The notes under the pieces: generated by a model | Database searches by the model: none | Told to the model about the DNA's origin: nothing | Seen by the model: only the letters and a program-made list of their open reading frames with translations | From: Actinomycetes bacterium | GTDB taxonomy: Bacteria; Actinomycetota; Aquicultoria; Aquicultorales; Aquicultoraceae | DNA length: 64,000 nucleotides | Direction of reading: 5' to 3' | Assembly: GCA_021794835.1 (NCBI GenBank) | Contig: JAJYQA010000027.1 | Location: 1 to 64,000, forward strand | Shown here: one piece after another, positions 1 through 64,000 of the stretch | Position numbering within the stretch: position 1 is the stretch's first letter | Layout of the letters: the number at the start of each line of letters is the position of its first letter | Program-made: the position numbers and the translations under genes

Positions 1-47
1 AATACCTCGATATGTCGGTAAGGGAGAAAGTATCAGTGCAAGCTGCG

Positions 48-69
48 AAACCAGAGTCGACTCTGGTTT
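48..69. repeat. Perfect 22-bp palindrome at the end of the GAF gene
   Basis: Each half is 11 bases (AAACCAGAGTC and its exact reverse complement) with no spacer. It overlaps the stop codon of the leftward GAF protein gene. There is no T-run on either side, so a simple intrinsic terminator is not indicated. It may mark a recombination junction, because the protein ends abruptly exactly here, or it may be a protein-binding site. Confidence 0.6.
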
Positions 70-1031
70 CAGTCTAGGGGTTGATCTTGAGGAACGTAAT
101 TTACAGAAAAATTGGGACTTGATCCTTCCGAGTCGGTGAAATGTCGCGGCGAGCGTGTCATCACGTGAAGCGTTCCCATTATTTTGCCCTGGGCTTGCAG
201 GGGAACGCCCAGGTGGGATTGGAGATTTTCTTCTTTTGTTTCAGGTAGCCCCTGCCATGGGTCGGCAGGCATGCTCTCGATTATTAAAGGATGGCCGGTT
301 TGCGCCACGACTCCGCAGAACCCCTGGCCCAGATTAACCCTATCCATGGCCGAGGCGTATTTGCTATTGATCCCGTTGTGCGCGGTTAGTTTTAGTTCCT
401 GCCTATCTTTGTCTAACAAGAACAGCATCACTATTTCGGCCTGCATTATCTGTATAGTCATGTCTGCAGCCGCCTTGCAGATCTGCGGCGTTTCAAAGGT
501 TCGGGCAAATATCGCCGAGAAGTTGGCGATTGTAGCAAGCTGGTTTTCCTGGTGGATAGAAATTCGAACTTTAGACTGTAGTTTCTTGTGCGCAAGTTTA
601 AGTCTTTCTGAGGCTGTCTCAAGTTGCTCTTGCTGTCTCTTGTGATAGTTGACCCATATTAAGATAGTGGCTCCGGTTAAGGCTATAACAATCGTTCCTA
701 AAGCGGAGTTTGCGGGGTTAGAAGAGATCGCTGCCTCTGGCAGCATAACAAGTAACAGCAATGCTAGAAAAGTAAAACCATATTTTAAATTAAGGTTATA
801 CGCGGCATAAATTATTGGCACAAGATAGAGAATACGGCTGCCGGCAAGGCTGATCCTGAAGCCTTCGACTCCGAAGAAGAACTTAGGGATACTAAAATCA
901 ATAAGGCTGGCATGCTCTATATAAAATAATACGGTTACAAGGCAAGCGGCAACGACTATTATTTGCAAATGCAATTTAATCAAGAATCCGCCTAAATAAC
1001 CGGCTTTGCCAGGTTGCTGATCCTTAACCAA
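69..1031 (-). CDS. Membrane-anchored GAF-domain protein, probably a truncated sensor kinase
   Basis: A 320-residue protein. The first ~130 residues hold several hydrophobic segments (about 18-40, 65-80, 85-105, 108-126), followed by a short coiled stretch (130-160) and a GAF domain (about 162-305). It starts with TTG, preceded by GAGGGG five bases upstream. It lies 24 bases after a LuxR-type response regulator and is probably cotranscribed with it. In such pairs the partner is normally a histidine kinase. Here the GAF domain reaches the usual HFTDSE motif and then continues with only 17 unrelated residues before the stop. No dimerisation or ATPase domain follows in the remaining 68 bases in any frame. 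I infer a truncated kinase; a stand-alone GAF sensor is possible. Confidence 0.75.
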   Translation of the reverse strand: MVKDQQPGKAGYLGGFLIKLHLQIIVVAACLVTVLFYIEHASLIDFSIPKFFFGVEGFRISLAGSRILYLVPIIYAAYNLNLKYGFTFLALLLLVMLPEAAISSNPANSALGTIVIALTGATILIWVNYHKRQQEQLETASERLKLAHKKLQSKVRISIHQENQLATIANFSAIFARTFETPQICKAAADMTIQIMQAEIVMLFLLDKDRQELKLTAHNGINSKYASAMDRVNLGQGFCGVVAQTGHPLIIESMPADPWQGLPETKEENLQSHLGVPLQAQGKIMGTLHVMTRSPRHFTDSEGSSPNFSVNYVPQDQPLD

Positions 1032-1055
1032 GTTAGCCCCTCAGTGGCACTCAAA

Positions 1056-1709
1056 CTACTCCAAACCAACCCAACCTTTTTTGAGGGCAAGAATTACGGC
1101 TTCGGTGCGTGACCCAACCCCGAGCTTATTGAATATGCGTGCTATGTGGGATTCAACGGTGCGTATGCTTAAGCTAAGGTCATCGGCTATCTCTTTGTTG
1201 TTTTTGCCTTGTGCGGCCAAACCAAGCACATCCATTTCCCGATCTGTTAGTAGATTAAAAGCTTTATATTCTTGGCCTCGGTTAGAGCTTCTAAACCTTT
1301 GCATTACCTTGCGGGCCACCGTAGGGTGAAGGACGGAGTCGCCTCTATGTATCGCATATATGGCGTTAACAAGTTCTTGAGAGCAAATATCTTTGAGTAA
1401 GTAACCGGCAGCACCGGCATCGAGAAGGGTAAAGATATATTGGTCAAAATCATAGGCGCTGAGCACGAGAATAGCCGCTGAAGAATCTGTTCTTTTGATT
1501 TGCCGAATGGCCTCGATGCCGTTGATTTTAGGCATTGCGACGTCGGCAATAATGACATCTGGGTTTAATTTCTTCGTTAACTTGATTAGCTGCTCTCCGT
1601 CACCAGCTTCGCCGACGACTACTAATCCTGGGTCTTCTTCCAGAAACCGCCGGATGTTCTCCCGAACCAATATATGGTCATCGGCCAGTAAAACCCGGAT
1701 TTTCCCCAT
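1056..1709 (-). CDS. NarL/FixJ-type response regulator
   Basis: A 217-residue transcription regulator with an N-terminal receiver domain (acidic pair at residues 10-11, phospho-acceptor Asp56 in ADVAMPK, conserved Lys near 106) and a C-terminal LuxR helix-turn-helix (about 150-212, with LTDREMDVL and SIRTVESHIARIFNKL). The start chosen is the internal ATG at 1709, because GGGAGG sits seven bases upstream; an in-frame ATG at 1733 has no such site. It is the first gene of a leftward pair with the GAF membrane protein, presumably its sensor partner. Its upstream region contains three ~70-bp repeats with conserved boxes, which suggests autoregulation. Confidence 0.9.
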   Translation of the reverse strand: MGKIRVLLADDHILVRENIRRFLEEDPGLVVVGEAGDGEQLIKLTKKLNPDVIIADVAMPKINGIEAIRQIKRTDSSAAILVLSAYDFDQYIFTLLDAGAAGYLLKDICSQELVNAIYAIHRGDSVLHPTVARKVMQRFRSSNRGQEYKAFNLLTDREMDVLGLAAQGKNNKEIADDLSLSIRTVESHIARIFNKLGVGSRTEAVILALKKGWVGLE

Positions 1710-2091
1710 AGTCAACCTCCCGTGGTCCCCCAAACACGGCTACCCATATTAATTTAGTTGATGGTAGTATTATAACATATACTCTAGTGTAGGTAAACCC
1801 CGAAATACGGTTACCTATATATCTTTAGCCTATTGTAGTATTATACCATATACCATCTCATGGTAACCCCAAAACACGATTACCTACATAGCTTTAGCCG
1901 GCGCCGTTACATAAAAATACTGAAATTGCTACAGTTAAATGTCCAAAAGGCGCAGGAAATAAAACTGCATATTTTGGCCTTTTGCCTCAAAGTTATTTGT
2001 GGATGAAAAGCCGTACGCCCTCCGATGTGTTCTCTTTAAGGTGATGCTTAAATTGAAGCATAAAGTCAAATTGCTTAAAGGAGGTCTGAAA
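1710..2091. other. Intergenic region between divergent regulator and Lrp-like genes
   Basis: This 382-bp stretch has no supportable gene. The left part is the tandem-repeat promoter. The right part (1891-2091) is the leader of the rightward Lrp-like gene. It contains an imperfect stem of AAAAGGC near 1944 with GCCTTTT near 1978, and a small hairpin with arms ATGCTT/AAGCAT at about 2043-2060. A strong AAAGGAGG precedes the ATG at 2092. No known riboswitch class was recognised. Confidence 0.5.
1727..1890 (-). promoter_or_regulatory. Three ~70-bp tandem repeats with embedded promoters upstream of the response regulator
   Basis: A box reading CCCCRAAAYACGRYTACC on the + strand recurs at about 1728, 1798 and 1867, a period of 69-70 bp. 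Between boxes, the first two units share a GTAGTATTATA block. Read leftwards this gives TATAAT at 1769-1774 and again at 1840-1845. The conserved box falls near the -35 position of each. This looks like a duplicated promoter with activator sites controlling the response regulator gene; the identity of the regulator is inference. Confidence 0.55.
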
Positions 2092-2403
2092 ATGGGATTA
2101 AGGGCGTATTTCTTGGTTGATCTAGCAGACGACATGGATCAAAGGCAATTTATCCAGGCGGTAAGAGATCTGGAGGAAATGCACGGTGTCGATTTTGTCG
2201 ATCCTGTAATTGGCAGTCGCGACATAGTAATCATGGTGGAGGCGCCGGTTAGCGTCGAAACCATCGCCAACAAGATCAAGGAAAACCCATGGGTGAAGCA
2301 GCTAGAAATCCTTAACATCATCAGTCTCTATGAACGGCATCGGTCTTCGAAGAAGCAGATGCTCAAGTCTTTGACTCACGGTGGTTTTGGGGATTCAGCT
2401 TAA
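2092..2403 (+). CDS. Single-domain Lrp/AsnC ligand-binding (RAM) protein
   Basis: A 103-residue protein that matches only the C-terminal effector-binding domain of Lrp/AsnC regulators and has no helix-turn-helix. Such stand-alone RAM domains form oligomers that bind small molecules such as amino acids. The start at 2092 is set by AAAGGAGG eight bases upstream; a longer in-frame ORF from 1999 has no ribosome site. It lies 54 bases ahead of the NuoE-like gene on the same strand, so it may sense a metabolite for the flavoenzyme complex, but that link is only positional. Confidence 0.75.
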   Translation: MGLRAYFLVDLADDMDQRQFIQAVRDLEEMHGVDFVDPVIGSRDIVIMVEAPVSVETIANKIKENPWVKQLEILNIISLYERHRSSKKQMLKSLTHGGFGDSA

Positions 2404-2457
2404 ACATAAGGGTTTTTTGGCAATGCAAGTGTTTGGCGTCTAGATTAGGAGGTGGAA

Positions 2458-2961
2458 ATGGCTATTGAGACAAGGTTGCGGGGGACCCCCTCTTTCTCCG
2501 CCATCGACAAAGTGGTTCATAAGCATAACGCTGAAGAAGGGGCTGTTATCCCAATATTACAAGAGATTCAGAGCATATATGGTTACATACCGCCGGTCGC
2601 AATCGATCGGATAGCAAAAATTACCAGCATACCAAACGGCGAAATCTACGGCACCGCAACGTTTTATAACATGTTTCGGCTGGAGCCGCTGGGTGAAAAT
2701 CTGCTAAAGGTTTGCCACGGGACAGCCTGCCACCTCGCAGGGGCAGAAAGAATTGCTGAGTCCATATCAATAGAGGTGAGGGCCAAAGCAGGTGAAACAA
2801 GCCCTGACGGTAAGTTTACGGTGGAGCAGGTAGCTTGTTTAGGATGCTGTAGTTCCGCACCGGCGCTAATGATCAACGATGAGGTCTACGGGCGATTGAC
2901 TCCAGAGTCAGTACGCAAGGCTCTAAAGAAGTACAGGTATGGCAATAGGGATGGTGGGTAG
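2458..2961 (+). CDS. NuoE-like [2Fe-2S] subunit (HydC/BfuC type)
   Basis: A 167-residue thioredoxin-like ferredoxin subunit. The four cluster ligands are in the expected spacing: Cys86 and Cys91 (CHGTAC) and Cys127 and Cys131 (CLGCC). In Nuo and in the HydABC/Bfu families this subunit docks on the NuoF-like flavoprotein and takes part in electron flow between NADH and other clusters. ATG 2458 has AGGAGG five bases upstream. It overlaps or abuts the next gene, so the two are translationally coupled. The partner subunits decide the actual role: NADH-linked ferredoxin chemistry or a relative. Confidence 0.9.
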   Translation: MAIETRLRGTPSFSAIDKVVHKHNAEEGAVIPILQEIQSIYGYIPPVAIDRIAKITSIPNGEIYGTATFYNMFRLEPLGENLLKVCHGTACHLAGAERIAESISIEVRAKAGETSPDGKFTVEQVACLGCCSSAPALMINDEVYGRLTPESVRKALKKYRYGNRDGG

Positions 2962-2962
2962 G

Positions 2963-4747
2963 ATGGCTGGCGGCAACGGAAAAGGAAATATAGTGGTTAA
3001 AGTCGGCCTTGGCTCTTGCGGAGTAGCGGCAGGAGGGCGCGGAGTTTTTGACGCGCTGTCTACGAAGCTTGAAGGTACTGGAGTAGATGTGCAACAAACA
3101 GGTTGTATAGGCATGTGCTATAAAGAGCCGCTCGTTGAGATACAGCTCTTCGAAAAAGAAAGGTACATCTACAGCGATGTTACGCCTGAGCGGGTTAATC
3201 GAATAGTAGAGGAGCACATACTAAGCGGTAACCCGATTACCGAATGGCTTTTAATGTCTCCCGACGATGAAGCGACAGAAACCCCGCTCGCCGGTCAAAA
3301 AAGAATCGTGCTTCGAAATTGTGGCATCATCGACCCCGAGAGTATTGACGACTGCATCTCCGTTGGTGGATATACGGCTCTTGCGAAGGTGCTAAAGACG
3401 ATGTCGCCGGAACAAGTCATCGATGAGGTGCTTGAATCGGGTCTGCGCGGCAGAGGCGGAGCAGGGTTTCCTACCGGTATGAAGTGGCGGTTTACAAGGC
3501 AGGCCAAGGGATCGCCTAAGTATATTATATGTAACGCCGACGAAGGCGACCCGGGTGCGTTTATGGATAGGAGCGTCCTTGAGAGCGACCCCCACAGCGT
3601 CCTTGAGGGCATGCTTATAGCGGGCTACGCTATCGGGGCTTCCGAAGGCTATATATACGCCCGAGCCGAATACCCGATGGCGGTTCGCAGGTTAAAAATT
3701 GCGATTTCTCATGCCAAAGAGAAGGGCTTTATCGGTGGGTTAATTCTTGGGAGCAATTTTAGTTTTGATATAAAGATTCGCGAGGGCGCGGGGGCTTTTG
3801 TCTGCGGCGAAGAGACCGCCCTGATAATGTCGATTGAAGGAAAGCGGGGCATGCCAAGGTCAAGGCCGCCATTTCCTGCTCAGGCCGGTCTTTGGGGCAA
3901 GCCCACCAGCATCAACAATGTGGAAACGTTTGCCAATATCGCCTGGATCATAAATAACGGGGCCAAAGTCTACAACAGATTGGGAACCGAAAAGAGCAAG
4001 GGCACAAAGGTATTCGCACTTGCCGGTAAGGTGGCGCACGGCGGCCTTGTAGAGGTCCCGATGGGTATGACCATCCGGGATATCGTCTTTAATATTGGCG
4101 GCGGCACATCTTCCAACCTTGAATTTAAGGCGGTACAGATGGGGGGGCCATCCGGCGGCTGTGTCCCGGCAAGCCTGGCCGACACACAAGTCGATTACGA
4201 CTCGCTGAGTAGCGTCGGAGCCATTATGGGTTCCGGCGGCATGCTGGTCATGGACGAGAGCACCTGCATGGTCGACCTGGCTAAGTTCTTTTTAAACTTT
4301 ACCCAGGATGAATCCTGCGGAAAATGCGTACCGTGTCGCATCGGGACAAAGCGTATGCTTGAGATACTTAATAGAATTACCGATGGCAAGGGTCGGGAGG
4401 GCGACATAGAGTTGCTCGAGGAAATGGCAACAAGTATTAAGAGGGCGTCCCTTTGCGGGCTTGGTCAGACAGCACCCAACCCAACGCTTACCACCATCAA
4501 ATACTTCCGCGATGAGTACGAAGCCCATATCAAGGAGAGAAAATGCCCGGCTAAAAAATGCCAGGCCCTAATCACCTACAAAGTTGTTGCTGATTCATGC
4601 ACGGGTTGCAGGCTTTGTCAGAAGTTCTGCCCAACTGGTGCGATCACTGGAGAAAAGAAACAAGCCCATGTCATCGATAATGACATCTGTATACGTTGTG
4701 GGCTCTGTATGAATGTATGTAAATTCGACGCGATAACCGTTTATTGA
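2963..4747 (+). CDS. NuoF-like NAD(H)/FMN subunit with extra ferredoxin domains (HydB/BfuB type)
   Basis: About 594 residues. Domain order: an N-terminal thioredoxin-like [2Fe-2S] module (Cys19, Cys48, Cys52); the NuoF core with the NADH/FMN motifs GRGGAGFPTGMKW (about 163-175) and NADEGDPGAF (191-200); the N3-type [4Fe-4S] site (Cys452, 455, 458, 498); and two C-terminal [4Fe-4S] ferredoxin motifs (Cys546/549/552/556 and 576/579/582/586). The extra N- and C-terminal modules distinguish it from plain respiratory NuoF and match the bifurcating HydB/BfuB group. In-frame ATGs at 2939 and 2951 are alternative starts; none has a strong Shine-Dalgarno site. GAGGAGG just after its stop serves the next gene. 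Confidence 0.88.
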   Translation: MAGGNGKGNIVVKVGLGSCGVAAGGRGVFDALSTKLEGTGVDVQQTGCIGMCYKEPLVEIQLFEKERYIYSDVTPERVNRIVEEHILSGNPITEWLLMSPDDEATETPLAGQKRIVLRNCGIIDPESIDDCISVGGYTALAKVLKTMSPEQVIDEVLESGLRGRGGAGFPTGMKWRFTRQAKGSPKYIICNADEGDPGAFMDRSVLESDPHSVLEGMLIAGYAIGASEGYIYARAEYPMAVRRLKIAISHAKEKGFIGGLILGSNFSFDIKIREGAGAFVCGEETALIMSIEGKRGMPRSRPPFPAQAGLWGKPTSINNVETFANIAWIINNGAKVYNRLGTEKSKGTKVFALAGKVAHGGLVEVPMGMTIRDIVFNIGGGTSSNLEFKAVQMGGPSGGCVPASLADTQVDYDSLSSVGAIMGSGGMLVMDESTCMVDLAKFFLNFTQDESCGKCVPCRIGTKRMLEILNRITDGKGREGDIELLEEMATSIKRASLCGLGQTAPNPTLTTIKYFRDEYEAHIKERKCPAKKCQALITYKVVADSCTGCRLCQKFCPTGAITGEKKQAHVIDNDICIRCGLCMNVCKFDAITVY

Positions 4748-4758
4748 GGAGGACAGAG

Positions 4759-7700
4759 ATGGATAAAGTTAGAATTACGCTAGATAGCCGAGAAGTCAAA
4801 GTCGCCGCAGGAACAACGATACTGGATGCCGCTCGCCAGCATGGCGTGGAGATACCGACTCTGTGTCACGACCCAAGATTAAAGCCGTATGCTGCCTGCC
4901 GTATATGCTTGGTCGAGGTAGAGGGGGCCCGTGGACCGTTGCCTGCGTGCGCCAATCAAGTAAGTGACGGTATGAAAGTAAGCACGATGACTGATAATCT
5001 TGCTACCCTCCGCCGGGTATGTCTTGAGCTTATTGCGTCAGATCACTACGGAGACTGTGTTGCGCCTTGCAAGCTAGCCTGTCCGGCAGGGATAGATATC
5101 CAGGGGCAGCTGGCCCTTATCGCAGATGGTCAGCACAAAGAGGCTTTAAAACTTATCAAAGAGTCGAACCCACTGCCATCTGTCTGTGGCGGGTATGTCC
5201 CCGCTTTTGCGAGAAGAACTGCCGCAGAAATCTGGTCGATGAGCCGGTTGCGATAAACGCCTTAAAAAGATTCGTAGCCGATTATAATATGGCCGAGGGG
5301 CCATTTACGCCGGAGGTCAAACCATCTACCGGCCATAAAGTGGCGGTCGTTGGCGGCGGACCTGCCGGCTTATCAGCAGCATATTTTCTGGCCTTAGAGG
5401 GCCATCGGGTATCCATCTTTGATTCCAGCCCGCAGCTGGGAGGCATGCTTCGCTACGGAATCCCGGAGTATCGCCTTCCGAAAGCAGTTCTGGATAAAGA
5501 AATATCTACCATAACAAGTCTATGCGACGAAGTCCATCTCAACATGGCATTGGGCCGTGACTTCACTATTGATAGTTTGAAAAGGGATGGATTTGAAGCG
5601 ATATTTGTTGCATTAGGTGCGCAGGCAAGTCAAAAGATGCGCGTGGAGGGAGAAGACCTGCAAGGGGTACTGCCCGGGGTCAATTTCCTTCGGGATATCG
5701 CCCTCGGCAACAAAGTCGATCTGGGCGAAAAGGTTGCCGTTATTGGAGGCGGCAACACCGCTATGGATGCGGCAAGGACGGCGCTTCGCCTTGGGGCTAG
5801 GAAAGTAATGGTCATCTACCGCCGCTCAAGAGACGAGATGCCGGCAGCAGCTGAAGAGGTTGAAGAAGCCGAGCACGAGGGAGTTGAGTTTCGGTTCTTA
5901 TCGGCGCCGGTAAAGATTATGGACGAAGGCGGTCACGTCATCGGCATCGAGTGCATCAAGATGGAGCTTGGCGAGCCCGACGCGTCTGGAAGGCGCAAGC
6001 CGATAGCGGTTGCGGGCTCAAAGCATTGTATACCAGCAGATACTATAATCGCCGCCATAGGTCAGACTTTAGACGTGCCCAATCTAAACGATGGCGAAGC
6101 GTTAAAGCTAAACCCAAGGGGCTACATTGAAATAGACAAAGAGACAATGGCGACTTCGATTGAAGGAGTTTTTAGCGGTGGCGACGGAGCTAGCGGTCCC
6201 GCGACGGTAGTTCAAGCTGTGGGAGCGGGCAAGAGAGCTGCGCATTCCATCAACCTGTATGTTAACGGCCAAGCTGTGGTACCACCGGTAAAGCCGTTTA
6301 ACTCAAGCAAGGGTGAACTATCTGAGATCGATCCGGCGGAGTTTGCAGACAGGGAAAGAATCCCGAGGGTGAAGCAGCCAATGCTTGCCGTTAAAGAAAG
6401 AGAGCATAACTTCCGTGAGGTAGAACATGGTCTTTCCGAAGATGAGGCAGGGAACGAGGCGATGAGGTGTTTGTCCTGCGGCTGCCAGGATGTCTTCAGC
6501 TGCGAACTCCGAAACTTGGCCACTAAATACGGGATAGAGGCATCAACGTTTGACGGCGAGAAACATCGCCTGCCGATTTTAGACGATCACCCGTATATCG
6601 AAAGAGACAACAACAAGTGTATCCTGTGTGGCAGGTGTGTCAGGATATGTTCGGAAGTCATGGGGCTGGGGGCCATAACCTTCGTCAACCGGGGCTTCAA
6701 CACTTTAGTACAGCCGTCACTTGGTTTGCGCTTAGAGGAGACCCAATGCGAGTCCTGCAGCCAGTGTATATCTACCTGCCCGACAGGAGCTCTTACTGCA
6801 AAAGTTTCGGCGCCTAAGCCCGGGCCGTGGCGAACAAAAGATGTACCTTCCGTCTGTCCACAATGCGGTATCAACTGTCCTATTGAGCTTAAAGTCAAAG
6901 GTGATAGGGTGGTTAGGGTTATATCACCATTAGGTAACGCTGTTAACGATGGTAACTTATGTAAAAAGGGTGCTTTTGGGACATTGTTTGTACATCATCG
7001 AGGTCGTCTAAAAACACCGCTTATCAAGATAGCTGGGGCATGGCAGCCGGCAAGTTGGGAAGAAGCCTTAGCTAAGGCGAGTAAAGGCTTAAAAGAGGCA
7101 GTTTCTCAATATGGGCCTGATAAGGTCGCGGTTTTAGTCTCTCCGAAATTAACAAATGAGGAGAATTACCTGGCGCAGAAACTGGCTCGACTGGCGATGA
7201 ACACCAATAATATAGGAAACTCTATAGCCATACCAGAAAACAATGCCCTGGGTGAGTGCTTTGGCAAAAACTCCTCTACCTGTTCATTCGGTGATATTTC
7301 GGACAGCGATCTGATCTTTGTCTATGGAAGCGATTTGTTTACCGACTACCCGATTATCGCGCTTAAAGTAAAAGATGCGGTGGCCAACGGAAGCAGATTG
7401 ATAACGATCAATTTGGAAGCGACCAGGCTGGATGCCACCGCCGACATGATTCTTAGGATAAATCGGCGCATGGCGGAAGAGTTACTACAAACCATGCTGA
7501 ACTACGTCTTTACCTACGATTTGATTGACAATGAGTTTGTCGATAAAAGGACCCTGGGTCTCCAGGAGTTAAAAAAACAGATGAAGCCTTACTCGGTGGA
7601 AAACTGGGGTGAGACGTTTTGGGTCAAGCCGGCCAAGATCATCGAATTCATACACATGTACATTCGGGCGAAGAACCCGATGATGATCGTCAATGCCGAT

Positions 7701-8444
7701 ACGATAAGCCCTTCAGAGTTATCACTGCTTTGCAATCTCGCTATGGTTACCGGCAATGTTGCAAGAAAGGGCGCTGGCATAATAGCCCTTCGAGGTTACG
7801 GAAACAGCCAGGGTCAGATCGACGTGGGCGTGTCACCGGGGCACCTCCCCGGCCAGGAACCCGTATTCGATTCTATGCCAAATCAGGCATTAGAAACACT
7901 ATGGGGTGCAAGCCTGCCGAAGACGGCAGGAATGGCCATTGGGGATATAGCCGAGGGGATAGCAATAGGTGAGATTCGGGGCTTGCTAGTCGTAGGTGGC
8001 AGCAGCGATGATATAGGTACGGGTCTACTGCAAGGCAAACACACCTTCACGGTGGCGATAGCTCCAATATATAAAGAGGAGATGGCGCAGGCAGATGTAG
8101 TTCTTCCAGGCACGACGTTTGCTGAGACCGATGGCACGCTTACAAGCTGCGAGCAAAGAATCCAACGCCTGCATGAGGCTGTCGCCCCCAAGGCCGGCAA
8201 ACACACCTGGCAGATTATCTGCGACTTAGCTTCGAGGTTAGGCTACGAAATGCGGTACTCCAACACAGCCGATATCTTTGCCGAGATAGCAAGAGTAGTG
8301 CCCGCCTATGGCGATATCAGCTTTAACCAGATTGTTCCCGATGGGGTTAAGATATCTTCGTGCGATGAACAGACCACGTTTATATCACCCCACTGGCTGG
8401 ATAAGTTGATAAAGATAGGATCAAGAGAAAATGATTCCAAGTAA
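4759..8444 (+). CDS. NuoG / GltD / molybdopterin-fold fusion subunit, with a one-base frameshift
   Basis: One gene of about 1,228 codons split by a frameshift near 5190. Order: NuoG-type [2Fe-2S] ferredoxin (Cys36, 47, 50, 64); a cysteine-rich Fer4_20 domain; a GltD-like NAD(P)H flavoprotein with two GxGxxG/A sites; more [4Fe-4S] motifs; and a molybdopterin-oxidoreductase fold with an N-terminal 4Fe-4S motif (CPQCGINCPIE). The start ATG 4759 has GAGGAGG six bases upstream. The Sec/Cys-His active-site motif of formate dehydrogenases is missing (about nt 7200-7270), and the C-terminal cofactor-capping domain appears absent. It therefore resembles NuoG rather than an FDH. The first frame ends at 5256 in the middle of a conserved cysteine motif, and the second frame resumes it exactly. 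Either a base was lost or the assembly has an error. Confidence 0.82.
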
Positions 8445-8524
8445 GCTAACAACAAGCACAAGGGCGTAGACCTGGAGACGTCAGATTATAGGAAGGAGGG
8501 ATTCGCGTTGTCGCTATTTTACTC

Positions 8525-8866
<342 letters not shown>

Positions 8867-8890
8867 TTATGCCTTTTTAGTTATAATTAT

Positions 8891-8938
8891 CGATGTATTA
8901 GATAGTTTAAGATAGTTTACGATGTATTAGATAGTTTA
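8891..8938. repeat. Two exact 19-bp direct repeats in the glnB-glnE divergent promoter
   Basis: CGATGTATTAGATAGTTTA occurs at 8891-8909 and 8920-8938, with AGATAGTTTA between them, giving a 29-bp period. They occupy most of the 97-bp space between the two divergent start codons, so they overlap both promoters. They could be regulator sites or a slippage-derived repeat. They do not match the GTnAC-type GlnR motif. Confidence 0.6.
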
Positions 8939-8960
8939 ATAGATACCCGGTGGAATATCT

Positions 8961-11771
8961 ATGGATGAGTCAATAAAATCTATATCTGCGCAAACCCCAG
9001 ACCCACAAAGATCTTCAAAGAACCTGGAGAGGCTCTTATCCGGTGCACCGCAGACCTTTGATAAGCACAAAGGGCAAATGGCAAGCGTGGCCAGGCTGTT
9101 TGCTTACAGCCAATTTTTAGCGGATTACTCGATTAAGAACCCGGCAAGCCTGTCGCGGGCTCTAAGCGAGCTTCAAAAACCGGTGAACCGGGAAGAGGTC
9201 ATAGCCGAGGCCCAAAAACAGAGCTTTTTCGCCAGGGATAGCGGCGGTCTGCCGCCGTCTTTTAAAAACAGTATCCTTAAATTACTGCGCGATATTAAAA
9301 AACGCTACCTTTTAAGAATAACCCTGCGCGACATAACCGGTGTGGCGTCTCTATATGAATGCATGGCCGAGTTGAGTGTGCTTGCCGGGGCCATTGTCGA
9401 GATAGCCCTCGGCGCCGCTTATGCGCTGGTAAAAGAGCGTTTTGGTGAGATAAAAGGTAATCCGTTTACCGTAATTGCCCTGGGAAAGCTTGGCGCAGGC
9501 GAGCTAAATTACAGCTCTGATATAGATGTAATAACGGTTTACGGATCGGAGGAGGGGCTTTCTACCGGAAGTGAAGGCTCCTCCGGTGTTGCCATAAACC
9601 GGATTGGGGCACACGAGTATTTCGTGAGGCTTACCGAACTTCTGGCAAATCTTTTGCAGCAGCAGACCGAAGACGGCTTTGCTTACCGCGTAGACTTAAG
9701 GCTACGGCCCGATGGCCGAAGGGGAGAACTCTCGCTCTCGCTTAATTCATATATTGCATACTATGAGGCCTGGGGCAAGACCTGGGAGAGAATGGCCCTT
9801 ATTCGGGCAAGGCCGGTTGCCGGAGACAAAAGGCTTGGCGAAGACTTCTTGAAGGCCATCGAGCCATTTGTATGGAAAAGATCGACCGACTACTACGATA
9901 TCGAAGAAATAAAAGGGCTGAAGCGGCAAATCGACACCGTCTTTGATGCAAATGACATAAAGCGCGGCTACGGCGGTATCCGCGAGATAGAGTTCTTTGT
10001 CCAGACGTTTCAACTCCTCTATGGCGGCGAGCGCGCACATTTGCGTCTACCAGGGCTTATTGAAACCCTCGGCAAACTGCTGAATGACGGGTTCCTATCT
10101 GAAGATGATGTAAAGACACTTTCGGAGAGCTACGGGTTTTACAGAAGGCTTGAGCATATCCTCCAGATGAGAGACGATATCCAGACCCATACTTTGCCCG
10201 CAAAGCCTGAGGAGCTTCAAGCTCTTGCACTAAAGATGCGCTTTGCCGGCGAAAAGGAATTTTTATCGGAGCTCAAACTCCGGCGGCTGAAAATAAGGGA
10301 TATGTACAGGTCGCTTCTCGGCACAGCCGACAGTGAACAGGAAGTCATGGTGTTTCTTGAGGACGACCTCACCGACGCTGAAATCAAAGACTTTTTGTCC
10401 TTTAAGGGATTTAAAGACCCGAGCTCTGCCCTTAAAAATATGAAGGTCTTAAGCGAGCAGATGACTTTGGGCAAGACCATTCGGGAAAGGATGCTCCTTA
10501 GAAAGGTGACCCCGATGTTTCTTGAACGCATAATGAAACTTAACAACAAAGACAGGGCTTTAAACATATTTGTAACGTTTATCCAGAAGGTGGGGAACCA
10601 TGAATCGTATCTTGACCTTTTCTCCAGACGGCCCGACACGGTGGAGGTTATCGTAAAGGCATTCTCCGAGAGTACTTATATTACCCGCGCGCTTCTCAGC
10701 CTTGAGAATCTGGAAAGCCTTTTTGAGTATCCCGACATGCGGATGGATTATAAATCGGTGAAAGATAGGCTGCTCCGCATACTTGAGCTTAGCCGCACGC
10801 CCAAAAATGCGGTCCGCGAGTTCAAAATTGTTGAGGAGATGCGCTCAAGCCTGCTGTTTCTTGAGGGTATCTCCGATATAGATAAGCTGACAGATGCACT
10901 GAGTATGCTTGCCGACATTATTATCCGGGCAACACTGAACTACCTTGATCCTGATGCCGAGCTTGCAGTTATTAGCTTAGGCAAACTTGGCTCAAGGGAG
11001 TTAAATATCGGCTCGGACCTTGACCTTGTATTTATCTCGGGCAAGGAAAAATCGGTCCGTAAAAGATCCGTGCGCCTTGCCGAGGAGCTGATTAAATTTA
11101 TTACTAAATATACCGCCCGGGGGATTGCTTACGAAGTCGATATGCGCCTGCGGCCCGATGGTTCGCAGGGGATTCTGGTAAACGACATCGGCGGCTACCG
11201 AAACTATTATCGCAAAAATGCCCGCCCCTGGGAGATCCAGGCGCTTCTAAAGGCCCGGCCCATTGCCGGAAATGGTGGCACATTAAGGGCGTTTTTCGAT
11301 ATGAAACGGGATATCATTGCCAGCAGAGGCAAAGAGCTTATCGCACCCGATATCAAAGAGATGAGAAGAAGGATAGTTGCCGAAGTATCCAGGGAGTCTT
11401 CCGGCTACGACATAAAACTTGGGCCGGGCGGGATTGAGGAGATAGAGTTTTTTGTCCAGTACCTGCAATTGCAAAACGCCGCTAAGCACCCCGATCTTGT
11501 TACGCGCAAGACTACAGTTGCCTTAAAAAGGCTTGCCGGGTACGGCATAATCGATGTATACGTCGAGGCGGCGCTATCAAGCACGTACAGGTTCATGAGA
11601 ACTGTTGAGACGCTGCTTCGCCTTAATGAGGAGAAAGTCTTAAAGCCCGATACCGAGCTTGCCAGGATAACCGCCTCATTCTTTGGGTTTAGTTCAGCAG
11701 ACGATTTGATTGGCGAGGTCGAGCGAACTCGTAGGCAGGTGCTTGATATTGTAGAGGATGTTTATTTATAA
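8961..11771 (+). CDS. glnE: Bifunctional glutamine synthetase adenylyltransferase/deadenylylase
   Basis: A 936-residue protein, full length for the family. Two nucleotidyltransferase halves are visible: LGKLGAGELNYSSDIDV (about residues 174-190) and LGKLGSRELNIGSDLDL (about 673-689), each with the GSxxDxD-type metal site and a following RLRPDG motif. The N-terminal half removes AMP from glutamine synthetase and the C-terminal half adds it, under control of PII. Divergent glnB supports this. The start ATG at 8961 has a modest GGTGG site upstream. Downstream the next gene begins 73 bases later. Confidence 0.95.
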   Translation: MDESIKSISAQTPDPQRSSKNLERLLSGAPQTFDKHKGQMASVARLFAYSQFLADYSIKNPASLSRALSELQKPVNREEVIAEAQKQSFFARDSGGLPPSFKNSILKLLRDIKKRYLLRITLRDITGVASLYECMAELSVLAGAIVEIALGAAYALVKERFGEIKGNPFTVIALGKLGAGELNYSSDIDVITVYGSEEGLSTGSEGSSGVAINRIGAHEYFVRLTELLANLLQQQTEDGFAYRVDLRLRPDGRRGELSLSLNSYIAYYEAWGKTWERMALIRARPVAGDKRLGEDFLKAIEPFVWKRSTDYYDIEEIKGLKRQIDTVFDANDIKRGYGGIREIEFFVQTFQLLYGGERAHLRLPGLIETLGKLLNDGFLSEDDVKTLSESYGFYRRLEHILQMRDDIQTHTLPAKPEELQALALKMRFAGEKEFLSELKLRRLKIRDMYRSLLGTADSEQEVMVFLEDDLTDAEIKDFLSFKGFKDPSSALKNMKVLSEQMTLGKTIRERMLLRKVTPMFLERIMKLNNKDRALNIFVTFIQKVGNHESYLDLFSRRPDTVEVIVKAFSESTYITRALLSLENLESLFEYPDMRMDYKSVKDRLLRILELSRTPKNAVREFKIVEEMRSSLLFLEGISDIDKLTDALSMLADIIIRATLNYLDPDAELAVISLGKLGSRELNIGSDLDLVFISGKEKSVRKRSVRLAEELIKFITKYTARGIAYEVDMRLRPDGSQGILVNDIGGYRNYYRKNARPWEIQALLKARPIAGNGGTLRAFFDMKRDIIASRGKELIAPDIKEMRRRIVAEVSRESSGYDIKLGPGGIEEIEFFVQYLQLQNAAKHPDLVTRKTTVALKRLAGYGIIDVYVEAALSSTYRFMRTVETLLRLNEEKVLKPDTELARITASFFGFSSADDLIGEVERTRRQVLDIVEDVYL

Positions 11772-11844
11772 CCTTAAGCGATATATAATATTTAATATAT
11801 TTAATTTAGAGTGGTGTTCGATTGCTGAGGGGGAGGGGCAGAGA

Positions 11845-12534
11845 ATGGCAACGAAAAATTTCTTAATTGGGGATGTATTGCGCGATAGTTTGGAGACGTT
11901 TAAGGGTAATTGGGCTCTTTTTGTTGGTCTTACGTTCATAGCATTTATTATTTCCGCGATAGCGGGTTCAATCGACAACGCGTTGTTTACGGCGCCAAGT
12001 CCATCCGGCGGGGGTTTCAGGCCGAGCCTACGCATTTTCTCGTTTCTTGCAGGAGCCTTTATCAGCATGGGCGCTATAAACGTAGCGCTTAAATCTATAA
12101 AAGGCGAGAAAGCAGAAATCGGCGATTTCTTCACGGTATACCCACTGTATTTAATATTTCTCGTCAGTAATTTCTTGTTTGACGTTGCCGTTGGTATCGG
12201 TTTTATTTTGCTTATCATTCCGGGTATTTATCTTTTTGTTAGATTGCAATTTTTCGGTTACTATATCGTTGATGAAAATACACGGAGCACGGATGCGATT
12301 GTCAAATCTTTGCGAAAAAGCTGGGAGCTAACACGAGGCATAGCCGGCAAAGTATTTCTGCTTGACCTAGCACTTCTTGGTCTTATTATACTTGGCGCAA
12401 TACCGTTAGGCCTTGGCCTCCTTATTGCATTTCCACTCGTTTTTCTTGCTAATGCCTACGTGTACCGTGGTTTCGGGGGGTCAGCGGTGGCATCTAAGGT
12501 AGAACCAACCCTGGTAGGTCCGGCTGCCCGGTAA
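11845..12534 (+). CDS. YciC/DUF975-like multi-pass membrane protein
   Basis: A 229-residue integral membrane protein with about five to six hydrophobic segments (about 24-45, 70-88, 107-135, 140-160, 170-210). The organisation resembles YciC or glycerophosphodiester-phosphodiesterase membrane domains: an N-terminal amphipathic opening, a central RKSWELTRG motif typical of that group, and a long C-terminal hydrophobic region. No catalytic residues can be assigned. The ATG at 11845 follows GGGGAGGGG, which favours it over the longer frame from 11758. It converges with typA, only 11 bases apart. Function unknown. Confidence 0.75.
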   Translation: MATKNFLIGDVLRDSLETFKGNWALFVGLTFIAFIISAIAGSIDNALFTAPSPSGGGFRPSLRIFSFLAGAFISMGAINVALKSIKGEKAEIGDFFTVYPLYLIFLVSNFLFDVAVGIGFILLIIPGIYLFVRLQFFGYYIVDENTRSTDAIVKSLRKSWELTRGIAGKVFLLDLALLGLIILGAIPLGLGLLIAFPLVFLANAYVYRGFGGSAVASKVEPTLVGPAAR

Positions 12535-12545
12535 TAGAAGACACT

Positions 12546-14369
12546 CTATTTTTTAGCTTTCTTACGGGCGTTCTCGTCAAGCAGTTTTTTGCGGAGGCGG
12601 ATTGCCTTCGGAGTGATCTCGACAAGCTCATCATCCTCAATAAATTCGAGGGCTTGTTCTAGGGTGAGTTCTTTGTGCGGAGTTAGCCGCAGGGCATCAT
12701 CGGAGCCTGCGGCCCGCATGTTGGTTAGTTTCTTCTCTTTAATGGCGTTAACTGTGAGATCAACGCCTTTGTTGTTCTCACCAATGATCATGCCTTCGTA
12801 TACGTCGGTATTTGGCGGTACGAATAGTTGTCCTCGATCCTGCAAGCTATTTAGTGCATAGCGCACGGCTTTGCCACCCGCATGACAAATCAAAACGCCT
12901 GTCTCGCGCTTTGGTATCTCGCCCTTAAAGAACTCGTACTCATAAAAGTTGCTGTATAGTGTGCCTGTCCCCCGAGTCATGGTTAGAAACTCGCTTCTAA
13001 AGCCGATTAAAGAGCGAGAGGGGACGACGAACTCCATCTGCACGCTTGCCAAGTCGGTCTCGACAAAGTTTCTCATCTCTGCCTTGCGCCTGCCCATCTC
13101 CTCGATGACATAGCCGTGAAAGTCCTTATCTACATCGATCACTAAAAGCTCAATGGGCTCGAGAATTCTGCCGTCAATTTCTTTAAAGATAACTTTGGGT
13201 TTAGATACCTCAAGTTCATAGCCCTCGCGGCGCATTGTCTCGATAAGGATTGAAAGATGCAATTCGCCGCGGCCAGATACTTTGAGCATATCTTCTCCCG
13301 CAATATCCTCAACCCTTAAACCCACATTTACCTTAGCTTCTCGGTAGAGACGCTCGCGGATATGGCGGCTCGTAAGGAACTTTCCGCCATCTTTACCAAC
13401 AAATGGGCTTGTGTTTGGACCTATCATTACCGAGATTGTCGGCTCGTCAATGTTAACAAAGGGAAGTGCTTCGGGCGATTCATATGAGGCGATGGTTTCA
13501 CCAACGTCTACATCATCGAATCCCGCAATGCATACGATGTCTCCGGCTTTTGCGTGATCGACTGCAACTCGTTTTACCCCTTTATAGGTAAACAAACCGC
13601 TAATCTTTCCCGGTTGTTTTGTGCCGTCGCGGCGCATGAGGTAGACCTGATCTCCGACACGCATCCCGCCGTGCACGATTCGTCCGATCCCAAGGCCCCC
13701 GATGTAGTTGTCGTAGTCAAGCATTGTTACAAGCATCTGCAGGGGTTTATCACGGTCGGCAACGGGCGGAAGAACGCGGTGGATGATGGTTTCAAGGAGC
13801 GGCTTAAGATTATCGCTATCTTCCTCCATCTCGTACCAGGCGATACCATCCTTCGCGGAGCAGTAGACAATTGCAAAATCAAGCTGCTCATCGGTGGCAT
13901 TTAGTTCGCAAAAGAGGTCGAAGGTTTCATCGACAACTTCGTGGGAGCGTGCATCTGGTTTATCTACTTTATTAATGACGAGAATCGGCTTTAGGTGAAG
14001 GTCGAGGGCTTTTCTTAAAACAAACTTTGTCTGCGGCATCGGCCCCTCAAACGCATCTACAAGCAGCAGCACGCCGTCAACCATTTGCAGAATGCGCTCG
14101 ACTTCTGAGCCAAAATCGCTATGCCCGGGAGTATCAACGATGTTAATCTTGATATCTTTATAAGTAACGGAAGCATTTTTTGAGAATATCGTTATGCCGC
14201 GTTCCCGCTCAAGGTCGTTTGAGTCCATAACGCGCTCGTTAACCTCTTCGTTTTTCCTAAAAACGCCCGTTTGGCGAAGCATCGCATCGATAAGCGTGGT
14301 TTTACCATGGTCAACATGGGCTATAATGGCAATATTTCTTATGTCTTTTCTTCTCGCCTGGTGCAGCAT
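12546..14369 (-). CDS. typA: Ribosome-associated GTPase BipA/TypA
   Basis: A 607-residue translational GTPase. The G1 motif [10 protein letters not shown] starts at residue 17, G2/G3 follow in the switch regions ([16 protein letters not shown]), and G4 is NKVDKPDA. Domains II, III and V and the BipA-specific C-terminal domain follow in order, giving the family length. It acts on the ribosome during stress and 50S assembly. ATG 14369 is preceded by AGAGG about ten bases upstream. It is divergent from archease with 179 bp between them. Confidence 0.97.
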
Positions 14370-14487
14370 TTTTCTAAAACCTCTTTTTTCTGGTCACGAT
14401 GAACATTTTTGCAACTTTGTTAATATACCATATCTGATGCACACAGGCATACGGGTTTTACACGCCCAAATAAGTGCTAACTTGGTA

Positions 14488-14507
14488 ATAGAAAAAATTT
14501 TTTCTAT
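14488..14507. promoter_or_regulatory. 20-bp A/T palindrome upstream of archease
   Basis: A perfect palindrome whose half is ATAGAAAAAA. It lies in the divergent typA-archease space, 41 bases before the archease start. The six-A/six-T core would be intrinsically curved. It may overlap a promoter for archease-rtcB or act as an operator; the sequence does not decide. Confidence 0.35.
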
Positions 14508-14548
14508 GTTGTTTTATAAATCTCGTCTGAAGGGAACTGACAAGCTTT

Positions 14549-14959
14549 ATGAAGTTCGAGTTTTTGGAACATCCATCGGATCTACTTATTAAAGCCGCTG
14601 GAAAGACAGAAAAAGAGGTATTCAAAGGGATGATGCAGGGTGTCGCCGCCTACTTAAGTGGCGAAGTTGAAACTAAACCCGAAGCCTTAGCAGAAGAGCA
14701 ATCATATATAATAGAGATAGAAGGCGACGGCTACTTAAATCTATTGATCAAGTTTTTAAACGAGATACTTTATTTAACAGAAACCGAGAGGAAGATCTTC
14801 ACCAAAGTAGATTTCGAGGAGTTAGCAGAAATATCTCTGAAAGCGAAAGTTTATGGGTACAAAAGTGAGTTTGTGGAACAGATAAAAGGTGCCACTTATA
14901 GATCTTCTTTCGAAAAAACTCCGAAAGGATTTGAGGCACGGGTTGTGTTCGATATCTAA
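14549..14959 (+). CDS. Archease, RtcB-activating protein
   Basis: A 136-residue protein of archease type. It has the N-terminal FEFLEHPSDLLIKAAGKT stretch with the conserved Asp10 metal ligand, and the C-terminal GATYRSSFEK segment plus the terminal Asp that belong to the family metal site. Archease speeds guanylylation and turnover of the RNA ligase RtcB. The next gene is rtcB, starting one base after this stop, so the pair is coupled. A GAAGGGA site lies about 12 bases before the ATG. This region reads as more A-rich than its neighbours by eye. Confidence 0.9.
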   Translation: MKFEFLEHPSDLLIKAAGKTEKEVFKGMMQGVAAYLSGEVETKPEALAEEQSYIIEIEGDGYLNLLIKFLNEILYLTETERKIFTKVDFEELAEISLKAKVYGYKSEFVEQIKGATYRSSFEKTPKGFEARVVFDI

Positions 14960-14960
14960 C

Positions 14961-16382
14961 ATGATTCAAAAAAAGGATTTTAAGCAGATCGGCAAGTATT
15001 TATATGAGATTCCTAAAAATTTTAGGGATGACATGAAGGCTCCAGCCAGGTTTTATTCTAGCCCCGCTTTCTTAGAAAAGTTGCTTGGGGAAAGAGCGCT
15101 AGAGCAGCTAGTTAACACGGCTACTCTCGATGGTGTTTACAAGTACGCTTTAGCGATGCCAGATATACACGAGGGCTATGGCTTTCCTATCGGAGGGGTA
15201 GTAGCACTTGATAAAACCAAGGGATTAATTTCACCAGGTGGCGTCGGCTATGATATCAACTGCGGGGTAAGGCTTCTTAAAACAGGCTTATTCTTAGAAG
15301 AGTTTAATTCTAAAAAAAGGGAATTGATGGAGGAGGTTTTTAAGACCGTGCCCGCAGGACTTGCGGGCAAAGGTGCCGCAAGAATCTCACTCGAAGAGCT
15401 TGATAAATTCTTAGAATGGGGAGCCGAATATGCGGTGGAGAAAGGTTTTGGAACCGCAAAAGATTTAGAAAACACAGAAGAAAACGGCAGATTAAAAACT
15501 GCTGATGCTGGCAAAGTAAGCGACCGGGCAAAGAAGCGAGGCAAGGATCAGCTTGGGACCCTGGGGTCCGGAAATCACTTTTTAGAGATTCAGCGGGTAG
15601 CAGGCATTTTTGATAAAAAAGTGGCAGATAGACTAAATATCCAGCCGGATGAAGTCTTCGTGATGATTCACACCGGTTCTCGGGGCTTAGGCCACCAGGT
15701 TGCAACCGATTACATCGAGATTATGCGCGCGGCGATGAAGAAATACAATATAAAGATTGCCGACCCCGAATTGGTCTCGGCACCTCTTAATTCAAAAGAA
15801 GGGCAGGATTACTTTAAGGCAATGTCAGCGGCGGCAAATTTTGCCTGGGTAAACCGACAAGTAATTACGGAGATGACCAGGCGAGCCTTCAACAGAGTTT
15901 TCGGGATACCAAAAGAGCAGGTCGTCCTGATCTACGATGTGGCTCACAACATGGCAAAGATTGAAGGTAACCTAATCGTCCACCGGAAAGGGGCAACAAG
16001 AGCCTTTGGACCCGGCAATCCAAATATACCGCTAATTTATAGAGACATCGGTCAGCCGGCTATTCTTCCGGGAAGCATGGGTACCGCTTCCTATTTAATG
16101 TTGGGGACAAAGAAAGCTGAGGAAGAGACCTTTGGGTCCACGGCACACGGCGCGGGTAGGGTTTTAAGCAGACATAAAGCAAAGCGTATGGTTAAAGGGG
16201 AAGAGTTAAGAAAAGAACTTGAAAAAGAAGGAATCGCCATATTTTCTACCAGCAATGTTGGTTTAGCTGAGGAAGCACCGATTGCCTACAAAAACATCGA
16301 AGAGGTAGCAAATATCACGGCCTCAGCCGGTATAGCCAAAAAGGTTATCCAACTTAGACCCATAGGTGTAGTTAAGGGGTGA
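14961..16382 (+). CDS. rtcB: RNA-splicing ligase RtcB
   Basis: A 473-residue GTP-dependent 3'-phosphate/5'-OH RNA ligase. The Mn-binding and guanylylation motifs are present in order: GYDINCGVR with the metal Cys, GSGNHFLE, HTGSRGLGHQ, DVAHN, HRKGATRA with the His that carries GMP in characterised homologues, PGSMGTASY and STAHGAGR. The ATG at 14961 is chosen because it directly follows archease and matches the usual N-terminus; a longer frame from 14889 only overlaps archease. Likely role: repair of RNAs broken by ribonucleases. No rtcA or rtcR gene is next to it. Confidence 0.95.
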   Translation: MIQKKDFKQIGKYLYEIPKNFRDDMKAPARFYSSPAFLEKLLGERALEQLVNTATLDGVYKYALAMPDIHEGYGFPIGGVVALDKTKGLISPGGVGYDINCGVRLLKTGLFLEEFNSKKRELMEEVFKTVPAGLAGKGAARISLEELDKFLEWGAEYAVEKGFGTAKDLENTEENGRLKTADAGKVSDRAKKRGKDQLGTLGSGNHFLEIQRVAGIFDKKVADRLNIQPDEVFVMIHTGSRGLGHQVATDYIEIMRAAMKKYNIKIADPELVSAPLNSKEGQDYFKAMSAAANFAWVNRQVITEMTRRAFNRVFGIPKEQVVLIYDVAHNMAKIEGNLIVHRKGATRAFGPGNPNIPLIYRDIGQPAILPGSMGTASYLMLGTKKAEEETFGSTAHGAGRVLSRHKAKRMVKGEELRKELEKEGIAIFSTSNVGLAEEAPIAYKNIEEVANITASAGIAKKVIQLRPIGVVKG

Positions 16383-16533
16383 GGTATTATTTTCCACCCT
16401 TACTCTGGACCTTCTGCTAGATAGTGTCTCTCGGGCACTCCCAGTGCTCTTAGAATTGTTGGTACGGTGATGTTGCTCCTCCTTTGGCCTTAAACTCACC
16501 CTCATCCTTACCTTTACTCTTATCTTTACCCTA

Positions 16534-16979
16534 TTAGGCTTTTACCAGGAGAGACAGTGTATCAATATGATACGTTTGTGGGAAAAGATCCACCAAACTA
16601 ACCGATTTGATAGTATATTTAGCAGAAAGCTTTTCCGAGTCTCTAGCTAAGGTTGATGGATTACAGGACACATGGTGATTAGCTCCGGTTGAGCCTTAAG
16701 TATATTGCCCACTAATCTATCAGGTAGACCGGCCTGTGGTGGGCCAGCCAATACTATACCAAGCGGTCCATAGTTACTTATATTATAAGTCTCAGCGGAG
16801 ATACGTAAGAACCTCATGTTTCGCTTTCCGTCTTCGACCGACGATGGGTTTTCCTCAACCGCGATAATCTCACGAACCTTTGGTGCAAGAGGCAATGAAA
16901 AGTTACCGGCGCCGGAATGCAAATCCAAAATCCGTTTGTTTTGAAGCGGCTTGAGTGCGCTCTTTATATAGTGTGTCAA
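16534..16979 (-). pseudogene. C-terminal remnant of an RumA/TrmA-type rRNA uracil-5-methyltransferase
   Basis: Leftward frame 16979-16647 gives the SAM-binding part (ILDLHSGAGNFSLPLA, then an AGPPQAGL segment in place of the usual DPPRAGL). One base appears to be missing near 16673. After the shift the catalytic segment continues as VSCNPSTLARD and ends with FPQTYHIDTLSLLVKA and a stop at 16534. The N-terminal TRAM and central domains are absent upstream, so only about 150 codons survive. This is a decayed gene. Confidence 0.8.
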
Positions 16980-16992
16980 TGTCCATCTTTAT

Positions 16993-17157
16993 CCTGGGTT
17001 TGGGCTAAGTACCCATCCCTATGGAACCTGGAATAGCCCCTATACACTGGGTATTGATGGTTACAACTATAACGATTCCCAGGATTATACGGATACTGGC
17101 ACACAGGTTGATAGCGGGAAGAAGCCGGATGACGCATTACACTTTTTTCTTTCTTAA
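16993..17157 (+). other. Short open fragment resembling the end of a secreted protein
   Basis: A 54-codon open stretch without a start codon reads as a plausible extracellular-protein tail (for example PYGTWNSPYTLGIDGYN and DSQDYTDTGTQVDSGKK) and stops at 17155. It overlaps the 3' end of rarA and sits just where the methyltransferase remnant loses its 5' part. I infer foreign or rearranged DNA; the source family was not recognised. Confidence 0.35.
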
Positions 17158-18441
17158 CTTGTTCAGCCCCTCTTTAATCGTCTTCTCATAGCCATTTTCA
17201 GTAGGGCGGTAGTAAACCTTGTCTTTTAATCCCTCTGGTAGATAGGTCTCCTCGACGTAGTTTCCCGGATAGTCGTGCGGGTACTTGTATCCCTTGCCGT
17301 GTCCAAGTTTTTTGGCAAGGGTAGTGGGGGCATTTCGCAAGTGGTTTGGGATAGGCTCAACGCGCTCGTTTTGGACGTCGCGGATTGCCTCATTAATTGC
17401 AGCCTTGGCAGCGTTAGACTTGGGCGCGCTTGCAAGGTACGTTGCGCATTGGGATAGGTTAAGCTTGGCCTCAGGAAGCCCGACGAAATTTAAGGCATCT
17501 GCCGTTGCAGTTGCCAGCATAAGTGCATGGGGGTCGGCATTTCCGACATCTTCGGATGCAAAGATGACCATGCGACGGGCGATAAACTTCGGGTCCTCGC
17601 CGCTCTCCAGCATCCTTGCTAAGTAATAGACTGCGGCATCGGGATCGCTTCCCCGCATGCTCTTTATAAACGCGCTTATGATATCGTAGTGGGCATCGCC
17701 CGCACGGTCGTACTGAAGCTGCTTCTTGTTGATTGCGCTCCCGGCAATACCGATTGTTATACGCGCTTCTTTGCCCGTGCTGTTTGCCGCTATCTCAAGT
17801 GCAGTTAGTGCAACCCTTGCATCCCCATTTGCACTTTTTGCGATATGAGCCAGCGCATCATCATCTATCGTAATATTTAGTTTGCCAAGCCCCTGTTCTT
17901 TGTCTTTGATCGCCCTCTTAATTATCTTGGCTACATTTTCGTCGGTTAGCTGCTCAAGCCGGAAGAGGCGCGAGCGCGACAAAATTGGGGCGTTTACCTC
18001 AAAGCCGGGGTTTTCAGTAGTTGCGCCGATCAATACGATGGTACCCGCCTCGATATGCGGCAGAAAAGCATCCTGCTGTGCCTTGTTGAAACGGTGTATC
18101 TCATCTATAAAGAGGATTGTTTGCTTTCCTTCTAAGTCTTGCCTGTCGGTCGCCTCCTTAACGACTTTGCGTATATCGGCTACGCCGCTTGTTACGGCAG
18201 AGAACTCGACAAAGTGCGCCTTCGTCATGTTGGCAATAATCCGGGCGATGGTAGTTTTGCCGCTGCCCGGCGGGCCCCAGAGGATCATCGAATTTAACTT
18301 ATCGCTTGCGATGATATTTTTCAGTAGACCGTTTTCGCCCAACAGGTGATCCTGCCCAACAAACTCATCCAGGGTACGCGGGCGTATCCTTTCGGCCAGC
18401 GGGGCATGTTTTGCAGCATTTGCGGAAAACAATGTATCCAT
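17137..18441 (-). CDS. rarA: Replication-associated recombination AAA+ ATPase RarA/MgsA
   Basis: A 434-residue clamp-loader-like ATPase. Walker A is GPPGSGKTT, Walker B LFIDEIHRFNKAQQDAFLP, sensor 1 GATTENPGFEVNAPILSR, followed by the C-terminal tetramerisation domain (SDPDAAVYYLARMLESGEDP and the HLRNAP segment). It acts at stalled replication forks. The ATG at 18441 gives the usual N-terminus beginning LFSANAAKHAPLAERIRP; no strong ribosome site is seen. The N-terminal zinc finger of MgsA-type proteins is not present. Confidence 0.95.
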   Translation of the reverse strand: MDTLFSANAAKHAPLAERIRPRTLDEFVGQDHLLGENGLLKNIIASDKLNSMILWGPPGSGKTTIARIIANMTKAHFVEFSAVTSGVADIRKVVKEATDRQDLEGKQTILFIDEIHRFNKAQQDAFLPHIEAGTIVLIGATTENPGFEVNAPILSRSRLFRLEQLTDENVAKIIKRAIKDKEQGLGKLNITIDDDALAHIAKSANGDARVALTALEIAANSTGKEARITIGIAGSAINKKQLQYDRAGDAHYDIISAFIKSMRGSDPDAAVYYLARMLESGEDPKFIARRMVIFASEDVGNADPHALMLATATADALNFVGLPEAKLNLSQCATYLASAPKSNAAKAAINEAIRDVQNERVEPIPNHLRNAPTTLAKKLGHGKGYKYPHDYPGNYVEETYLPEGLKDKVYYRPTENGYEKTIKEGLNKLRKKKV

Positions 18442-18520
18442 ATCTTGGATTGTAACGATAAGAGGGTTAAATTACCAGCGGAGGAAGGGAGTATCGCCGT
18501 CAAGAGCATAGGAAATAAAT

Positions 18521-18547
18521 GCAGTTGCCCATTTACCGGGCAACTGC
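18521..18547. repeat. Stem-loop of the dispersed AGTTGCCC family (copy A)
   Basis: A perfect 10-bp stem, GCAGTTGCCC with GGGCAACTGC, around the loop ATTTACC. It lies between rarA and the small exported protein gene. The same core recurs at 19168, 22188, 22252 (inverted), 30463, 33639 and 50912. No T-run follows, so it is not a typical terminator. Confidence 0.7.
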
Positions 18548-18578
18548 TACGATTGATAATTAGATGTGAGGCAATCCG

Positions 18579-19046
18579 ATGGACCTTCGTAAAAAATATC
18601 TACTGCCAATAAGTATACTAGTACTCATCGCTATAGGCCTGGTTTGGTTTTTAAAGCCATCTAAGAGTGCACCGGAGTTTCATAACGCCATAAAAGGTGC
18701 GGATGCGGTTGTAATATACAGTGGCCAGCCGGCGAAATGGAAATATGTCGGCACCTATGACAAATCCGATCGGGTGTTTAAGGACATAATGTCGGCCCTT
18801 GCGCTTACCACTAAACAAGGTAACGTCTGAAAGTGAGTAAACGGGTACCTTCTTCGCTGGTTCAGCGGGGATAATAAAATAGGCGAGGCATTCGTCAATC
18901 GGGACTCTGGGTTGCTGCAGATAATGTATCAGAGAAACATGAAGGTTAATTCCAACCAAGGTAAGTTTTTCCTTCCCAAAGACAAGCTTGAGGTCATAAA
19001 GAAGCTGGCTATGGCCAAATTAAAAGAGCCTGGCACCAAGAAGTAA
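18579..19046 (+). pseudogene. Small exported/lipid-anchored-type protein interrupted by two in-frame TGA codons
   Basis: A 155-codon frame starting MDLRKKYLLPISILVLIAIG, with one N-terminal membrane segment (about residues 7-26) and a mixed hydrophilic domain. It is closed by TGA at 18828 and TGA at 18834, then runs on open in the same frame (NGYLLRWFSGDNKIGEAFVN through KLKEPGTKK) to TAA at 19044. The continuation looks like real protein. Both TGAs could derive from CGA by C-to-T change. Nonsense decay is the simplest reading; recoding is not excluded. If only the first part is used, the product is 83 residues. Family not recognised. Confidence 0.65.
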
Positions 19047-19114
19047 ATTCTATTATCCACCTCCTTACCAACTAAGTGATTGTTGGTTAAGCGCATAAGC
19101 ATTGCCCGTCTTGG

Positions 19115-19155
19115 TATAATTAAACAGGAGATCTGATTAAAAACAATGTTTAATT
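19115..19155 (+). promoter_or_regulatory. Possible uvrA promoter with an inverted repeat
   Basis: TATAAT at 19115-19120 overlaps the left arm of a 9-bp inverted repeat, AATTAAACA (19118-19126) and TGTTTAATT (19147-19155), separated by 20 bases. No good -35 at 17-bp spacing was found. It lies about 85-125 bases before uvrA. It does not match the CGAAC-N4-GTTCG type SOS box. Confidence 0.35.
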
Positions 19156-19167
19156 AACTTGAAAATC

Positions 19168-19218
19168 GTAGCTGCCCGATGAATCGGGCGCGTAGTTACA
19201 CAACCTGTAGAGTTGCCC
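19168..19218. repeat. Dispersed AGTTGCCC-family element upstream of uvrA (copy B)
   Basis: GTAGCTGCCCGAT pairs with ATCGGGCGCG. A second half-site, GAGTTGCCCG, lies about 30 bases further on. The same two-part layout (stem, then a second GTTGC-type half-site) is seen in the copy upstream of hisG at 22188. It ends 21 bases before the uvrA start, so it would be in the mRNA leader. Confidence 0.6.
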
Positions 19219-19239
19219 GTAAGAAAAGAGAACCAAACA

Positions 19240-22080
<2,841 letters not shown>

Positions 22081-22187
22081 ACTTAGCCCTATAGCAGCAG
22101 GATGCCGCTATTTACTTTCTTGCTTTAACGTGTTAAACTAGTAAACAAGCATGCCTTTAATAGATGGCTAATTATGCCGATTAAATA

Positions 22188-22275
22188 GCAGTTGCCTGAT
22201 TTATCGGGCGCGCAGTTGCATAATTCATCGTGCGGCAATAAGGCATATTTTGCGCCCCATAAATAGGGCAACTAC
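22188..22275. repeat. Two opposed copies of the AGTTGCCC stem-loop family upstream of hisG (copies C and D)
   Basis: Copy C (22188-22240) reads AGCAGTTGCCTGAT, then ATCGGGCGCGCAGTTGC, then a second half-site near GTGCGGCAAT. Copy D (22252-22275) is inverted: GCGCCCCATAAATAGGGC followed by AACTAC. Together they fill most of the uvrA-hisG gap and end 17 bases before the hisG start. Confidence 0.6.
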
Positions 22276-22291
22276 GGTGAACGGACACGGA

Positions 22292-23173
22292 ATGTTTAAG
22301 ATGCTAAGTATAGCCTTACCAAAAGGAAGTCTAGAAGAACAAACGCTAATGCTTTTTGCCGAGGCTGATCTTGAGGTCAAGAAGCGTTCACGTGGGTACA
22401 ATCCCACAATAAACGATCCCAGGATCAGCAAGGTTAAGATACTGCGTCCACAGGAAATCCCCAAATATGTTGAAGAGGGATACTTTGACCTGGGGATAGG
22501 CGGCTACGACTGGATTGTCGAGTCGGGCGCCGATGTGGTGGAGGTCGCCGATATGCCCTACGCTAAGACCGGTGCAGGAATTATGCGCCTTGTCATAGCG
22601 GTTCCCGAGGATTCATCGATTAATTCCGCAAAAGATATTCCGCCGGGCAGCCGCGTGAGCACCGAGCTTCCTAACGTGACGAGGCGATACTTCGAGAATA
22701 TCGGCATCCCGGTAAAAATATCATTTTCCTATGGCGCGACTGAGGCCAAAATTCCCGAGCTGGTAGACGTTGTTGTCGACTTAACCGAGACCGGAGAGAC
22801 TTTAAAGCGAAACAGGCTTAAGGTTGTAGATACCGTTTTGGAATCAACGACTCGTCTGATGGCTAACAAAAAGTCCTGGGCAAATCCGGACAAAAGGCAG
22901 GCGATTAAAGAAATAAAAACGCTCCTTTTAGGCGTCATTGAAGCGCGCGGCAAGGTGCTTATAAGTATGAACGTCCCCGAAGACAAACTTGGGGAGGTAG
23001 TATCCGTCTTGCCTGCGCTTAAGAACCCTACGGTATCTAAGCTTTATAACTCAGGTTACTTCGCAGTCGAGACTGTTGTCGAGAAAGCAAGCGTTAACAC
23101 ACTAATTCCACGGCTAAAATCAAAGGGCGCAGAAGACATCATTGAACTTGCTATATCTAAAATCATACGGTAG
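22292..23173 (+). CDS. hisG: ATP phosphoribosyltransferase, long form
   Basis: About 293 residues. This enzyme starts histidine synthesis by joining ATP and PRPP. The catalytic domain begins MLSIALPKGSLEEQTL and contains the family's paired periplasmic-binding-like lobes. A C-terminal ~75-residue ACT-like regulatory domain (about 215-290) identifies the long, histidine-inhibited HisG that needs no HisZ. The start is ATG 22292 or 22301; an upstream frame to 22250 lies inside a stem-loop repeat. No other his gene is adjacent, so hisG is separate from any his operon here. A terminator follows. Confidence 0.93.
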   Translation: MFKMLSIALPKGSLEEQTLMLFAEADLEVKKRSRGYNPTINDPRISKVKILRPQEIPKYVEEGYFDLGIGGYDWIVESGADVVEVADMPYAKTGAGIMRLVIAVPEDSSINSAKDIPPGSRVSTELPNVTRRYFENIGIPVKISFSYGATEAKIPELVDVVVDLTETGETLKRNRLKVVDTVLESTTRLMANKKSWANPDKRQAIKEIKTLLLGVIEARGKVLISMNVPEDKLGEVVSVLPALKNPTVSKLYNSGYFAVETVVEKASVNTLIPRLKSKGAEDIIELAISKIIR

Positions 23174-23218
23174 TATATCGAAATAAATATAACAAAATGT
23201 TTGGCATGTTAGCCCTTT

Positions 23219-23256
23219 AAGCAGGCACCCAACCAACTAACGGGTGTCTGCTTTTA
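23219..23256 (+). terminator. Intrinsic terminator after hisG
   Basis: A 12-bp stem, AAGCAGGCACCC with GGGTGTCTGCTT (one G-U pair), around an 11-base loop and followed by TTAAATTT. It ends the hisG transcript before pabB. Confidence 0.7.
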
Positions 23257-23288
23257 AATTTAAGGAATCAGAAGCCAGGAGTTAAAAT

Positions 23289-24719
23289 ATTAAAGCTCCA
23301 AGATTACTAGTCGAAGAGATAAAATACATTGAAAATCCTGCGGCGGCCTTAGAGGGCCTGCTAAATGATCCACTTCCATTTCTCCTCGATAGTGCCCTTA
23401 GAATGGAAAAATACGGCCGGTATTCCATCCTGGGAAGTAACCCAAAAATTATTTTGAGGGCAAAGAACCGCTTAATTGAAGTAATCAAAAACGGCGAACT
23501 TAACCAATATGAGGGCAACCCGCTAGAGGCGGTGGATGAGACCATAAAATACTTCGGCTCTCTTCAGAACAGCGATTATTCATGGCTTCCGTTTACCGGC
23601 GGTGCAGTTGGATATTTCGGATATGACTTAAACCGGCAAATAGAAAAGCTCCCCGATATCGCTTTAGATGATCAAGGGATTCCGGATATTTGTCTTGGTT
23701 TCTATACCGAGGCTGTAATCATCGACCACCGAGATAACAGGGCATATGCGGTTGCCTATGTGCCGGAAGGCAGCCGGGATAGCGAGCCAAAAGCAGTAGG
23801 TCGCCTTAACCGGCTGATCTTAAAAATTAACAAAGACACTCGGTCGGGACCTAACGGCGAAAACGGCCGGGCTGCCGATAGTCTAACATCAAACTTCACT
23901 CGCAGGGAGTATAGACGTATTATCAATAAGGCTAAAGAATATATAGGTAAAGGAGATATTTTTCAGGTAAATCTAGCCCAGCGGTTTTCCGCCGATTTAA
24001 AGATAAATCATTTCACGCTTTATAAGAGGCTGCGAGAATCCAATCCCGCCCCGTTTGGAGCTTTCTTAAACTACAAGGACCTCTCGGTCTTAAGCTCCTC
24101 ACCGGAGCGTTTTACGTTTGTAGACGACCGTTATGTTGAGACAAGGCCGATTAAGGGTACAAGGCCTAGATATAGTGATAAGATAAAAGATAGCCTCTCT
24201 ATTAATGAGCTTCGTGCGAGCGAGAAAGATGCTGCCGAGCATACCATGATTGTGGATGTTTTACGAAACGACCTAGGTCGAGTTTGCGAATTTGGAAGTA
24301 TTGCAGTACCCGAACTCATGGTTGTCGAGAGCTACAAGGCCGTGCATCACCTTGTCTCGACAGTTGTCGGTAAGCTGCGAGGAGGGATTGGTGCGGTGGA
24401 TTTGCTTAGGGCAGGTTTTCCGGGAGGCTCAATAACCGGCGCGCCGAAGATTCGGGCGATGGAAATAATAGAGGAATTAGAGCCCCATCGCCGAAATATT
24501 TATACCGGTGCGATTGGTTATATAAGCTCAAACAGCAAGATGGATACAAGCATTGCAATTCGCACGATAACTGCGGTGGGTAATAAAGCATACCTGCAGG
24601 TGGGTGGCGGCATAGTTGCCGACTCAAATGCAGATGCCGAGTACGAGGAGACTATTGATAAGGCGCGGGCTTTGTTTCACGCACTTGGCTTCTTTAACTA
24701 TTTAAAAATTCTTATTTAG
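23289..24719 (+). CDS. pabB: Aminodeoxychorismate synthase component I
   Basis: Chorismate-to-aminodeoxychorismate enzyme. It has the PabB-specific Lys nucleophile in TRPIKGTRPR and the core motifs GSITGAPKIRAMEII and VGGGIVADSNADAEYEET. The first ATG is at 23403, but the frame is open and homologous-looking upstream (PAAALEGLLNDPLPFLLDSA) to a stop at 23283. No ATG, GTG or TTG occurs in that extension. ATT at 23289, with AGGAG seven bases upstream, gives a normal ~476-residue protein. The true start is therefore uncertain: a rare ATT start or a lost start codon. pabC follows 38 bases later; no pabA is adjacent. Confidence 0.88.
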   Translation: MKAPRLLVEEIKYIENPAAALEGLLNDPLPFLLDSALRMEKYGRYSILGSNPKIILRAKNRLIEVIKNGELNQYEGNPLEAVDETIKYFGSLQNSDYSWLPFTGGAVGYFGYDLNRQIEKLPDIALDDQGIPDICLGFYTEAVIIDHRDNRAYAVAYVPEGSRDSEPKAVGRLNRLILKINKDTRSGPNGENGRAADSLTSNFTRREYRRIINKAKEYIGKGDIFQVNLAQRFSADLKINHFTLYKRLRESNPAPFGAFLNYKDLSVLSSSPERFTFVDDRYVETRPIKGTRPRYSDKIKDSLSINELRASEKDAAEHTMIVDVLRNDLGRVCEFGSIAVPELMVVESYKAVHHLVSTVVGKLRGGIGAVDLLRAGFPGGSITGAPKIRAMEIIEELEPHRRNIYTGAIGYISSNSKMDTSIAIRTITAVGNKAYLQVGGGIVADSNADAEYEETIDKARALFHALGFFNYLKILI

Positions 24720-24757
24720 TTGGTATGGGATGGAGCAGCAAAGGAGGATAGGCGGCA

Positions 24758-25594
24758 GTGCTTGTCTATATCGATGGCCTGTTTGTTGATGAAGCCGAGG
24801 CACGGGTAAGTGTTTTTGATAGTGGTTTTCAATATGGGGACGGCCTTTTTGAGACCATGCGCTCAAACAGCGGCGAAATATTTGCACTTGAAGAGCACCT
24901 GAATCGGCTAATTAACTCGGCAAGATTATTAGAAATAAAAAATGTTCCTGAAAAAGAAGCTCTGTCCGATGCTTGCAAAAATGTCCTAAAGGTCAATAAT
25001 TTAGCAGATGCACGGATTCGCCTGACTATAACCCGAGGAATCCCGAACGCAACATACCCAACAGTTATTATAACGGCAGCTCATTTTACCGGATACAGTA
25101 AGTTGCTCTACGAAAAGGGTATGTCGGCCATAACCCTTTTTGGGTATCGGTTTTCCCAAAATCCGCTTAACCAAGTAAAATCCACCAGCCACCAAAAGCT
25201 GACTCTGGCAAGAAGAAAGGCGTCTGCTGCTGGTTATGACGAGGCTCTACTTATAAATGAGCAGGGCTATGTAACCGAAGGTTCTTACACAAACGTCTTT
25301 GCGGTAAGGGAAGAGAAAATCTATACACCTCCAGTTGTCGATGGTCTTTTGCCCGGAATAATGCGCGACTTTGTAATTAAGGTAGCTACCCAGGCAGGCT
25401 ATTCGGTGCTGCAGCGGAGCATTCAAGTTGACGATATCTTAAGGATGGATGAGCTTTTTCTAACTAACTCACTTATGGAATTAATGCCCCTTGTTAGAAT
25501 AGATAAAAAACCAATCGGAGATAGCGTCCCTGGTCCAATCACAAAATATTTGATGGGATTGGTTGGTAAGAAGGGCATTGGCGAGTACTCATAG
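24758..25594 (+). CDS. pabC: Aminodeoxychorismate lyase (PabC-type class IV PLP enzyme)
   Basis: A 278-residue class IV aminotransferase-fold protein. Visible are the N-terminal GFQYGDGLFETMR segment, the PLP-lysine region KSTSHQKLTLARR, and EGSYTNVF with the phosphate-binding context. Its position right after pabB argues for the lyase that releases p-aminobenzoate rather than a branched-chain or D-amino-acid transaminase, though these share the fold. The GTG start at 24758 has AAGGAGG ten bases upstream. Confidence 0.85.
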   Translation: MLVYIDGLFVDEAEARVSVFDSGFQYGDGLFETMRSNSGEIFALEEHLNRLINSARLLEIKNVPEKEALSDACKNVLKVNNLADARIRLTITRGIPNATYPTVIITAAHFTGYSKLLYEKGMSAITLFGYRFSQNPLNQVKSTSHQKLTLARRKASAAGYDEALLINEQGYVTEGSYTNVFAVREEKIYTPPVVDGLLPGIMRDFVIKVATQAGYSVLQRSIQVDDILRMDELFLTNSLMELMPLVRIDKKPIGDSVPGPITKYLMGLVGKKGIGEYS

Positions 25595-25631
25595 TGCGGG
25601 TTTTAGATGCGTAAATAAAGTCCTCGCAGCC

Positions 25632-27983
25632 CTAAAATTTACCTTGTAGTTTGCCTTTCTTAGTAACGTCAGGCACCTGAATTTTTCCACCCGTATCCGG
25701 TGCCGGTGTTTGCGTCGTCTGCTGGCCTGGTGGTGGCTGTTGTGACTGGCCTGGCGGCAAGACACTGCTACCGGGTACGCTTACCGTGATCGCGACAACT
25801 GTTCCTTCTTTAACTTGCGCTCCTTCAGTAGGATTCTGCTGAATAACGATCCCGGGCGGACCAGTCGATGGTTGGTTGATTATACTATAGCCAAGATTTA
25901 GGCTAGTTAGCGTCTGGATTGCCCCATCCTGGCTCATGGTTAGAAGATTTGGAACCGAGACGGGTTTGTGAATATCGCACAATTTAATATTCTTGGGAGC
26001 ATATTTGCGAATAAACATATGCGCACTTACGGACGGGCAGAAGTCGGTCGGCCTTAAGTTTGACTCATCACAAAGGTCTATCCAGGTCAGTTCGGCTCGG
26101 TTCGGCCTCTCGAAATAACTTGGCTTAACGCCCCTTAAAGCCATTTTCATGAATGCCGCCCATATCTCGGCTGGGAAGGTTCCGCCGGCAACACTTATCC
26201 TATGGACGTTTGTCATAGCTTTCCTTTTTACCACACCATTTTCTTGGTAAGGTGGAAAACCAACCCAAACTGCAGCTGCCATGTCTGGCGTATAGCCGCA
26301 GAACCAGGCGTCGTAATAACCCGAAGTTGTACCGGTTTTGCCAGCAGCAGGTCTTCCAATCCTAGCCCTCGTGCCGGTTCCATATCGAATAACATCCTGC
26401 AGGATGTCGTTGACGACATCGGCCACTACTCTATCTATTGCCTGTGTCGGCTTGGGTTTATGCTCGTAAACTAGACGTCCATCACTCATCTCAATCTTTT
26501 GTATCCCATAGGGTTCGTTATGCAACCCTTTGTTTGCAAATGTAGAGTACGCGGAGGCCATCTCAAGCGGCGTGACTCCATACTTTAACCCACCCAGAGT
26601 AATCGCGGGACTGTGATTTAAATAACTAGTAATTCCAAGCCTATGGGCAATATTTATTACATTATCTACACCGACCTTTAGTATAAGTGCAGCATAGACA
26701 ACGTTTATAGAAAGCGCGGTTGCCTTTCGAAGCTGTACAAATCCTGCCGACTCGCCCGCGTAATTATGTACCGTCCACTTTCCCCTCCTGCCCATATCAA
26801 AAGTTTGCGGCGATGCGGCGTTAAACTCGTCGTCTGGCGAGACCCCGTGCATTAAGGCAGCGGTAAGCGTAAAGGGTTTAAAAGCAGAGCCCGGCTGTGC
26901 CCCATTCCCGAACGCTGCGTAATTGAATTTGTTTTTGTTATAATCCTTGCCGCCAACCATCGCCTTAACCGCACCGGTTTTCGGGTCGACCGCTACGATA
27001 GATACCTCTGGGTCGGTTGGTGCCGGAAGATATTTCTTCCAGGCAAGCTCGGCAGCTTCCTGTATTTTTGGGTCAAGCGTCGTGTAGATTTTAAACCCTC
27101 GGGTGTTTATATCGTTTTCACTATACTTGAGGTCATTTTCCATCACGTATCTAATCCAATCGGCAAAGTATGGTGCGGTGCCGACATAGTTCTGTTGCTT
27201 TGGCAGTATCCCAAGCGGTTTAGCTTTGGCCGCTGCTGCCTCATCCGGTTTAATATAGCCCTGTGAGAGCATGTTATCAATTACAAGGTTTCGCCGCTTA
27301 GTTGCATATTCCGGATTTTTATATGGGTTGTAGGCTTCAGGCCCCCGGATCAAGCCGGCAAGAAGCGCGCTTTGCTCAATGTTTAGCTGGCTTGCCGGGA
27401 TACCGAAGTAAGTTCGACTTGCCGCCTCAATTCCATAAGCCCCATCCCCGAAGTAGATCGTGTTCAGGTACTTCTCAAGAATTTGATTCTTGGTGTAGTT
27501 GTGCTCAAGCTCAATTGCAAGGAACGCTTCTTTTATTTTTCTCTGGATTGTTTTCTCGGGACTAAAGTACGCGTTCTTAACGTATTGCTGGGTGATTGTC
27601 GAGCCACCCTGCGAGGCGCCGTGGGTTTTTATATCGTTAAGCAGCGCGCCCATAATACGCATATAGTCAAAAGCGCCGTGTTCGTAGAACCGCTGATCCT
27701 CGATAGATATAACAGCTTTTTGCAGTGTAGGGGAGACATGGCTTAATGGAACAATCGTCCTGTTGTCTGTATAAAGCTTTGTTATAAGGGTTCCGTCAGC
27801 CGCGTAAATATAGGTAGTCTGATTTTTTACAACGCTTTTGACGTCGCCGATATCGGGAAGATTATGGGCCACCTTATACACAAAACCTATTGCTGCCGCT
27901 AACACGATTACGAACACAATCGCTGCGGTGAGAATTTTTCTTTTTAGGAAAAACCTAAAAAATGTACCCAGAGATGTTTGCAA
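25632..27983 (-). CDS. Class A penicillin-binding protein (transglycosylase/transpeptidase) with PASTA tail
   Basis: A 783-residue bifunctional peptidoglycan synthase. Order: a short cytoplasmic tail, one membrane anchor (about 17-38), a GT51 transglycosylase (EDQRFYEHGAFD, GGSTITQQYVKN), a transpeptidase with PGSAFKPF (catalytic Ser), SIN and KTGTT motifs, then one PASTA domain, a Pro/Gln-rich linker and a short second PASTA-like start that stops after about 15 residues. The TTG start at 27983 has GGAGG eight bases upstream; the ATG at 28046 has none. It converges on pabC with a gap under 40 bases. Confidence 0.93.
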   Translation of the reverse strand: MQTSLGTFFRFFLKRKILTAAIVFVIVLAAAIGFVYKVAHNLPDIGDVKSVVKNQTTYIYAADGTLITKLYTDNRTIVPLSHVSPTLQKAVISIEDQRFYEHGAFDYMRIMGALLNDIKTHGASQGGSTITQQYVKNAYFSPEKTIQRKIKEAFLAIELEHNYTKNQILEKYLNTIYFGDGAYGIEAASRTYFGIPASQLNIEQSALLAGLIRGPEAYNPYKNPEYATKRRNLVIDNMLSQGYIKPDEAAAAKAKPLGILPKQQNYVGTAPYFADWIRYVMENDLKYSENDINTRGFKIYTTLDPKIQEAAELAWKKYLPAPTDPEVSIVAVDPKTGAVKAMVGGKDYNKNKFNYAAFGNGAQPGSAFKPFTLTAALMHGVSPDDEFNAASPQTFDMGRRGKWTVHNYAGESAGFVQLRKATALSINVVYAALILKVGVDNVINIAHRLGITSYLNHSPAITLGGLKYGVTPLEMASAYSTFANKGLHNEPYGIQKIEMSDGRLVYEHKPKPTQAIDRVVADVVNDILQDVIRYGTGTRARIGRPAAGKTGTTSGYYDAWFCGYTPDMAAAVWVGFPPYQENGVVKRKAMTNVHRISVAGGTFPAEIWAAFMKMALRGVKPSYFERPNRAELTWIDLCDESNLRPTDFCPSVSAHMFIRKYAPKNIKLCDIHKPVSVPNLLTMSQDGAIQTLTSLNLGYSIINQPSTGPPGIVIQQNPTEGAQVKEGTVVAITVSVPGSSVLPPGQSQQPPPGQQTTQTPAPDTGGKIQVPDVTKKGKLQGKF

Positions 27984-28110
27984 ATTACCAGCCTCCACCA
28001 GTACAATTTTTATTGCGGTGATTATGCAAGTTTTGGTTTGCCGCAAAAGAACGCATTTTTTCTAAGTTTTTGTGACCGGTTAATCTGTTGGTAAGCGATA
28101 CTTAGATCCA

Positions 28111-28137
28111 ATTATACCATATATCGGGCGATGCCAA
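28111..28137 (-). promoter_or_regulatory. Promoter of the penicillin-binding protein gene
   Basis: Read leftwards: TTGGCA at 28137-28132, a 15-bp spacer, then TATAAT at 28116-28111. The spacer is a little short for a sigma-70 type promoter. It lies about 130 bases before the TTG start. Confidence 0.45.
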
Positions 28138-28243
28138 GGATCGCAAGGTTTTAAATACGTTATAGCACCGAACTTCTAGCTTCTTATTTTGCTTTTAATA
28201 TGTTACGATAATTACAGGAGAAGTTACCCAGGAGGTGAACAAT

Positions 28244-28471
28244 TTGCGCGAGAAAGTTGAGGAAGCGCTTGGACGTATAAAGCCCGGCCTTCAGGCGGAT
28301 GGGGGCGATATAGAGCTTGTTGACGTCACCGATGACGGTGTTGTTCAGGTGAGGTTGTTGGGTTCATGTGCCGGATGCCCAATGTCCCAGATGACCTTGA
28401 CATATTATGTCGAGCAGACCTTAAAAGAAAGCATCCCTGAGGTGAAGTCAGTACAAAACGTTCTCCTTTAA
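28244..28471 (+). CDS. NifU-like C-terminal Fe-S scaffold protein
   Basis: A 75-residue stand-alone NifU C-terminal domain. It has the LQADGGDIELVDV segment and the CxxC site in GSCAGCPMS that binds a transferable Fe-S cluster between two subunits. It supplies clusters to apo-proteins. The TTG start at 28244 is placed by AGGAGG eight bases upstream; an in-frame GTG at 28235 overlaps that site. A hairpin terminator follows, so it seems to be a single-gene unit. No suf or isc gene is next to it. Confidence 0.9.
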   Translation: MREKVEEALGRIKPGLQADGGDIELVDVTDDGVVQVRLLGSCAGCPMSQMTLTYYVEQTLKESIPEVKSVQNVLL

Positions 28472-28517
28472 ATTTAGTGGTAAACAAACATCACGGTATA
28501 TAGGTTGATTTTATGCG

Positions 28518-28538
28518 GCCGAGGCTTTTAGCCTCGGC
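28518..28538 (+). terminator. Hairpin after the NifU-like gene
   Basis: An 8-bp stem, GCCGAGGC with GCCTCGGC, around TTTTA. There is no immediate T-run, but TTTTT follows 13 bases later. Probable terminator. Confidence 0.55.
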
Positions 28539-28601
28539 TTCGATTGTCGATTTTTGATTCTGACCCCTGGACCAGCATTACTTACTTTCACTCTACGAAC
28601 G

Positions 28602-29849
28602 ATGAACAAAGGACAAAAATTGCTTAAAAAGCCGGAGGTTTTATCTCCGGCGGGAAATATGGAAAAGCTGGAATATGCGGTTGCGTATGGCGCCGATGCC
28701 GTTTATATCGGTGGGCGTGACTTTAGCTTACGCTCAAAAGCAAGCAACTTTTCTGTAAATGACATTAAAAGAGCGGTCCAGATAACGCACAAAGCGGGCA
28801 GAAAGCTTTACGTGGCGCTCAACATATTTGCCAGGGACAGCGATCTTAAAAAGCTTGACCGCTATGCAGCAGACCTGGCGAATGCCGGAGTAGACGCGGT
28901 AATTGTTGCTGATCCTGGTGTTCTGGCTACCGTAAAAAAGGTTGCTCCAGATTTGCGCATTCACATTAGCACTCAGGCCAATGTAACCAACGCGGCTGCC
29001 GCCGAGTTCTGGGCGGCCCAGGGGGCATCAAGGGTGGTCTTGGCCCGCGAGCTCTCCGCCAGAGAGATTGCCGACATCACGCAAAATACCAGTATAGAGG
29101 CTGAAGTGTTTGTCCATGGGGCGATGTGTATCTCTTATTCGGGAAGATGCCTAATAAGCAAGTTTCTTGCCGATAGGGATGGCAACCGGGGAGATTGCGC
29201 CCATTCCTGCCGCTGGAAATATTATCTTGTGGAGGAGAAAAGGCCGGGCCAGTATCATAAGATCCAGGAGGATGACAAGGGCACATATTTCTTCAACTCT
29301 AAGGATTTGGCTCTTATAGGATATATCCCAGAGCTTATGCAATGCGGTCTGGATAGCCTAAAGATAGAGGGGCGCATGAAGAGCACGCACTATGTTGCGG
29401 CCGTCACTAAGATTTACCGGCAGGCTGTAGACCGGTATTTCAGCGACCCGGAGAATTACGAGCCCGACCCGGAGTGGTTTGAAGAGATTGAGAAAGTAAG
29501 CCACCGGAAATACTCAACAGGCTTTTTTCTTGGAAATAAGGGAGAAGAAATCTTAGATTTTGCGCGTTACGAGAAGTCGCATGATTTTGCCGGCCTTGTG
29601 GATGGCTATGATGCGGAAAACGGCCTGGCCACGGTATCGGTAAGAAATAAGCTGAGCAAACCCGGGCCAATCGAGATACTAGGCCCGGATACCTTGGTTA
29701 AAGACTACTATATCTCAAAGATGGTAAGCCTCGAGGGTGTTACTAAGCTTGAGCAGATAGAAGTCTCACATGCCGGATTTAAGGTCGGCATACCATCGCC
29801 CGAACCATGGCCAAAGTTTGCAATTTTACGTCGAAGGGTAACTAGCTAA
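28602..29849 (+). CDS. Peptidase U32-family protein (TrhP/YrrO-like)
   Basis: A 415-residue protein with the U32 fold. It has the N-terminal KPEVLSPAGNMEKLEYAV, the GADAVYIGG loop, EVFVHGAMCISYSGRC, the cysteine-bearing GDCAHSCRWKY segment and the KIEGRMKS motif. Characterised relatives hydroxylate RNA (tRNA wobble uridine) rather than cleaving proteins, and bind an Fe-S cluster through such cysteines. The start is ATG 28602, or TTG 28620 with AAAGGA seven bases before it; the ATG lies within an intergenic word repeat, so TTG deserves weight. A phosphatase gene follows 55 bases later. Confidence 0.85.
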   Translation: MNKGQKLLKKPEVLSPAGNMEKLEYAVAYGADAVYIGGRDFSLRSKASNFSVNDIKRAVQITHKAGRKLYVALNIFARDSDLKKLDRYAADLANAGVDAVIVADPGVLATVKKVAPDLRIHISTQANVTNAAAAEFWAAQGASRVVLARELSAREIADITQNTSIEAEVFVHGAMCISYSGRCLISKFLADRDGNRGDCAHSCRWKYYLVEEKRPGQYHKIQEDDKGTYFFNSKDLALIGYIPELMQCGLDSLKIEGRMKSTHYVAAVTKIYRQAVDRYFSDPENYEPDPEWFEEIEKVSHRKYSTGFFLGNKGEEILDFARYEKSHDFAGLVDGYDAENGLATVSVRNKLSKPGPIEILGPDTLVKDYYISKMVSLEGVTKLEQIEVSHAGFKVGIPSPEPWPKFAILRRRVTS

Positions 29850-29904
29850 TGACTATTGCTCATTGCTCGCTTGCCGTACATAATATTTAGAATAAGAGGT
29901 ACAG

Positions 29905-30411
29905 ATGCTGAAGAAGTTTTTTCCGGATCATTACTATGAATCTATATACGACATCGATCTATTCCACCTAAGAGAGGATGGGATTAAAGGGTTTATTCTT
30001 GACCTTGATAATACTATTGTTGCCCGAAACAGCTCCACCGTCTCCGACGACCTAAAGCATTGGCTTGACTTACTTAAAGAACATGATATCGAAGCCTGCA
30101 TCCTCTCCAACAACTGGAAGCAGCGGGTAAGCTCGATAGCCGAGCAGGTTGAGTTGCCGCTTGTAGCAAGAGCTGCAAAGCCACGAAAAGGGGCGTTCAA
30201 GCGTGCCCTAGATGTCCTGGGCACCGGCAAGGAAGAAACAGTGGTTGTCGGTGACCAGATCTTTACCGACGTCTTCGGCGGAAACATAGCAGGCTTGCGA
30301 ACCATCCTCGTGATGCCGATGAGTAACCACGACGGCATCCATACAAAATTCTTACGCCACCTTGAGCGACTGGTTATGAAACGATGGCAAAAGTGCGGGG
30401 TCCAGGGATAA
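29905..30411 (+). CDS. YqeG-family HAD-type phosphatase
   Basis: A 168-residue HAD IIIA phosphatase of the YqeG group. Catalytic motif I is DLDNTIV (about residues 33-39), followed by ILSNNW (motif II), AKPRKGAF (motif III Lys) and VVGDQIFTDV (motif IV acidic pair). In many Gram-positives yqeG lies next to aroE, and here aroE follows 131 bases later on the same strand. The natural substrate is not known from sequence; a phosphatidylglycerophosphate phosphatase role is known for distant relatives. Confidence 0.85.
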   Translation: MLKKFFPDHYYESIYDIDLFHLREDGIKGFILDLDNTIVARNSSTVSDDLKHWLDLLKEHDIEACILSNNWKQRVSSIAEQVELPLVARAAKPRKGAFKRALDVLGTGKEETVVVGDQIFTDVFGGNIAGLRTILVMPMSNHDGIHTKFLRHLERLVMKRWQKCGVQG

Positions 30412-30414
30412 TTT

Positions 30415-30500
30415 CGAATTGCGAATGTCGAATTAAAGACCGGTGAACTGGTAAACCAGAAATGTAGTCGCCGATTTACCGGGCGCGCATTGGCAGAACG
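30415..30500. repeat. Word repeat plus AGTTGCCC-family stem-loop upstream of aroE (copy E)
   Basis: 30415-30435 is a CGAATTGCGAATGTCGAATT-type word repeat. It continues into a segment shared with the ispA-dxs gap at 55950 (AATGTCGAATTAA, then GGTGAAC). 30463-30500 is a stem-loop of the dispersed family (GTAGTCGCCGATTTACC, GGGCGCGC, then a TTGGCA-type half-site). Confidence 0.5.
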
Positions 30501-30542
30501 ATGAAGGTGAAAGGGTTCAGGAAAAGGAAAAGTGAAAGGGAA

Positions 30543-31439
30543 ATGGGCAATATTACCGGAAAGACTAAGGTAACTGGCATAATTGGCTATCCATTGACCT
30601 ATACGCTTTCGCCGCTCATGCACAACCGGGCTTTTAAGGTATGCGGACTAAACTACAAATACCTGGCGTTTGTTGTAGAAAAGGGACACCTCAAAAGTGC
30701 AATAGATGGCATACGAGCACTTAATATAAAAGGTGTAAACATCACCATGCCACATAAAGAGGCCGTAATCTCCCTGCTGGATGGGATATCCAAAGAAGCC
30801 GAAATCATCGGTGCGGTAAACACCATAAACAACGAAGACGGCCGTCTTATCGGCTACAATACTGATGCCGAGGGTTTTACGAGCTCGCTTAAAGAAGAGG
30901 ACTTCAACCCTGCAGGTAAACAGGCAATTATTATAGGTACGGGCGGTGGTGCAAAGGCAGTGGCGGTCGCTTTGGTGCAGGCCGGAGTTAAAAGCATTGC
31001 CGTAGTCGGCGGGTCTATAGAAAAATCGCAGGCCATAAAAGATCGTATAATAGATATTACAAGGAATATCTTGGTAAAACCGCTCACTTTTGAAAGCAAC
31101 CTGGCCGATATATTTCAAATAGGAGATTTGATTGTTAACGCTACGCCTGTCGGAATGGCGGAAAGCGGAGGCCTCCTGCCAGTACCTTTGGAACTGATAA
31201 AAAAAAGGCATTTTATATACGACCTCGTCTATATACCGCAAGAAACCGTACTAATAAAAGAAGCAAGGCGAAAAGGAGCTAGGGCTGTAAACGGAACCGG
31301 CATGCTTGTTCACCAGGCAGCTTTAGCTTTTGAGATATGGACTGGCATCTCCGCGCCGGTAGAAGAAATGCGTCAGGCGCTGATCCGCGGGTTAGTAAGT
31401 GGAGAACGGCCAGAAAATGTTAAAAAAGAAGAAGATTAG
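30543..31439 (+). CDS. aroE: Shikimate dehydrogenase
   Basis: About 298 residues. This NADP-dependent enzyme reduces 3-dehydroshikimate to shikimate. The substrate-binding domain has GYPLTYTLSPLMHN and the catalytic Lys in NITMPHKE. The NADP domain has IGTGGGAKAVAVAL, and NGTGMLVHQAALAFEIWTG closes the fold. The start chosen is ATG 30543 (AAAGGG just upstream); the frame is open to 30501 through A/G-rich sequence. It overlaps the start of pilB by 23 bases and so leads into the pilus locus, away from the aroC-K-B-Q cluster. Confidence 0.95.
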   Translation: MGNITGKTKVTGIIGYPLTYTLSPLMHNRAFKVCGLNYKYLAFVVEKGHLKSAIDGIRALNIKGVNITMPHKEAVISLLDGISKEAEIIGAVNTINNEDGRLIGYNTDAEGFTSSLKEEDFNPAGKQAIIIGTGGGAKAVAVALVQAGVKSIAVVGGSIEKSQAIKDRIIDITRNILVKPLTFESNLADIFQIGDLIVNATPVGMAESGGLLPVPLELIKKRHFIYDLVYIPQETVLIKEARRKGARAVNGTGMLVHQAALAFEIWTGISAPVEEMRQALIRGLVSGERPENVKKEED

Positions 31440-33630
31440 CGATTATCTTTTTCAAAAGACAAATAACGAGAAACAAGCCAGCGAAGAGCTTATAGCAACC
31501 GGAAACGATATCCGATCTGTTATTCATACCTACGTGCCCGACAAAGACAAATCCAATCTTATCCCTCTTAACGAGCAAAAAGTTAAATCCAAAGAAGGTA
31601 CCTGCAGCAATACGGCCGAAGAAGAAGTTGCAAAAATTATTGCCAAGCAATTACATATAGCCTATATCGATCTTAATAATTTCGAGATAGACCAACAAGC
31701 GGTATTGCTAGTGCCAAATGAAGATATTCGACATTATAACCTCTTGCCTATAGGATTTGAGGGCGGTCGGCTTATGGCGGCAATGTCTGGCAAGACCAGT
31801 ATCGCTGCGATTAACTACTTCTACAGTAAGTCCGGCTATTATATTGTCCCCGTTATCACAACCGAGAGTGCTCTTGCCGCTGCCATAGACCTATATACAA
31901 ATGTTGGCGCCGGCAAAGATAGCGCAGATGGAGTTGAAGCACTCTCGGATACACCAAGTAAGCTCCAGACCGTCGCCGACATAATTATCTCTGGTGCCGG
32001 TGTTGCTGAGGACAAAATCATAGGCATGGAAGGCATAAAGGAAGATACCGGGGAAGAACCGTATAATCAGACACCGGCCGACCCTAAACCTATAACCGAA
32101 GTTGATATCGCAAAGAACGTGGCTAAGCAGCTTCATATCAACTACGTAGATTTGGACGGCTACGATATTAACCCGCAGGCACTGGCTCTTATATCAAGCG
32201 AGCATATACACCGCTATAAGCTTCTTCCGATAGATTTTGATGGCGACCGTCTCATCGTCGCCATGTCCGACCCGACCAATATCTTTACAATAGACGATCT
32301 GCGCGTTATGACAGGCCATGATATCATCCCGGTAGTTGTGGCGGAGAGCGATCTTAGGACGGCTATTGACAGATATAATACCAGCGATATTGCCGTTGAA
32401 GAGGCTTTAGGCAACATTAATAGCAACACCGAACAAAAATATAGCCAACTGCAAGTTGATGAAAAATCCGGGGATGCCCCAACAGTAAAACTCGTAAACC
32501 TGATAGTAACCGAGGCCTTTAGAGAAGGGGCCAGCGATATTTTTATAGAACCCCAGGAAAAAGAAGTAAGGGTTAGGTATAGGGTAGATGGCGTGCTTCA
32601 AGAGGTAATGCGCTCACCTAAACATGTTCAATCAGGTGTTATATCCAGGATTAAGATTATGGCGGGTCTGGACATCGCTGAGCGCCGCCTGCCGCAGGAC
32701 GGCCGCTTTGGGCTGGCAATCGACAAAAAGCCGGTAGATTTCCGTGTTGCCACCTTGCCGACTATATACGGCGAGCAGGTTGTGTTAAGGATTTTGGAAA
32801 AAAGCAGTATCATGCTAGACCTTGATGACCTAGGATTCTTGCCCGATCCACTCCGAAGGTTTAAGGAGTCGTTTAGCAAACCATACGGAGCGATACTTAT
32901 TACGGGGCCAACGGGAAGCGGTAAAACTACGACACTATACTCGGTATTGAATATCCTTAACCACACGGAGAGAAATCTGATTACAGTTGAGGACCCAGTA
33001 GAATACCGGCTGCCCGGCATAAACCAGGTGCAAGTCAATACAAAAGCTGGCTTAACTTTTGCAAGTGCCCTTAGATCAATTCTTCGCCATGACCCCGATA
33101 TCATAATGATCGGTGAGATAAGAGATGAGGAGACGGCCACTATTGCTATAGAATCTGCCCTTACCGGCCACCTTGTATTATCTACTCTTCACACGAATAC
33201 CGCACCGGCGACGCTAACTAGATTAATAGAGATGGGAATCGAGCCTTTTCTAGTATCATCGGCTGTTGATTGCATTGTGGCGCAAAGACTGGCCAGAAAG
33301 CTTTGCACTAAATGCAAGGAACTTTACAAGCCTACCAAAGAAGAGCTAATAGAAGCAGGTTTTAAAATCGACGGATTGGAGCCCGCTGAGCTGTATAGAG
33401 CACGTGGCTGTAGGTTTTGCGGAAATACCGGCTATCAGGGACGGGTAGGACTTTATGAAGTCATGAATGTATCGGAAAATATCGAGAGAATGCTTGTTGG
33501 CAAATTCACCGTTGACGACCTAGCTAAAATTGCCGTAAGCGAAGGGATGCAAACTTTGCGCGAGGACGGCCTCGCGAAGGTCAAAGCTGGAATAACCTCG
33601 ATCGAAGAAATTGCAAGGGTTACCACGTAA
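31417..33630 (+). CDS. pilB: Type IV pilus extension ATPase PilB with duplicated N-terminal domain
   Basis: A 737-residue secretion ATPase. Two GspE/MshE-type N-terminal domains occur in tandem (about residues 65-165 and 220-320), both with the (K)QLHI.Y.DL pattern. The ATPase core follows with Walker A GPTGSGKTTTLY, the Asp box, Walker B GEIRDEETA, the His box STLHTN and a zinc site made by CTKCKE and CRFCGNTGY. It powers pilus assembly at the cytoplasmic face. ATG 31417 has GGAGAA upstream; GTG 31399 is an alternative. A second pilB follows immediately. Confidence 0.93.
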   Translation: MLKKKKISDYLFQKTNNEKQASEELIATGNDIRSVIHTYVPDKDKSNLIPLNEQKVKSKEGTCSNTAEEEVAKIIAKQLHIAYIDLNNFEIDQQAVLLVPNEDIRHYNLLPIGFEGGRLMAAMSGKTSIAAINYFYSKSGYYIVPVITTESALAAAIDLYTNVGAGKDSADGVEALSDTPSKLQTVADIIISGAGVAEDKIIGMEGIKEDTGEEPYNQTPADPKPITEVDIAKNVAKQLHINYVDLDGYDINPQALALISSEHIHRYKLLPIDFDGDRLIVAMSDPTNIFTIDDLRVMTGHDIIPVVVAESDLRTAIDRYNTSDIAVEEALGNINSNTEQKYSQLQVDEKSGDAPTVKLVNLIVTEAFREGASDIFIEPQEKEVRVRYRVDGVLQEVMRSPKHVQSGVISRIKIMAGLDIAERRLPQDGRFGLAIDKKPVDFRVATLPTIYGEQVVLRILEKSSIMLDLDDLGFLPDPLRRFKESFSKPYGAILITGPTGSGKTTTLYSVLNILNHTERNLITVEDPVEYRLPGINQVQVNTKAGLTFASALRSILRHDPDIIMIGEIRDEETATIAIESALTGHLVLSTLHTNTAPATLTRLIEMGIEPFLVSSAVDCIVAQRLARKLCTKCKELYKPTKEELIEAGFKIDGLEPAELYRARGCRFCGNTGYQGRVGLYEVMNVSENIERMLVGKFTVDDLAKIAVSEGMQTLREDGLAKVKAGITSIEEIARVTT

Positions 33631-33638
33631 TTAGACCT

Positions 33639-33676
33639 GTAGTTGCCCCACTTAGGGGGCACGATCTAGTGCGGGA
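33639..33676. repeat. AGTTGCCC-family stem-loop between the two pilB genes (copy F)
   Basis: GTAGTTGCCCC pairs with GGGGGCAC around ACTTA, followed by a GTGCGGG half-site. It begins nine bases after the first pilB stop and ends 16 bases before the second pilB start. Confidence 0.6.
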
Positions 33677-33691
33677 GTAGGGATTACTTAT

Positions 33692-35365
33692 ATGATAACA
33701 GAAAAATCCGATCAAATATTAGCGGAACTGCTTATAAAAAAAGGGGTAATATCAAAAGATATCCTCGCCGGCATTGAGGAGAAGGTCAGCGGTGACCGGT
33801 CTCTTGTCGAGGTCTTAGTAAGCGACGGACTTGTTAATTCATCAGTAATCAGTGAGCTCGTAGGACTTAAAGAATTTAGCTTCGTTGATTTGGAAGATTA
33901 TGATATAGATCCTGCCGCGGTTACCCTTCTGCCCGAGGTATTTGCCAGAAGATACCTCGCCATTCCCATAGATTTCGAAGATCAGAAACTAGTCGTCGCC
34001 ATGACCGACCCCCTAAACGTGCTTATCGCCGACGATCTTCACATGATTACCGGCCACGAAATAAAAGCGGTCGCCGCCCTGGAAAGCGAGATAACCGCCG
34101 CGATCAACCACTACTACAAGGCAACCGAAATAATAAGTGAAGAAGTAAACGGCTTGGGGCCAACGCAGGATCAGGTAGATATAACAAACCTCCGTGCTGT
34201 CTCCGAGGAAGCTCCCGTAATTAAACTGGTAAACACATTAATTCTTAAGGCGATAAACGAGAGAGTTAGTGATATTCATATCGAACCCCAAGAAAAAGAC
34301 CTGCGCGTAAGATACAGGATAGACGGAGTGCTTAAAGAGGTAATGCGCTCGCCAAAGCACGTTCAGGCAGGCATTATATCAAGGCTTAAGATCATGGCCG
34401 GTCTTAATATTGCAGAAACAAGGGTACCCCAGGATGGGCACTGCGATCTCAACGTTTCCGGGAACGTCGTTGATTTTCGTGTGGCGACTCTACCAACAAT
34501 ATATGGAGAACGGGTTGTCTTAAGGATTTTAAGAAAAGAAAGCATTCTGCTCAACCTGGATGATCTCGGGTTTTTGCCAGACAGCCTTGCTAAGTTCAAG
34601 GATTCTTTTAACAAGCCTTATGGGGCAGTTTTGGTAACCGGCCCCACTGGAAGCGGCAAATCTACCACGCTGTACGCAGTATTAAATATCTTAAACAACA
34701 GTGATAAAAATATCATCACCGTGGAGGACCCGGTGGAATACAGGCTGCCCGGCATCAACCAGGTGCAGGTTAACGCAAAAGCAGGCCTAACCTTCGCCAA
34801 GGTGCTAAAGGCGGTTCTTCGAGCATCACCCGATATTGTAATGGTGGGTGAGATAAGGGATAAAGAAACCGCACAAATAGCGATAGAGGCGGCCCTAACC
34901 GGGCACCTGGTACTCTCGACCCTTCACACAAACGATGCGCCAAGCGCAATAAGCCGGCTAACCGAGATGGGAATCGCTCCATTTTTGACATCATCTGCGC
35001 TCGAATGCGTGCAGGCGCAGAGACTTGCCAGGCGTCTTTGCCCCGATTGCAAAGAGGCTTACACACCATCAGTCGATGCGCTTCAAAGGATTGGTTTTCC
35101 GGTAAACGGTAGCGAAAGGATTATACTGTACAAACCTAAGGGCTGTCCAAAATGCAACGACACAGGGTATAAGGGAAGGGTTGGCATATATGAGGTCATG
35201 TCATTTGGTGAGGCCCTTGAGGATCTATGCGTAAAGCGGGCAACGGTTGAAGAGATCAAACACGTAGCTATAGCCGAAGGGATGAAGACTTTAAGGCAAG
35301 ACGGTTATGAAAAGGTAAAGCTTGGCGTTACTTCGCTGGAAGAAATAATGCGGGTGATTGTGTAG
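33692..35365 (+). CDS. pilB: Second PilB-type type IV pilus ATPase
   Basis: A 557-residue paralogue of the preceding PilB with a single N-terminal domain (about 1-150). This starts with the ILAELLIKKGVISKDIL helical pattern typical of MshEN modules. Core motifs: Walker A GPTGSGKSTTLY, GEIRDKETA, STLHTND, and zinc ligands in CPDCKEAY and CPKCNDTGY. The two ATPases are closely similar across the catalytic core (for example ..RSPKHVQ.G.ISR.KIMAGL.IAE), so they look like a tandem duplication with divergence of the front end. Whether they form mixed hexamers or serve different conditions is unknown. Confidence 0.92.
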   Translation: MITEKSDQILAELLIKKGVISKDILAGIEEKVSGDRSLVEVLVSDGLVNSSVISELVGLKEFSFVDLEDYDIDPAAVTLLPEVFARRYLAIPIDFEDQKLVVAMTDPLNVLIADDLHMITGHEIKAVAALESEITAAINHYYKATEIISEEVNGLGPTQDQVDITNLRAVSEEAPVIKLVNTLILKAINERVSDIHIEPQEKDLRVRYRIDGVLKEVMRSPKHVQAGIISRLKIMAGLNIAETRVPQDGHCDLNVSGNVVDFRVATLPTIYGERVVLRILRKESILLNLDDLGFLPDSLAKFKDSFNKPYGAVLVTGPTGSGKSTTLYAVLNILNNSDKNIITVEDPVEYRLPGINQVQVNAKAGLTFAKVLKAVLRASPDIVMVGEIRDKETAQIAIEAALTGHLVLSTLHTNDAPSAISRLTEMGIAPFLTSSALECVQAQRLARRLCPDCKEAYTPSVDALQRIGFPVNGSERIILYKPKGCPKCNDTGYKGRVGIYEVMSFGEALEDLCVKRATVEEIKHVAIAEGMKTLRQDGYEKVKLGVTSLEEIMRVIV

Positions 35366-35416
35366 CCAATAGGATTTAGTATTTTCATTGGCTATTTGGC
35401 TATTGGCTTCTTTTTT
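35364..35416 (+). terminator. Hairpin with T-run between pilB and pilT
   Basis: Arms AGCCAATAG (35364-35372) and CTATTGGCT (35400-35408) are followed by TCTTTTTT. The left arm overlaps the pilB stop. The long loop contains a third ATTGGCT copy, so alternative pairings are possible. It may separate or attenuate pilT expression. Confidence 0.5.
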
Positions 35417-35502
35417 ATTGGCTTAATCAGCCTCAAGTAATCAGCATCAAAGTCCGATATTTAAGGAAATCCCTTTGCAGAAGACATCTGGGAGGTTTTA
35501 AA

Positions 35503-36567
35503 TTGTCCGATATTAATGACCTTCTAATGCAGGTTATCGAGAGGGGGGCATCAGACCTTCACATAACCGCAGGGTCGCCCCCGATGGTTAGACTCCACGG
35601 CGACCTTATGCCGCTAGACTACCATAAACTTACCCCAGAAGATACTAAAGCATTGGTCTGTGACATTATGGATGCAGAGCATAAAGAGCGGCTTGAGCAG
35701 TTCCGAGAATGCGATTTTTCTCATGCACTTGCCGGACAGGGAAGGTTTAGGGTAAATGTGTATTACCAGAGAGGAAGCATCGGGGCTGCTTTCAGGATGA
35801 TACCAATACAAATAAAAACATTAGAAGAACTTGGCCTTCCACAGTCTCTCGAGCTTTTGGCAAGGAAGCCAAGGGGTCTCGTACTGGTTACCGGACCTAC
35901 CGGAAGCGGTAAATCAACAACCTTGGCGTCGCTTATAGACATTATAAACGAGACCAGAGCACACCATATAATGACAATCGAGGATCCAATTGAGTTTCTG
36001 CACCGGCATAAGAAATCAATTGTTAATCAAAGAGAAGTTGGCTCGGATACCAAGTCCTTTGCAAATGCATTAAAGTACGTCCTTCGCCAAGACCCGGACG
36101 TTATCCTGGTCGGCGAGATGCGCGACCTTGAAACTATATCCGCAGCGCTTACCGCTGCCGAGACCGGGCACCTGGTCTTTGCGACGCTTCACACGCAGGA
36201 CGCCCCGCAGACCATAGACAGGATTATCGATGTCTTCCCGCCGCACCAGCAGCAACAGGTAAAGATTCAGCTTGCCGGGACTCTGCAGGGAATTGTCTGC
36301 CAGCAGTTGCTTCCCACAATTGATGGGGCCGGGCGTGTAGTTGCCTACGAGGTTATGCTACCGACTCCAGGTATCCGCAATATGATCCGCGAAGGAAAAA
36401 CGCACCAAATATACAGCGCCATACAGACGGGTCAAAAAAATGGCATGCTAACGATGGACCAGTGCCTTGCCAACCTATATAGACACGGAAGAATATCGTT
36501 CGAGACGGCTGTTATGAAGGCAAGCGATCCAAATGAGATAAAGCAATTGTTGGGTAAAACAGCCTAA
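35503..36567 (+). CDS. pilT: Pilus retraction ATPase PilT
   Basis: A 354-residue retraction motor of full family length. The N-terminal PAS-like domain begins with the ASDLHITAGSPPMVR motif. Then come Walker A GPTGSGKSTTLASL, the Asp box TIEDPIEF, Walker B GEMRDLETI, the His box ATLHTQDA and the C-terminal AIRNLIR-like motif (here GIRNMIREGKTHQ). It disassembles pili, driving twitching and DNA uptake. The TTG start at 35503 has GGGAGG seven bases upstream. Confidence 0.95.
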   Translation: MSDINDLLMQVIERGASDLHITAGSPPMVRLHGDLMPLDYHKLTPEDTKALVCDIMDAEHKERLEQFRECDFSHALAGQGRFRVNVYYQRGSIGAAFRMIPIQIKTLEELGLPQSLELLARKPRGLVLVTGPTGSGKSTTLASLIDIINETRAHHIMTIEDPIEFLHRHKKSIVNQREVGSDTKSFANALKYVLRQDPDVILVGEMRDLETISAALTAAETGHLVFATLHTQDAPQTIDRIIDVFPPHQQQQVKIQLAGTLQGIVCQQLLPTIDGAGRVVAYEVMLPTPGIRNMIREGKTHQIYSAIQTGQKNGMLTMDQCLANLYRHGRISFETAVMKASDPNEIKQLLGKTA

Positions 36568-36611
36568 CAAATATCGAGAACCATGAACGATGAATTAGAC
36601 CGGAGGTCTAC

Positions 36612-37823
36612 ATGGCTACAACATTTTTATACAAGGTAAGAGACGGAAAAGGGAATTTAATAAACGGTCAAATAGACGGTGATGGTGCAACGATGGTTGC
36701 CGGAAAACTGCGCCAGATGGGTTATATCGTTATCGATCTTAAAGAAAAGAGCCTTGCGCAAAAAGACATAACCCTACCGTTTTCAAATAGGGTAAAAACT
36801 AAGGACGTAACGGTATTTAGCCGCCAGTTTGCAACAATGGTGGGTGCAGGACTATCGCTTACCAGGTGTTTAGCTGTTCTCGAAGAGCAAACGCAGAATA
36901 AGGCCCTAAAAGGCATTGTTGGCGAGGTCTTGCAGGATGTTGAGCAAGGCAAGGCCCTGTCGGATGCCATGGCAAAACACCCGAAGGCGTTTCCCCCGAT
37001 ATATATCAATCTGGTAAAGGCCGGTGAAACCGGCGGCGTTCTCGATACTGTTCTTAACCGCGTAGCCGAGCACTTCGAAAAAGAATCATCCATAAAAGGC
37101 AAGATAAAGTCGGCCATGGCCTATCCAACTGCCATGTTTTTCTTTTCGATACTTATAACCTTTGCGCTTATCACCTTTGTTGTGCCGGTGTTTGTCAGCA
37201 TGTTTGCCAGCTTTGGTGGGGATCTACCGCTACCGACCAAGATACTTCTTGGCGCCAGTTCGTTTATCCGGGGATACTGGTTCATACTAGTCCCGGCGCT
37301 TTTTGGCTTAGGCTACGGGCTTAAATATTACGCCGGCACCGATGACGGACGGGCAAGGCTGGATAAGTTAAAACTCAACCTGCCAATTTTCGGCGGGCTT
37401 GTTCGAAAGATGGCCGTATCTCGTTTTAGCCGCACGCTGGGAACGCTTATGGCAAGCGGAGTCCCTATCTTGCAGGCCTTGGATATCGTAGCTGATAGTT
37501 CCGGCAATACCGTTATTGCAGGTGCAGTTAAAAATGCCCGTACGAGTATTAAAGAAGGCGAGACGATATCCAAACCGCTCTCCGAGGACAAGGTATTCCC
37601 GCCTATGGTCGTTCAGATGATAGCTGTCGGCGAAGAAACCGGCGCGCTAGATTCCATGCTAAGCAAGATAGCTGATTTTTACGACGATGAGGTAGCAAGC
37701 ATGGTTGATGCGCTTACCTCTATTATCGAGCCGGTGATGATCCTGGTGATGGGCGGCATAGTCGGCGGCATCATCGTCAGCCTTTACATGCCGATGTTTA
37801 AAGTCATCAGCTTAATCAAGTAA
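36612..37823 (+). CDS. pilC: Type IV pilus inner-membrane platform protein PilC
   Basis: A 403-residue platform protein with two repeated T2SSF domains (about 70-190 and 272-395), each containing a GE(T/E)(G/T)G motif (VKAGETGGVLD and IAVGEETGALD). Membrane segments lie about 170-195, 215-232 and 375-396. It couples the cytoplasmic ATPases to the pilin pool. An ATG start with GGAGGT just upstream. It follows pilT by 44 bases and precedes the pilin. Confidence 0.95.
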   Translation: MATTFLYKVRDGKGNLINGQIDGDGATMVAGKLRQMGYIVIDLKEKSLAQKDITLPFSNRVKTKDVTVFSRQFATMVGAGLSLTRCLAVLEEQTQNKALKGIVGEVLQDVEQGKALSDAMAKHPKAFPPIYINLVKAGETGGVLDTVLNRVAEHFEKESSIKGKIKSAMAYPTAMFFFSILITFALITFVVPVFVSMFASFGGDLPLPTKILLGASSFIRGYWFILVPALFGLGYGLKYYAGTDDGRARLDKLKLNLPIFGGLVRKMAVSRFSRTLGTLMASGVPILQALDIVADSSGNTVIAGAVKNARTSIKEGETISKPLSEDKVFPPMVVQMIAVGEETGALDSMLSKIADFYDDEVASMVDALTSIIEPVMILVMGGIVGGIIVSLYMPMFKVISLIK

Positions 37824-37926
37824 CGTTCCCTGGAATAATCTACTAATTAATTCTAAAGTTTTCCAGCTAGTAACCGATACAATTACTACGAATCCCTATT
37901 AATCGCTTCTACTGGAGGTGAAAAAA

Positions 37927-38310
37927 GTGAAACTATTTCGAAACGAAAAAGGTTTTACCCTCATAGAACTAATGGTCGTAATCCTTATTATCGGCATCTT
38001 AGTTGCCATTGCTATTCCGGTGTATAATACAGCGAGAGATGCTGCCTATCAAAGGACATGCCAGGCTAACTTAAGGACCATGGACGGTGCAATGCAGACC
38101 TATACAGCTGATACAGGCTCAGAGCTTACTCCTTCGGGTGCAATTGCTACAGACAACCAAAACATGACTAATGCTCTCGTGAATGGTGCCTCACAGTATT
38201 TAAAAACTATGCCGCATTGTCCGAAGCCAGGTGCAGCAGCTTATTCATTAACATCTACTGATACGGCTGAGTGCTCCACCTTTGCTAGTGAGGGACATAG
38301 TATTCCGTAA
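37927..38310 (+). CDS. pilA: Type IV pilin, probably the major subunit
   Basis: A 127-residue prepilin. It has a short basic leader, then the class III cleavage site KG/FTLIEL with Glu5 of the mature protein, and a hydrophobic N-terminal helix (VVILIIGILVAIAIPVY). The globular domain is small and has one potential disulfide (Cys near 93 and 110 of the precursor). The GTG start at 37927 is eight bases after GGAGG; an in-frame GTG at 37918 overlaps that site. Two strong hairpins follow its stop, as expected for a highly expressed subunit cut off from downstream genes. Confidence 0.92.
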   Translation: MKLFRNEKGFTLIELMVVILIIGILVAIAIPVYNTARDAAYQRTCQANLRTMDGAMQTYTADTGSELTPSGAIATDNQNMTNALVNGASQYLKTMPHCPKPGAAAYSLTSTDTAECSTFASEGHSIP

Positions 38311-38311
38311 A

Positions 38312-38365
38312 ATAAAGCCACGAGGCTTTATGGACGATGGGCGGCAGATGTTGCCGCCCATTTTG
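38312..38365 (+). terminator. Double hairpin terminator after the pilin gene
   Basis: The first stem is ATAAAGCC/GGCTTTAT (38312-38331). The second is a 10-bp stem ATGGGCGGCA/TGCCGCCCAT (38337-38361) followed by TTTGTT. The second is a convincing intrinsic terminator placed 27 bases after the pilin stop. Confidence 0.8.
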
Positions 38366-38414
38366 TTATATTAACGGTATTCAAGCAGGTTACCATTTAC
38401 CCGATACTAAAAAT

Positions 38415-39221
38415 ATGGAAATTTCTCTTATCATTCTATTCTTTATATTAGGCTTATCTGTCGGCAGCTTCTTAAACGTCTGCGCATATCGGATCCCAAG
38501 AAGGGAATCGATAGCATACCCGCCATCACATTGCCCATCCTGCGGCAATCCCATAAAACAGCTGGATAATATACCATTGCTTAGCTATATCCTATTGAAG
38601 GGCCGCTGCCGTAGCTGCGGCGATAAAATTAGTCTTAAATATCCTGTTATTGAACTATTAACTGGCCTATTGTGGGCCGGGCTTTACCACCATTTTGGCC
38701 TATCCATCCAGCTCATTTTCGGGCTTTTCTTTGCAACCGTGTTGGTTGTGCTCTCGGCTATTGATTATGAGGTAAAGCTGATACCAGATAGAATACTTCT
38801 GCCTGCAATTTTAATTAGTATTGCTTTTCTGATCCTTTATCCGCTAAAAATCGCATCTCTGCCGGTGATTGCCGGGATAAAGCCCTGGTGGGCGATTGGC
38901 GGTTTCTTTGCGGGCGGCGGGTTTTTATACCTTGTCGCCATCCTTGCACCGCTTATATTTAAAAAAGAGGCAATGGGTGGCGGCGATATAAAACTTGCCG
39001 CATTCATGGGCCTTTACCTGGGAGGATATGTCTTCATAGCCCTTTTTGTAGGCTTCTTTTTAGGTGCTGTGGCCGGAGTATTCCTAATGGCGGGGGGTAA
39101 GAGAAGCGCAAAAGACATGATCCCCTTCGGCCCTTTTCTTGCGGCAGGTGCTGTAATCACCCTATTTCTCGGGCCGCAGATGTTGCATGCTTATCTCAGG
39201 ATTGCCGGCCTAGCCCATTAA
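38415..39221 (+). CDS. pilD: Prepilin peptidase / N-methyltransferase
   Basis: A 268-residue polytopic membrane aspartyl protease. The cytoplasmic zinc-binding loop has CPSCG and CRSCG (about residues 37-75). The catalytic aspartates are in SAIDYEVKLIPD and GGGDIKLAAFMG. About seven to eight membrane segments are present. It cleaves prepilin leaders and methylates the new N-terminus. ATG 38415 is chosen because homologues begin just before the first membrane helix; no ribosome site is visible and the frame is open upstream to 38337 inside the terminator. Confidence 0.92.
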   Translation: MEISLIILFFILGLSVGSFLNVCAYRIPRRESIAYPPSHCPSCGNPIKQLDNIPLLSYILLKGRCRSCGDKISLKYPVIELLTGLLWAGLYHHFGLSIQLIFGLFFATVLVVLSAIDYEVKLIPDRILLPAILISIAFLILYPLKIASLPVIAGIKPWWAIGGFFAGGGFLYLVAILAPLIFKKEAMGGGDIKLAAFMGLYLGGYVFIALFVGFFLGAVAGVFLMAGGKRSAKDMIPFGPFLAAGAVITLFLGPQMLHAYLRIAGLAH

Positions 39222-39310
39222 CGCCTTGACATTTTTACCAATTACTAAATATTGCCAGCAAACATGCCGATAACTAAATAAGAGAATATAACTAGAGTAA
39301 AGGGACAGGT

Positions 39311-40447
39311 ATGTTATCGATCCTCAAAAAAGACGAGGGGTATACTGCCGTTTTCTTGGTTTTCATGGTTCTTGTATTGCTTTCAGTCCTCCTCACAGGT
39401 CTTACAGGTCTTTCAGTAACAAGCTACTCACTGGCAAAAACAAAAACCCTGCAAACCGATGCGCTGTATACAGCGGAATCCGGTATAAACTATGCCTTAA
39501 TAAATGCGGCTAATCCTTCATGGCGGCCGGATGGTTCGGTACAAACCGACGTCGAGCCAAATAAGAGTTACTTTAAAGTAAAGGTCAGCGATACTGCCGA
39601 TGGCAAAGTCATGATTACATCGTACGGTTTTGTTAAAGATGTGAATAACGAATGGGTTGAGAGAACAGTAAGAGTTTATGCAGAGAAAGCTATAGCAGAT
39701 GCGTTTCGCTTTGCGCTATTTTCTAACTCAAACACAGCAATGTCGGGAAACTCGACAATCCATAACGGTGATATGCATGTAAACGGGTCTGTCACACTTA
39801 GCGGCAACCCACAGATCGATGGTAAGCTTGAAGCGACAGGCTCGATCTTTAAGTCTGGTAATCCAAAAGTTGAAGACGGTATTTACCCAGGATCGCAACC
39901 GGTATCAATGCCGTCAATTGATTCAAATAGCTATCTGGCGAAAGCACAAGCCCTCGGAACTATAAACGGAAACGTTGTTGTTAGCGGTAACAATTCGGTA
40001 ACACTCAAGGGCTATATTAACGGTAATCTTTCTATCAGCGGCAACGCTCCCATTACGATCGACACTATTGTGTACGTGGGGGGCAGCGTTTCCATTTCCG
40101 GTAATATTAAGGTTTCCGGAAACGGTGTCATTATTGCGAACAACAATATAGCGGTCTCCGGAAATATTGAGTATCTGGCTGGCGATGAAGGGAAACTTGC
40201 CTTTATCTCGTTAGCTTCAGGCGGCGGCGCTATTTCTATATCAGGTAATCCCAGCATTGATGGGTTAATCTACGCGCCGAACGGAACCGTTAATATTTCA
40301 GGAAACCCCGATGTGCTTGGCGGGCTTGTTGCTGACGGCGTTAATCTTTCAGGTAATCCCACGATCACGCGCGATCCCGAGATCAATAGCCTGGTCGACG
40401 TTTTACCCGGTAATCTGCTTAAAGTTGTTTTCTGGCAGGGGATGTAA
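39311..40447 (+). CDS. PilX-like pilus protein with SGN-repeat beta-solenoid
   Basis: A 378-residue protein. The N-terminus resembles PilX-type minor pilus components: a charged leader, DEGYTAVFLV, one long hydrophobic helix (about 12-38), then ALYTAESGINYALINA. From about residue 140 it contains eleven SGN tripeptides, mostly as (V/I/L)x(I/L/V)SGN(P/x) spaced about 10-40 residues apart and often followed by I(D/N)G. The short alternating hydrophobic strands and Gly/Asn turns suggest a beta-helix, rather like bactofilins. It lies directly before two minor pilins and is probably exposed on the pilus or cell surface. Function unknown. Confidence 0.8.
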   Translation: MLSILKKDEGYTAVFLVFMVLVLLSVLLTGLTGLSVTSYSLAKTKTLQTDALYTAESGINYALINAANPSWRPDGSVQTDVEPNKSYFKVKVSDTADGKVMITSYGFVKDVNNEWVERTVRVYAEKAIADAFRFALFSNSNTAMSGNSTIHNGDMHVNGSVTLSGNPQIDGKLEATGSIFKSGNPKVEDGIYPGSQPVSMPSIDSNSYLAKAQALGTINGNVVVSGNNSVTLKGYINGNLSISGNAPITIDTIVYVGGSVSISGNIKVSGNGVIIANNNIAVSGNIEYLAGDEGKLAFISLASGGGAISISGNPSIDGLIYAPNGTVNISGNPDVLGGLVADGVNLSGNPTITRDPEINSLVDVLPGNLLKVVFWQGM

Positions 40448-40864
40448 ATGATTAATCCCAAATTCCGCTTAAAAAAACTAATGAGATGCGAATCAGGCGT
40501 TATTTCTATAGCCGAGATATTGGTTGCTTCGTCGTTGCTGTTATTGGTTGCAGCGGGCACGTTAAATGGATTAATCTTTTCTGCCGATACAACGGCGCGC
40601 ACCAACAGCGTAGTTATTGCAGGGGCGGTTCTGCAAAAGGAGATCGAGGCTGTAAAAACGCTTGGTAGCAATGTAACGGGTGAAGCCTACCATCAGGTGT
40701 CTTACGCCCCGCAATACGGGGTGGAAAGGGTGGTTGCAACGGACAGTCCGCAGGCCGGGATCGATAAGGTGACAGTAAATGTCTATAAATATCCTAAGGC
40801 CGATGGCGACCTGCCGCTAGCTGAGCTTTCGTTTTACGTCAAACAGGATGGAAGTGGCGTATGA
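40448..40864 (+). CDS. Minor pilin, PilV-like
   Basis: A 138-residue protein with a prepilin-like N-terminus (CESGVISIAEILVASSLLLLVAAGTL). This has Gly at the cleavage point and Glu at the fifth mature position, although the leader motif is less classical than in the major pilin. A short beta-rich C-terminal domain follows. It starts on the base after the upstream stop, and its own stop overlaps the next ATG (ATGATGG), so the three minor components are coupled. Probably part of the pilus-initiating tip complex. Confidence 0.75.
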   Translation: MINPKFRLKKLMRCESGVISIAEILVASSLLLLVAAGTLNGLIFSADTTARTNSVVIAGAVLQKEIEAVKTLGSNVTGEAYHQVSYAPQYGVERVVATDSPQAGIDKVTVNVYKYPKADGDLPLAELSFYVKQDGSGV

Positions 40865-42375
40865 TGGTACCATCTCTCTGGCGGTTCATAGTTAAAAACC
40901 AGAACGGTTTTATTAGTATAGTTGAGCTACTGATAGGTCTAGCACTTTTAGGCGTTATTATTGGCGGTGGTTACACACTTCTTGGGCTGGGATATCAGAT
41001 TGATTCGAGTGTTCAGGAAAGGACAGACCTTCAGAAACAAGCGCAGACAGTGCTGAACCAAATGGCCGACGACATACGCACGGCAAAAGAAATAAAAGAT
41101 GCGGAAACCGACCGTGTTGCTTTTATAGATGCACTCAATAACGCGAAGTGCTATTATTTGCAAGGCAACCAGCTCATGATGGCGCTAAATAACTCTTATA
41201 CCGGTGGGTCTATACAAATGAACGGCATATCGTCGCTATCATTTTCGTACGAAAAAGATAGCGGTGTCTTGGCCTCTAGTGCGGCAGAGGCCAAGACTGT
41301 GCTTATTGCTTTAACGGCCCAAAGCCTAAAAGATAGCAAAATAACCATCTCGCTCAATGGTGAGGCTAAGCTTAGAAATTTTGGTGTTGATACAGTGAGC
41401 CTACCAAAAGTAACGTTTACATTTGAGAGCTATCCCCTAGATGGGGAAACGCCGCCCAACCGCGCTGTTATCGGAGGTCCGAACTCCCAGTATAATTCGT
41501 ATCTTTCTGGGGGGATACCTGTTGTTTTAACGGCAAGCGATGCAGAGGAGATTATAGGAGTTAAATATTACGTGGCAGGGCTTATCTTAAGTGATGGGAA
41601 CTACACCCCATCTCCGCCGCAAACCTCGGTCAGTCCTCCTACATATTACTGGTATCCTTTGCAAATGAACGGTTCAAGTAGAGTATGGCCGGACGGCACG
41701 TATAAGTTCAAAGTGGAAGCAACCAGTGAAGACGGTTTCGTGGGAAGCAGCTACGTTTATTGGACTATAGATAACGATCCTCCTGCCTGGGATGATACCC
41801 AGCCTGCTGACCTGACGGCCATGGCTAATGATGCGACAGGTATCTTACTAAGCTGGCAGGCGGCAAGGGATGGTATCGACCAGGTTGACCACTACAGCGT
41901 GTATCGAAAGGATTTAACGATGCAAGAGGCTGATTTTACGACAATTCAAGATGACACCTACACACCCTCGCTGAATTACAACGATTCGAATGTTGTTGCC
42001 TGGCATACGTATTCGTATTATATTAAGGCGGTCAGCCCCGGAGGAAGACTTTCGGTTTTACCAAGTAATACAGTAACCGTGACAATGCCTTTTAGTATCA
42101 CGGCCACATCGTATATAGAAAGCAGCAAGTACAAGGTTGATATAACATGGAACGCGCCTCCCAGCGGAATCAACGTTGAGTACTATAAACTGTTTAGAAA
42201 CGGAGTGCAAGTTACAACGATACCATCGCCAATCCCCGCTTCCGCTATAAAATGCACCGATGATAACGGCGGCCTTGGGCTACAAAGCGGATCCACTTAT
42301 GAATACAAACTGCAAGCGTATAATAGCCAAAATAATTTGGTTGGTGAGAGTTTCACGTTATCGATTACGATCTGA
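40861..42375 (+). CDS. Large PilW-like minor pilin with two fibronectin type III-like domains
   Basis: A 504-residue protein. It has a prepilin-type N-terminus (NQNGFISIVELLIGLALLGVIIGGGYTLL), a PilW-like middle (about 40-170), then an Ig-like segment (about 215-305) with NGSSRVWPDGTYKFKVEA and two FN3-like domains. The first of these is LTAMANDATGILLSWQAA...YSYYIKAVS, about 312-400; the second is KVDITWNAP...YEYKLQAYN, about 405-500. The added extracellular modules make it a candidate tip adhesin. It follows the PilV-like gene with overlap. Confidence 0.78.
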   Translation: MMVPSLWRFIVKNQNGFISIVELLIGLALLGVIIGGGYTLLGLGYQIDSSVQERTDLQKQAQTVLNQMADDIRTAKEIKDAETDRVAFIDALNNAKCYYLQGNQLMMALNNSYTGGSIQMNGISSLSFSYEKDSGVLASSAAEAKTVLIALTAQSLKDSKITISLNGEAKLRNFGVDTVSLPKVTFTFESYPLDGETPPNRAVIGGPNSQYNSYLSGGIPVVLTASDAEEIIGVKYYVAGLILSDGNYTPSPPQTSVSPPTYYWYPLQMNGSSRVWPDGTYKFKVEATSEDGFVGSSYVYWTIDNDPPAWDDTQPADLTAMANDATGILLSWQAARDGIDQVDHYSVYRKDLTMQEADFTTIQDDTYTPSLNYNDSNVVAWHTYSYYIKAVSPGGRLSVLPSNTVTVTMPFSITATSYIESSKYKVDITWNAPPSGINVEYYKLFRNGVQVTTIPSPIPASAIKCTDDNGGLGLQSGSTYEYKLQAYNSQNNLVGESFTLSITI

Positions 42376-42541
42376 TAAAAAATCATCCCGGCAAGGGGTT
42401 GGAATTATCTAAAGTCTTTCTGTTTTTATCCGATTATTTATAAAGATACTGCTTGGGCCGTAAAAAGACTGGCAGTAACGCCCCGTCCTAAATGTAGAAG
42501 CGAAGATGCTGTATTTGCGTTTTAAATGCAGGAGGTAGGTT

Positions 42542-43693
42542 TTGGGATTTTTTAGCCTGGGCAAAGGGGTTGCTCCTGTTGGTTTAGATATCAGCGGAAA
42601 TATATTTAGGGTTGCTCAACTTAAGCCATCTGCAGATAAACCAGTCCTCGTAAATTATGCCAGTTTAAAAGCTCCTTTAGGCCTTACAAACGAAGGTGAG
42701 ATTTCGGATATCGATGGCGTTGCCAAGGCACTTGCTGCATTTTGGCGCGCGCAAAGGATATCTGAGAAGAAGGTTGTTGTGGGACTGGCCAACCAGAAGG
42801 TAATCGTAAGGGTTATTGAGATGCCTTATATGACCGAGACGGAACTAAGAAGCGCCATTAAGTTCCAGGCCAATGATTATATTCCAATTCCTATAGAAGA
42901 AGCGATCGTTGATTTTCAGATAATCTCCGAGCACGAAAATGATGAGGGCGAGAAAATGATAGACATTCTTATCGTGGCCGTGCGTAGGGATATGGTGGAG
43001 AACCTGATTAGTGCCGTGACGGGGGCGGGGCTTAAACCAGTTGTCATTGATGTGTCATCGCTGGCATTTGCCAGGGCGGTCATGGGCAACGACGTTAGGC
43101 CGGTTATTGAAGAGTTACCGGACCACTTAGGCGCAACCGCCCTAATCAATATTGGTTCAAACCTCACGGATATTGTGGTTATCGAGGATGAGATTCCCAG
43201 GTTTACCAGGATCAGCAACGTTGGAGGCGATACATTTACCAATGCATTGGTCGACCAGATTGGGATATCATTTGAGGATGCGGATTACTTAAAGACAGGA
43301 ATCGGTCTTCCTGCGGTTGAGGGGATCGAAAATGACGAGGACGTTATGGAACCAGCCATACCTTCCGAGATACAGCAATACGTTGACGTGGTAAGAAACG
43401 TCCTAGAGCAAGAAATGATTAAGTTTATAGCCGAAGTTAGAAGGTCTTTGGATTACTATCTCGTGCAGGCCATGAAGGCAAAAAGTATAGACAAGGTGAT
43501 CGTTTCAGGTGACGGGGCTAAGCTAAGGAGTTTTCTCAGCCACCTAAGAGAAAACCTGCAGATAGAGGCCGAGCTGGCGCACCCGCTTCGCAGCGTGCAG
43601 GTGGGCAAGAAGCTTAGCGAGACAAACATTGAAAGCGAGGAGCTTTCAATGGCCATTTGCCTGGGCCTTGCAATGCGGGGGATAGAAAAATGA
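42542..43693 (+). CDS. pilM: Type IV pilus assembly ATPase-fold protein PilM
   Basis: A 383-residue actin/FtsA-like protein. PilM nucleotide-binding motifs are visible: VGLDISGN-type phosphate 1 (PVGLDISGNIFRVAQL), NIGSNLTDIVV and a C-terminal VIVSGDGAKL. It sits at the inner membrane and binds the N-terminal tail of PilN, linking the motor to the periplasmic or outer components. The TTG start at 42542 has AGGAGG six bases upstream. Its stop overlaps the pilN ATG. A 166-bp gap separates it from the minor pilins; nothing clear is seen in it. Confidence 0.93.
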   Translation: MGFFSLGKGVAPVGLDISGNIFRVAQLKPSADKPVLVNYASLKAPLGLTNEGEISDIDGVAKALAAFWRAQRISEKKVVVGLANQKVIVRVIEMPYMTETELRSAIKFQANDYIPIPIEEAIVDFQIISEHENDEGEKMIDILIVAVRRDMVENLISAVTGAGLKPVVIDVSSLAFARAVMGNDVRPVIEELPDHLGATALINIGSNLTDIVVIEDEIPRFTRISNVGGDTFTNALVDQIGISFEDADYLKTGIGLPAVEGIENDEDVMEPAIPSEIQQYVDVVRNVLEQEMIKFIAEVRRSLDYYLVQAMKAKSIDKVIVSGDGAKLRSFLSHLRENLQIEAELAHPLRSVQVGKKLSETNIESEELSMAICLGLAMRGIEK

Positions 43694-44283
43694 TAAAGAT
43701 TAGAATCAACCTTCTTCCGGGAGAAATTAAAGATAAGCAAAAAGTAGAGAAGTTTATGGTTATGGCGATTCTTGGAATTGCGTTAGTAGTCGGATTACTT
43801 GGCGGGCTGTACGCATATAATGCGTGGAAGATTAAGACAGCGGAAGACAAAGTTGCGCTGCTACAGAATGAAACAGAAAAAATAAACCGATCTATCCAGT
43901 CACTTCGAGTCTATGAACAAAAACTTAAAGATGTTCAGATAAAGAAGCAGATACTGCAGCAGGCGATAAGTGGCCAGGTTGTTTGGTCGAAAATACTAGA
44001 GGAGTTAATGGTTGTAACTCCTGATGATGTCTCGTTAACGTCGCTTTCGGGTAACTCTGACGGCATAACCTTTAACGGCCAGGTGCCTGATCTGGGTGGT
44101 AATCCCGATACGGGACACAAGCCGGTGGCAGATTGGCTTGTGCATCTGGCCCAAATTAATCCCACGCCGGAGGTATGGCTAATCTCGTCAGAAAAACAAA
44201 AAAATACCGTCAATTTTATAAGTACTTTGAAGTTTAAGAATTCGTCGGTGCCTCCCGCCCCGCCCCGCCCTTCCGGGAAGTGA
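43690..44283 (+). CDS. pilN: Type IV pilus assembly protein PilN
   Basis: A 197-residue bitopic membrane protein. It begins MIKIRINLLPGEIK, the conserved PilM-binding INLLP motif, followed by a membrane helix (about 22-43), a coiled coil (50-90) and a small ferredoxin-like periplasmic domain. The ATG at 43690 overlaps the pilM stop. The C-terminus ends in a Pro-rich tail. It pairs with PilO in the alignment complex. Confidence 0.9.
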   Translation: MIKIRINLLPGEIKDKQKVEKFMVMAILGIALVVGLLGGLYAYNAWKIKTAEDKVALLQNETEKINRSIQSLRVYEQKLKDVQIKKQILQQAISGQVVWSKILEELMVVTPDDVSLTSLSGNSDGITFNGQVPDLGGNPDTGHKPVADWLVHLAQINPTPEVWLISSEKQKNTVNFISTLKFKNSSVPPAPPRPSGK

Positions 44284-44287
44284 TGGT

Positions 44288-44905
44288 ATGGATAAAATAG
44301 CTACTAAAAAGCAAATCTTAATATTGGTTGGAGTTTTGGTCGTGATGCTGGTCGCATTCTTCATGCTCGTATGGAGGCCACAGAGCAACCGGATTACAGG
44401 CCTGGAGAACCAGCGTTCTGCTGAAGAGATCAAGCTACAAACCGCCAAGACAACGCTTGCCATGCTCGAGGAAGATAAGCAAAATACCGCCGAGGCCGAG
44501 GCCGAGCTTGTAAAGCTTAAAAAGCAAATACCGATGAAGCCCAAGTTGCCGGAGATTGTAGACCAGTTACAAGGTATGGCAAACGATGCCGGAGTTAATC
44601 TGGTTTCAATCAAACCCAGTAATGTTGCGGTCAAAGGACAGTTCGGCGAGCTACAAGTAAACATCACCATAGAAGGAAGCTACACAGCCCTAGTGGACTT
44701 CTTAAGTAGGATAGAGGGATCACAAAGAACGTTTAAGACCTCGTCGATTAATATAAAGGTAAAAAGCTATCCTGACCTTACAATGAACGCTAGTCTGTCA
44801 GCATTTGTCATGGAAAGCAATGAGTCTTCGACGACGGCACCGGTGAAAGTGTCAGCTATGGGTACGGCAAACAGCCGGAGTGTAGCAGTAAATAGCAGTA
44901 AATAA
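44288..44905 (+). CDS. pilO: Type IV pilus assembly protein PilO
   Basis: A 205-residue bitopic protein with a membrane helix (about 10-30), a coiled coil (35-80) and a C-terminal domain with the PilO pattern (VDQLQGMANDAGVNLVSIKP, then IEGSYTALVDFLSRIEGSQR). It forms heterodimers with PilN. It starts four bases after the pilN stop. Confidence 0.9.
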   Translation: MDKIATKKQILILVGVLVVMLVAFFMLVWRPQSNRITGLENQRSAEEIKLQTAKTTLAMLEEDKQNTAEAEAELVKLKKQIPMKPKLPEIVDQLQGMANDAGVNLVSIKPSNVAVKGQFGELQVNITIEGSYTALVDFLSRIEGSQRTFKTSSINIKVKSYPDLTMNASLSAFVMESNESSTTAPVKVSAMGTANSRSVAVNSSK

Positions 44906-44921
44906 ATAATTGGGGATGCAT

Positions 44922-45536
44922 ATGGGAGCTGGGACAAAATCATCGAGAGTAAATGTAAGAGAGCTGATTAAGACACCTAAGGGCAAGGGGATAGCTGCCG
45001 GCTTAGCTTTGGTGCTGCTGGTTTTAGCTGTCCTAATGGCCATGATTTTTGCATTTCCAAGGTTAAACAACCAGCCTTTGCAACCGCCTAAAGCTTATGT
45101 GGCAAAAAATAGCCCAGGTAGCACTACGTCAACGGCCCAGGCTGGCCAGGCAACTGCGCCGCCTACAACCACAACCGATACCGCCGGCATCATCTCAGTA
45201 AAGAGCGATCTGTCCGATTATAGAGACCCGTTTGAACCGATTGCAGTAGCCACCAGCTCAGCTAACAGTCCTGCGGCTGGAGGGGCAACCAGCAGCGATA
45301 GCCAAAGTGGGTCGAGCGTAAGCTCAGTCAATGTCTTATCACTAGAAAGCATAACAACCGTAAATGGAGTTAGAAGTGCTATCGTGCTTTACCGAGGACA
45401 GCAGTATACCGTAAAGACAGGGGATCAGATCGATAGCTCACCGTTTCAGGTAACCGATATCGGTGAGAGCAATATAAGTTTGCTTTATGGCGAATCAAGG
45501 CTGACACTGCAGGTGGGAGATACTATTGTGAAGTAG
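44922..45536 (+). CDS. PilP-like pilus protein
   Basis: About 204 residues. It has a cytoplasmic N-terminal tail, one membrane helix (about 24-46), a long Thr/Ser/Ala/Gln-rich linker (50-145) and a C-terminal beta domain (about 148-204) with the pattern GVRSAIVLYRGQQYTVKTGDQI..F.V..I, as in PilP or GspC-type HR domains. There is a DYRDPFEP motif ahead of it, as in PilP. Gene order after pilO supports PilP. Unlike Gram-negative PilP it has a membrane helix instead of a lipobox. The start at 44922 has GGGG six bases upstream; TTG 44910 is possible. Confidence 0.78.
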   Translation: MGAGTKSSRVNVRELIKTPKGKGIAAGLALVLLVLAVLMAMIFAFPRLNNQPLQPPKAYVAKNSPGSTTSTAQAGQATAPPTTTTDTAGIISVKSDLSDYRDPFEPIAVATSSANSPAAGGATSSDSQSGSSVSSVNVLSLESITTVNGVRSAIVLYRGQQYTVKTGDQIDSSPFQVTDIGESNISLLYGESRLTLQVGDTIVK

Positions 45537-45587
45537 GTTTGGAGTGAGGGTTAAGTTTGAATTACGAATGTCGAATTGTTAACAACT

Positions 45588-45612
45588 AGGTGGAGGCAAT
45601 CTCCACCTTTTG
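45588..45612 (+). terminator. Intrinsic terminator closing the pilus operon
   Basis: An 8-bp stem, AGGTGGAG with CTCCACCT, around GCAAT, running directly into TTTTG. It lies about 50 bases after the PilP-like stop. Confidence 0.75.
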
Positions 45613-45670
45613 TAGTGATAAGCGGTAATTAGTTTTATTCTATGAACGACAAACACTGAACGATGAACGG

Positions 45671-45699
45671 ATTTATGATAAGTTATACTTATCATAAAT
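45671..45699. promoter_or_regulatory. Perfect 13-bp inverted repeat over a -10-like site before aroC
   Basis: Arms ATTTATGATAAGT and ACTTATCATAAAT are separated by TAT. The centre contains TATACT, a plausible -10 box, so a bound dimer would block it. It ends 17 bases before the aroC start. Probable operator of the aroC-aroK-aroB-aroQ operon; the regulator is unknown. Confidence 0.55.
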
Positions 45700-45716
45700 C
45701 AGAAATGAGGGTTTAA

Positions 45717-46871
45717 GTGCTGAGATACGTAACCGCTGGGGAGTCACACGGGCCCGCACTGATCGCAATAGTGGAAGGCATGCCGGCAGGTCTTAAACTA
45801 GACGTAGATGATTTAAATAAAGAGCTGGCCCGCCGGCAGCTGGGTTTTGGCCGTGGCGGGCGCATGAAGATAGAGAAGGACAAGGCTGATATTCTTAGCG
45901 GTGTAAGGTTTGGTATAACGCTGGGCTCACCAATTGCGCTAAAAATTGATAACCGTGATTGGGAAAACTGGCAGGTGAAGATGTCCGCCGGGGAAGTGTC
46001 GGAGGAAATTGAGCCGGTTACACAGCCGCGTCCCGGACATGCCGATTTGTCCGGTATCCTGAAAACTGGCCAGAAAGATATAAGAAATATCCTTGAGAGA
46101 TCAAGTGCACGTGAGACGGCGGCCCGGGTTGCCGCAGGCGCGGTTGCCAAGGCCCTCTTAAGGGAATTTGACATCCAAATCATAAGCCATGTCACATCAA
46201 TCGGCGAGGTAAAGGCAAACCTGCAGAAACTCCCAACGCCGGAAGACCTTGCAATAATAGACGAGTCTCCGGCTAGGTGTTTTGACCCAGAGGCAACCAA
46301 GAAAATGGTTGAGTTGATAGAGCAGACAAAAAAAGACAGAGACACTGTAGGCGGAGTGTTTGAGGTTCTTGCATATGGGTGTCCTCCGGGGCTTGGCGGC
46401 TATGCGTTTTGGGAAGATAAGCTAGACGGCAATCTTGCCCGCGCACTTATGGCTATCCAGGCAATTAAGGGGGTCGAGATCGGCGAGGGATTTGAAGCTG
46501 CCTACAAGCCCGGCTCGCAGATGCACGACGAGATATTTTATAGCAAAGGTAAGGGCTACTACCGGAAGACCAATAGAGCTGGCGGAATTGAGGGCGGCAT
46601 GACCAATGGAGAGGTAGTCATTGCAAGAGCAGCTATGAAGCCGATACCGACGTTGATGCAGCCACTTAAAACCGTCGATATTGATACAAAAGAGCCGGTT
46701 GAGGCGATAAAAGAGAGATCAGATATTTGCGCAGTGCCTGCAGCTGCGGTTATCGGCGAGGCAGTAGTTGCATTTGAAATAGCAAGGGCACTACTTAACA
46801 AGTTTGGCGGCGATGCAATGGATGATATAATGGCTGCTTACGGCCATTACTTAAAGAGGGTTCGGGATTGA
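45717..46871 (+). CDS. aroC: Chorismate synthase
   Basis: A 384-residue FMN-dependent enzyme that makes chorismate from EPSP. Signatures GESHGPALIAIVEGMPAG, RPGHADLSG and the SSARETAARVAAGA block are present, with the C-terminal GGIEGGMTNG and RSDICAVPAAAVIGEA. The GTG start has GAGGG five bases upstream. It is the first gene of a tight aroC-aroK-aroB-aroQ cluster; its TGA overlaps the aroK TTG. Confidence 0.97.
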   Translation: MLRYVTAGESHGPALIAIVEGMPAGLKLDVDDLNKELARRQLGFGRGGRMKIEKDKADILSGVRFGITLGSPIALKIDNRDWENWQVKMSAGEVSEEIEPVTQPRPGHADLSGILKTGQKDIRNILERSSARETAARVAAGAVAKALLREFDIQIISHVTSIGEVKANLQKLPTPEDLAIIDESPARCFDPEATKKMVELIEQTKKDRDTVGGVFEVLAYGCPPGLGGYAFWEDKLDGNLARALMAIQAIKGVEIGEGFEAAYKPGSQMHDEIFYSKGKGYYRKTNRAGGIEGGMTNGEVVIARAAMKPIPTLMQPLKTVDIDTKEPVEAIKERSDICAVPAAAVIGEAVVAFEIARALLNKFGGDAMDDIMAAYGHYLKRVRD

Positions 46872-47392
46872 AGAACATCGCGCTGGTAGGGTTCATGGGC
46901 TCGGGTAAGAGCACCGTCGGGCGGGCCCTATCCCAAAAAATGGGTTACTTGTTTATCGACTTAGACCGGCGGATTGAGAAAAGTACCGGAAGGTTCATCC
47001 CGGAGATATTTAAAAGAGACGGAGAGGACACATTTCGCCAGATCGAAGCCGCAGTTTTAAAGGACGTCCTTGCCGCTAAAAAAGCAGTAGTATCCTGCGG
47101 AGGTGGCATCGTTTTAAGGGAGGAGAATAGGGATATCCTAAAGCAGAAGGCAATTGTAATCTATCTTAAAGCTGAGACAGATGAGCTTTTTAGAAGGGTG
47201 GGCGCAACTGGAAGCAAGCGGCCGCTTTTAAATGTAGAAGACCCGAAGGCCGAGATTAAACGTCTGGTTGAAGAAAGGGAGCCGCTTTACCAGAGCGTTG
47301 CCAATATGACTATTAACACTGCCGGAGAAACCATAAACAATATTGTTGAGACGATTATAAAAGAGCTCAAGACGAGAGGCTTAAAGATTTAA
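46868..47392 (+). CDS. aroK: Shikimate kinase
   Basis: A 174-residue P-loop kinase that phosphorylates shikimate. Walker A is GFMGSGKSTVG, the shikimate site is DLDRRIE with DTFRQIE, then CGGGIVL and the lid RPLL. The TTG start overlaps the aroC stop and has GAGGG upstream. A 13-base gap leads to aroB. Confidence 0.96.
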   Translation: MKNIALVGFMGSGKSTVGRALSQKMGYLFIDLDRRIEKSTGRFIPEIFKRDGEDTFRQIEAAVLKDVLAAKKAVVSCGGGIVLREENRDILKQKAIVIYLKAETDELFRRVGATGSKRPLLNVEDPKAEIKRLVEEREPLYQSVANMTINTAGETINNIVETIIKELKTRGLKI

Positions 47393-47405
47393 AGGAAAAC
47401 AAAAG

Positions 47406-48506
47406 GTGCTGAACTTGATAAAACAGATTGTTGAAGTGTCGCTGGGCGAAAGAAGCTATCCAATATATATTGGCGAAAGTATGCTCTACGGCTTTGCGGA
47501 TAAGTTTAGGGAAAGATTTAACGGGGCAAAAGCTGCCATAATAACCAACCCAACGGTTTGGGATCTATATGGCAGCCAACTTACCGAGTCGTTAACTGCC
47601 GGAGCGGTCGACTACGAGCTTATCCTGGTGCCGGATGGTGAGAATGCGAAGTCCTTAGGCGTTGCCGAGCGGATTTACGGCGACCTCATCCAAAAGGGAT
47701 TTGAGCGGAAAGATGTTGTTATCGCGCTTGGAGGGGGTGTTGTGGGGGACCTGGCCGGGTTTGTTGCGGCCACCTACGAGAGGGGAGTGCCTTTTATTCA
47801 AATTCCAACAACACTGCTGGCGCAGGTGGATAGCAGCGTGGGCGGCAAGGTAGCTGTAAACCATGGGTTGGGTAAAAACATGATTGGGGCTTTTTACCAA
47901 CCAGCGTTTGTCTATATAGATGTATCGACACTAAATACCCTGCCGGATCAAGAATTCGCTGGCGGGATGGCCGAGGTTATAAAATATGCCTTTATTAAGG
48001 GTGAGCCGCTTCTTAGCCTTATCCAGGAAAAGAAGCGGGCGATTCTTGGCAAAGAAACCGGCTTATTATCCGAAGTGGTAAGGATATGCTGCTCAATTAA
48101 GGGCGAGATTGTAGAAAAGGATGAGCGAGATGTCGGGGTAAGAGCGTATCTTAACTACGGGCATACGCTGGGGCATGCTATCGAGTCAACCACAAAATAC
48201 GATTACACGCACGGCCAGGCAGTTGCGGTAGGAATGGTTTTTGCCGCAAGGTTGAGCCAGAGGCTTGGCTTGTTAGGTGAAGATGCGGTTGAGCTTCATA
48301 GGCGCGTAATAGCGGCTTACGGCCTCCCGACAACTGCCTCAGGGGCCAGCGCGGTCGAGTTGGTGCGGGTTATGGAAAGAGACAAGAAGAGAGCCGGCGG
48401 AGGACATTTCTTTGTCCTTCTTGATGGAATAGGGAACCCGGTTGTTAGAAAAATTGACGAAGATATGCTTGTTTCGGTTCTGAGCGAATTCTTAAGAGAG
48501 GTGTAG
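47406..48506 (+). CDS. aroB: 3-Dehydroquinate synthase
   Basis: A 366-residue NAD-dependent cyclase acting on DAHP. The NAD site is GGGVVGDLAGFVAATYERGV, followed by the IPTTLLAQVDSSVGGKVAVNHGLGKNMIG block and zinc ligands in the E-K-YG-H-H pattern (GMAEVIKYAF, LNYGHTLGHAIE, THGQAVAVGM). The GTG start at 47406 comes right after an A-rich spacer with AAAGG. Confidence 0.97.
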   Translation: MLNLIKQIVEVSLGERSYPIYIGESMLYGFADKFRERFNGAKAAIITNPTVWDLYGSQLTESLTAGAVDYELILVPDGENAKSLGVAERIYGDLIQKGFERKDVVIALGGGVVGDLAGFVAATYERGVPFIQIPTTLLAQVDSSVGGKVAVNHGLGKNMIGAFYQPAFVYIDVSTLNTLPDQEFAGGMAEVIKYAFIKGEPLLSLIQEKKRAILGKETGLLSEVVRICCSIKGEIVEKDERDVGVRAYLNYGHTLGHAIESTTKYDYTHGQAVAVGMVFAARLSQRLGLLGEDAVELHRRVIAAYGLPTTASGASAVELVRVMERDKKRAGGGHFFVLLDGIGNPVVRKIDEDMLVSVLSEFLREV

Positions 48507-48507
48507 G

Positions 48508-48957
48508 ATGGGAAAGGTACTTGTAATCAACGGTCCCAACCTTAATCTGCTGGGAAAACGAGAAATCGGTATTTACGGTACGCTAACGCTGGATGAGATA
48601 AACAAGATGGTCAGCGATGAGGCAGAACGCCTTGGGTTGCAAATTGAGTTTTTCCAGTCAAACCACGAGGGGGAGATAATCGAGCGTGTTCACTCGGCGG
48701 TCGGCGAGCTTGATTGCTTAATAATAAATCCAGGTGCGTACACTCACTACAGCATCGCGATAAGGGATGCGGTTGCCGCCGTTAAAATACCAACCATTGA
48801 AGTCCATCTCTCGAACATACACTCACGTGAGGAATTCAGGCATAGATCGGTTATTGCACCGGTCTGCGTGGGTCAAATTGCCGGGTTTGGCCCGACGAGC
48901 TACGTTCTTGCAGTAAGAGCCGCAGGTGAGATTATTAAGAGTAAGGTTCAGGAATAA
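48508..48957 (+). CDS. aroQ: Type II 3-dehydroquinate dehydratase
   Basis: A 149-residue dodecameric dehydratase. NGPNLNLLGKREIGIYG carries the catalytic flexible loop (Tyr and Arg), INPGAYTHYSIA and EVHLSNIHSREEFRHRS complete the active site, and GFGPTSYVLAV closes the fold. It starts one base after the aroB stop. The cluster lacks aroA, aroF/G and aroD; aroE is 17 kb away. Confidence 0.97.
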   Translation: MGKVLVINGPNLNLLGKREIGIYGTLTLDEINKMVSDEAERLGLQIEFFQSNHEGEIIERVHSAVGELDCLIINPGAYTHYSIAIRDAVAAVKIPTIEVHLSNIHSREEFRHRSVIAPVCVGQIAGFGPTSYVLAVRAAGEIIKSKVQE

Positions 48958-49007
48958 GTAATTAAAAATTGTCTACACGGTATATTAAGTAGTCATTCTT
49001 ATAGGAG

Positions 49008-49029
49008 CGGAGGCCCTATCGGGCCTTCG
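49008..49029 (+). terminator. Hairpin after aroQ
   Basis: A 9-bp stem (one G-U pair), CGGAGGCCC with GGGCCTTCG, around TATC. No T-run follows. It may be a weak terminator or a processing hairpin before the peptidase gene. Confidence 0.4.
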
Positions 49030-49066
49030 GCTTACCAGGATGACATATAAGCGAGGCTATGCTTAA

Positions 49067-50155
49067 ATGCCAAATTATAAAAGCCGTTTGAGTAAGCTGC
49101 GCAAGCGTATGAATGCGGCAGGGATAGATGCGCTGGTGGTTTTTGAGCCGCACAATATATTTTACTTGTGCGGCTCAAATGGTGGATTTACCGGCGCAAA
49201 AATCGGCCTTATGGTAGATGCCAATACCTCGACACTTATAATCGATAAACGGTATCTCGAAGAGGCGAGGCGCACTGCAGTCGCCGATAAAATTCTCGCC
49301 TGGACCGTGCCCTCATATGCTGAGCTGGTTGAGATTGCAAAAAAACTTAAGGCTAAAAAGATCGGCTTTGAGCCGGCTTATGTAACCGTAAAGCAGTATG
49401 AGAGGCTGGCAAAGGACTTCGAGGGGGTACAACTGGTCGGCGTGACCGGTCTGGTTGAGCCGGTTAGGGAAACCAAAGATGCGGGCGAGCTTCGAAAAAT
49501 CGCCAAGGCTGCCGAGATAGGAGATCTCGCATTTGCCCATATACTTGAATTCATGAAACCAGGTGTGGCCGAACTCGACGTCGCCATCGAACTCGATTTC
49601 TTTATGCGAAAACACGGGTCGGAAAAGCCAAGCTTTGAGACTATTGTTGCTTCGGGAACCAATTCGGCCGTGCCGCACGCAACTCCGTCTAACAAAAAAA
49701 TTGAGGCCGGTGATTTTGTGACACTTGATTTCGGGGCGGTAGTTGATGGCTACCACTCAGATGTGACCCGAACCATTGTGGTGGGCAAGGCAAGGCAAAA
49801 ACAAAAAAAAATTTACGGGATAGTTAAAGAGGCACAAGCAACCGCATTAAATGCGGTTGTAAGCGGTGCTATTTGCCAAGACCTTGATGAAATCGCTAGA
49901 GATATCATATCGGACGCCGGTTACGGTGAAGCTTTTGTCCATAACCTTGGGCATGGCGTTGGATTGGAAGTCCACGAGGCACCGGCCCTAGGTAAGGGCA
50001 GTGAGACAAAGCTAAAGCCCAATATGGTAGTAACGATAGAGCCCGGCATTTACTTGAACGGTTTTGGCGGCGTCAGAATAGAAGACCTCGTTGTAGTAAC
50101 AAAATCCGGTTACAAGCTATTAACCCACTCGACGAAAGACCTGCTTGAATTGTAA
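49067..50155 (+). CDS. M24-family Xaa-Pro aminopeptidase/dipeptidase
   Basis: A 362-residue protein with a creatinase-like N-terminal domain (1-125) and a pita-bread catalytic domain. The dinuclear metal ligands are recognisable: Asp in DFGAVVDGYHSDVTRT (two), His in NLGHGVGLEVHE, Glu in TIEPGIYL and Glu in VRIEDLV. It removes residues next to proline. In many Gram-positives this pepQ/ypdF-like gene precedes efp, as here. Confidence 0.92.
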   Translation: MPNYKSRLSKLRKRMNAAGIDALVVFEPHNIFYLCGSNGGFTGAKIGLMVDANTSTLIIDKRYLEEARRTAVADKILAWTVPSYAELVEIAKKLKAKKIGFEPAYVTVKQYERLAKDFEGVQLVGVTGLVEPVRETKDAGELRKIAKAAEIGDLAFAHILEFMKPGVAELDVAIELDFFMRKHGSEKPSFETIVASGTNSAVPHATPSNKKIEAGDFVTLDFGAVVDGYHSDVTRTIVVGKARQKQKKIYGIVKEAQATALNAVVSGAICQDLDEIARDIISDAGYGEAFVHNLGHGVGLEVHEAPALGKGSETKLKPNMVVTIEPGIYLNGFGGVRIEDLVVVTKSGYKLLTHSTKDLLEL

Positions 50156-50160
50156 AATAT

Positions 50161-50235
50161 ATCAGGGGTCAGAAGCCAGGAGTCAGAATCCAGAAGAAGA
50201 TCCATTTCTGAAGGATACCATGAATTATGAACTAC
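50161..50235. repeat. Degenerate word repeats before efp
   Basis: 50163-50198 contains CAGAAGCCAGGAGTCAGAA-like words. 50217-50235 contains ACCATGAATTATGAACTA-like words. Both word families recur in other gaps of this window and never within genes. Confidence 0.5.
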
Positions 50236-50258
50236 AAAGCTAGTTTGGAGGTGAGTAA

Positions 50259-50816
50259 ATGATTTCAACTGCTCAATTTAAAAACGGTATAACCATTGAA
50301 ATAGACGGGATCATTTACCAGATCGTTGAATTTCAGCATGTCAAGCCCGGTAAAGGTGGTGCCTTTGTTCGCACAAAGCTAAAAAACTACAGGACCGGCG
50401 CGGTTATAGATAAGACCTTTAGGGCTGGCGAGAGCGTTGAGCAGGCAAAAGTAAATAGAAGGCCTATGCAGTACCTTTATAGTGACGGAAGCGATTATGT
50501 CTTCATGGATACCGAAACGTATGACCAGATAAGTATTCCGGAATCCGCTCTTACCGAGGAGAAAAAATATCTGAAAGAAAACATGGATGTACTGGTAGCG
50601 ATACATGAAGGCCAGGCTCTCGGCATCGAGCTACCGACGGCGGTTGAGCTTGAGGTAACCCACACCGAGCCCGGAGTAAAGGGCAATACCGCTAGCGGTG
50701 CCACTAAGCCGGCCACTCTTGAGACAGGTGTAATAGTGCAAGTTCCCCTGTTTGTAAATGTCGGAGACATCGTCAAGGTCGACACCAGAACGGGTGAGTA
50801 CATAACAAGGGTCTAA
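50259..50816 (+). CDS. efp: Translation elongation factor P
   Basis: A 185-residue, three-domain tRNA-mimic that relieves ribosome stalling at polyproline. The KOW-like domain I carries the modification loop at [10 protein letters not shown] with Lys32 region residues, and GRPMQYLY-like and [20 protein letters not shown] segments mark domains II and III. ATG with GGAGGTGAG eight bases upstream. No epmA/B-type modification gene is adjacent. Confidence 0.97.
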
Positions 50817-50879
50817 TCAGAGACCAGAAACAAGAAATCAGGAACAAGGCTATCTGGGTCTAGAGAGGAATCATAGTTC

Positions 50880-50943
50880 TTCACTAGCAGGCGAAAATAA
50901 AGTATAATATTGGCAGTTACCCCGTCCGTAAAGGGCGGGGTAA
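50880..50943 (+). promoter_or_regulatory. Promoter plus stem-loop at the start of the carboxylase transcript (copy G)
   Basis: A -35-like TTCACT (50880-50885), 17-bp spacer and TATAAT (50903-50908). Immediately after comes a member of the AGTT(G/A)CCC stem-loop family, GGCAGTTACCCCG with CGGGGTAA (50912-50943), which would lie at the very 5' end of the mRNA, 24 bases before the start codon. Confidence 0.55.
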
Positions 50944-50966
50944 TAAAATATGAAATAGGTGCATGA

Positions 50967-52802
50967 ATGAAATCTAAGCAAATCAAAATTACCGACACGA
51001 CGCTTCGCGACGCACACCAATCTCTGTGGGCAACCCGGATGCGCACAGATGATATGTTGAAAATTCTAGATAAAATCGATCGCGTTGGATACTGGTCGCT
51101 TGAGGTTTGGGGTGGCGCGACTTTTGATGCAGCACTTCGCTTTCTTGACGAGAATCCATGGGACAGACTTCGCGTTATAAAGAAGCATGCACCAAGAACT
51201 CCACTTCAGATGCTTCTGCGTGGCCAGAACCTTGTCGGGTATCATCAATATCCCGACGATATCGTAAAAAGGTTCATCAACGAATCCGTTAAAAATGGAA
51301 TGGATATATTTAGAATATTTGACGCGCTAAATGACACACGTAACCTGAAAGTTGCCATCGAAGCGGTAAAAGAAGCAGGGGCTCATGCACAGGGCGCGGT
51401 CTGCTATACCATAAGTCCGGTCCACACACTAGAGCATTATGTGGAAACTGCCTTAGAACTTGTAGAAATGGGGGTCGACTCCATATGTATCAAGGATATG
51501 GCGGCTCTTCTAACTCCGTATAGAGCCTACAAGCTGGTTGAGAGATTTCGCAAGGAGATAGACCTGCCCATTGATCTACATAGCCACTATATCGGCGGTA
51601 TGGCGCCAATGAACTACTTAAAAGCAATTGAAGCGGGCGTGGATATTATAGATACGGCTACAGTACCGCTGGCGTTTGGTAATTCGCAGCCGGCGATTGA
51701 GATGATTGCTGCCGCGCTTAAAGACACACCGTATGATACCGGTTTTGACCTGGAAGCGTTATTTGATATAGCAAAGTACTGGGAAGATATCCGTTCCAAA
51801 AGAGGCTTCCAGAGAGGGATAACGTCGCTCACGCATATGCAGGTGTTCTCGCATCAGGTTCCCGGCGGTATGCTCTCTAATCTCTACAGCCAGTTAGAGC
51901 AGCAAAAGGCACTTGACCGCATGCAGGAAGTCCTGGAGGAAATTCCGCGAGTAAGGGCGGAAGTTGGTTATCCGCCGTTGGTAACTCCAATGAGCCAGAT
52001 TGTTGGGACACAAGCCGTGTTAAACGTGCTAACCGGCAAACGTTGGGCAATAATCCCTGACGAAATGAAACGGTATGTAAAAGGACTTTATGGTCGGGCG
52101 CCAGGGCCAATAGATAAAGACATTCAAACTAAGATTCTTGGCGATGAAAAGCCGATTACCTGCAGGCCCGCAGATTTAATAACCGAGAAGTTTGAAGATT
52201 ACGTAAAGGTCGTCGGAGACTTAGCGAAGAATGAAGAAGACGTGCTGACCTACGCGCTTTTTCCGAACGAGGCACGCCGGTATCTTGAGGCGCACCTTGA
52301 GGGTGCAGAAAAAGCAGTCTTTATGATGAGTGAAGAGGTCAGGGCTGTCAAGGAGGACGGATATATGGATGTAAACCAGGTTCGTGAGCTGGTAAAATTA
52401 CTTGAGGAGAGCGATGTCTCAGAGGTAACCGTTGAAGAGAACGGGGTTAAGATTTCGGTTAGGAAAGGGTCTCCTCTTGCGGCTGAATCTCCGGCGGCAG
52501 CTTCTCTAGGCAGTATGGTGGCCCCGAGCGAGGCCAATGGCGAGCGAAGCTATCCGGCACACTGGAGAAAGATAACCGCCCCAATGGTTGGAACCTTCTA
52601 TCGAGCCCCGTCACCGGACCTCGATCCATTTGTCAATGAAGGTGACGAAGTTGTTGAGGGACAGACCGTCTGTGTTGTTGAAGCTATGAAATTGATGAAC
52701 GAGATAGCAGCAGAAGAAAAAGGGGTAATTAGAGGAATCCTCGTTGATAACGGCCATCCGGTTGAATATGGACAATTGCTGTTCCTTTATGAACCAATTT
52801 AG
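50967..52802 (+). CDS. Pyruvate/oxaloacetate-type carboxyltransferase fused to a biotin carrier domain
   Basis: A 611-residue fusion. Residues 1-285 form the TIM-barrel carboxyltransferase ([16 protein letters not shown]; metal ligands in DLHSHYIGG), and 290-470 the PYC/OADA conserved domain. Next is an AccB-like linker ([28 protein letters not shown]) and a biotinyl domain with Lys575 in EAMKLMNE. The next gene is biotin carboxylase. The pair therefore looks like a two-subunit pyruvate carboxylase; a Na+-pump oxaloacetate decarboxylase is less likely without beta/gamma subunits. The linker is of acetyl-CoA carboxylase type, so the carrier might also serve fatty acid synthesis. Confidence 0.9.
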
Positions 52803-52890
52803 AAATAAGAAATCAGAGATCAGAAAACAGGTAATTATCTAGGACGTAGTGTTTATATCTTGCTTCTTGTTTCTGGTCTCTGGATGGGGC
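52803..52890. repeat. Opposed word repeats between the carboxyltransferase and accC
   Basis: GAAATAAGAAATCAGAGATC at 52802-52821 is followed about 40 bases later by its inverted relative CTTGCTTCTTGTTTCTGGTC (52860-52879), then a TGGGGCAACTA half-site of the stem-loop family. The arms could pair imperfectly in RNA. Confidence 0.45.
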
Positions 52891-52925
52891 AACTATAATT
52901 TTACTAAAGATTAGTGGAGCACAGT

Positions 52926-54272
52926 TTGTTCAGGAAAGTTTTAATAGCTAATAGAGGTGAAATAGCCGTACGGATTATTAGGGCATGTAAAGAGCTCGGT
53001 ATTCCTACAGTTGCTATTTATTCAGAAGCAGATGCAGAATCGCTACATACGAAACTGGCCGATGAGGCGGTTTGCGTTGGCCCTGCCCAAAGTCACCGTA
53101 GCTACCTAAATATCCCAAATATTATAAGCGCTGCTGAAGTAACCGGCGCAGATGCTATTCACCCCGGGTACGGATTCTTAGCCGAGAATTCCCAGTTTGC
53201 TGATATTTGCAATTCTTGTCATATAACTTTTATTGGTCCTCCGCCTAAGGCAATAGAAGCGATGGGCCACAAATCTGAGGCGAGGAGCCGGATGATGCTG
53301 GCAGGCGTGCCGATAACGCCAGGCACTAATGGATCTGTTAAAAGCGATGCCGATGCGGTAGAGGCTGCCGTGAAAATTGGCTATCCCGTTATAATCAAGG
53401 CGTCTGCAGGCGGCGGCGGAAAGGGTATGAGAATTGCCCAGAGTGAAAAAGAGCTTTTAAAACTTTTGCAGATGGCCCAGGCCGAGGCTAAAGCAAGTTT
53501 TGGCAACGATGATGTCTATATGGAAAAATATGTCGAGGAGCCGCGCCATGTCGAGATTCAGATACTTGCCGATTCATATGGCAATGTCATTCACTTGGGA
53601 GAGCGCGACTGCTCAATCCAGCGCAGGCACCAGAAGTTAATCGAGGAATCTCCTTCGCCGTCGATTAGCGATCAGGTAAGGAAAGAAATGGGAGAAGTCG
53701 CGGTAAAAGCGGCGAAGGCGGTCGGCTACGTCAGTGTAGGCACCATCGAGTTTCTTGTCGAGCCCAACGGTCGCTACTACTTTATGGAGATGAATACTAG
53801 GGTTCAGGTTGAACACCCGGTTACTGAAATGGTTACCGGTATTGATATTGTTAAAGAGCAGATAAAGATCTCGGCGGGCGAAAAGCTTGGGCTTAGGCAA
53901 GAAGACATTAACCAAAAAGGGCATGCGATTGAGTTTAGGATAAACGCCGAAGATCCGGATAAAAACTTTATGCCGGCTGGCGGTAAGGTGGCGCTCTTTA
54001 ATCCTCCTGGCGGGCCAGGCGTTAGGGTGGATAGCCACTTATACACGGGCTATGAAGTCCCGAATTACTACGACTCGCTTCTTGCGAAATTGATCGTGTG
54101 GGGAAAGGATAGAAATGAGGCAATCGACCGGGGCCACCGAGCGCTCGAGGAATTCGTGATCATGGGCCTTGCGACGACCATCCCGTTTCACTTAAAGGTA
54201 TTGGAGAACGCGTTCTTTAGAAAAGGAGAGGTGCATACGAACTTTATTTCCAGGTGGGTGTTGAATGAGTAG
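52926..54272 (+). CDS. accC: Biotin carboxylase
   Basis: A 448-residue ATP-grasp enzyme that carboxylates the biotin on the upstream fusion. N-terminal [25 protein letters not shown] loop [30 protein letters not shown]-type active site and [15 protein letters not shown] are all present. The TTG start at 52926 has GGAG six bases upstream. Together with the fusion protein it makes a pyruvate-carboxylase-like complex, and may also supply acetyl-CoA carboxylase. Confidence 0.95.
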
Positions 54273-54304
54273 GAGTCAGTAACCAGAATCCAGGAGCCAG
54301 GGGG
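54268..54304. repeat. Word repeat after accC
   Basis: GAGTCAGTAACCAGAATCC followed by AGGAGCCAGG, a member of the (CAGAA/CCAGGAG) word family also found at 23265, 50163, 50816 and 52803. Confidence 0.45.
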
Positions 54305-54345
54305 GCTTTGTGCGGCTCTGAATTCTAAAGTAAGGTATTAAGAGC

Positions 54346-54786
54346 ATGATGTCAGAAAGAAGAAAAGCACGTAAGGACGCGCTGGAAATTTTGTACGAAA
54401 AAGAAATAACCGGCCAACCGCTTGACGTGATTATAAAGAATCGAAAAGTAGCCCGGGCTGAAGAAGCAAGTGAATTTACTGTAGAACTGGTCGAAGGTGT
54501 CGAAAAACATCTCAAGCAGATTGATAGCATTATAAGAGCTCACACGGATAACTGGGCGCTTGAGCGAATGCCAATTGTGGACAGAAACCTAATCCGGATT
54601 GGTCTATATGAATTGCTCTATGAAGAGGATATACCTTATAGTGTTTCTATAAATGAGGCCGTGGAGTTAGCGAAAATCTACGGCATGGAAGAATCTAGCA
54701 AGTTTGTTAATGGTGTTTTGGGAAGAATCGCTACCGAATTAAAAGAGGAAAAGGAAACCGGAAAAGGAAAAAGAGGAGAAGTCTAG
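54346..54786 (+). CDS. nusB: Transcription antitermination factor NusB
   Basis: A 146-residue all-helical RNA-binding protein. It has [14 protein letters not shown] at the N-terminus and the C-terminal signature [18 protein letters not shown]...[27 protein letters not shown]. It works with S10 (NusE) at boxA of rRNA leaders. The order accC-nusB-xseB-ispA-dxs is common in Gram-positive bacteria. The start could be 54346 or the adjacent ATG 54349. Confidence 0.95.
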
Positions 54787-54841
54787 GAGTGGCGAATTGC
54801 GAATGTCGAACTATAAAATTAAGCAAAAGTTGGTGGGATGA

Positions 54842-55081
54842 TTGGAAAATCTAACCTATAATGAAGCATTAGACAGGCTGGAAGAAATTGCCGATCTAGT
54901 TAGAAAAAGAGAGGTTAGCCTCGAAGACTCATTAGATCTACTAGAAGAGAGCATTCGGCTCGCAACTATTTGCAACCAAGAACTAGATTACACCGCCTGG
55001 TTGCCGCAGACCGACGAAGAAATTTCGGGAGAGGATACAGTTGCCAAGCAAATACCCGGAGAATACAAGGCTCCTTATTGA
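54842..55081 (+). CDS. xseB: Exodeoxyribonuclease VII small subunit
   Basis: A 79-residue protein with the XseB helical hairpin (LTYNEALDRLEEIADLVRK and VSLEDSLDLLEESIRLA). The large subunit gene xseA usually stands directly before it, but here nusB is only 55 bases upstream, so xseA must be elsewhere or absent. The TTG start has GGTGGGATGA upstream. Its 3' end overlaps ispA by 41 bases. Confidence 0.85.
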   Translation: MENLTYNEALDRLEEIADLVRKREVSLEDSLDLLEESIRLATICNQELDYTAWLPQTDEEISGEDTVAKQIPGEYKAPY

Positions 55082-55919
55082 AGAGGGCCTTCGAAAATAT
55101 TTTCCCAAAACACGCCGTCCCAAAGAAATCTACGAAGCTATGTCATATAGCTTGTTTTCAGGAGGAAAGCGATTTAGGGCGGTGCTGGTTGTTGAATCGG
55201 CAAGAGTTTTTGGGCGTGACCCGGAGTTTGTTCTGCCGACCGCCTGTGCCGTTGAGTATATCCACACGTATTCACTAATCCATGATGACCTGCCGGCGAT
55301 CGATAACGACTATTTAAGAAGGGGTAAGCCTGCATGCCACACCGTTTATGGTGAGGATGTTGCTATACTTGCCGGCGATGCACTGTATTCCGAGGCATTT
55401 CGTTTGATAAGTGGTGTGCAGGAAGCGGATGACCCCCGGAGGATAATATGGGTAATAAACGAGCTGGCAACGGCCTCCGGCGTAGCCGGTATGGTTGGCG
55501 GTCAGGTTGTGGATATAAAATCCGAAGGGGTAGATGTTGATGCCGAGACTCTCGATTTTATACACGAGAAAAAAACTGGAGAGTTTATAAAAGCATCGGT
55601 TCGCGCTGGCGCAATCCTTGCCGGCGCCACCGAGGCGGAGCTTGACCTTCTAACCGACTACGCAAAGTACCTTGGCTTGGCCTTTCAGATAACTGATGAT
55701 ATTTTGGATGAAATAGGCGATACCGCGGTTTTAGGAAAAACCGTTGGAAGCGATAAAAGACAAGAAAAAGCGACATACCCCAAGGTTCATGGGCTAGAAG
55801 CAGCAAAAGAGATGGCGAAATTAACAACTGGTAACGCTAGAGACATGCTAAAAGGGCTAAATGGAGACGGAAGCGTTCTTGCCGGCCTGGCCGACTTTGT
55901 TTATGAGCGGAACTACTAG
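55041..55919 (+). CDS. ispA: Short-chain polyprenyl (geranyl/farnesyl) diphosphate synthase
   Basis: A 292-residue trans-isoprenyl diphosphate synthase. The first aspartate-rich motif is DDLPAID (Asp82, 83, 88) and the second DDILD; GGKRFRAVL and the KTGEFIKAS segment are also seen. The two extra residues inside the first motif are of FPP synthase type. The TTG start at 55041 lies inside xseB with GGGAG upstream. It feeds undecaprenyl and quinone synthesis together with dxs downstream. Confidence 0.9.
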   Translation: MPSKYPENTRLLIEEGLRKYFPKTRRPKEIYEAMSYSLFSGGKRFRAVLVVESARVFGRDPEFVLPTACAVEYIHTYSLIHDDLPAIDNDYLRRGKPACHTVYGEDVAILAGDALYSEAFRLISGVQEADDPRRIIWVINELATASGVAGMVGGQVVDIKSEGVDVDAETLDFIHEKKTGEFIKASVRAGAILAGATEAELDLLTDYAKYLGLAFQITDDILDEIGDTAVLGKTVGSDKRQEKATYPKVHGLEAAKEMAKLTTGNARDMLKGLNGDGSVLAGLADFVYERNY

Positions 55920-56250
55920 GGATTGTCGAATTACGAATTTTTAAATGTCGAATTAAGAACTGGTGAACAGGAATTGTCATTGCGGTGAGACAAGGCCCAA
56001 GGGGCTGCAGTCCCGAGAGAAACGAGGGAACTGAGTGAAACGAGTGACGTGGCAATCTAGATAATACAATCAAAAGTTACTTACTCTTATTACTTGCTTT
56101 CAATCTTTCCTTTTCACCATTTCACCATTTAGCCTGTGAGCTATGAGCTAATATAGGTGATCAACCAGTATAGTTCCGTGCAAGACAAGATAGAGGTATA
56201 ATATTAAAAATATAATTAATGGCGGGAGTTAAGGGTAAAAGAAGGGTGAT
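55920..56250. repeat. Repeat-filled gap between ispA and dxs
   Basis: A 331-bp gap with no gene. 55924-55959 holds GTCGAATTACGAATTTTTAA-type words. 55974-56058 is an element starting TTGTCATTGCGGTGAGAC and ending GACGTGGCAATCT, a layout seen widely in bacterial genomes as a dispersed repeat. 56089-56145 is a pyrimidine-rich stretch. A TATAAT at 56197-56202 is a likely -10 for dxs, whose AAGGGTGAT site precedes the ATG. Confidence 0.6.
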
Positions 56251-58200
56251 ATGGACTACAAAATACTGAACACGATCAAGACGCCAAAAGACCTAGAACA
56301 TTTATCACACGCCGAGCTGGCCCAATTGGCAACCGAGATACGGTCACGTTTGATCGAAATTGTTTCCGAAACGGGAGGGCATTTAGCACCAAGTCTTGGC
56401 GTGGTCGAGCTCACCATCGCTCTTCACCGCTCTCTTAACAGCCCGAAGGATAAAATTATCTGGGACGTCGGCCATCAGAGCTACGTCCATAAGATTTTAA
56501 CCGGAAGAAATGAGACATTCTCGACCCTTCGCCAGTATGGCGGGCTTGCGGGTTTCCCAAAGAAGGGCGAGAGCGAGCATGATTTCTTGGACAGTGGCCA
56601 TGCCAGTAACTCGATAAGCTTTGCCCTGGGTATGGCCGAGGCCCGTGATAAAAAAGGCGGGAAAGAGCACATAATTGTTGTAATAGGAGACGGCTCGCTT
56701 ACCGGAGGTATGGCCTATGAGGCACTAAACCAGGCCGGCCATCTTGAGACTCGCCTGGTCGTTGTTTTAAACGACAACGAGATGTCTATCTCGCCAAACG
56801 TCGGGGCGATGTCAAGTTACCTCGCTCAAGTAAGACTTGACCCCACGCACACCAGGCTTCGCAAGGAAATCGAGCAGAGGATAAAGAAACTTCCCGCTAT
56901 CGGCGGGCTTGTTTACGACATCGGAATGCATATAAAAGAAAGCGTAAAGGCTCTTCTTGTCCCGGGTATGCTCTTTGAGGAACTTGGATTTACCTATATC
57001 GGCCCGCTAGACGGCCACGACATAGGAGAGCTTGAGCGCAATCTTGTGCTTGCTAAACAGGTCGAGGGTCCGGTATTGATACATGCGATAACCAAAAAGG
57101 GCCTCGGATATGCCCCGGCAGTTGAGAAGCCGGAGAAGTGGCACGGTATTGCGCCGTTTGTAAAAAGAACGGGTGAGCCACGCTCAACAAGCGATGTTCC
57201 AACGTTTACTCAAGTTTTTGGAGATACCCTGGTCAATCTGGGCAATAAGAATGACAAGATTGTAGGTATAACGGCAGCGATGACAAGCGGAACCGGACTG
57301 GATAGGTTTGCAAAGGCGCATCCTGACAGGTTCTACGATGTCGGCATTGCCGAGCAGCATGCCGTGACGTTTGCGGCGGGTCTTGCCATGGAAGGTTTCC
57401 AACCAGTTGTGGCAATATACTCGACGTTTTTACAGAGATCCTTGGATCAGATAATTGAGGATGTAAATCTACAGGAGCTTCCGGTGGTTTTTGCGGTAGA
57501 TAGAGCCGGTATAGTTGGCGAAGATGGCCCGACGCATCACGGGGCCTTTGACCTATCCTATTTAAGAAGCATTCCTGGCTTGATTATTATGGCCCCGAAG
57601 GACGAAGATGAGCTTCGCCATATGCTCTTCACTGCTCTTAAGATGAAGAGAGCTGTTGCGATAAGGTATCCCAGAGATAAAGGTTTCGGGGTAGAGATAT
57701 CCAAAGACTACCGCATTATTCCCGAGGGCAAGGGCGAGATACTTGTCGAGGGAAGCGATGTTTGTCTCTTGGCCGTGGGCAGAATGGTTCAGAACTCGGT
57801 TGACGCGGCCACTATGTTACGAGATCGCGGGGTGTCTGCCTCGGTAGTTAATATGAGATTCGTAAAACCGCTTGATACCGAGTTGGTTGCCTGGGCGGCT
57901 GAAAACCACAAGCTGGTTGTAACCGTTGAGGAAAACTCAATAATAGGTGGATTTGGATCGGGTGTTCTGGAAACTATGGCCGAGCTTGGCTTAAGCATAC
58001 CGGTGCATCGCCTGGGCCTTCCCGACAGGTTTATATCCCATGGGTCAATGAAGCGGCTTCTTGCAGAGGTTGGCCTTGATGCCAACGGTATTGCCTATAG
58101 CGTTAACCGCAAGCTTGATGAGATAGGCGGAAAGGCGCACTCCAAAGTGGCCGTTAAAAGGGCTGCCGGGAAGCGTACCTCGGTCTTTAAGAAATTCTAA
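56251..58200 (+). CDS. dxs: 1-Deoxy-D-xylulose-5-phosphate synthase
   Basis: A 649-residue thiamine-diphosphate enzyme that starts the MEP isoprenoid pathway from pyruvate and glyceraldehyde-3-phosphate. The ThDP/Mg motif is GDGSLTGGMAYEALN...LNDNEMSI. The transketolase-like middle domain has GIAEQHAVTFAAGLA with the catalytic Glu, DRAGIVGEDGPTHHG, and a C-terminal domain from about 500. The ~25-residue basic tail (KVAVKRAAGKR) is slightly longer than usual. ATG with AAGG six bases upstream. Confidence 0.97.
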   Translation: MDYKILNTIKTPKDLEHLSHAELAQLATEIRSRLIEIVSETGGHLAPSLGVVELTIALHRSLNSPKDKIIWDVGHQSYVHKILTGRNETFSTLRQYGGLAGFPKKGESEHDFLDSGHASNSISFALGMAEARDKKGGKEHIIVVIGDGSLTGGMAYEALNQAGHLETRLVVVLNDNEMSISPNVGAMSSYLAQVRLDPTHTRLRKEIEQRIKKLPAIGGLVYDIGMHIKESVKALLVPGMLFEELGFTYIGPLDGHDIGELERNLVLAKQVEGPVLIHAITKKGLGYAPAVEKPEKWHGIAPFVKRTGEPRSTSDVPTFTQVFGDTLVNLGNKNDKIVGITAAMTSGTGLDRFAKAHPDRFYDVGIAEQHAVTFAAGLAMEGFQPVVAIYSTFLQRSLDQIIEDVNLQELPVVFAVDRAGIVGEDGPTHHGAFDLSYLRSIPGLIIMAPKDEDELRHMLFTALKMKRAVAIRYPRDKGFGVEISKDYRIIPEGKGEILVEGSDVCLLAVGRMVQNSVDAATMLRDRGVSASVVNMRFVKPLDTELVAWAAENHKLVVTVEENSIIGGFGSGVLETMAELGLSIPVHRLGLPDRFISHGSMKRLLAEVGLDANGIAYSVNRKLDEIGGKAHSKVAVKRAAGKRTSVFKKF

Positions 58201-58209
58201 GTTGGCGCT

Positions 58210-59013
58210 ATGGTGAAGAAACGGGCTGATGCCTATCTTGCGGAAACCGGAATAGCAAGTAGTCGCGAGCAGGCACACCGGCTTATAGAAGAGGGGAAAG
58301 TATTTGCGAATGGAAAGCCGGTGGCTAAGCCGGCAAGCCTCATTGAAGCTGGTAGCCATATTACCTTACTTGAAAAGTCCTCGTATGTATCCCGGGGCGG
58401 TCTTAAGCTTGAGAAAGCCCTTCACGTTTTTGGAATAAATCCCGAAAGAAAAGTCGGCATTGATGTTGGTGCATCTACGGGTGGTTTTACCGATTGCCTC
58501 CTTAAACATGGCGCAAGGCAGGTTGTCGCAATTGATGTTGGCTATGGCCAACTTGCCTGGCCGCTCAGGCATGATCCCAGGGTCGTCGTGATGGAGAGAA
58601 CCAATATCCGTTATGTAAAACCTGAAGACCTCCCAAATCTAGCTGATATAATCACGATTGATGTATCCTTTATCTCCCTTACGAAAGTCCACGAAAGCGT
58701 AGCTAGGTTGCTTAAGCCGGATGGTGTGATAATCGCGCTAGTTAAGCCGCAGTTTGAGGCCGGTAGAGAGCGTGTCGGCAAGAAAGGCGTGGTTAAAGAC
58801 CCCGAAGTACATAAAGATATTTTGCGACATATCTGGGATTTTTACGAGCGGAGCGGAATGTTTGTGCGGGGACTTACTTTTTCGCCGATCAAGGGTCCTG
58901 AAGGAAATATCGAGTTTCTTATGTACATCTCGCGGCAGGATTCAGCTGCTTTAGGAACCGAAAAAGAAGAGATGATAAGCAAGATCGTAGAAGAGGCGCA
59001 TCGTAGCCTCTAA
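58210..59013 (+). CDS. tlyA: TlyA-type rRNA 2'-O-methyltransferase
   Basis: A 267-residue protein. The N-terminal S4 RNA-binding domain is at about 5-60 (RADAYLAETGIASSREQAHRL). An FtsJ-like Rossmann methyltransferase domain follows, with the SAM site GIDVGASTGGFTDCLLKHGA and catalytic residues in KPQFEAGRE. In actinobacteria TlyA methylates 16S and 23S rRNA 2'-OH groups. It opens the tlyA-nadK-recN-steA block. Confidence 0.93.
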   Translation: MVKKRADAYLAETGIASSREQAHRLIEEGKVFANGKPVAKPASLIEAGSHITLLEKSSYVSRGGLKLEKALHVFGINPERKVGIDVGASTGGFTDCLLKHGARQVVAIDVGYGQLAWPLRHDPRVVVMERTNIRYVKPEDLPNLADIITIDVSFISLTKVHESVARLLKPDGVIIALVKPQFEAGRERVGKKGVVKDPEVHKDILRHIWDFYERSGMFVRGLTFSPIKGPEGNIEFLMYISRQDSAALGTEKEEMISKIVEEAHRSL

Positions 59014-59053
59014 CTTTTATTAACCGGCAGCACTAAGCAACTAGATATACTGC

Positions 59054-59082
59054 GTGCCAATTTGGCACAAATATCTTATAAT
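59054..59082 (+). promoter_or_regulatory. nadK promoter overlapped by a 15-bp palindrome
   Basis: GTGCCAATTTGGCAC (59054-59068) is a perfect palindrome around a central T. Its left part is also the -35-like GTGCCA, 17 bp before TATAAT (59077-59082). A repressor bound here would block transcription of nadK and the genes after it. Regulator unknown. Confidence 0.55.
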
Positions 59083-59128
59083 ATATAAGGTTGTAATATT
59101 GAGTGACGGGGGCTGAATAAGCAATCCT

Positions 59129-59995
59129 ATGCCTACCAAAATAAATACTATAACGGTCGTCCCAAACCTGGAGAAAGCTGATGTCCCAAGCATCACTTCA
59201 GACCTTATTGAATGGTTTAGTGAACGCGATGTTAAGGCTGTAATCCCCGAGGGCAATGCCATAGAGCTTGGACGCCCTGATTTAGCGGGCGATGATCTAG
59301 CGATTCAAGGTAGCGGGGCTGCAGTATGTCTGGGTGGCGACGGCACCATCTTAAGGGCCGTTCGTATGCTAAAGGGTGCGCCGGTTCCAATAGTCGGAAT
59401 TAATCTTGGCCGGGTCGGGTTTTTATCGGAAGTCGAGTACGCCGACATGTACCCGGCCATGGAGAGATTGATTAATGGTGGTTTTAGTGTTGATAAGCGA
59501 ATGATGCTTAAATGCACCGTTAGGACTGGCGATATCGCGCAGGATTACCTTGCATTAAACGAAATAGTTATAGAGCGAAGCTGCTTACAACGCATGCTGG
59601 TTATGGACGTCTATATAAACGATATCCCGTTTAGCAGGTACACGGCCGATGGTCTGATATTTGCCACACCTACCGGATCGACCGCCTATTTGTTTTCCGC
59701 TGGCGGTCCGGTGGTCTCGCCAGCAAACGAGCTCATTCTTTTTGCACCGATTAATCCACACTCGCTCTTTGATAGGACGGTGGTTTTGGGAGCACAGGAT
59801 AGGCTAAAGATTGAACTTACCAAGAGTCTAGATGCCACTATAGGTGTTGACGGCTTCCCCGTTTTAGAAACGGTAGTCAATTCTTTTGTTATCGAGAAGG
59901 CGGATTCAAAAGTCCTTCTTATAAAACTAAAAGAAAAAAGCTTTTATACTCGGTTTAAGGAAAAGCTTCGCGTTTGGGATACCTGGCTGCGTTAG
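59129..59995 (+). CDS. nadK: NAD kinase
   Basis: A 288-residue ATP- or polyphosphate-dependent NAD kinase. It has the GGDGTILRAV motif (about residues 71-80) with the catalytic Asp, the ALNEIVIER substrate segment, TPTGSTAYLFSAGGPVV and FAPINPHSLFDRTVVL. It makes NADP. The start lacks a good ribosome site. recN begins eight bases after its stop. Confidence 0.95.
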   Translation: MPTKINTITVVPNLEKADVPSITSDLIEWFSERDVKAVIPEGNAIELGRPDLAGDDLAIQGSGAAVCLGGDGTILRAVRMLKGAPVPIVGINLGRVGFLSEVEYADMYPAMERLINGGFSVDKRMMLKCTVRTGDIAQDYLALNEIVIERSCLQRMLVMDVYINDIPFSRYTADGLIFATPTGSTAYLFSAGGPVVSPANELILFAPINPHSLFDRTVVLGAQDRLKIELTKSLDATIGVDGFPVLETVVNSFVIEKADSKVLLIKLKEKSFYTRFKEKLRVWDTWLR

Positions 59996-60003
59996 GTGAA
60001 TAA

Positions 60004-61746
60004 ATGCTGCAAGAGCTTTACATAAGCAACTTAGCCCTTATAGATAAAGCACGAGTCCAATTTGGCGATGGATTGAATATACTTACCGGCGAGACCGGGG
60101 CCGGTAAGACGGTCATTGTAGGTGCGGTAAATCTTCTACTGGGTAGCCGCGCCGATACGTCCCTTATCAGAAGGGGAAGTGGCAAAGCCGAGGTGCAGGG
60201 CCTTTTCTCAATCCCGCCAGGGCTTAAAGTCATGGATGAAAAAATCAGCGATCTTATCGAGGACGAAGACCAGCTTATTGTACGCCGCATATTGTCCTCA
60301 GATGGTAAGAATAAGTGCTATGTTAACGACCGTATGGTAACGCTTGGGACATTGTCTGATATTACCAGACATCTAATCGACCTTCATGGTCAACACGAAC
60401 ACCAATCCCTTTTTAAAATATCCTCACACATAGACTTTCTTGATAAGTACGGCGGCGAAGAGCTGCTTGGGCTTCGCCGGCAGTTCCAAGAAAAAAGCAG
60501 GGCGCTAAGAAATCTAAGACAAGAACTTTCACATCTTAAGCTCGCCGAGAGAGAGCTTCTTGCCAAAAAGGATCTTCTTGAGTTTCAAATAAACGAGATA
60601 GAGAAGGCGGCTCTTGCCCCCGGCGAGGATATCGAGATTGCTAAAGAGCGGGATATCCTAAGAAACGCCGAGAAAATATACGCTGCCCTTGCCAATTCAA
60701 ACAGCCTGCTTACGGAAAATGCAGAAATCACCCCGGCTACCGAACTTATCGCGCAGGCTGTCGATGAGCTACGGGCAATCTCTAATCTGGATCAAGACCT
60801 TGCTCTTATGGCCGATCGGTTAAACGGACTTTTAATAGAAATCGAAGATTGTGCGGCAAATCTTAGGGATTATAGCTTAAGGCTTGATTTTCCATCGGGA
60901 AGGCTGCAAGAAGTAGAAGATCGCCTGGCTTTGCTATCCCTTTTAAAGAAAAAGTACGGATCTACAATAGAAGAAATCCTTACCTATAAGGATGGGGCGT
61001 CTAGGGAGCTTCTTCTTTGCGATACCTCGAGCGAGAGGATAGAAAAGCTCGGGGCGGATATCCAGGAGGCTGAAAAAGAGCTCTTAGAGATTGCTGTCTC
61101 GCAAAGCGACAGGCGAAAGGAGGTGGCGCGAAAGTTTGCAGAAGAAGTAAGAAGAGAACTCGCAGATTTAGATATGCCAAGCGCAAGTTTTGAGGTATCA
61201 TTTAGCAGGGAGCAAGATGACGACGGATTATTCGTTGGCAGGGAGAAGGTAAAACTCCTTTTGTATGGAATAGACAAAGTAGAGTTCATGGTATCGGCAA
61301 ACAAGGGAGAGCCAGCTATGCCCCTAGTAAAAATAGCGTCGGGGGGCGAGATATCAAGAGTTATGCTGGCATTAAAGATAGTGCTGGCCGATGCGGATGA
61401 GGTGCCCACCCTTATCTTCGATGAAGTGGATGCGGGGATAGGGGGCAAAACCGCCACGGCGGTTGGGCAAAAGATGTCGATTTTAAGCCGGAGGCACCAA
61501 GTAATGGCAGTCACACATCTGCCGCAGATTGCAAGCTTTGCCGATAAGCATTTCTCGGTAGCAAAGCGGGAGGTTGCCAACCGCACGATAACTGAGGTTA
61601 GGGAGCTTTTAAGCCAGGATAGAATAGGCGAGGTGGCAAGGCTATTAAGCGGTGCCCTTTCAGAAGTGTCGCTTAAACATGCAGGAGAGTTGGTAGAAGA
61701 AGCGCGGAAGAGTAAATACGAGTTGATTGATGAAAAAACGAACTAA
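60004..61746 (+). CDS. recN: DNA repair protein RecN
   Basis: A 580-residue SMC-like ATPase. N-terminal Walker A is GETGAGKTVIVGAVNLLLGSRA. A coiled-coil arm covers about 155-390. The C-terminal signature is VKIASGGEISRVMLALK with Walker B LIFDEVDAGIGGKTA. It binds DNA ends in double-strand break repair. The next gene overlaps its 3' end by 17 bases. Confidence 0.96.
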   Translation: MLQELYISNLALIDKARVQFGDGLNILTGETGAGKTVIVGAVNLLLGSRADTSLIRRGSGKAEVQGLFSIPPGLKVMDEKISDLIEDEDQLIVRRILSSDGKNKCYVNDRMVTLGTLSDITRHLIDLHGQHEHQSLFKISSHIDFLDKYGGEELLGLRRQFQEKSRALRNLRQELSHLKLAERELLAKKDLLEFQINEIEKAALAPGEDIEIAKERDILRNAEKIYAALANSNSLLTENAEITPATELIAQAVDELRAISNLDQDLALMADRLNGLLIEIEDCAANLRDYSLRLDFPSGRLQEVEDRLALLSLLKKKYGSTIEEILTYKDGASRELLLCDTSSERIEKLGADIQEAEKELLEIAVSQSDRRKEVARKFAEEVRRELADLDMPSASFEVSFSREQDDDGLFVGREKVKLLLYGIDKVEFMVSANKGEPAMPLVKIASGGEISRVMLALKIVLADADEVPTLIFDEVDAGIGGKTATAVGQKMSILSRRHQVMAVTHLPQIASFADKHFSVAKREVANRTITEVRELLSQDRIGEVARLLSGALSEVSLKHAGELVEEARKSKYELIDEKTN

Positions 61747-62614
61747 GATTATAGTTTTAGCTAAAATCCCAACCGATATTGCAGCTAAAGCGAGAGGTGA
61801 GGTATCAGTTGGGGCTTCAGCTGAGAGCGCGGCCAGGCGCATAGCAGTAAAGCGGATCATTAGGAGAAGGAAGCGGCTTTTAAGGCTCCGAAGAGGTCTG
61901 CTGGCAATATCAATAGTCATTTTGCTTGGGGCTATGAGCTATGTCGTAAGGGGGTTTGGTGCGGCCAAGAGTGACCATCACTATGCGGTGAAAACCAAAG
62001 CAGTTGATGCACAACTGCTGGCAAACAAGCAAATTTACAACTGCTTTGTCACGGTCGGCTCAACCGGTCTGAAGCTATCTTTGCCAGCAAAGTTTGGCAA
62101 TGTAATAGGGGTAGGGTTTCATCAGGCCGAGAGAAAAAATGCTTATCCAATGGTCCCAACGGTAGCTTGCTTTGGTATAAACGAGACTACGACAACTGTG
62201 CGAAACGCTATTTTAAGTTCGAAAGGTCCTGTGCTGTTTACAATGTCCTCCCGCGGACGCGGAAGCCCATTTACGTCCGCGGCAGATATAGCACTATTGC
62301 CAGATTCAGATGTTTATAGTCCAGTCGACGGTGTAGTCACGCTGGTTAGGACATATAACTTATATGGCCGGCTGATGGATTACCAAGTGGATATACAACC
62401 GGATGGGCATCCAGATTTAAGAGTTGCAATAATACATATTAAGAATATACAAGCAGCGAATGGACAGAGGGTAACGCGTCAAAAAACGATTATAGGGCGA
62501 ATGAGGCCTTTGCCTGAGATATCAAGCCAAATACTAGAGTACTTACCGCATCAAGCCGACCATGTTCATATCCAAGTTAATCCTGCAACGGCAGAGGATA
62601 ATGTCAGGGACTAA
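61730..62614 (+). CDS. Membrane-anchored protein with a degenerate M23/LytM-like domain
   Basis: A 294-residue protein. A basic cytoplasmic region (40-60, rich in Arg/Lys) precedes one membrane helix (about 58-75). The extracytoplasmic part ends in a domain resembling duplicated-hybrid-motif M23 peptidases: VYSPVDGVVTLVRTYNLYG, then AIIHIKN, GQRV.RQKTIIGR and a final DHVHIQVNP like the HxH of LytM. The first metal-ligand motif (HxxxD) is not evident, so it may be a non-catalytic activator. It overlaps recN and precedes steA, and is probably linked to cell-wall cleavage at division. Start 61727 or 61730. Confidence 0.6.
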   Translation: MKKRTKIIVLAKIPTDIAAKARGEVSVGASAESAARRIAVKRIIRRRKRLLRLRRGLLAISIVILLGAMSYVVRGFGAAKSDHHYAVKTKAVDAQLLANKQIYNCFVTVGSTGLKLSLPAKFGNVIGVGFHQAERKNAYPMVPTVACFGINETTTTVRNAILSSKGPVLFTMSSRGRGSPFTSAADIALLPDSDVYSPVDGVVTLVRTYNLYGRLMDYQVDIQPDGHPDLRVAIIHIKNIQAANGQRVTRQKTIIGRMRPLPEISSQILEYLPHQADHVHIQVNPATAEDNVRD

Positions 62615-62715
62615 GCCAAGGCCGTAACTTATCAGCCGTCCAGTACATTGCAAAGATAGGAAAACTAATGTTAAGGTAAAAACAATGCCGATAGTCGATT
62701 TTGAAAAGGTGTGTT

Positions 62716-63999
62716 ATGGAGGAACCTAGTAAATTACTTAGCAAAGAGACTAGTGCTCCAACTAATGATATAAACAAGTTATTGTCAGCCAATGATAGTT
62801 TAAATATAGATATGCTTAGAAGTAGAAAGCATTCGAGGTTTTCTTTGCTAAACTACAAGAATAAAGAGGCTGCGGCTATGCATTTTGAGGGTGTAGCCAA
62901 GCTCGATAAAAAGACAAAGAAGCTAGTAAAGCGGCTGCATAGCGGCGATATTGCGATTATTGACCATGAAGACCTAGATAGAGTTACAGCCGAGGCTCTG
63001 GTTGAAACAGGTGTCGATGTGGTTATAAACGCAAGCTGTTTTACCTCAGGGAAATATCCAAACACAGGCCCGGCAATTCTTTCCGCGGCAGGAATCTACC
63101 TGATAGATAATGTCGGTGGGCAGATTTTTAACTTGGTCAAAGAGGGAGCGCACATAAGCGTGCAGGGCGAAACTATCTATCTGGACGAAAAAGCGGTTGC
63201 AAGCGGCAAAAAGCTAACCCATATGGCCCTTGCGAGGGAATATGAGAAGGCCAACAGCAGGTTGGGCAAAGAGCTTGAGAAGTTCGCTGTAAACACGCTT
63301 GAATACATGCAGAAGGAGAAAGAGCTGATCCTTGATGGCTCTAAGGTACCTGAGACCCGAATTAATTTCAAAGGTCGCCATGTTCTTATTGTGGTCAGAG
63401 GGTACGATTACAAGGCGGATTTGAAAGCGCTCAGGACTTATATCCGCGAGGTGAAACCGATATTGATAGGTGTTGATGGAGGAGCAGATGCCTTGATTGA
63501 AGAGGGCTATACTCCAGATATTATTATCGGGGACATGGACAGCGTTGTTGACGGTACTTTACGCCGTGGGGCCGAGCTTATTGTACATGCCTATCCAGGG
63601 GGTAAAGCTCCAGGTCTTAAAAGACTTGAAAAGCTTGGCCTGCCATCGATTATATTTGAGGCTGCCGGAACCAGCGAGGATATTGCAATGATCTTGGCGT
63701 ACGAAAAGGGTGCGGATCTCATTGTTGCAGTCGGGAGCCACTTAAACTTGATAGAATTTCTCGACAAAGGTCGAAAGGGCGCGTCCAGCACGTTTCTAGT
63801 TCGCCTGAAAATAGGCAGTAAGCTTGTTGACGCAAAAGGCGTTAACAAGCTGTATAGATCAAATATAAAAATAAGCTACCTCATAATCCTGTTTTTAGCT
63901 GGCATGAGTGCTATCACCGCTATAGTAGCAGCTTCGCCAAGCATAAGACAGTCAGTTCACTTGCTCGTAATCCAACTCAAACTTATGCTAGGAATATAA
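62716..63999 (+). CDS. steA: SteA-like cytokinetic/septation protein
   Basis: A 427-residue protein similar to actinobacterial SteA. It has an N-terminal region with GVAKLDKKTKKLVKRL and IIDHEDLDRVTAEALV, then a thiamine-pyrophosphokinase-like fold containing GVDGGADALIEEGYTPDIIIGDMDS, a predicted coiled segment, and one C-terminal membrane helix (about 385-408). In Corynebacterium SteA works with the membrane protein SteB to control peptidoglycan hydrolysis at septation; steB would be expected just past the window edge. ATG 62716 has AAGGTG seven bases upstream. Confidence 0.85.
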   Translation: MEEPSKLLSKETSAPTNDINKLLSANDSLNIDMLRSRKHSRFSLLNYKNKEAAAMHFEGVAKLDKKTKKLVKRLHSGDIAIIDHEDLDRVTAEALVETGVDVVINASCFTSGKYPNTGPAILSAAGIYLIDNVGGQIFNLVKEGAHISVQGETIYLDEKAVASGKKLTHMALAREYEKANSRLGKELEKFAVNTLEYMQKEKELILDGSKVPETRINFKGRHVLIVVRGYDYKADLKALRTYIREVKPILIGVDGGADALIEEGYTPDIIIGDMDSVVDGTLRRGAELIVHAYPGGKAPGLKRLEKLGLPSIIFEAAGTSEDIAMILAYEKGADLIVAVGSHLNLIEFLDKGRKGASSTFLVRLKIGSKLVDAKGVNKLYRSNIKISYLIILFLAGMSAITAIVAASPSIRQSVHLLVIQLKLMLGI

Positions 64000-64000
64000 A

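What the first reader, a model, noticed from the sequence alone, without database searches (positions are those of the whole stretch)
39311..40447. Pilus-locus protein built from SGN-centred repeats
A PilX-like N-terminus is joined to a domain with eleven SGN tripeptides in short hydrophobic strands, predicting a beta-solenoid similar to bactofilins but outside the cell. I know of no named family for this combination. It may be a tip, spacer or adhesin component.
Basis: partly seen in the sequence, partly recalled or inferred. Interest (0 to 1): 0.6.

Follow-up and report, generated by a model that had tools for sequence, protein, structure and literature searches.

The report
Pilus-tip solenoid protein, swapped-in cassette
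This gene encodes a spiral-folded cap protein that probably sits at the tip of a bacterial type IV pilus, resembling the known DNA-catching tip protein ComZ; its most notable feature is that it belongs to a three-gene tip cassette that has replaced the usual one in this lineage.

Summary
In detail: ORF 39311-40447 (378 aa) has exactly 11 SGN tripeptides, mostly 17-20 residues apart; the most in 100,000 shuffles was 6. AlphaFold2 predicts a long pilin helix, a pilin-type sheet, a confident beta-solenoid (residues 136-355) and a C-terminal strand. It is not a bactofilin.

The host is a Candidatus Aquicultor relative. In its family this operon slot (between pilD and pilM) normally encodes a different trio ending in a ~480-aa ComZ-like PilX. 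Here DNA similarity to a same-genus genome stops at 39181 and resumes at 42409. The inserted trio matches a free-standing cassette in three genomes of another family of the class, and the fibronectin-III module sits on a different pilin than in relatives.

Best explanation: a Glu5-less cap of the minor-pilin priming complex, presenting a solenoid at the pilus tip. Ligand unknown. A new member of a known kind with a good cassette-exchange story; moderate interest.

The parts
39311..40447 (+). SGN protein: PilX/GspK-like minor prepilin with beta-solenoid (DUF7305), 378 aa
39311..39340 (+). Prepilin leader MLSILKKDEG; mature N-terminus YTAVF, with no Glu at +5
   Evidence: sequence; the position is likewise not Glu in relatives
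39335..39688 (+). Predicted pilin helix (residues 9-65) and pilin-type sheet (strands 74-126)
   Evidence: AlphaFold2 model; helix start and residues 30-40 low confidence
39716..40375 (+). Predicted beta-solenoid, residues 136-355, with the 11 SGN tripeptides
   Evidence: (pLDDT mostly 88-96)
40061..40387 (+). DUF7305 (PF23981) match, residues 251-359
   Evidence: 55.8 bits, cut-off 27
40418..40441 (+). C-terminal strand (residues 370-377) with Trp375, invariant across the 12 aligned family members; possibly the last strand of the pilin sheet, as in ComZ
   Evidence: strand pairing not inspected
40448..40864 (+). pp2, 138-aa minor prepilin; start codon directly follows the SGN gene's stop
   Evidence: 43-46% identical to the second gene of the free-standing cassette
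40861..42375 (+). pp3, 504-aa minor prepilin: GspJ/PilW-like N-terminal part plus C-terminal fibronectin-III region; overlaps the pp2 stop (ATGA)
41404..42372 (+). fn3-containing module of pp3 (residues 182-504), 31-39% identical to the C-terminal part of a different minor pilin in Aquicultor relatives
39182..42408 (.). Segment without DNA similarity to same-genus genome G002, flanked by 78% and 77% identical DNA: the exchanged minor-pilin cassette
33692..39221 (+). Upstream operon: PilB, PilT, PilC, major pilin, PilD (prepilin peptidase)
   Evidence: conserved order in relatives
42542..45536 (+). Downstream operon: PilM, PilN, PilO, PilP
   Evidence: conserved order in relatives

Best explanation
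The protein is a modular minor pilin: a prepilin-type membrane helix and pilin sheet carrying a beta-solenoid module. After PilD cleaves the short leader, it pairs with the next two prepilins (pp2, pp3) to form a GspK-GspI-GspJ-like priming complex. That complex starts pilus assembly and ends up at the filament tip, with the solenoid protein as the cap because it has no Glu5. The solenoid then acts as the exposed receptor or adhesive surface, and PilT retraction would pull in whatever it has bound. Shown by computation: operon position, leader, absence of Glu5, solenoid fold prediction, ComZ as best structural match, and replacement of the lineage's own trio. Inferred: tip location, complex formation, ligand binding. 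DNA is the most concrete ligand candidate, because the genome has ComEA and ComEC and no second prepilin locus was found, but a surface polymer or another cell is equally open.
For: Operon PilB-PilT-PilC-pilin-PilD-[SGN-pp2-pp3]-PilM-N-O-P, with SGN/pp2/pp3 start and stop codons abutting or overlapping. AlphaFold2: helix, pilin strands, solenoid, terminal strand (pLDDT 82, pTM 0.67). Foldseek: ComZ is the top hit, E 5.1e-7, probability 1.00, then DUF3494 ice-binding solenoids; the ComZ paper likened ComZ's own solenoid to an ice-binding protein (PMC6561018). The operon-equivalent PilX of Aquicultor relatives, homologous to the SGN protein by profile comparison (98.8%, E 4.5e-17, 355 columns), matches ComZ more strongly (E 1e-12). 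Mature N-terminus YTAVF lacks Glu5; T4P tip complexes are capped by a subunit lacking Glu5 (PMC10191384), as for GspK and PilX (PMC7541494). pp3's N-part matches the ~190-aa pilin of relatives (98.0%, E 1.8e-13). The genome holds ComEA and ComEC over cut-off, and the other PilB-type ATPase has no prepilins beside it.
Against: The structural match to ComZ is local: TM-scores only 0.27/0.22 and rmsd 14.7 A, and no profile search finds ComZ significantly (not at all; best E 0.057 and 0.12). pp2 is not specifically matched to the GspI-like pilin of relatives. The solenoid region is acidic (10 K+R against 17 D+E), which gives no positive support to DNA binding. No experiment.
Confidence: 0.72

Rival explanations
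1. The solenoid is mainly structural: a spacer or plug at the tip that sets diameter or primes assembly, with the fn3 module of pp3 or another protein doing the binding.
For: pp3 carries an fn3 domain (40.4 bits), a common binding or spacer module. The solenoid is very regular, with no obvious insert resembling a binding site. GspK's extra domain has unclear function (PMC8179133).
Against: Family members differ strongly in length and sequence (378-526 aa, 22-24% identity to the SGN protein), which fits ligand diversification better than a fixed structural part. ComZ's equivalent protein binds DNA (PMC6561018).
Confidence: 0.2
2. A competence-specific DNA receptor, a true functional equivalent of ComZ (a narrower version of the best explanation).
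For: ComZ is the top structural match. ComEA and ComEC are in the genome, and no second prepilin locus was found beside the other PilB-type ATPase.
Against: ComEA/ComEC are widespread and prove no competence. Sequence relation to ComZ is not significant. Solenoid acidic. The gene lies in the main pilus operon, not a separate competence locus.
Confidence: 0.3
3. A bactofilin-like polymer-forming protein displayed outside the cell.
For: Sub-threshold Pfam bactofilin match (15.5 bits), 21.8 bits in a relative.
Against: Below the 27.9-bit cut-off; the 50 listed structure matches contain no bactofilin; pilin N-terminus and operon argue for a pilus subunit.
Confidence: 0.04
4. The trio is an ordinary fast-evolving vertical copy of the Aquicultor trio, not an exchanged cassette.
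For: SGN and PilX are homologous. GC content of the trio is not unusual. The 48-49% identity to the other family's cassette protein is close to that family's PilM identity (45-46%), so the event is not shown to be recent.
Against: Gene order differs (PilX-like gene first here, last in relatives). Flanks are 77-78% identical DNA to G002 while the trio has none. G001 and G002 trios are 66-70% identical to each other but the SGN protein is only 22-24% identical to theirs. The free cassette keeps the window's gene order, with 43-49% identity in the first two genes and 31-34% in pp3's N-part.
Confidence: 0.1

Closest known systems
ComZ of Thermus thermophilus (PDB 6qvi; PMC6561018)
   Same: Best structural match; pilin helix and sheet plus large beta-solenoid; gene next to other minor pilins; solenoid resembles ice-binding solenoids in both.
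   Different: No significant sequence relation; solenoid here about 220 residues against about 380; SGN-regular; in the main pilus operon; DNA binding untested; local rather than global superposition.
DUF7305 (Pfam PF23981)
   Same: Sequence match over cut-off; weaker DUF7305 matches are found in the operon-equivalent PilX of several relatives.
   Different: Only residues 251-359 are covered; the N-terminal part of the solenoid lies outside the match.
GspK / PilX tip minor pilins (PF14341 PilX_N)
   Same: Helical N-terminus of PilX type, no Glu5, co-encoded with GspI/GspJ-like prepilins.
   Different: PilX_N score below cut-off here; the inserted domain is a solenoid rather than GspK's helical domain.
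Alternative minor-pilin/PilY1 clusters of Myxococcus xanthus (PMC7541494)
   Same: Alternative minor-pilin sets served by one pilus machine and proposed to give different tips; the f5 genomes here likewise hold two sets.
   Different: No PilY1-like gene seen in the cassette; here one set has replaced the other at the same locus.
Modular pilins of Streptococcus sanguinis (PMC8179133)
   Same: Functional module grafted on a pilin and presented by the filament; fn3 on pp3 is of this kind.
   Different: Different modules; S. sanguinis PilB keeps Glu5.

Membership tests
DUF7305 (PF23981) | Profile score over the curated cut-off | tested here: met
   55.8 bits, cut-off 27
PilX_N (PF14341) | Profile score over the curated cut-off | tested here: not met
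   15.2 bits, cut-off 25.5; relatives 21.3 and 23.4, also below
Bactofilin (PF04519) | Profile score over the curated cut-off | tested here: not met
   15.5 bits, cut-off 27.9
Bactofilin (PF04519) | Structure match to solved bactofilins | tested here: not met
   None in the 50 listed matches
Type IV prepilins | Leader ending in Gly followed by about 20 hydrophobic residues, beside a PilD-type peptidase | tested here: met
   MLSILKKDEG/YTAVFLVFMVLVLLSVLLTGL; pilD is the gene upstream
GspK/PilX-type tip pilins | No Glu at +5 of the mature protein | tested here: met
   +5 is Phe; also not Glu in relatives
GspK/PilX-type tip pilins | Forms a complex with GspI/GspJ-like partners at the filament tip | not testable with these tools
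   Partners are co-encoded; complex not tested
ComZ | Fold: pilin domain with beta-solenoid | tested here: met
   Prediction; Foldseek E 5.1e-7, probability 1.00, TM-score low
ComZ | Solenoid inserted between the last two strands of the pilin sheet | tested here: inconclusive
   Strand order fits (terminal strand 370-377); pairing not inspected
ComZ | Significant sequence homology | tested here: not met
   Best E 0.057, 0.12; absent
ComZ | Binds DNA, needed for transformation | not testable with these tools
   No experiment; solenoid net acidic

The most novel reading that the evidence does not exclude
Pilus tips in Aquicultoria are plug-in parts: whole minor-pilin trios are exchanged as cassettes at the pilD-pilM slot or kept as spare sets elsewhere, and binding modules such as fn3 move between pilin scaffolds during the exchange, so one pilus machine acquires a new tip with a new ligand in one step.
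Probability: 0.4. Interest if true: 0.55.

Novelty: new member of a known kind. Interest (0 to 1): 0.38.

Why it matters
It gives a Pfam domain of unknown function (DUF7305) a concrete, testable role as the solenoid module of Glu5-less, ComZ-like pilus-tip pilins, and extends that architecture to the Aquicultoria, whose type IV pili no paper in the searched library mentions. The clean replacement of the whole trio beside conserved pilus genes is a natural experiment in how tip specificity evolves.

Tried and rejected
Genome-contig search with the SGN protein found no relative; the scan with PilC was used instead to name the host lineage. tblastn against plasmids and phages: no match, so no sign of a mobile-element origin. 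GC and GC3 of the trio are not anomalous, so composition does not support a recent transfer. The fn3 tree could not place the window's module: its branch is long and most forks are open, so the module's origin is undecided. pp2 could not be assigned to one pilin type by profile comparison. Bactofilin interpretation rejected. No paper in the library mentions DUF7305 or Aquicultor pili. The native trio was not found elsewhere in the genome, with the caveat that the assembly is 97.8% complete.

Full report
Observation. The ORF 39311-40447 encodes 378 residues with 11 SGN tripeptides, mostly 17-20 residues apart; shuffled versions of residues 129-378 average 0.50 and never exceed 6 in 100,000. Synonymous codons vary between copies, so the repeat is maintained at protein level. 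Hydrophobic periodicity peaks at 6, 12, 18 and 20 residues, as expected for a triangular solenoid. The gene is single copy in its genome.

Family. Pfam DUF7305 matches residues 251-359 with 55.8 bits against a cut-off of 27; PilX_N (15.2 against 25.5) and bactofilin (15.5 against 27.9) do not reach theirs. So a named family exists, though its function is unassigned and no paper in the library mentions it.

Fold. AlphaFold2 on a four-sequence alignment (48-49% identity) gives pLDDT 82 and pTM 0.67: helix 9-65, strands 74-126, solenoid strands 136-355 at mostly 88-96 pLDDT, and a last strand 370-377. Foldseek against the PDB puts ComZ of Thermus first (E 5.1e-7, probability 1.00) and ice-binding solenoids next. 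ComZ is a pilin with a beta-solenoid inserted between its last two strands, is argued to sit at the pilus tip, binds DNA, and its solenoid was itself likened to an ice-binding protein (PMC6561018). TM-scores are low (0.27/0.22), so the match is of local structure and domain order rather than a rigid superposition, and sequence profiles do not connect the two significantly.

Surroundings. The host is a Candidatus Aquicultor relative: PilC matches named Aquicultor records at 73-76%, and an unnamed record that is apparently same-genus genome G002 at 88%. The operon is PilB-PilT-PilC-pilin-PilD-SGN-pp2-pp3-PilM-N-O-P. In nine same-family genomes examined, the PilD-PilM slot carries, where complete, an fn3-bearing pilin, a ~190-aa pilin and a ~480-aa PilX-like protein, in that order. 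That PilX is homologous to the SGN protein (profile probability 98.8%, E 4.5e-17), and its own AlphaFold2 model hits ComZ at E 1e-12. So a ComZ-like pilin is the standard occupant of this operon slot.

Cassette exchange. DNA similarity between the window and G002 of the same genus is 78% up to 39181 and 77% from 42409 on, with none between. The SGN protein's only close relatives in a sample of 396 genomes of the phylum are in three genomes of another family of the class (f5). There SGN, pp2 and pp3 stand as a free three-gene cassette beside an nrdR-like gene, not beside pil genes, while those genomes also keep a conventional trio in their pil locus. The window has the free cassette's gene order. 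Its pp3 is a fusion: residues 10-173 match the cassette's 171-aa protein (32-34%) and the ~190-aa pilin of relatives, while residues 182-504 match the C-terminal region of the fn3-bearing pilin of relatives (31-39%). No other sampled genome has a match to both parts in one protein. Composition gives no sign of recent transfer, so donor and date are open.

Mechanism. The mature N-terminus YTAVF has no Glu at +5; T4P priming complexes are capped by a subunit without Glu5 (PMC10191384), as GspK and PilX are (PMC7541494). With two co-encoded prepilins that do carry a Glu at about that position (+6 in both), the SGN protein fits the cap of a GspK-I-J-like tip complex. The genome has ComEA and ComEC, and its other PilB-type ATPase has no prepilins beside it, so DNA uptake is possible but unproven; the solenoid is acidic. 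Tip location, complex formation and ligand are inference.

Comparison. Works like: ComZ and GspK-type tip pilins. Member of: DUF7305. Not a bactofilin. Alternative minor-pilin sets under one machine are known from Myxococcus (PMC7541494), and modules grafted on pilins from Streptococcus (PMC8179133). The new elements are the SGN-regular solenoid and the in-place exchange with a relocated fn3 module.

Verdict. Observation confirmed; interpretation partly supported. A new member of a known kind, moderately interesting for its evolution.

Noticed in passing
L060:6872-9073 (-) and L057:9177-11447 (-): Two large proteins (733 and 756 aa) in f5 genomes, not beside pil genes, combine bactofilin-type and DUF7305-type solenoid matches with bacterial Ig-like domains: the same solenoid on non-pilus proteins.
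   Followed up: partly
L116:3831-10637 (-): A 2268-aa protein in G017 with a match to the SGN solenoid and four SGN tripeptides.
   Followed up: no
L048, L063, L113: Several Aquicultor-family pil operons carry an extra pair of ORFs of about 670 and 215 aa between the major pilin and pilD, absent from the window.
   Followed up: no
L139:3221-4939 (-): An orphan PilB/GspE-type ATPase in the window's genome without prepilin genes nearby.
   Followed up: partly
L042:7847-9247 (-), L044:11302-12507 (-): In f5 genomes the SGN cassette follows a gene resembling calcineurin-like phosphodiesterases (YfcE family, 52.4 bits, just under cut-off, in G029).
   Followed up: no
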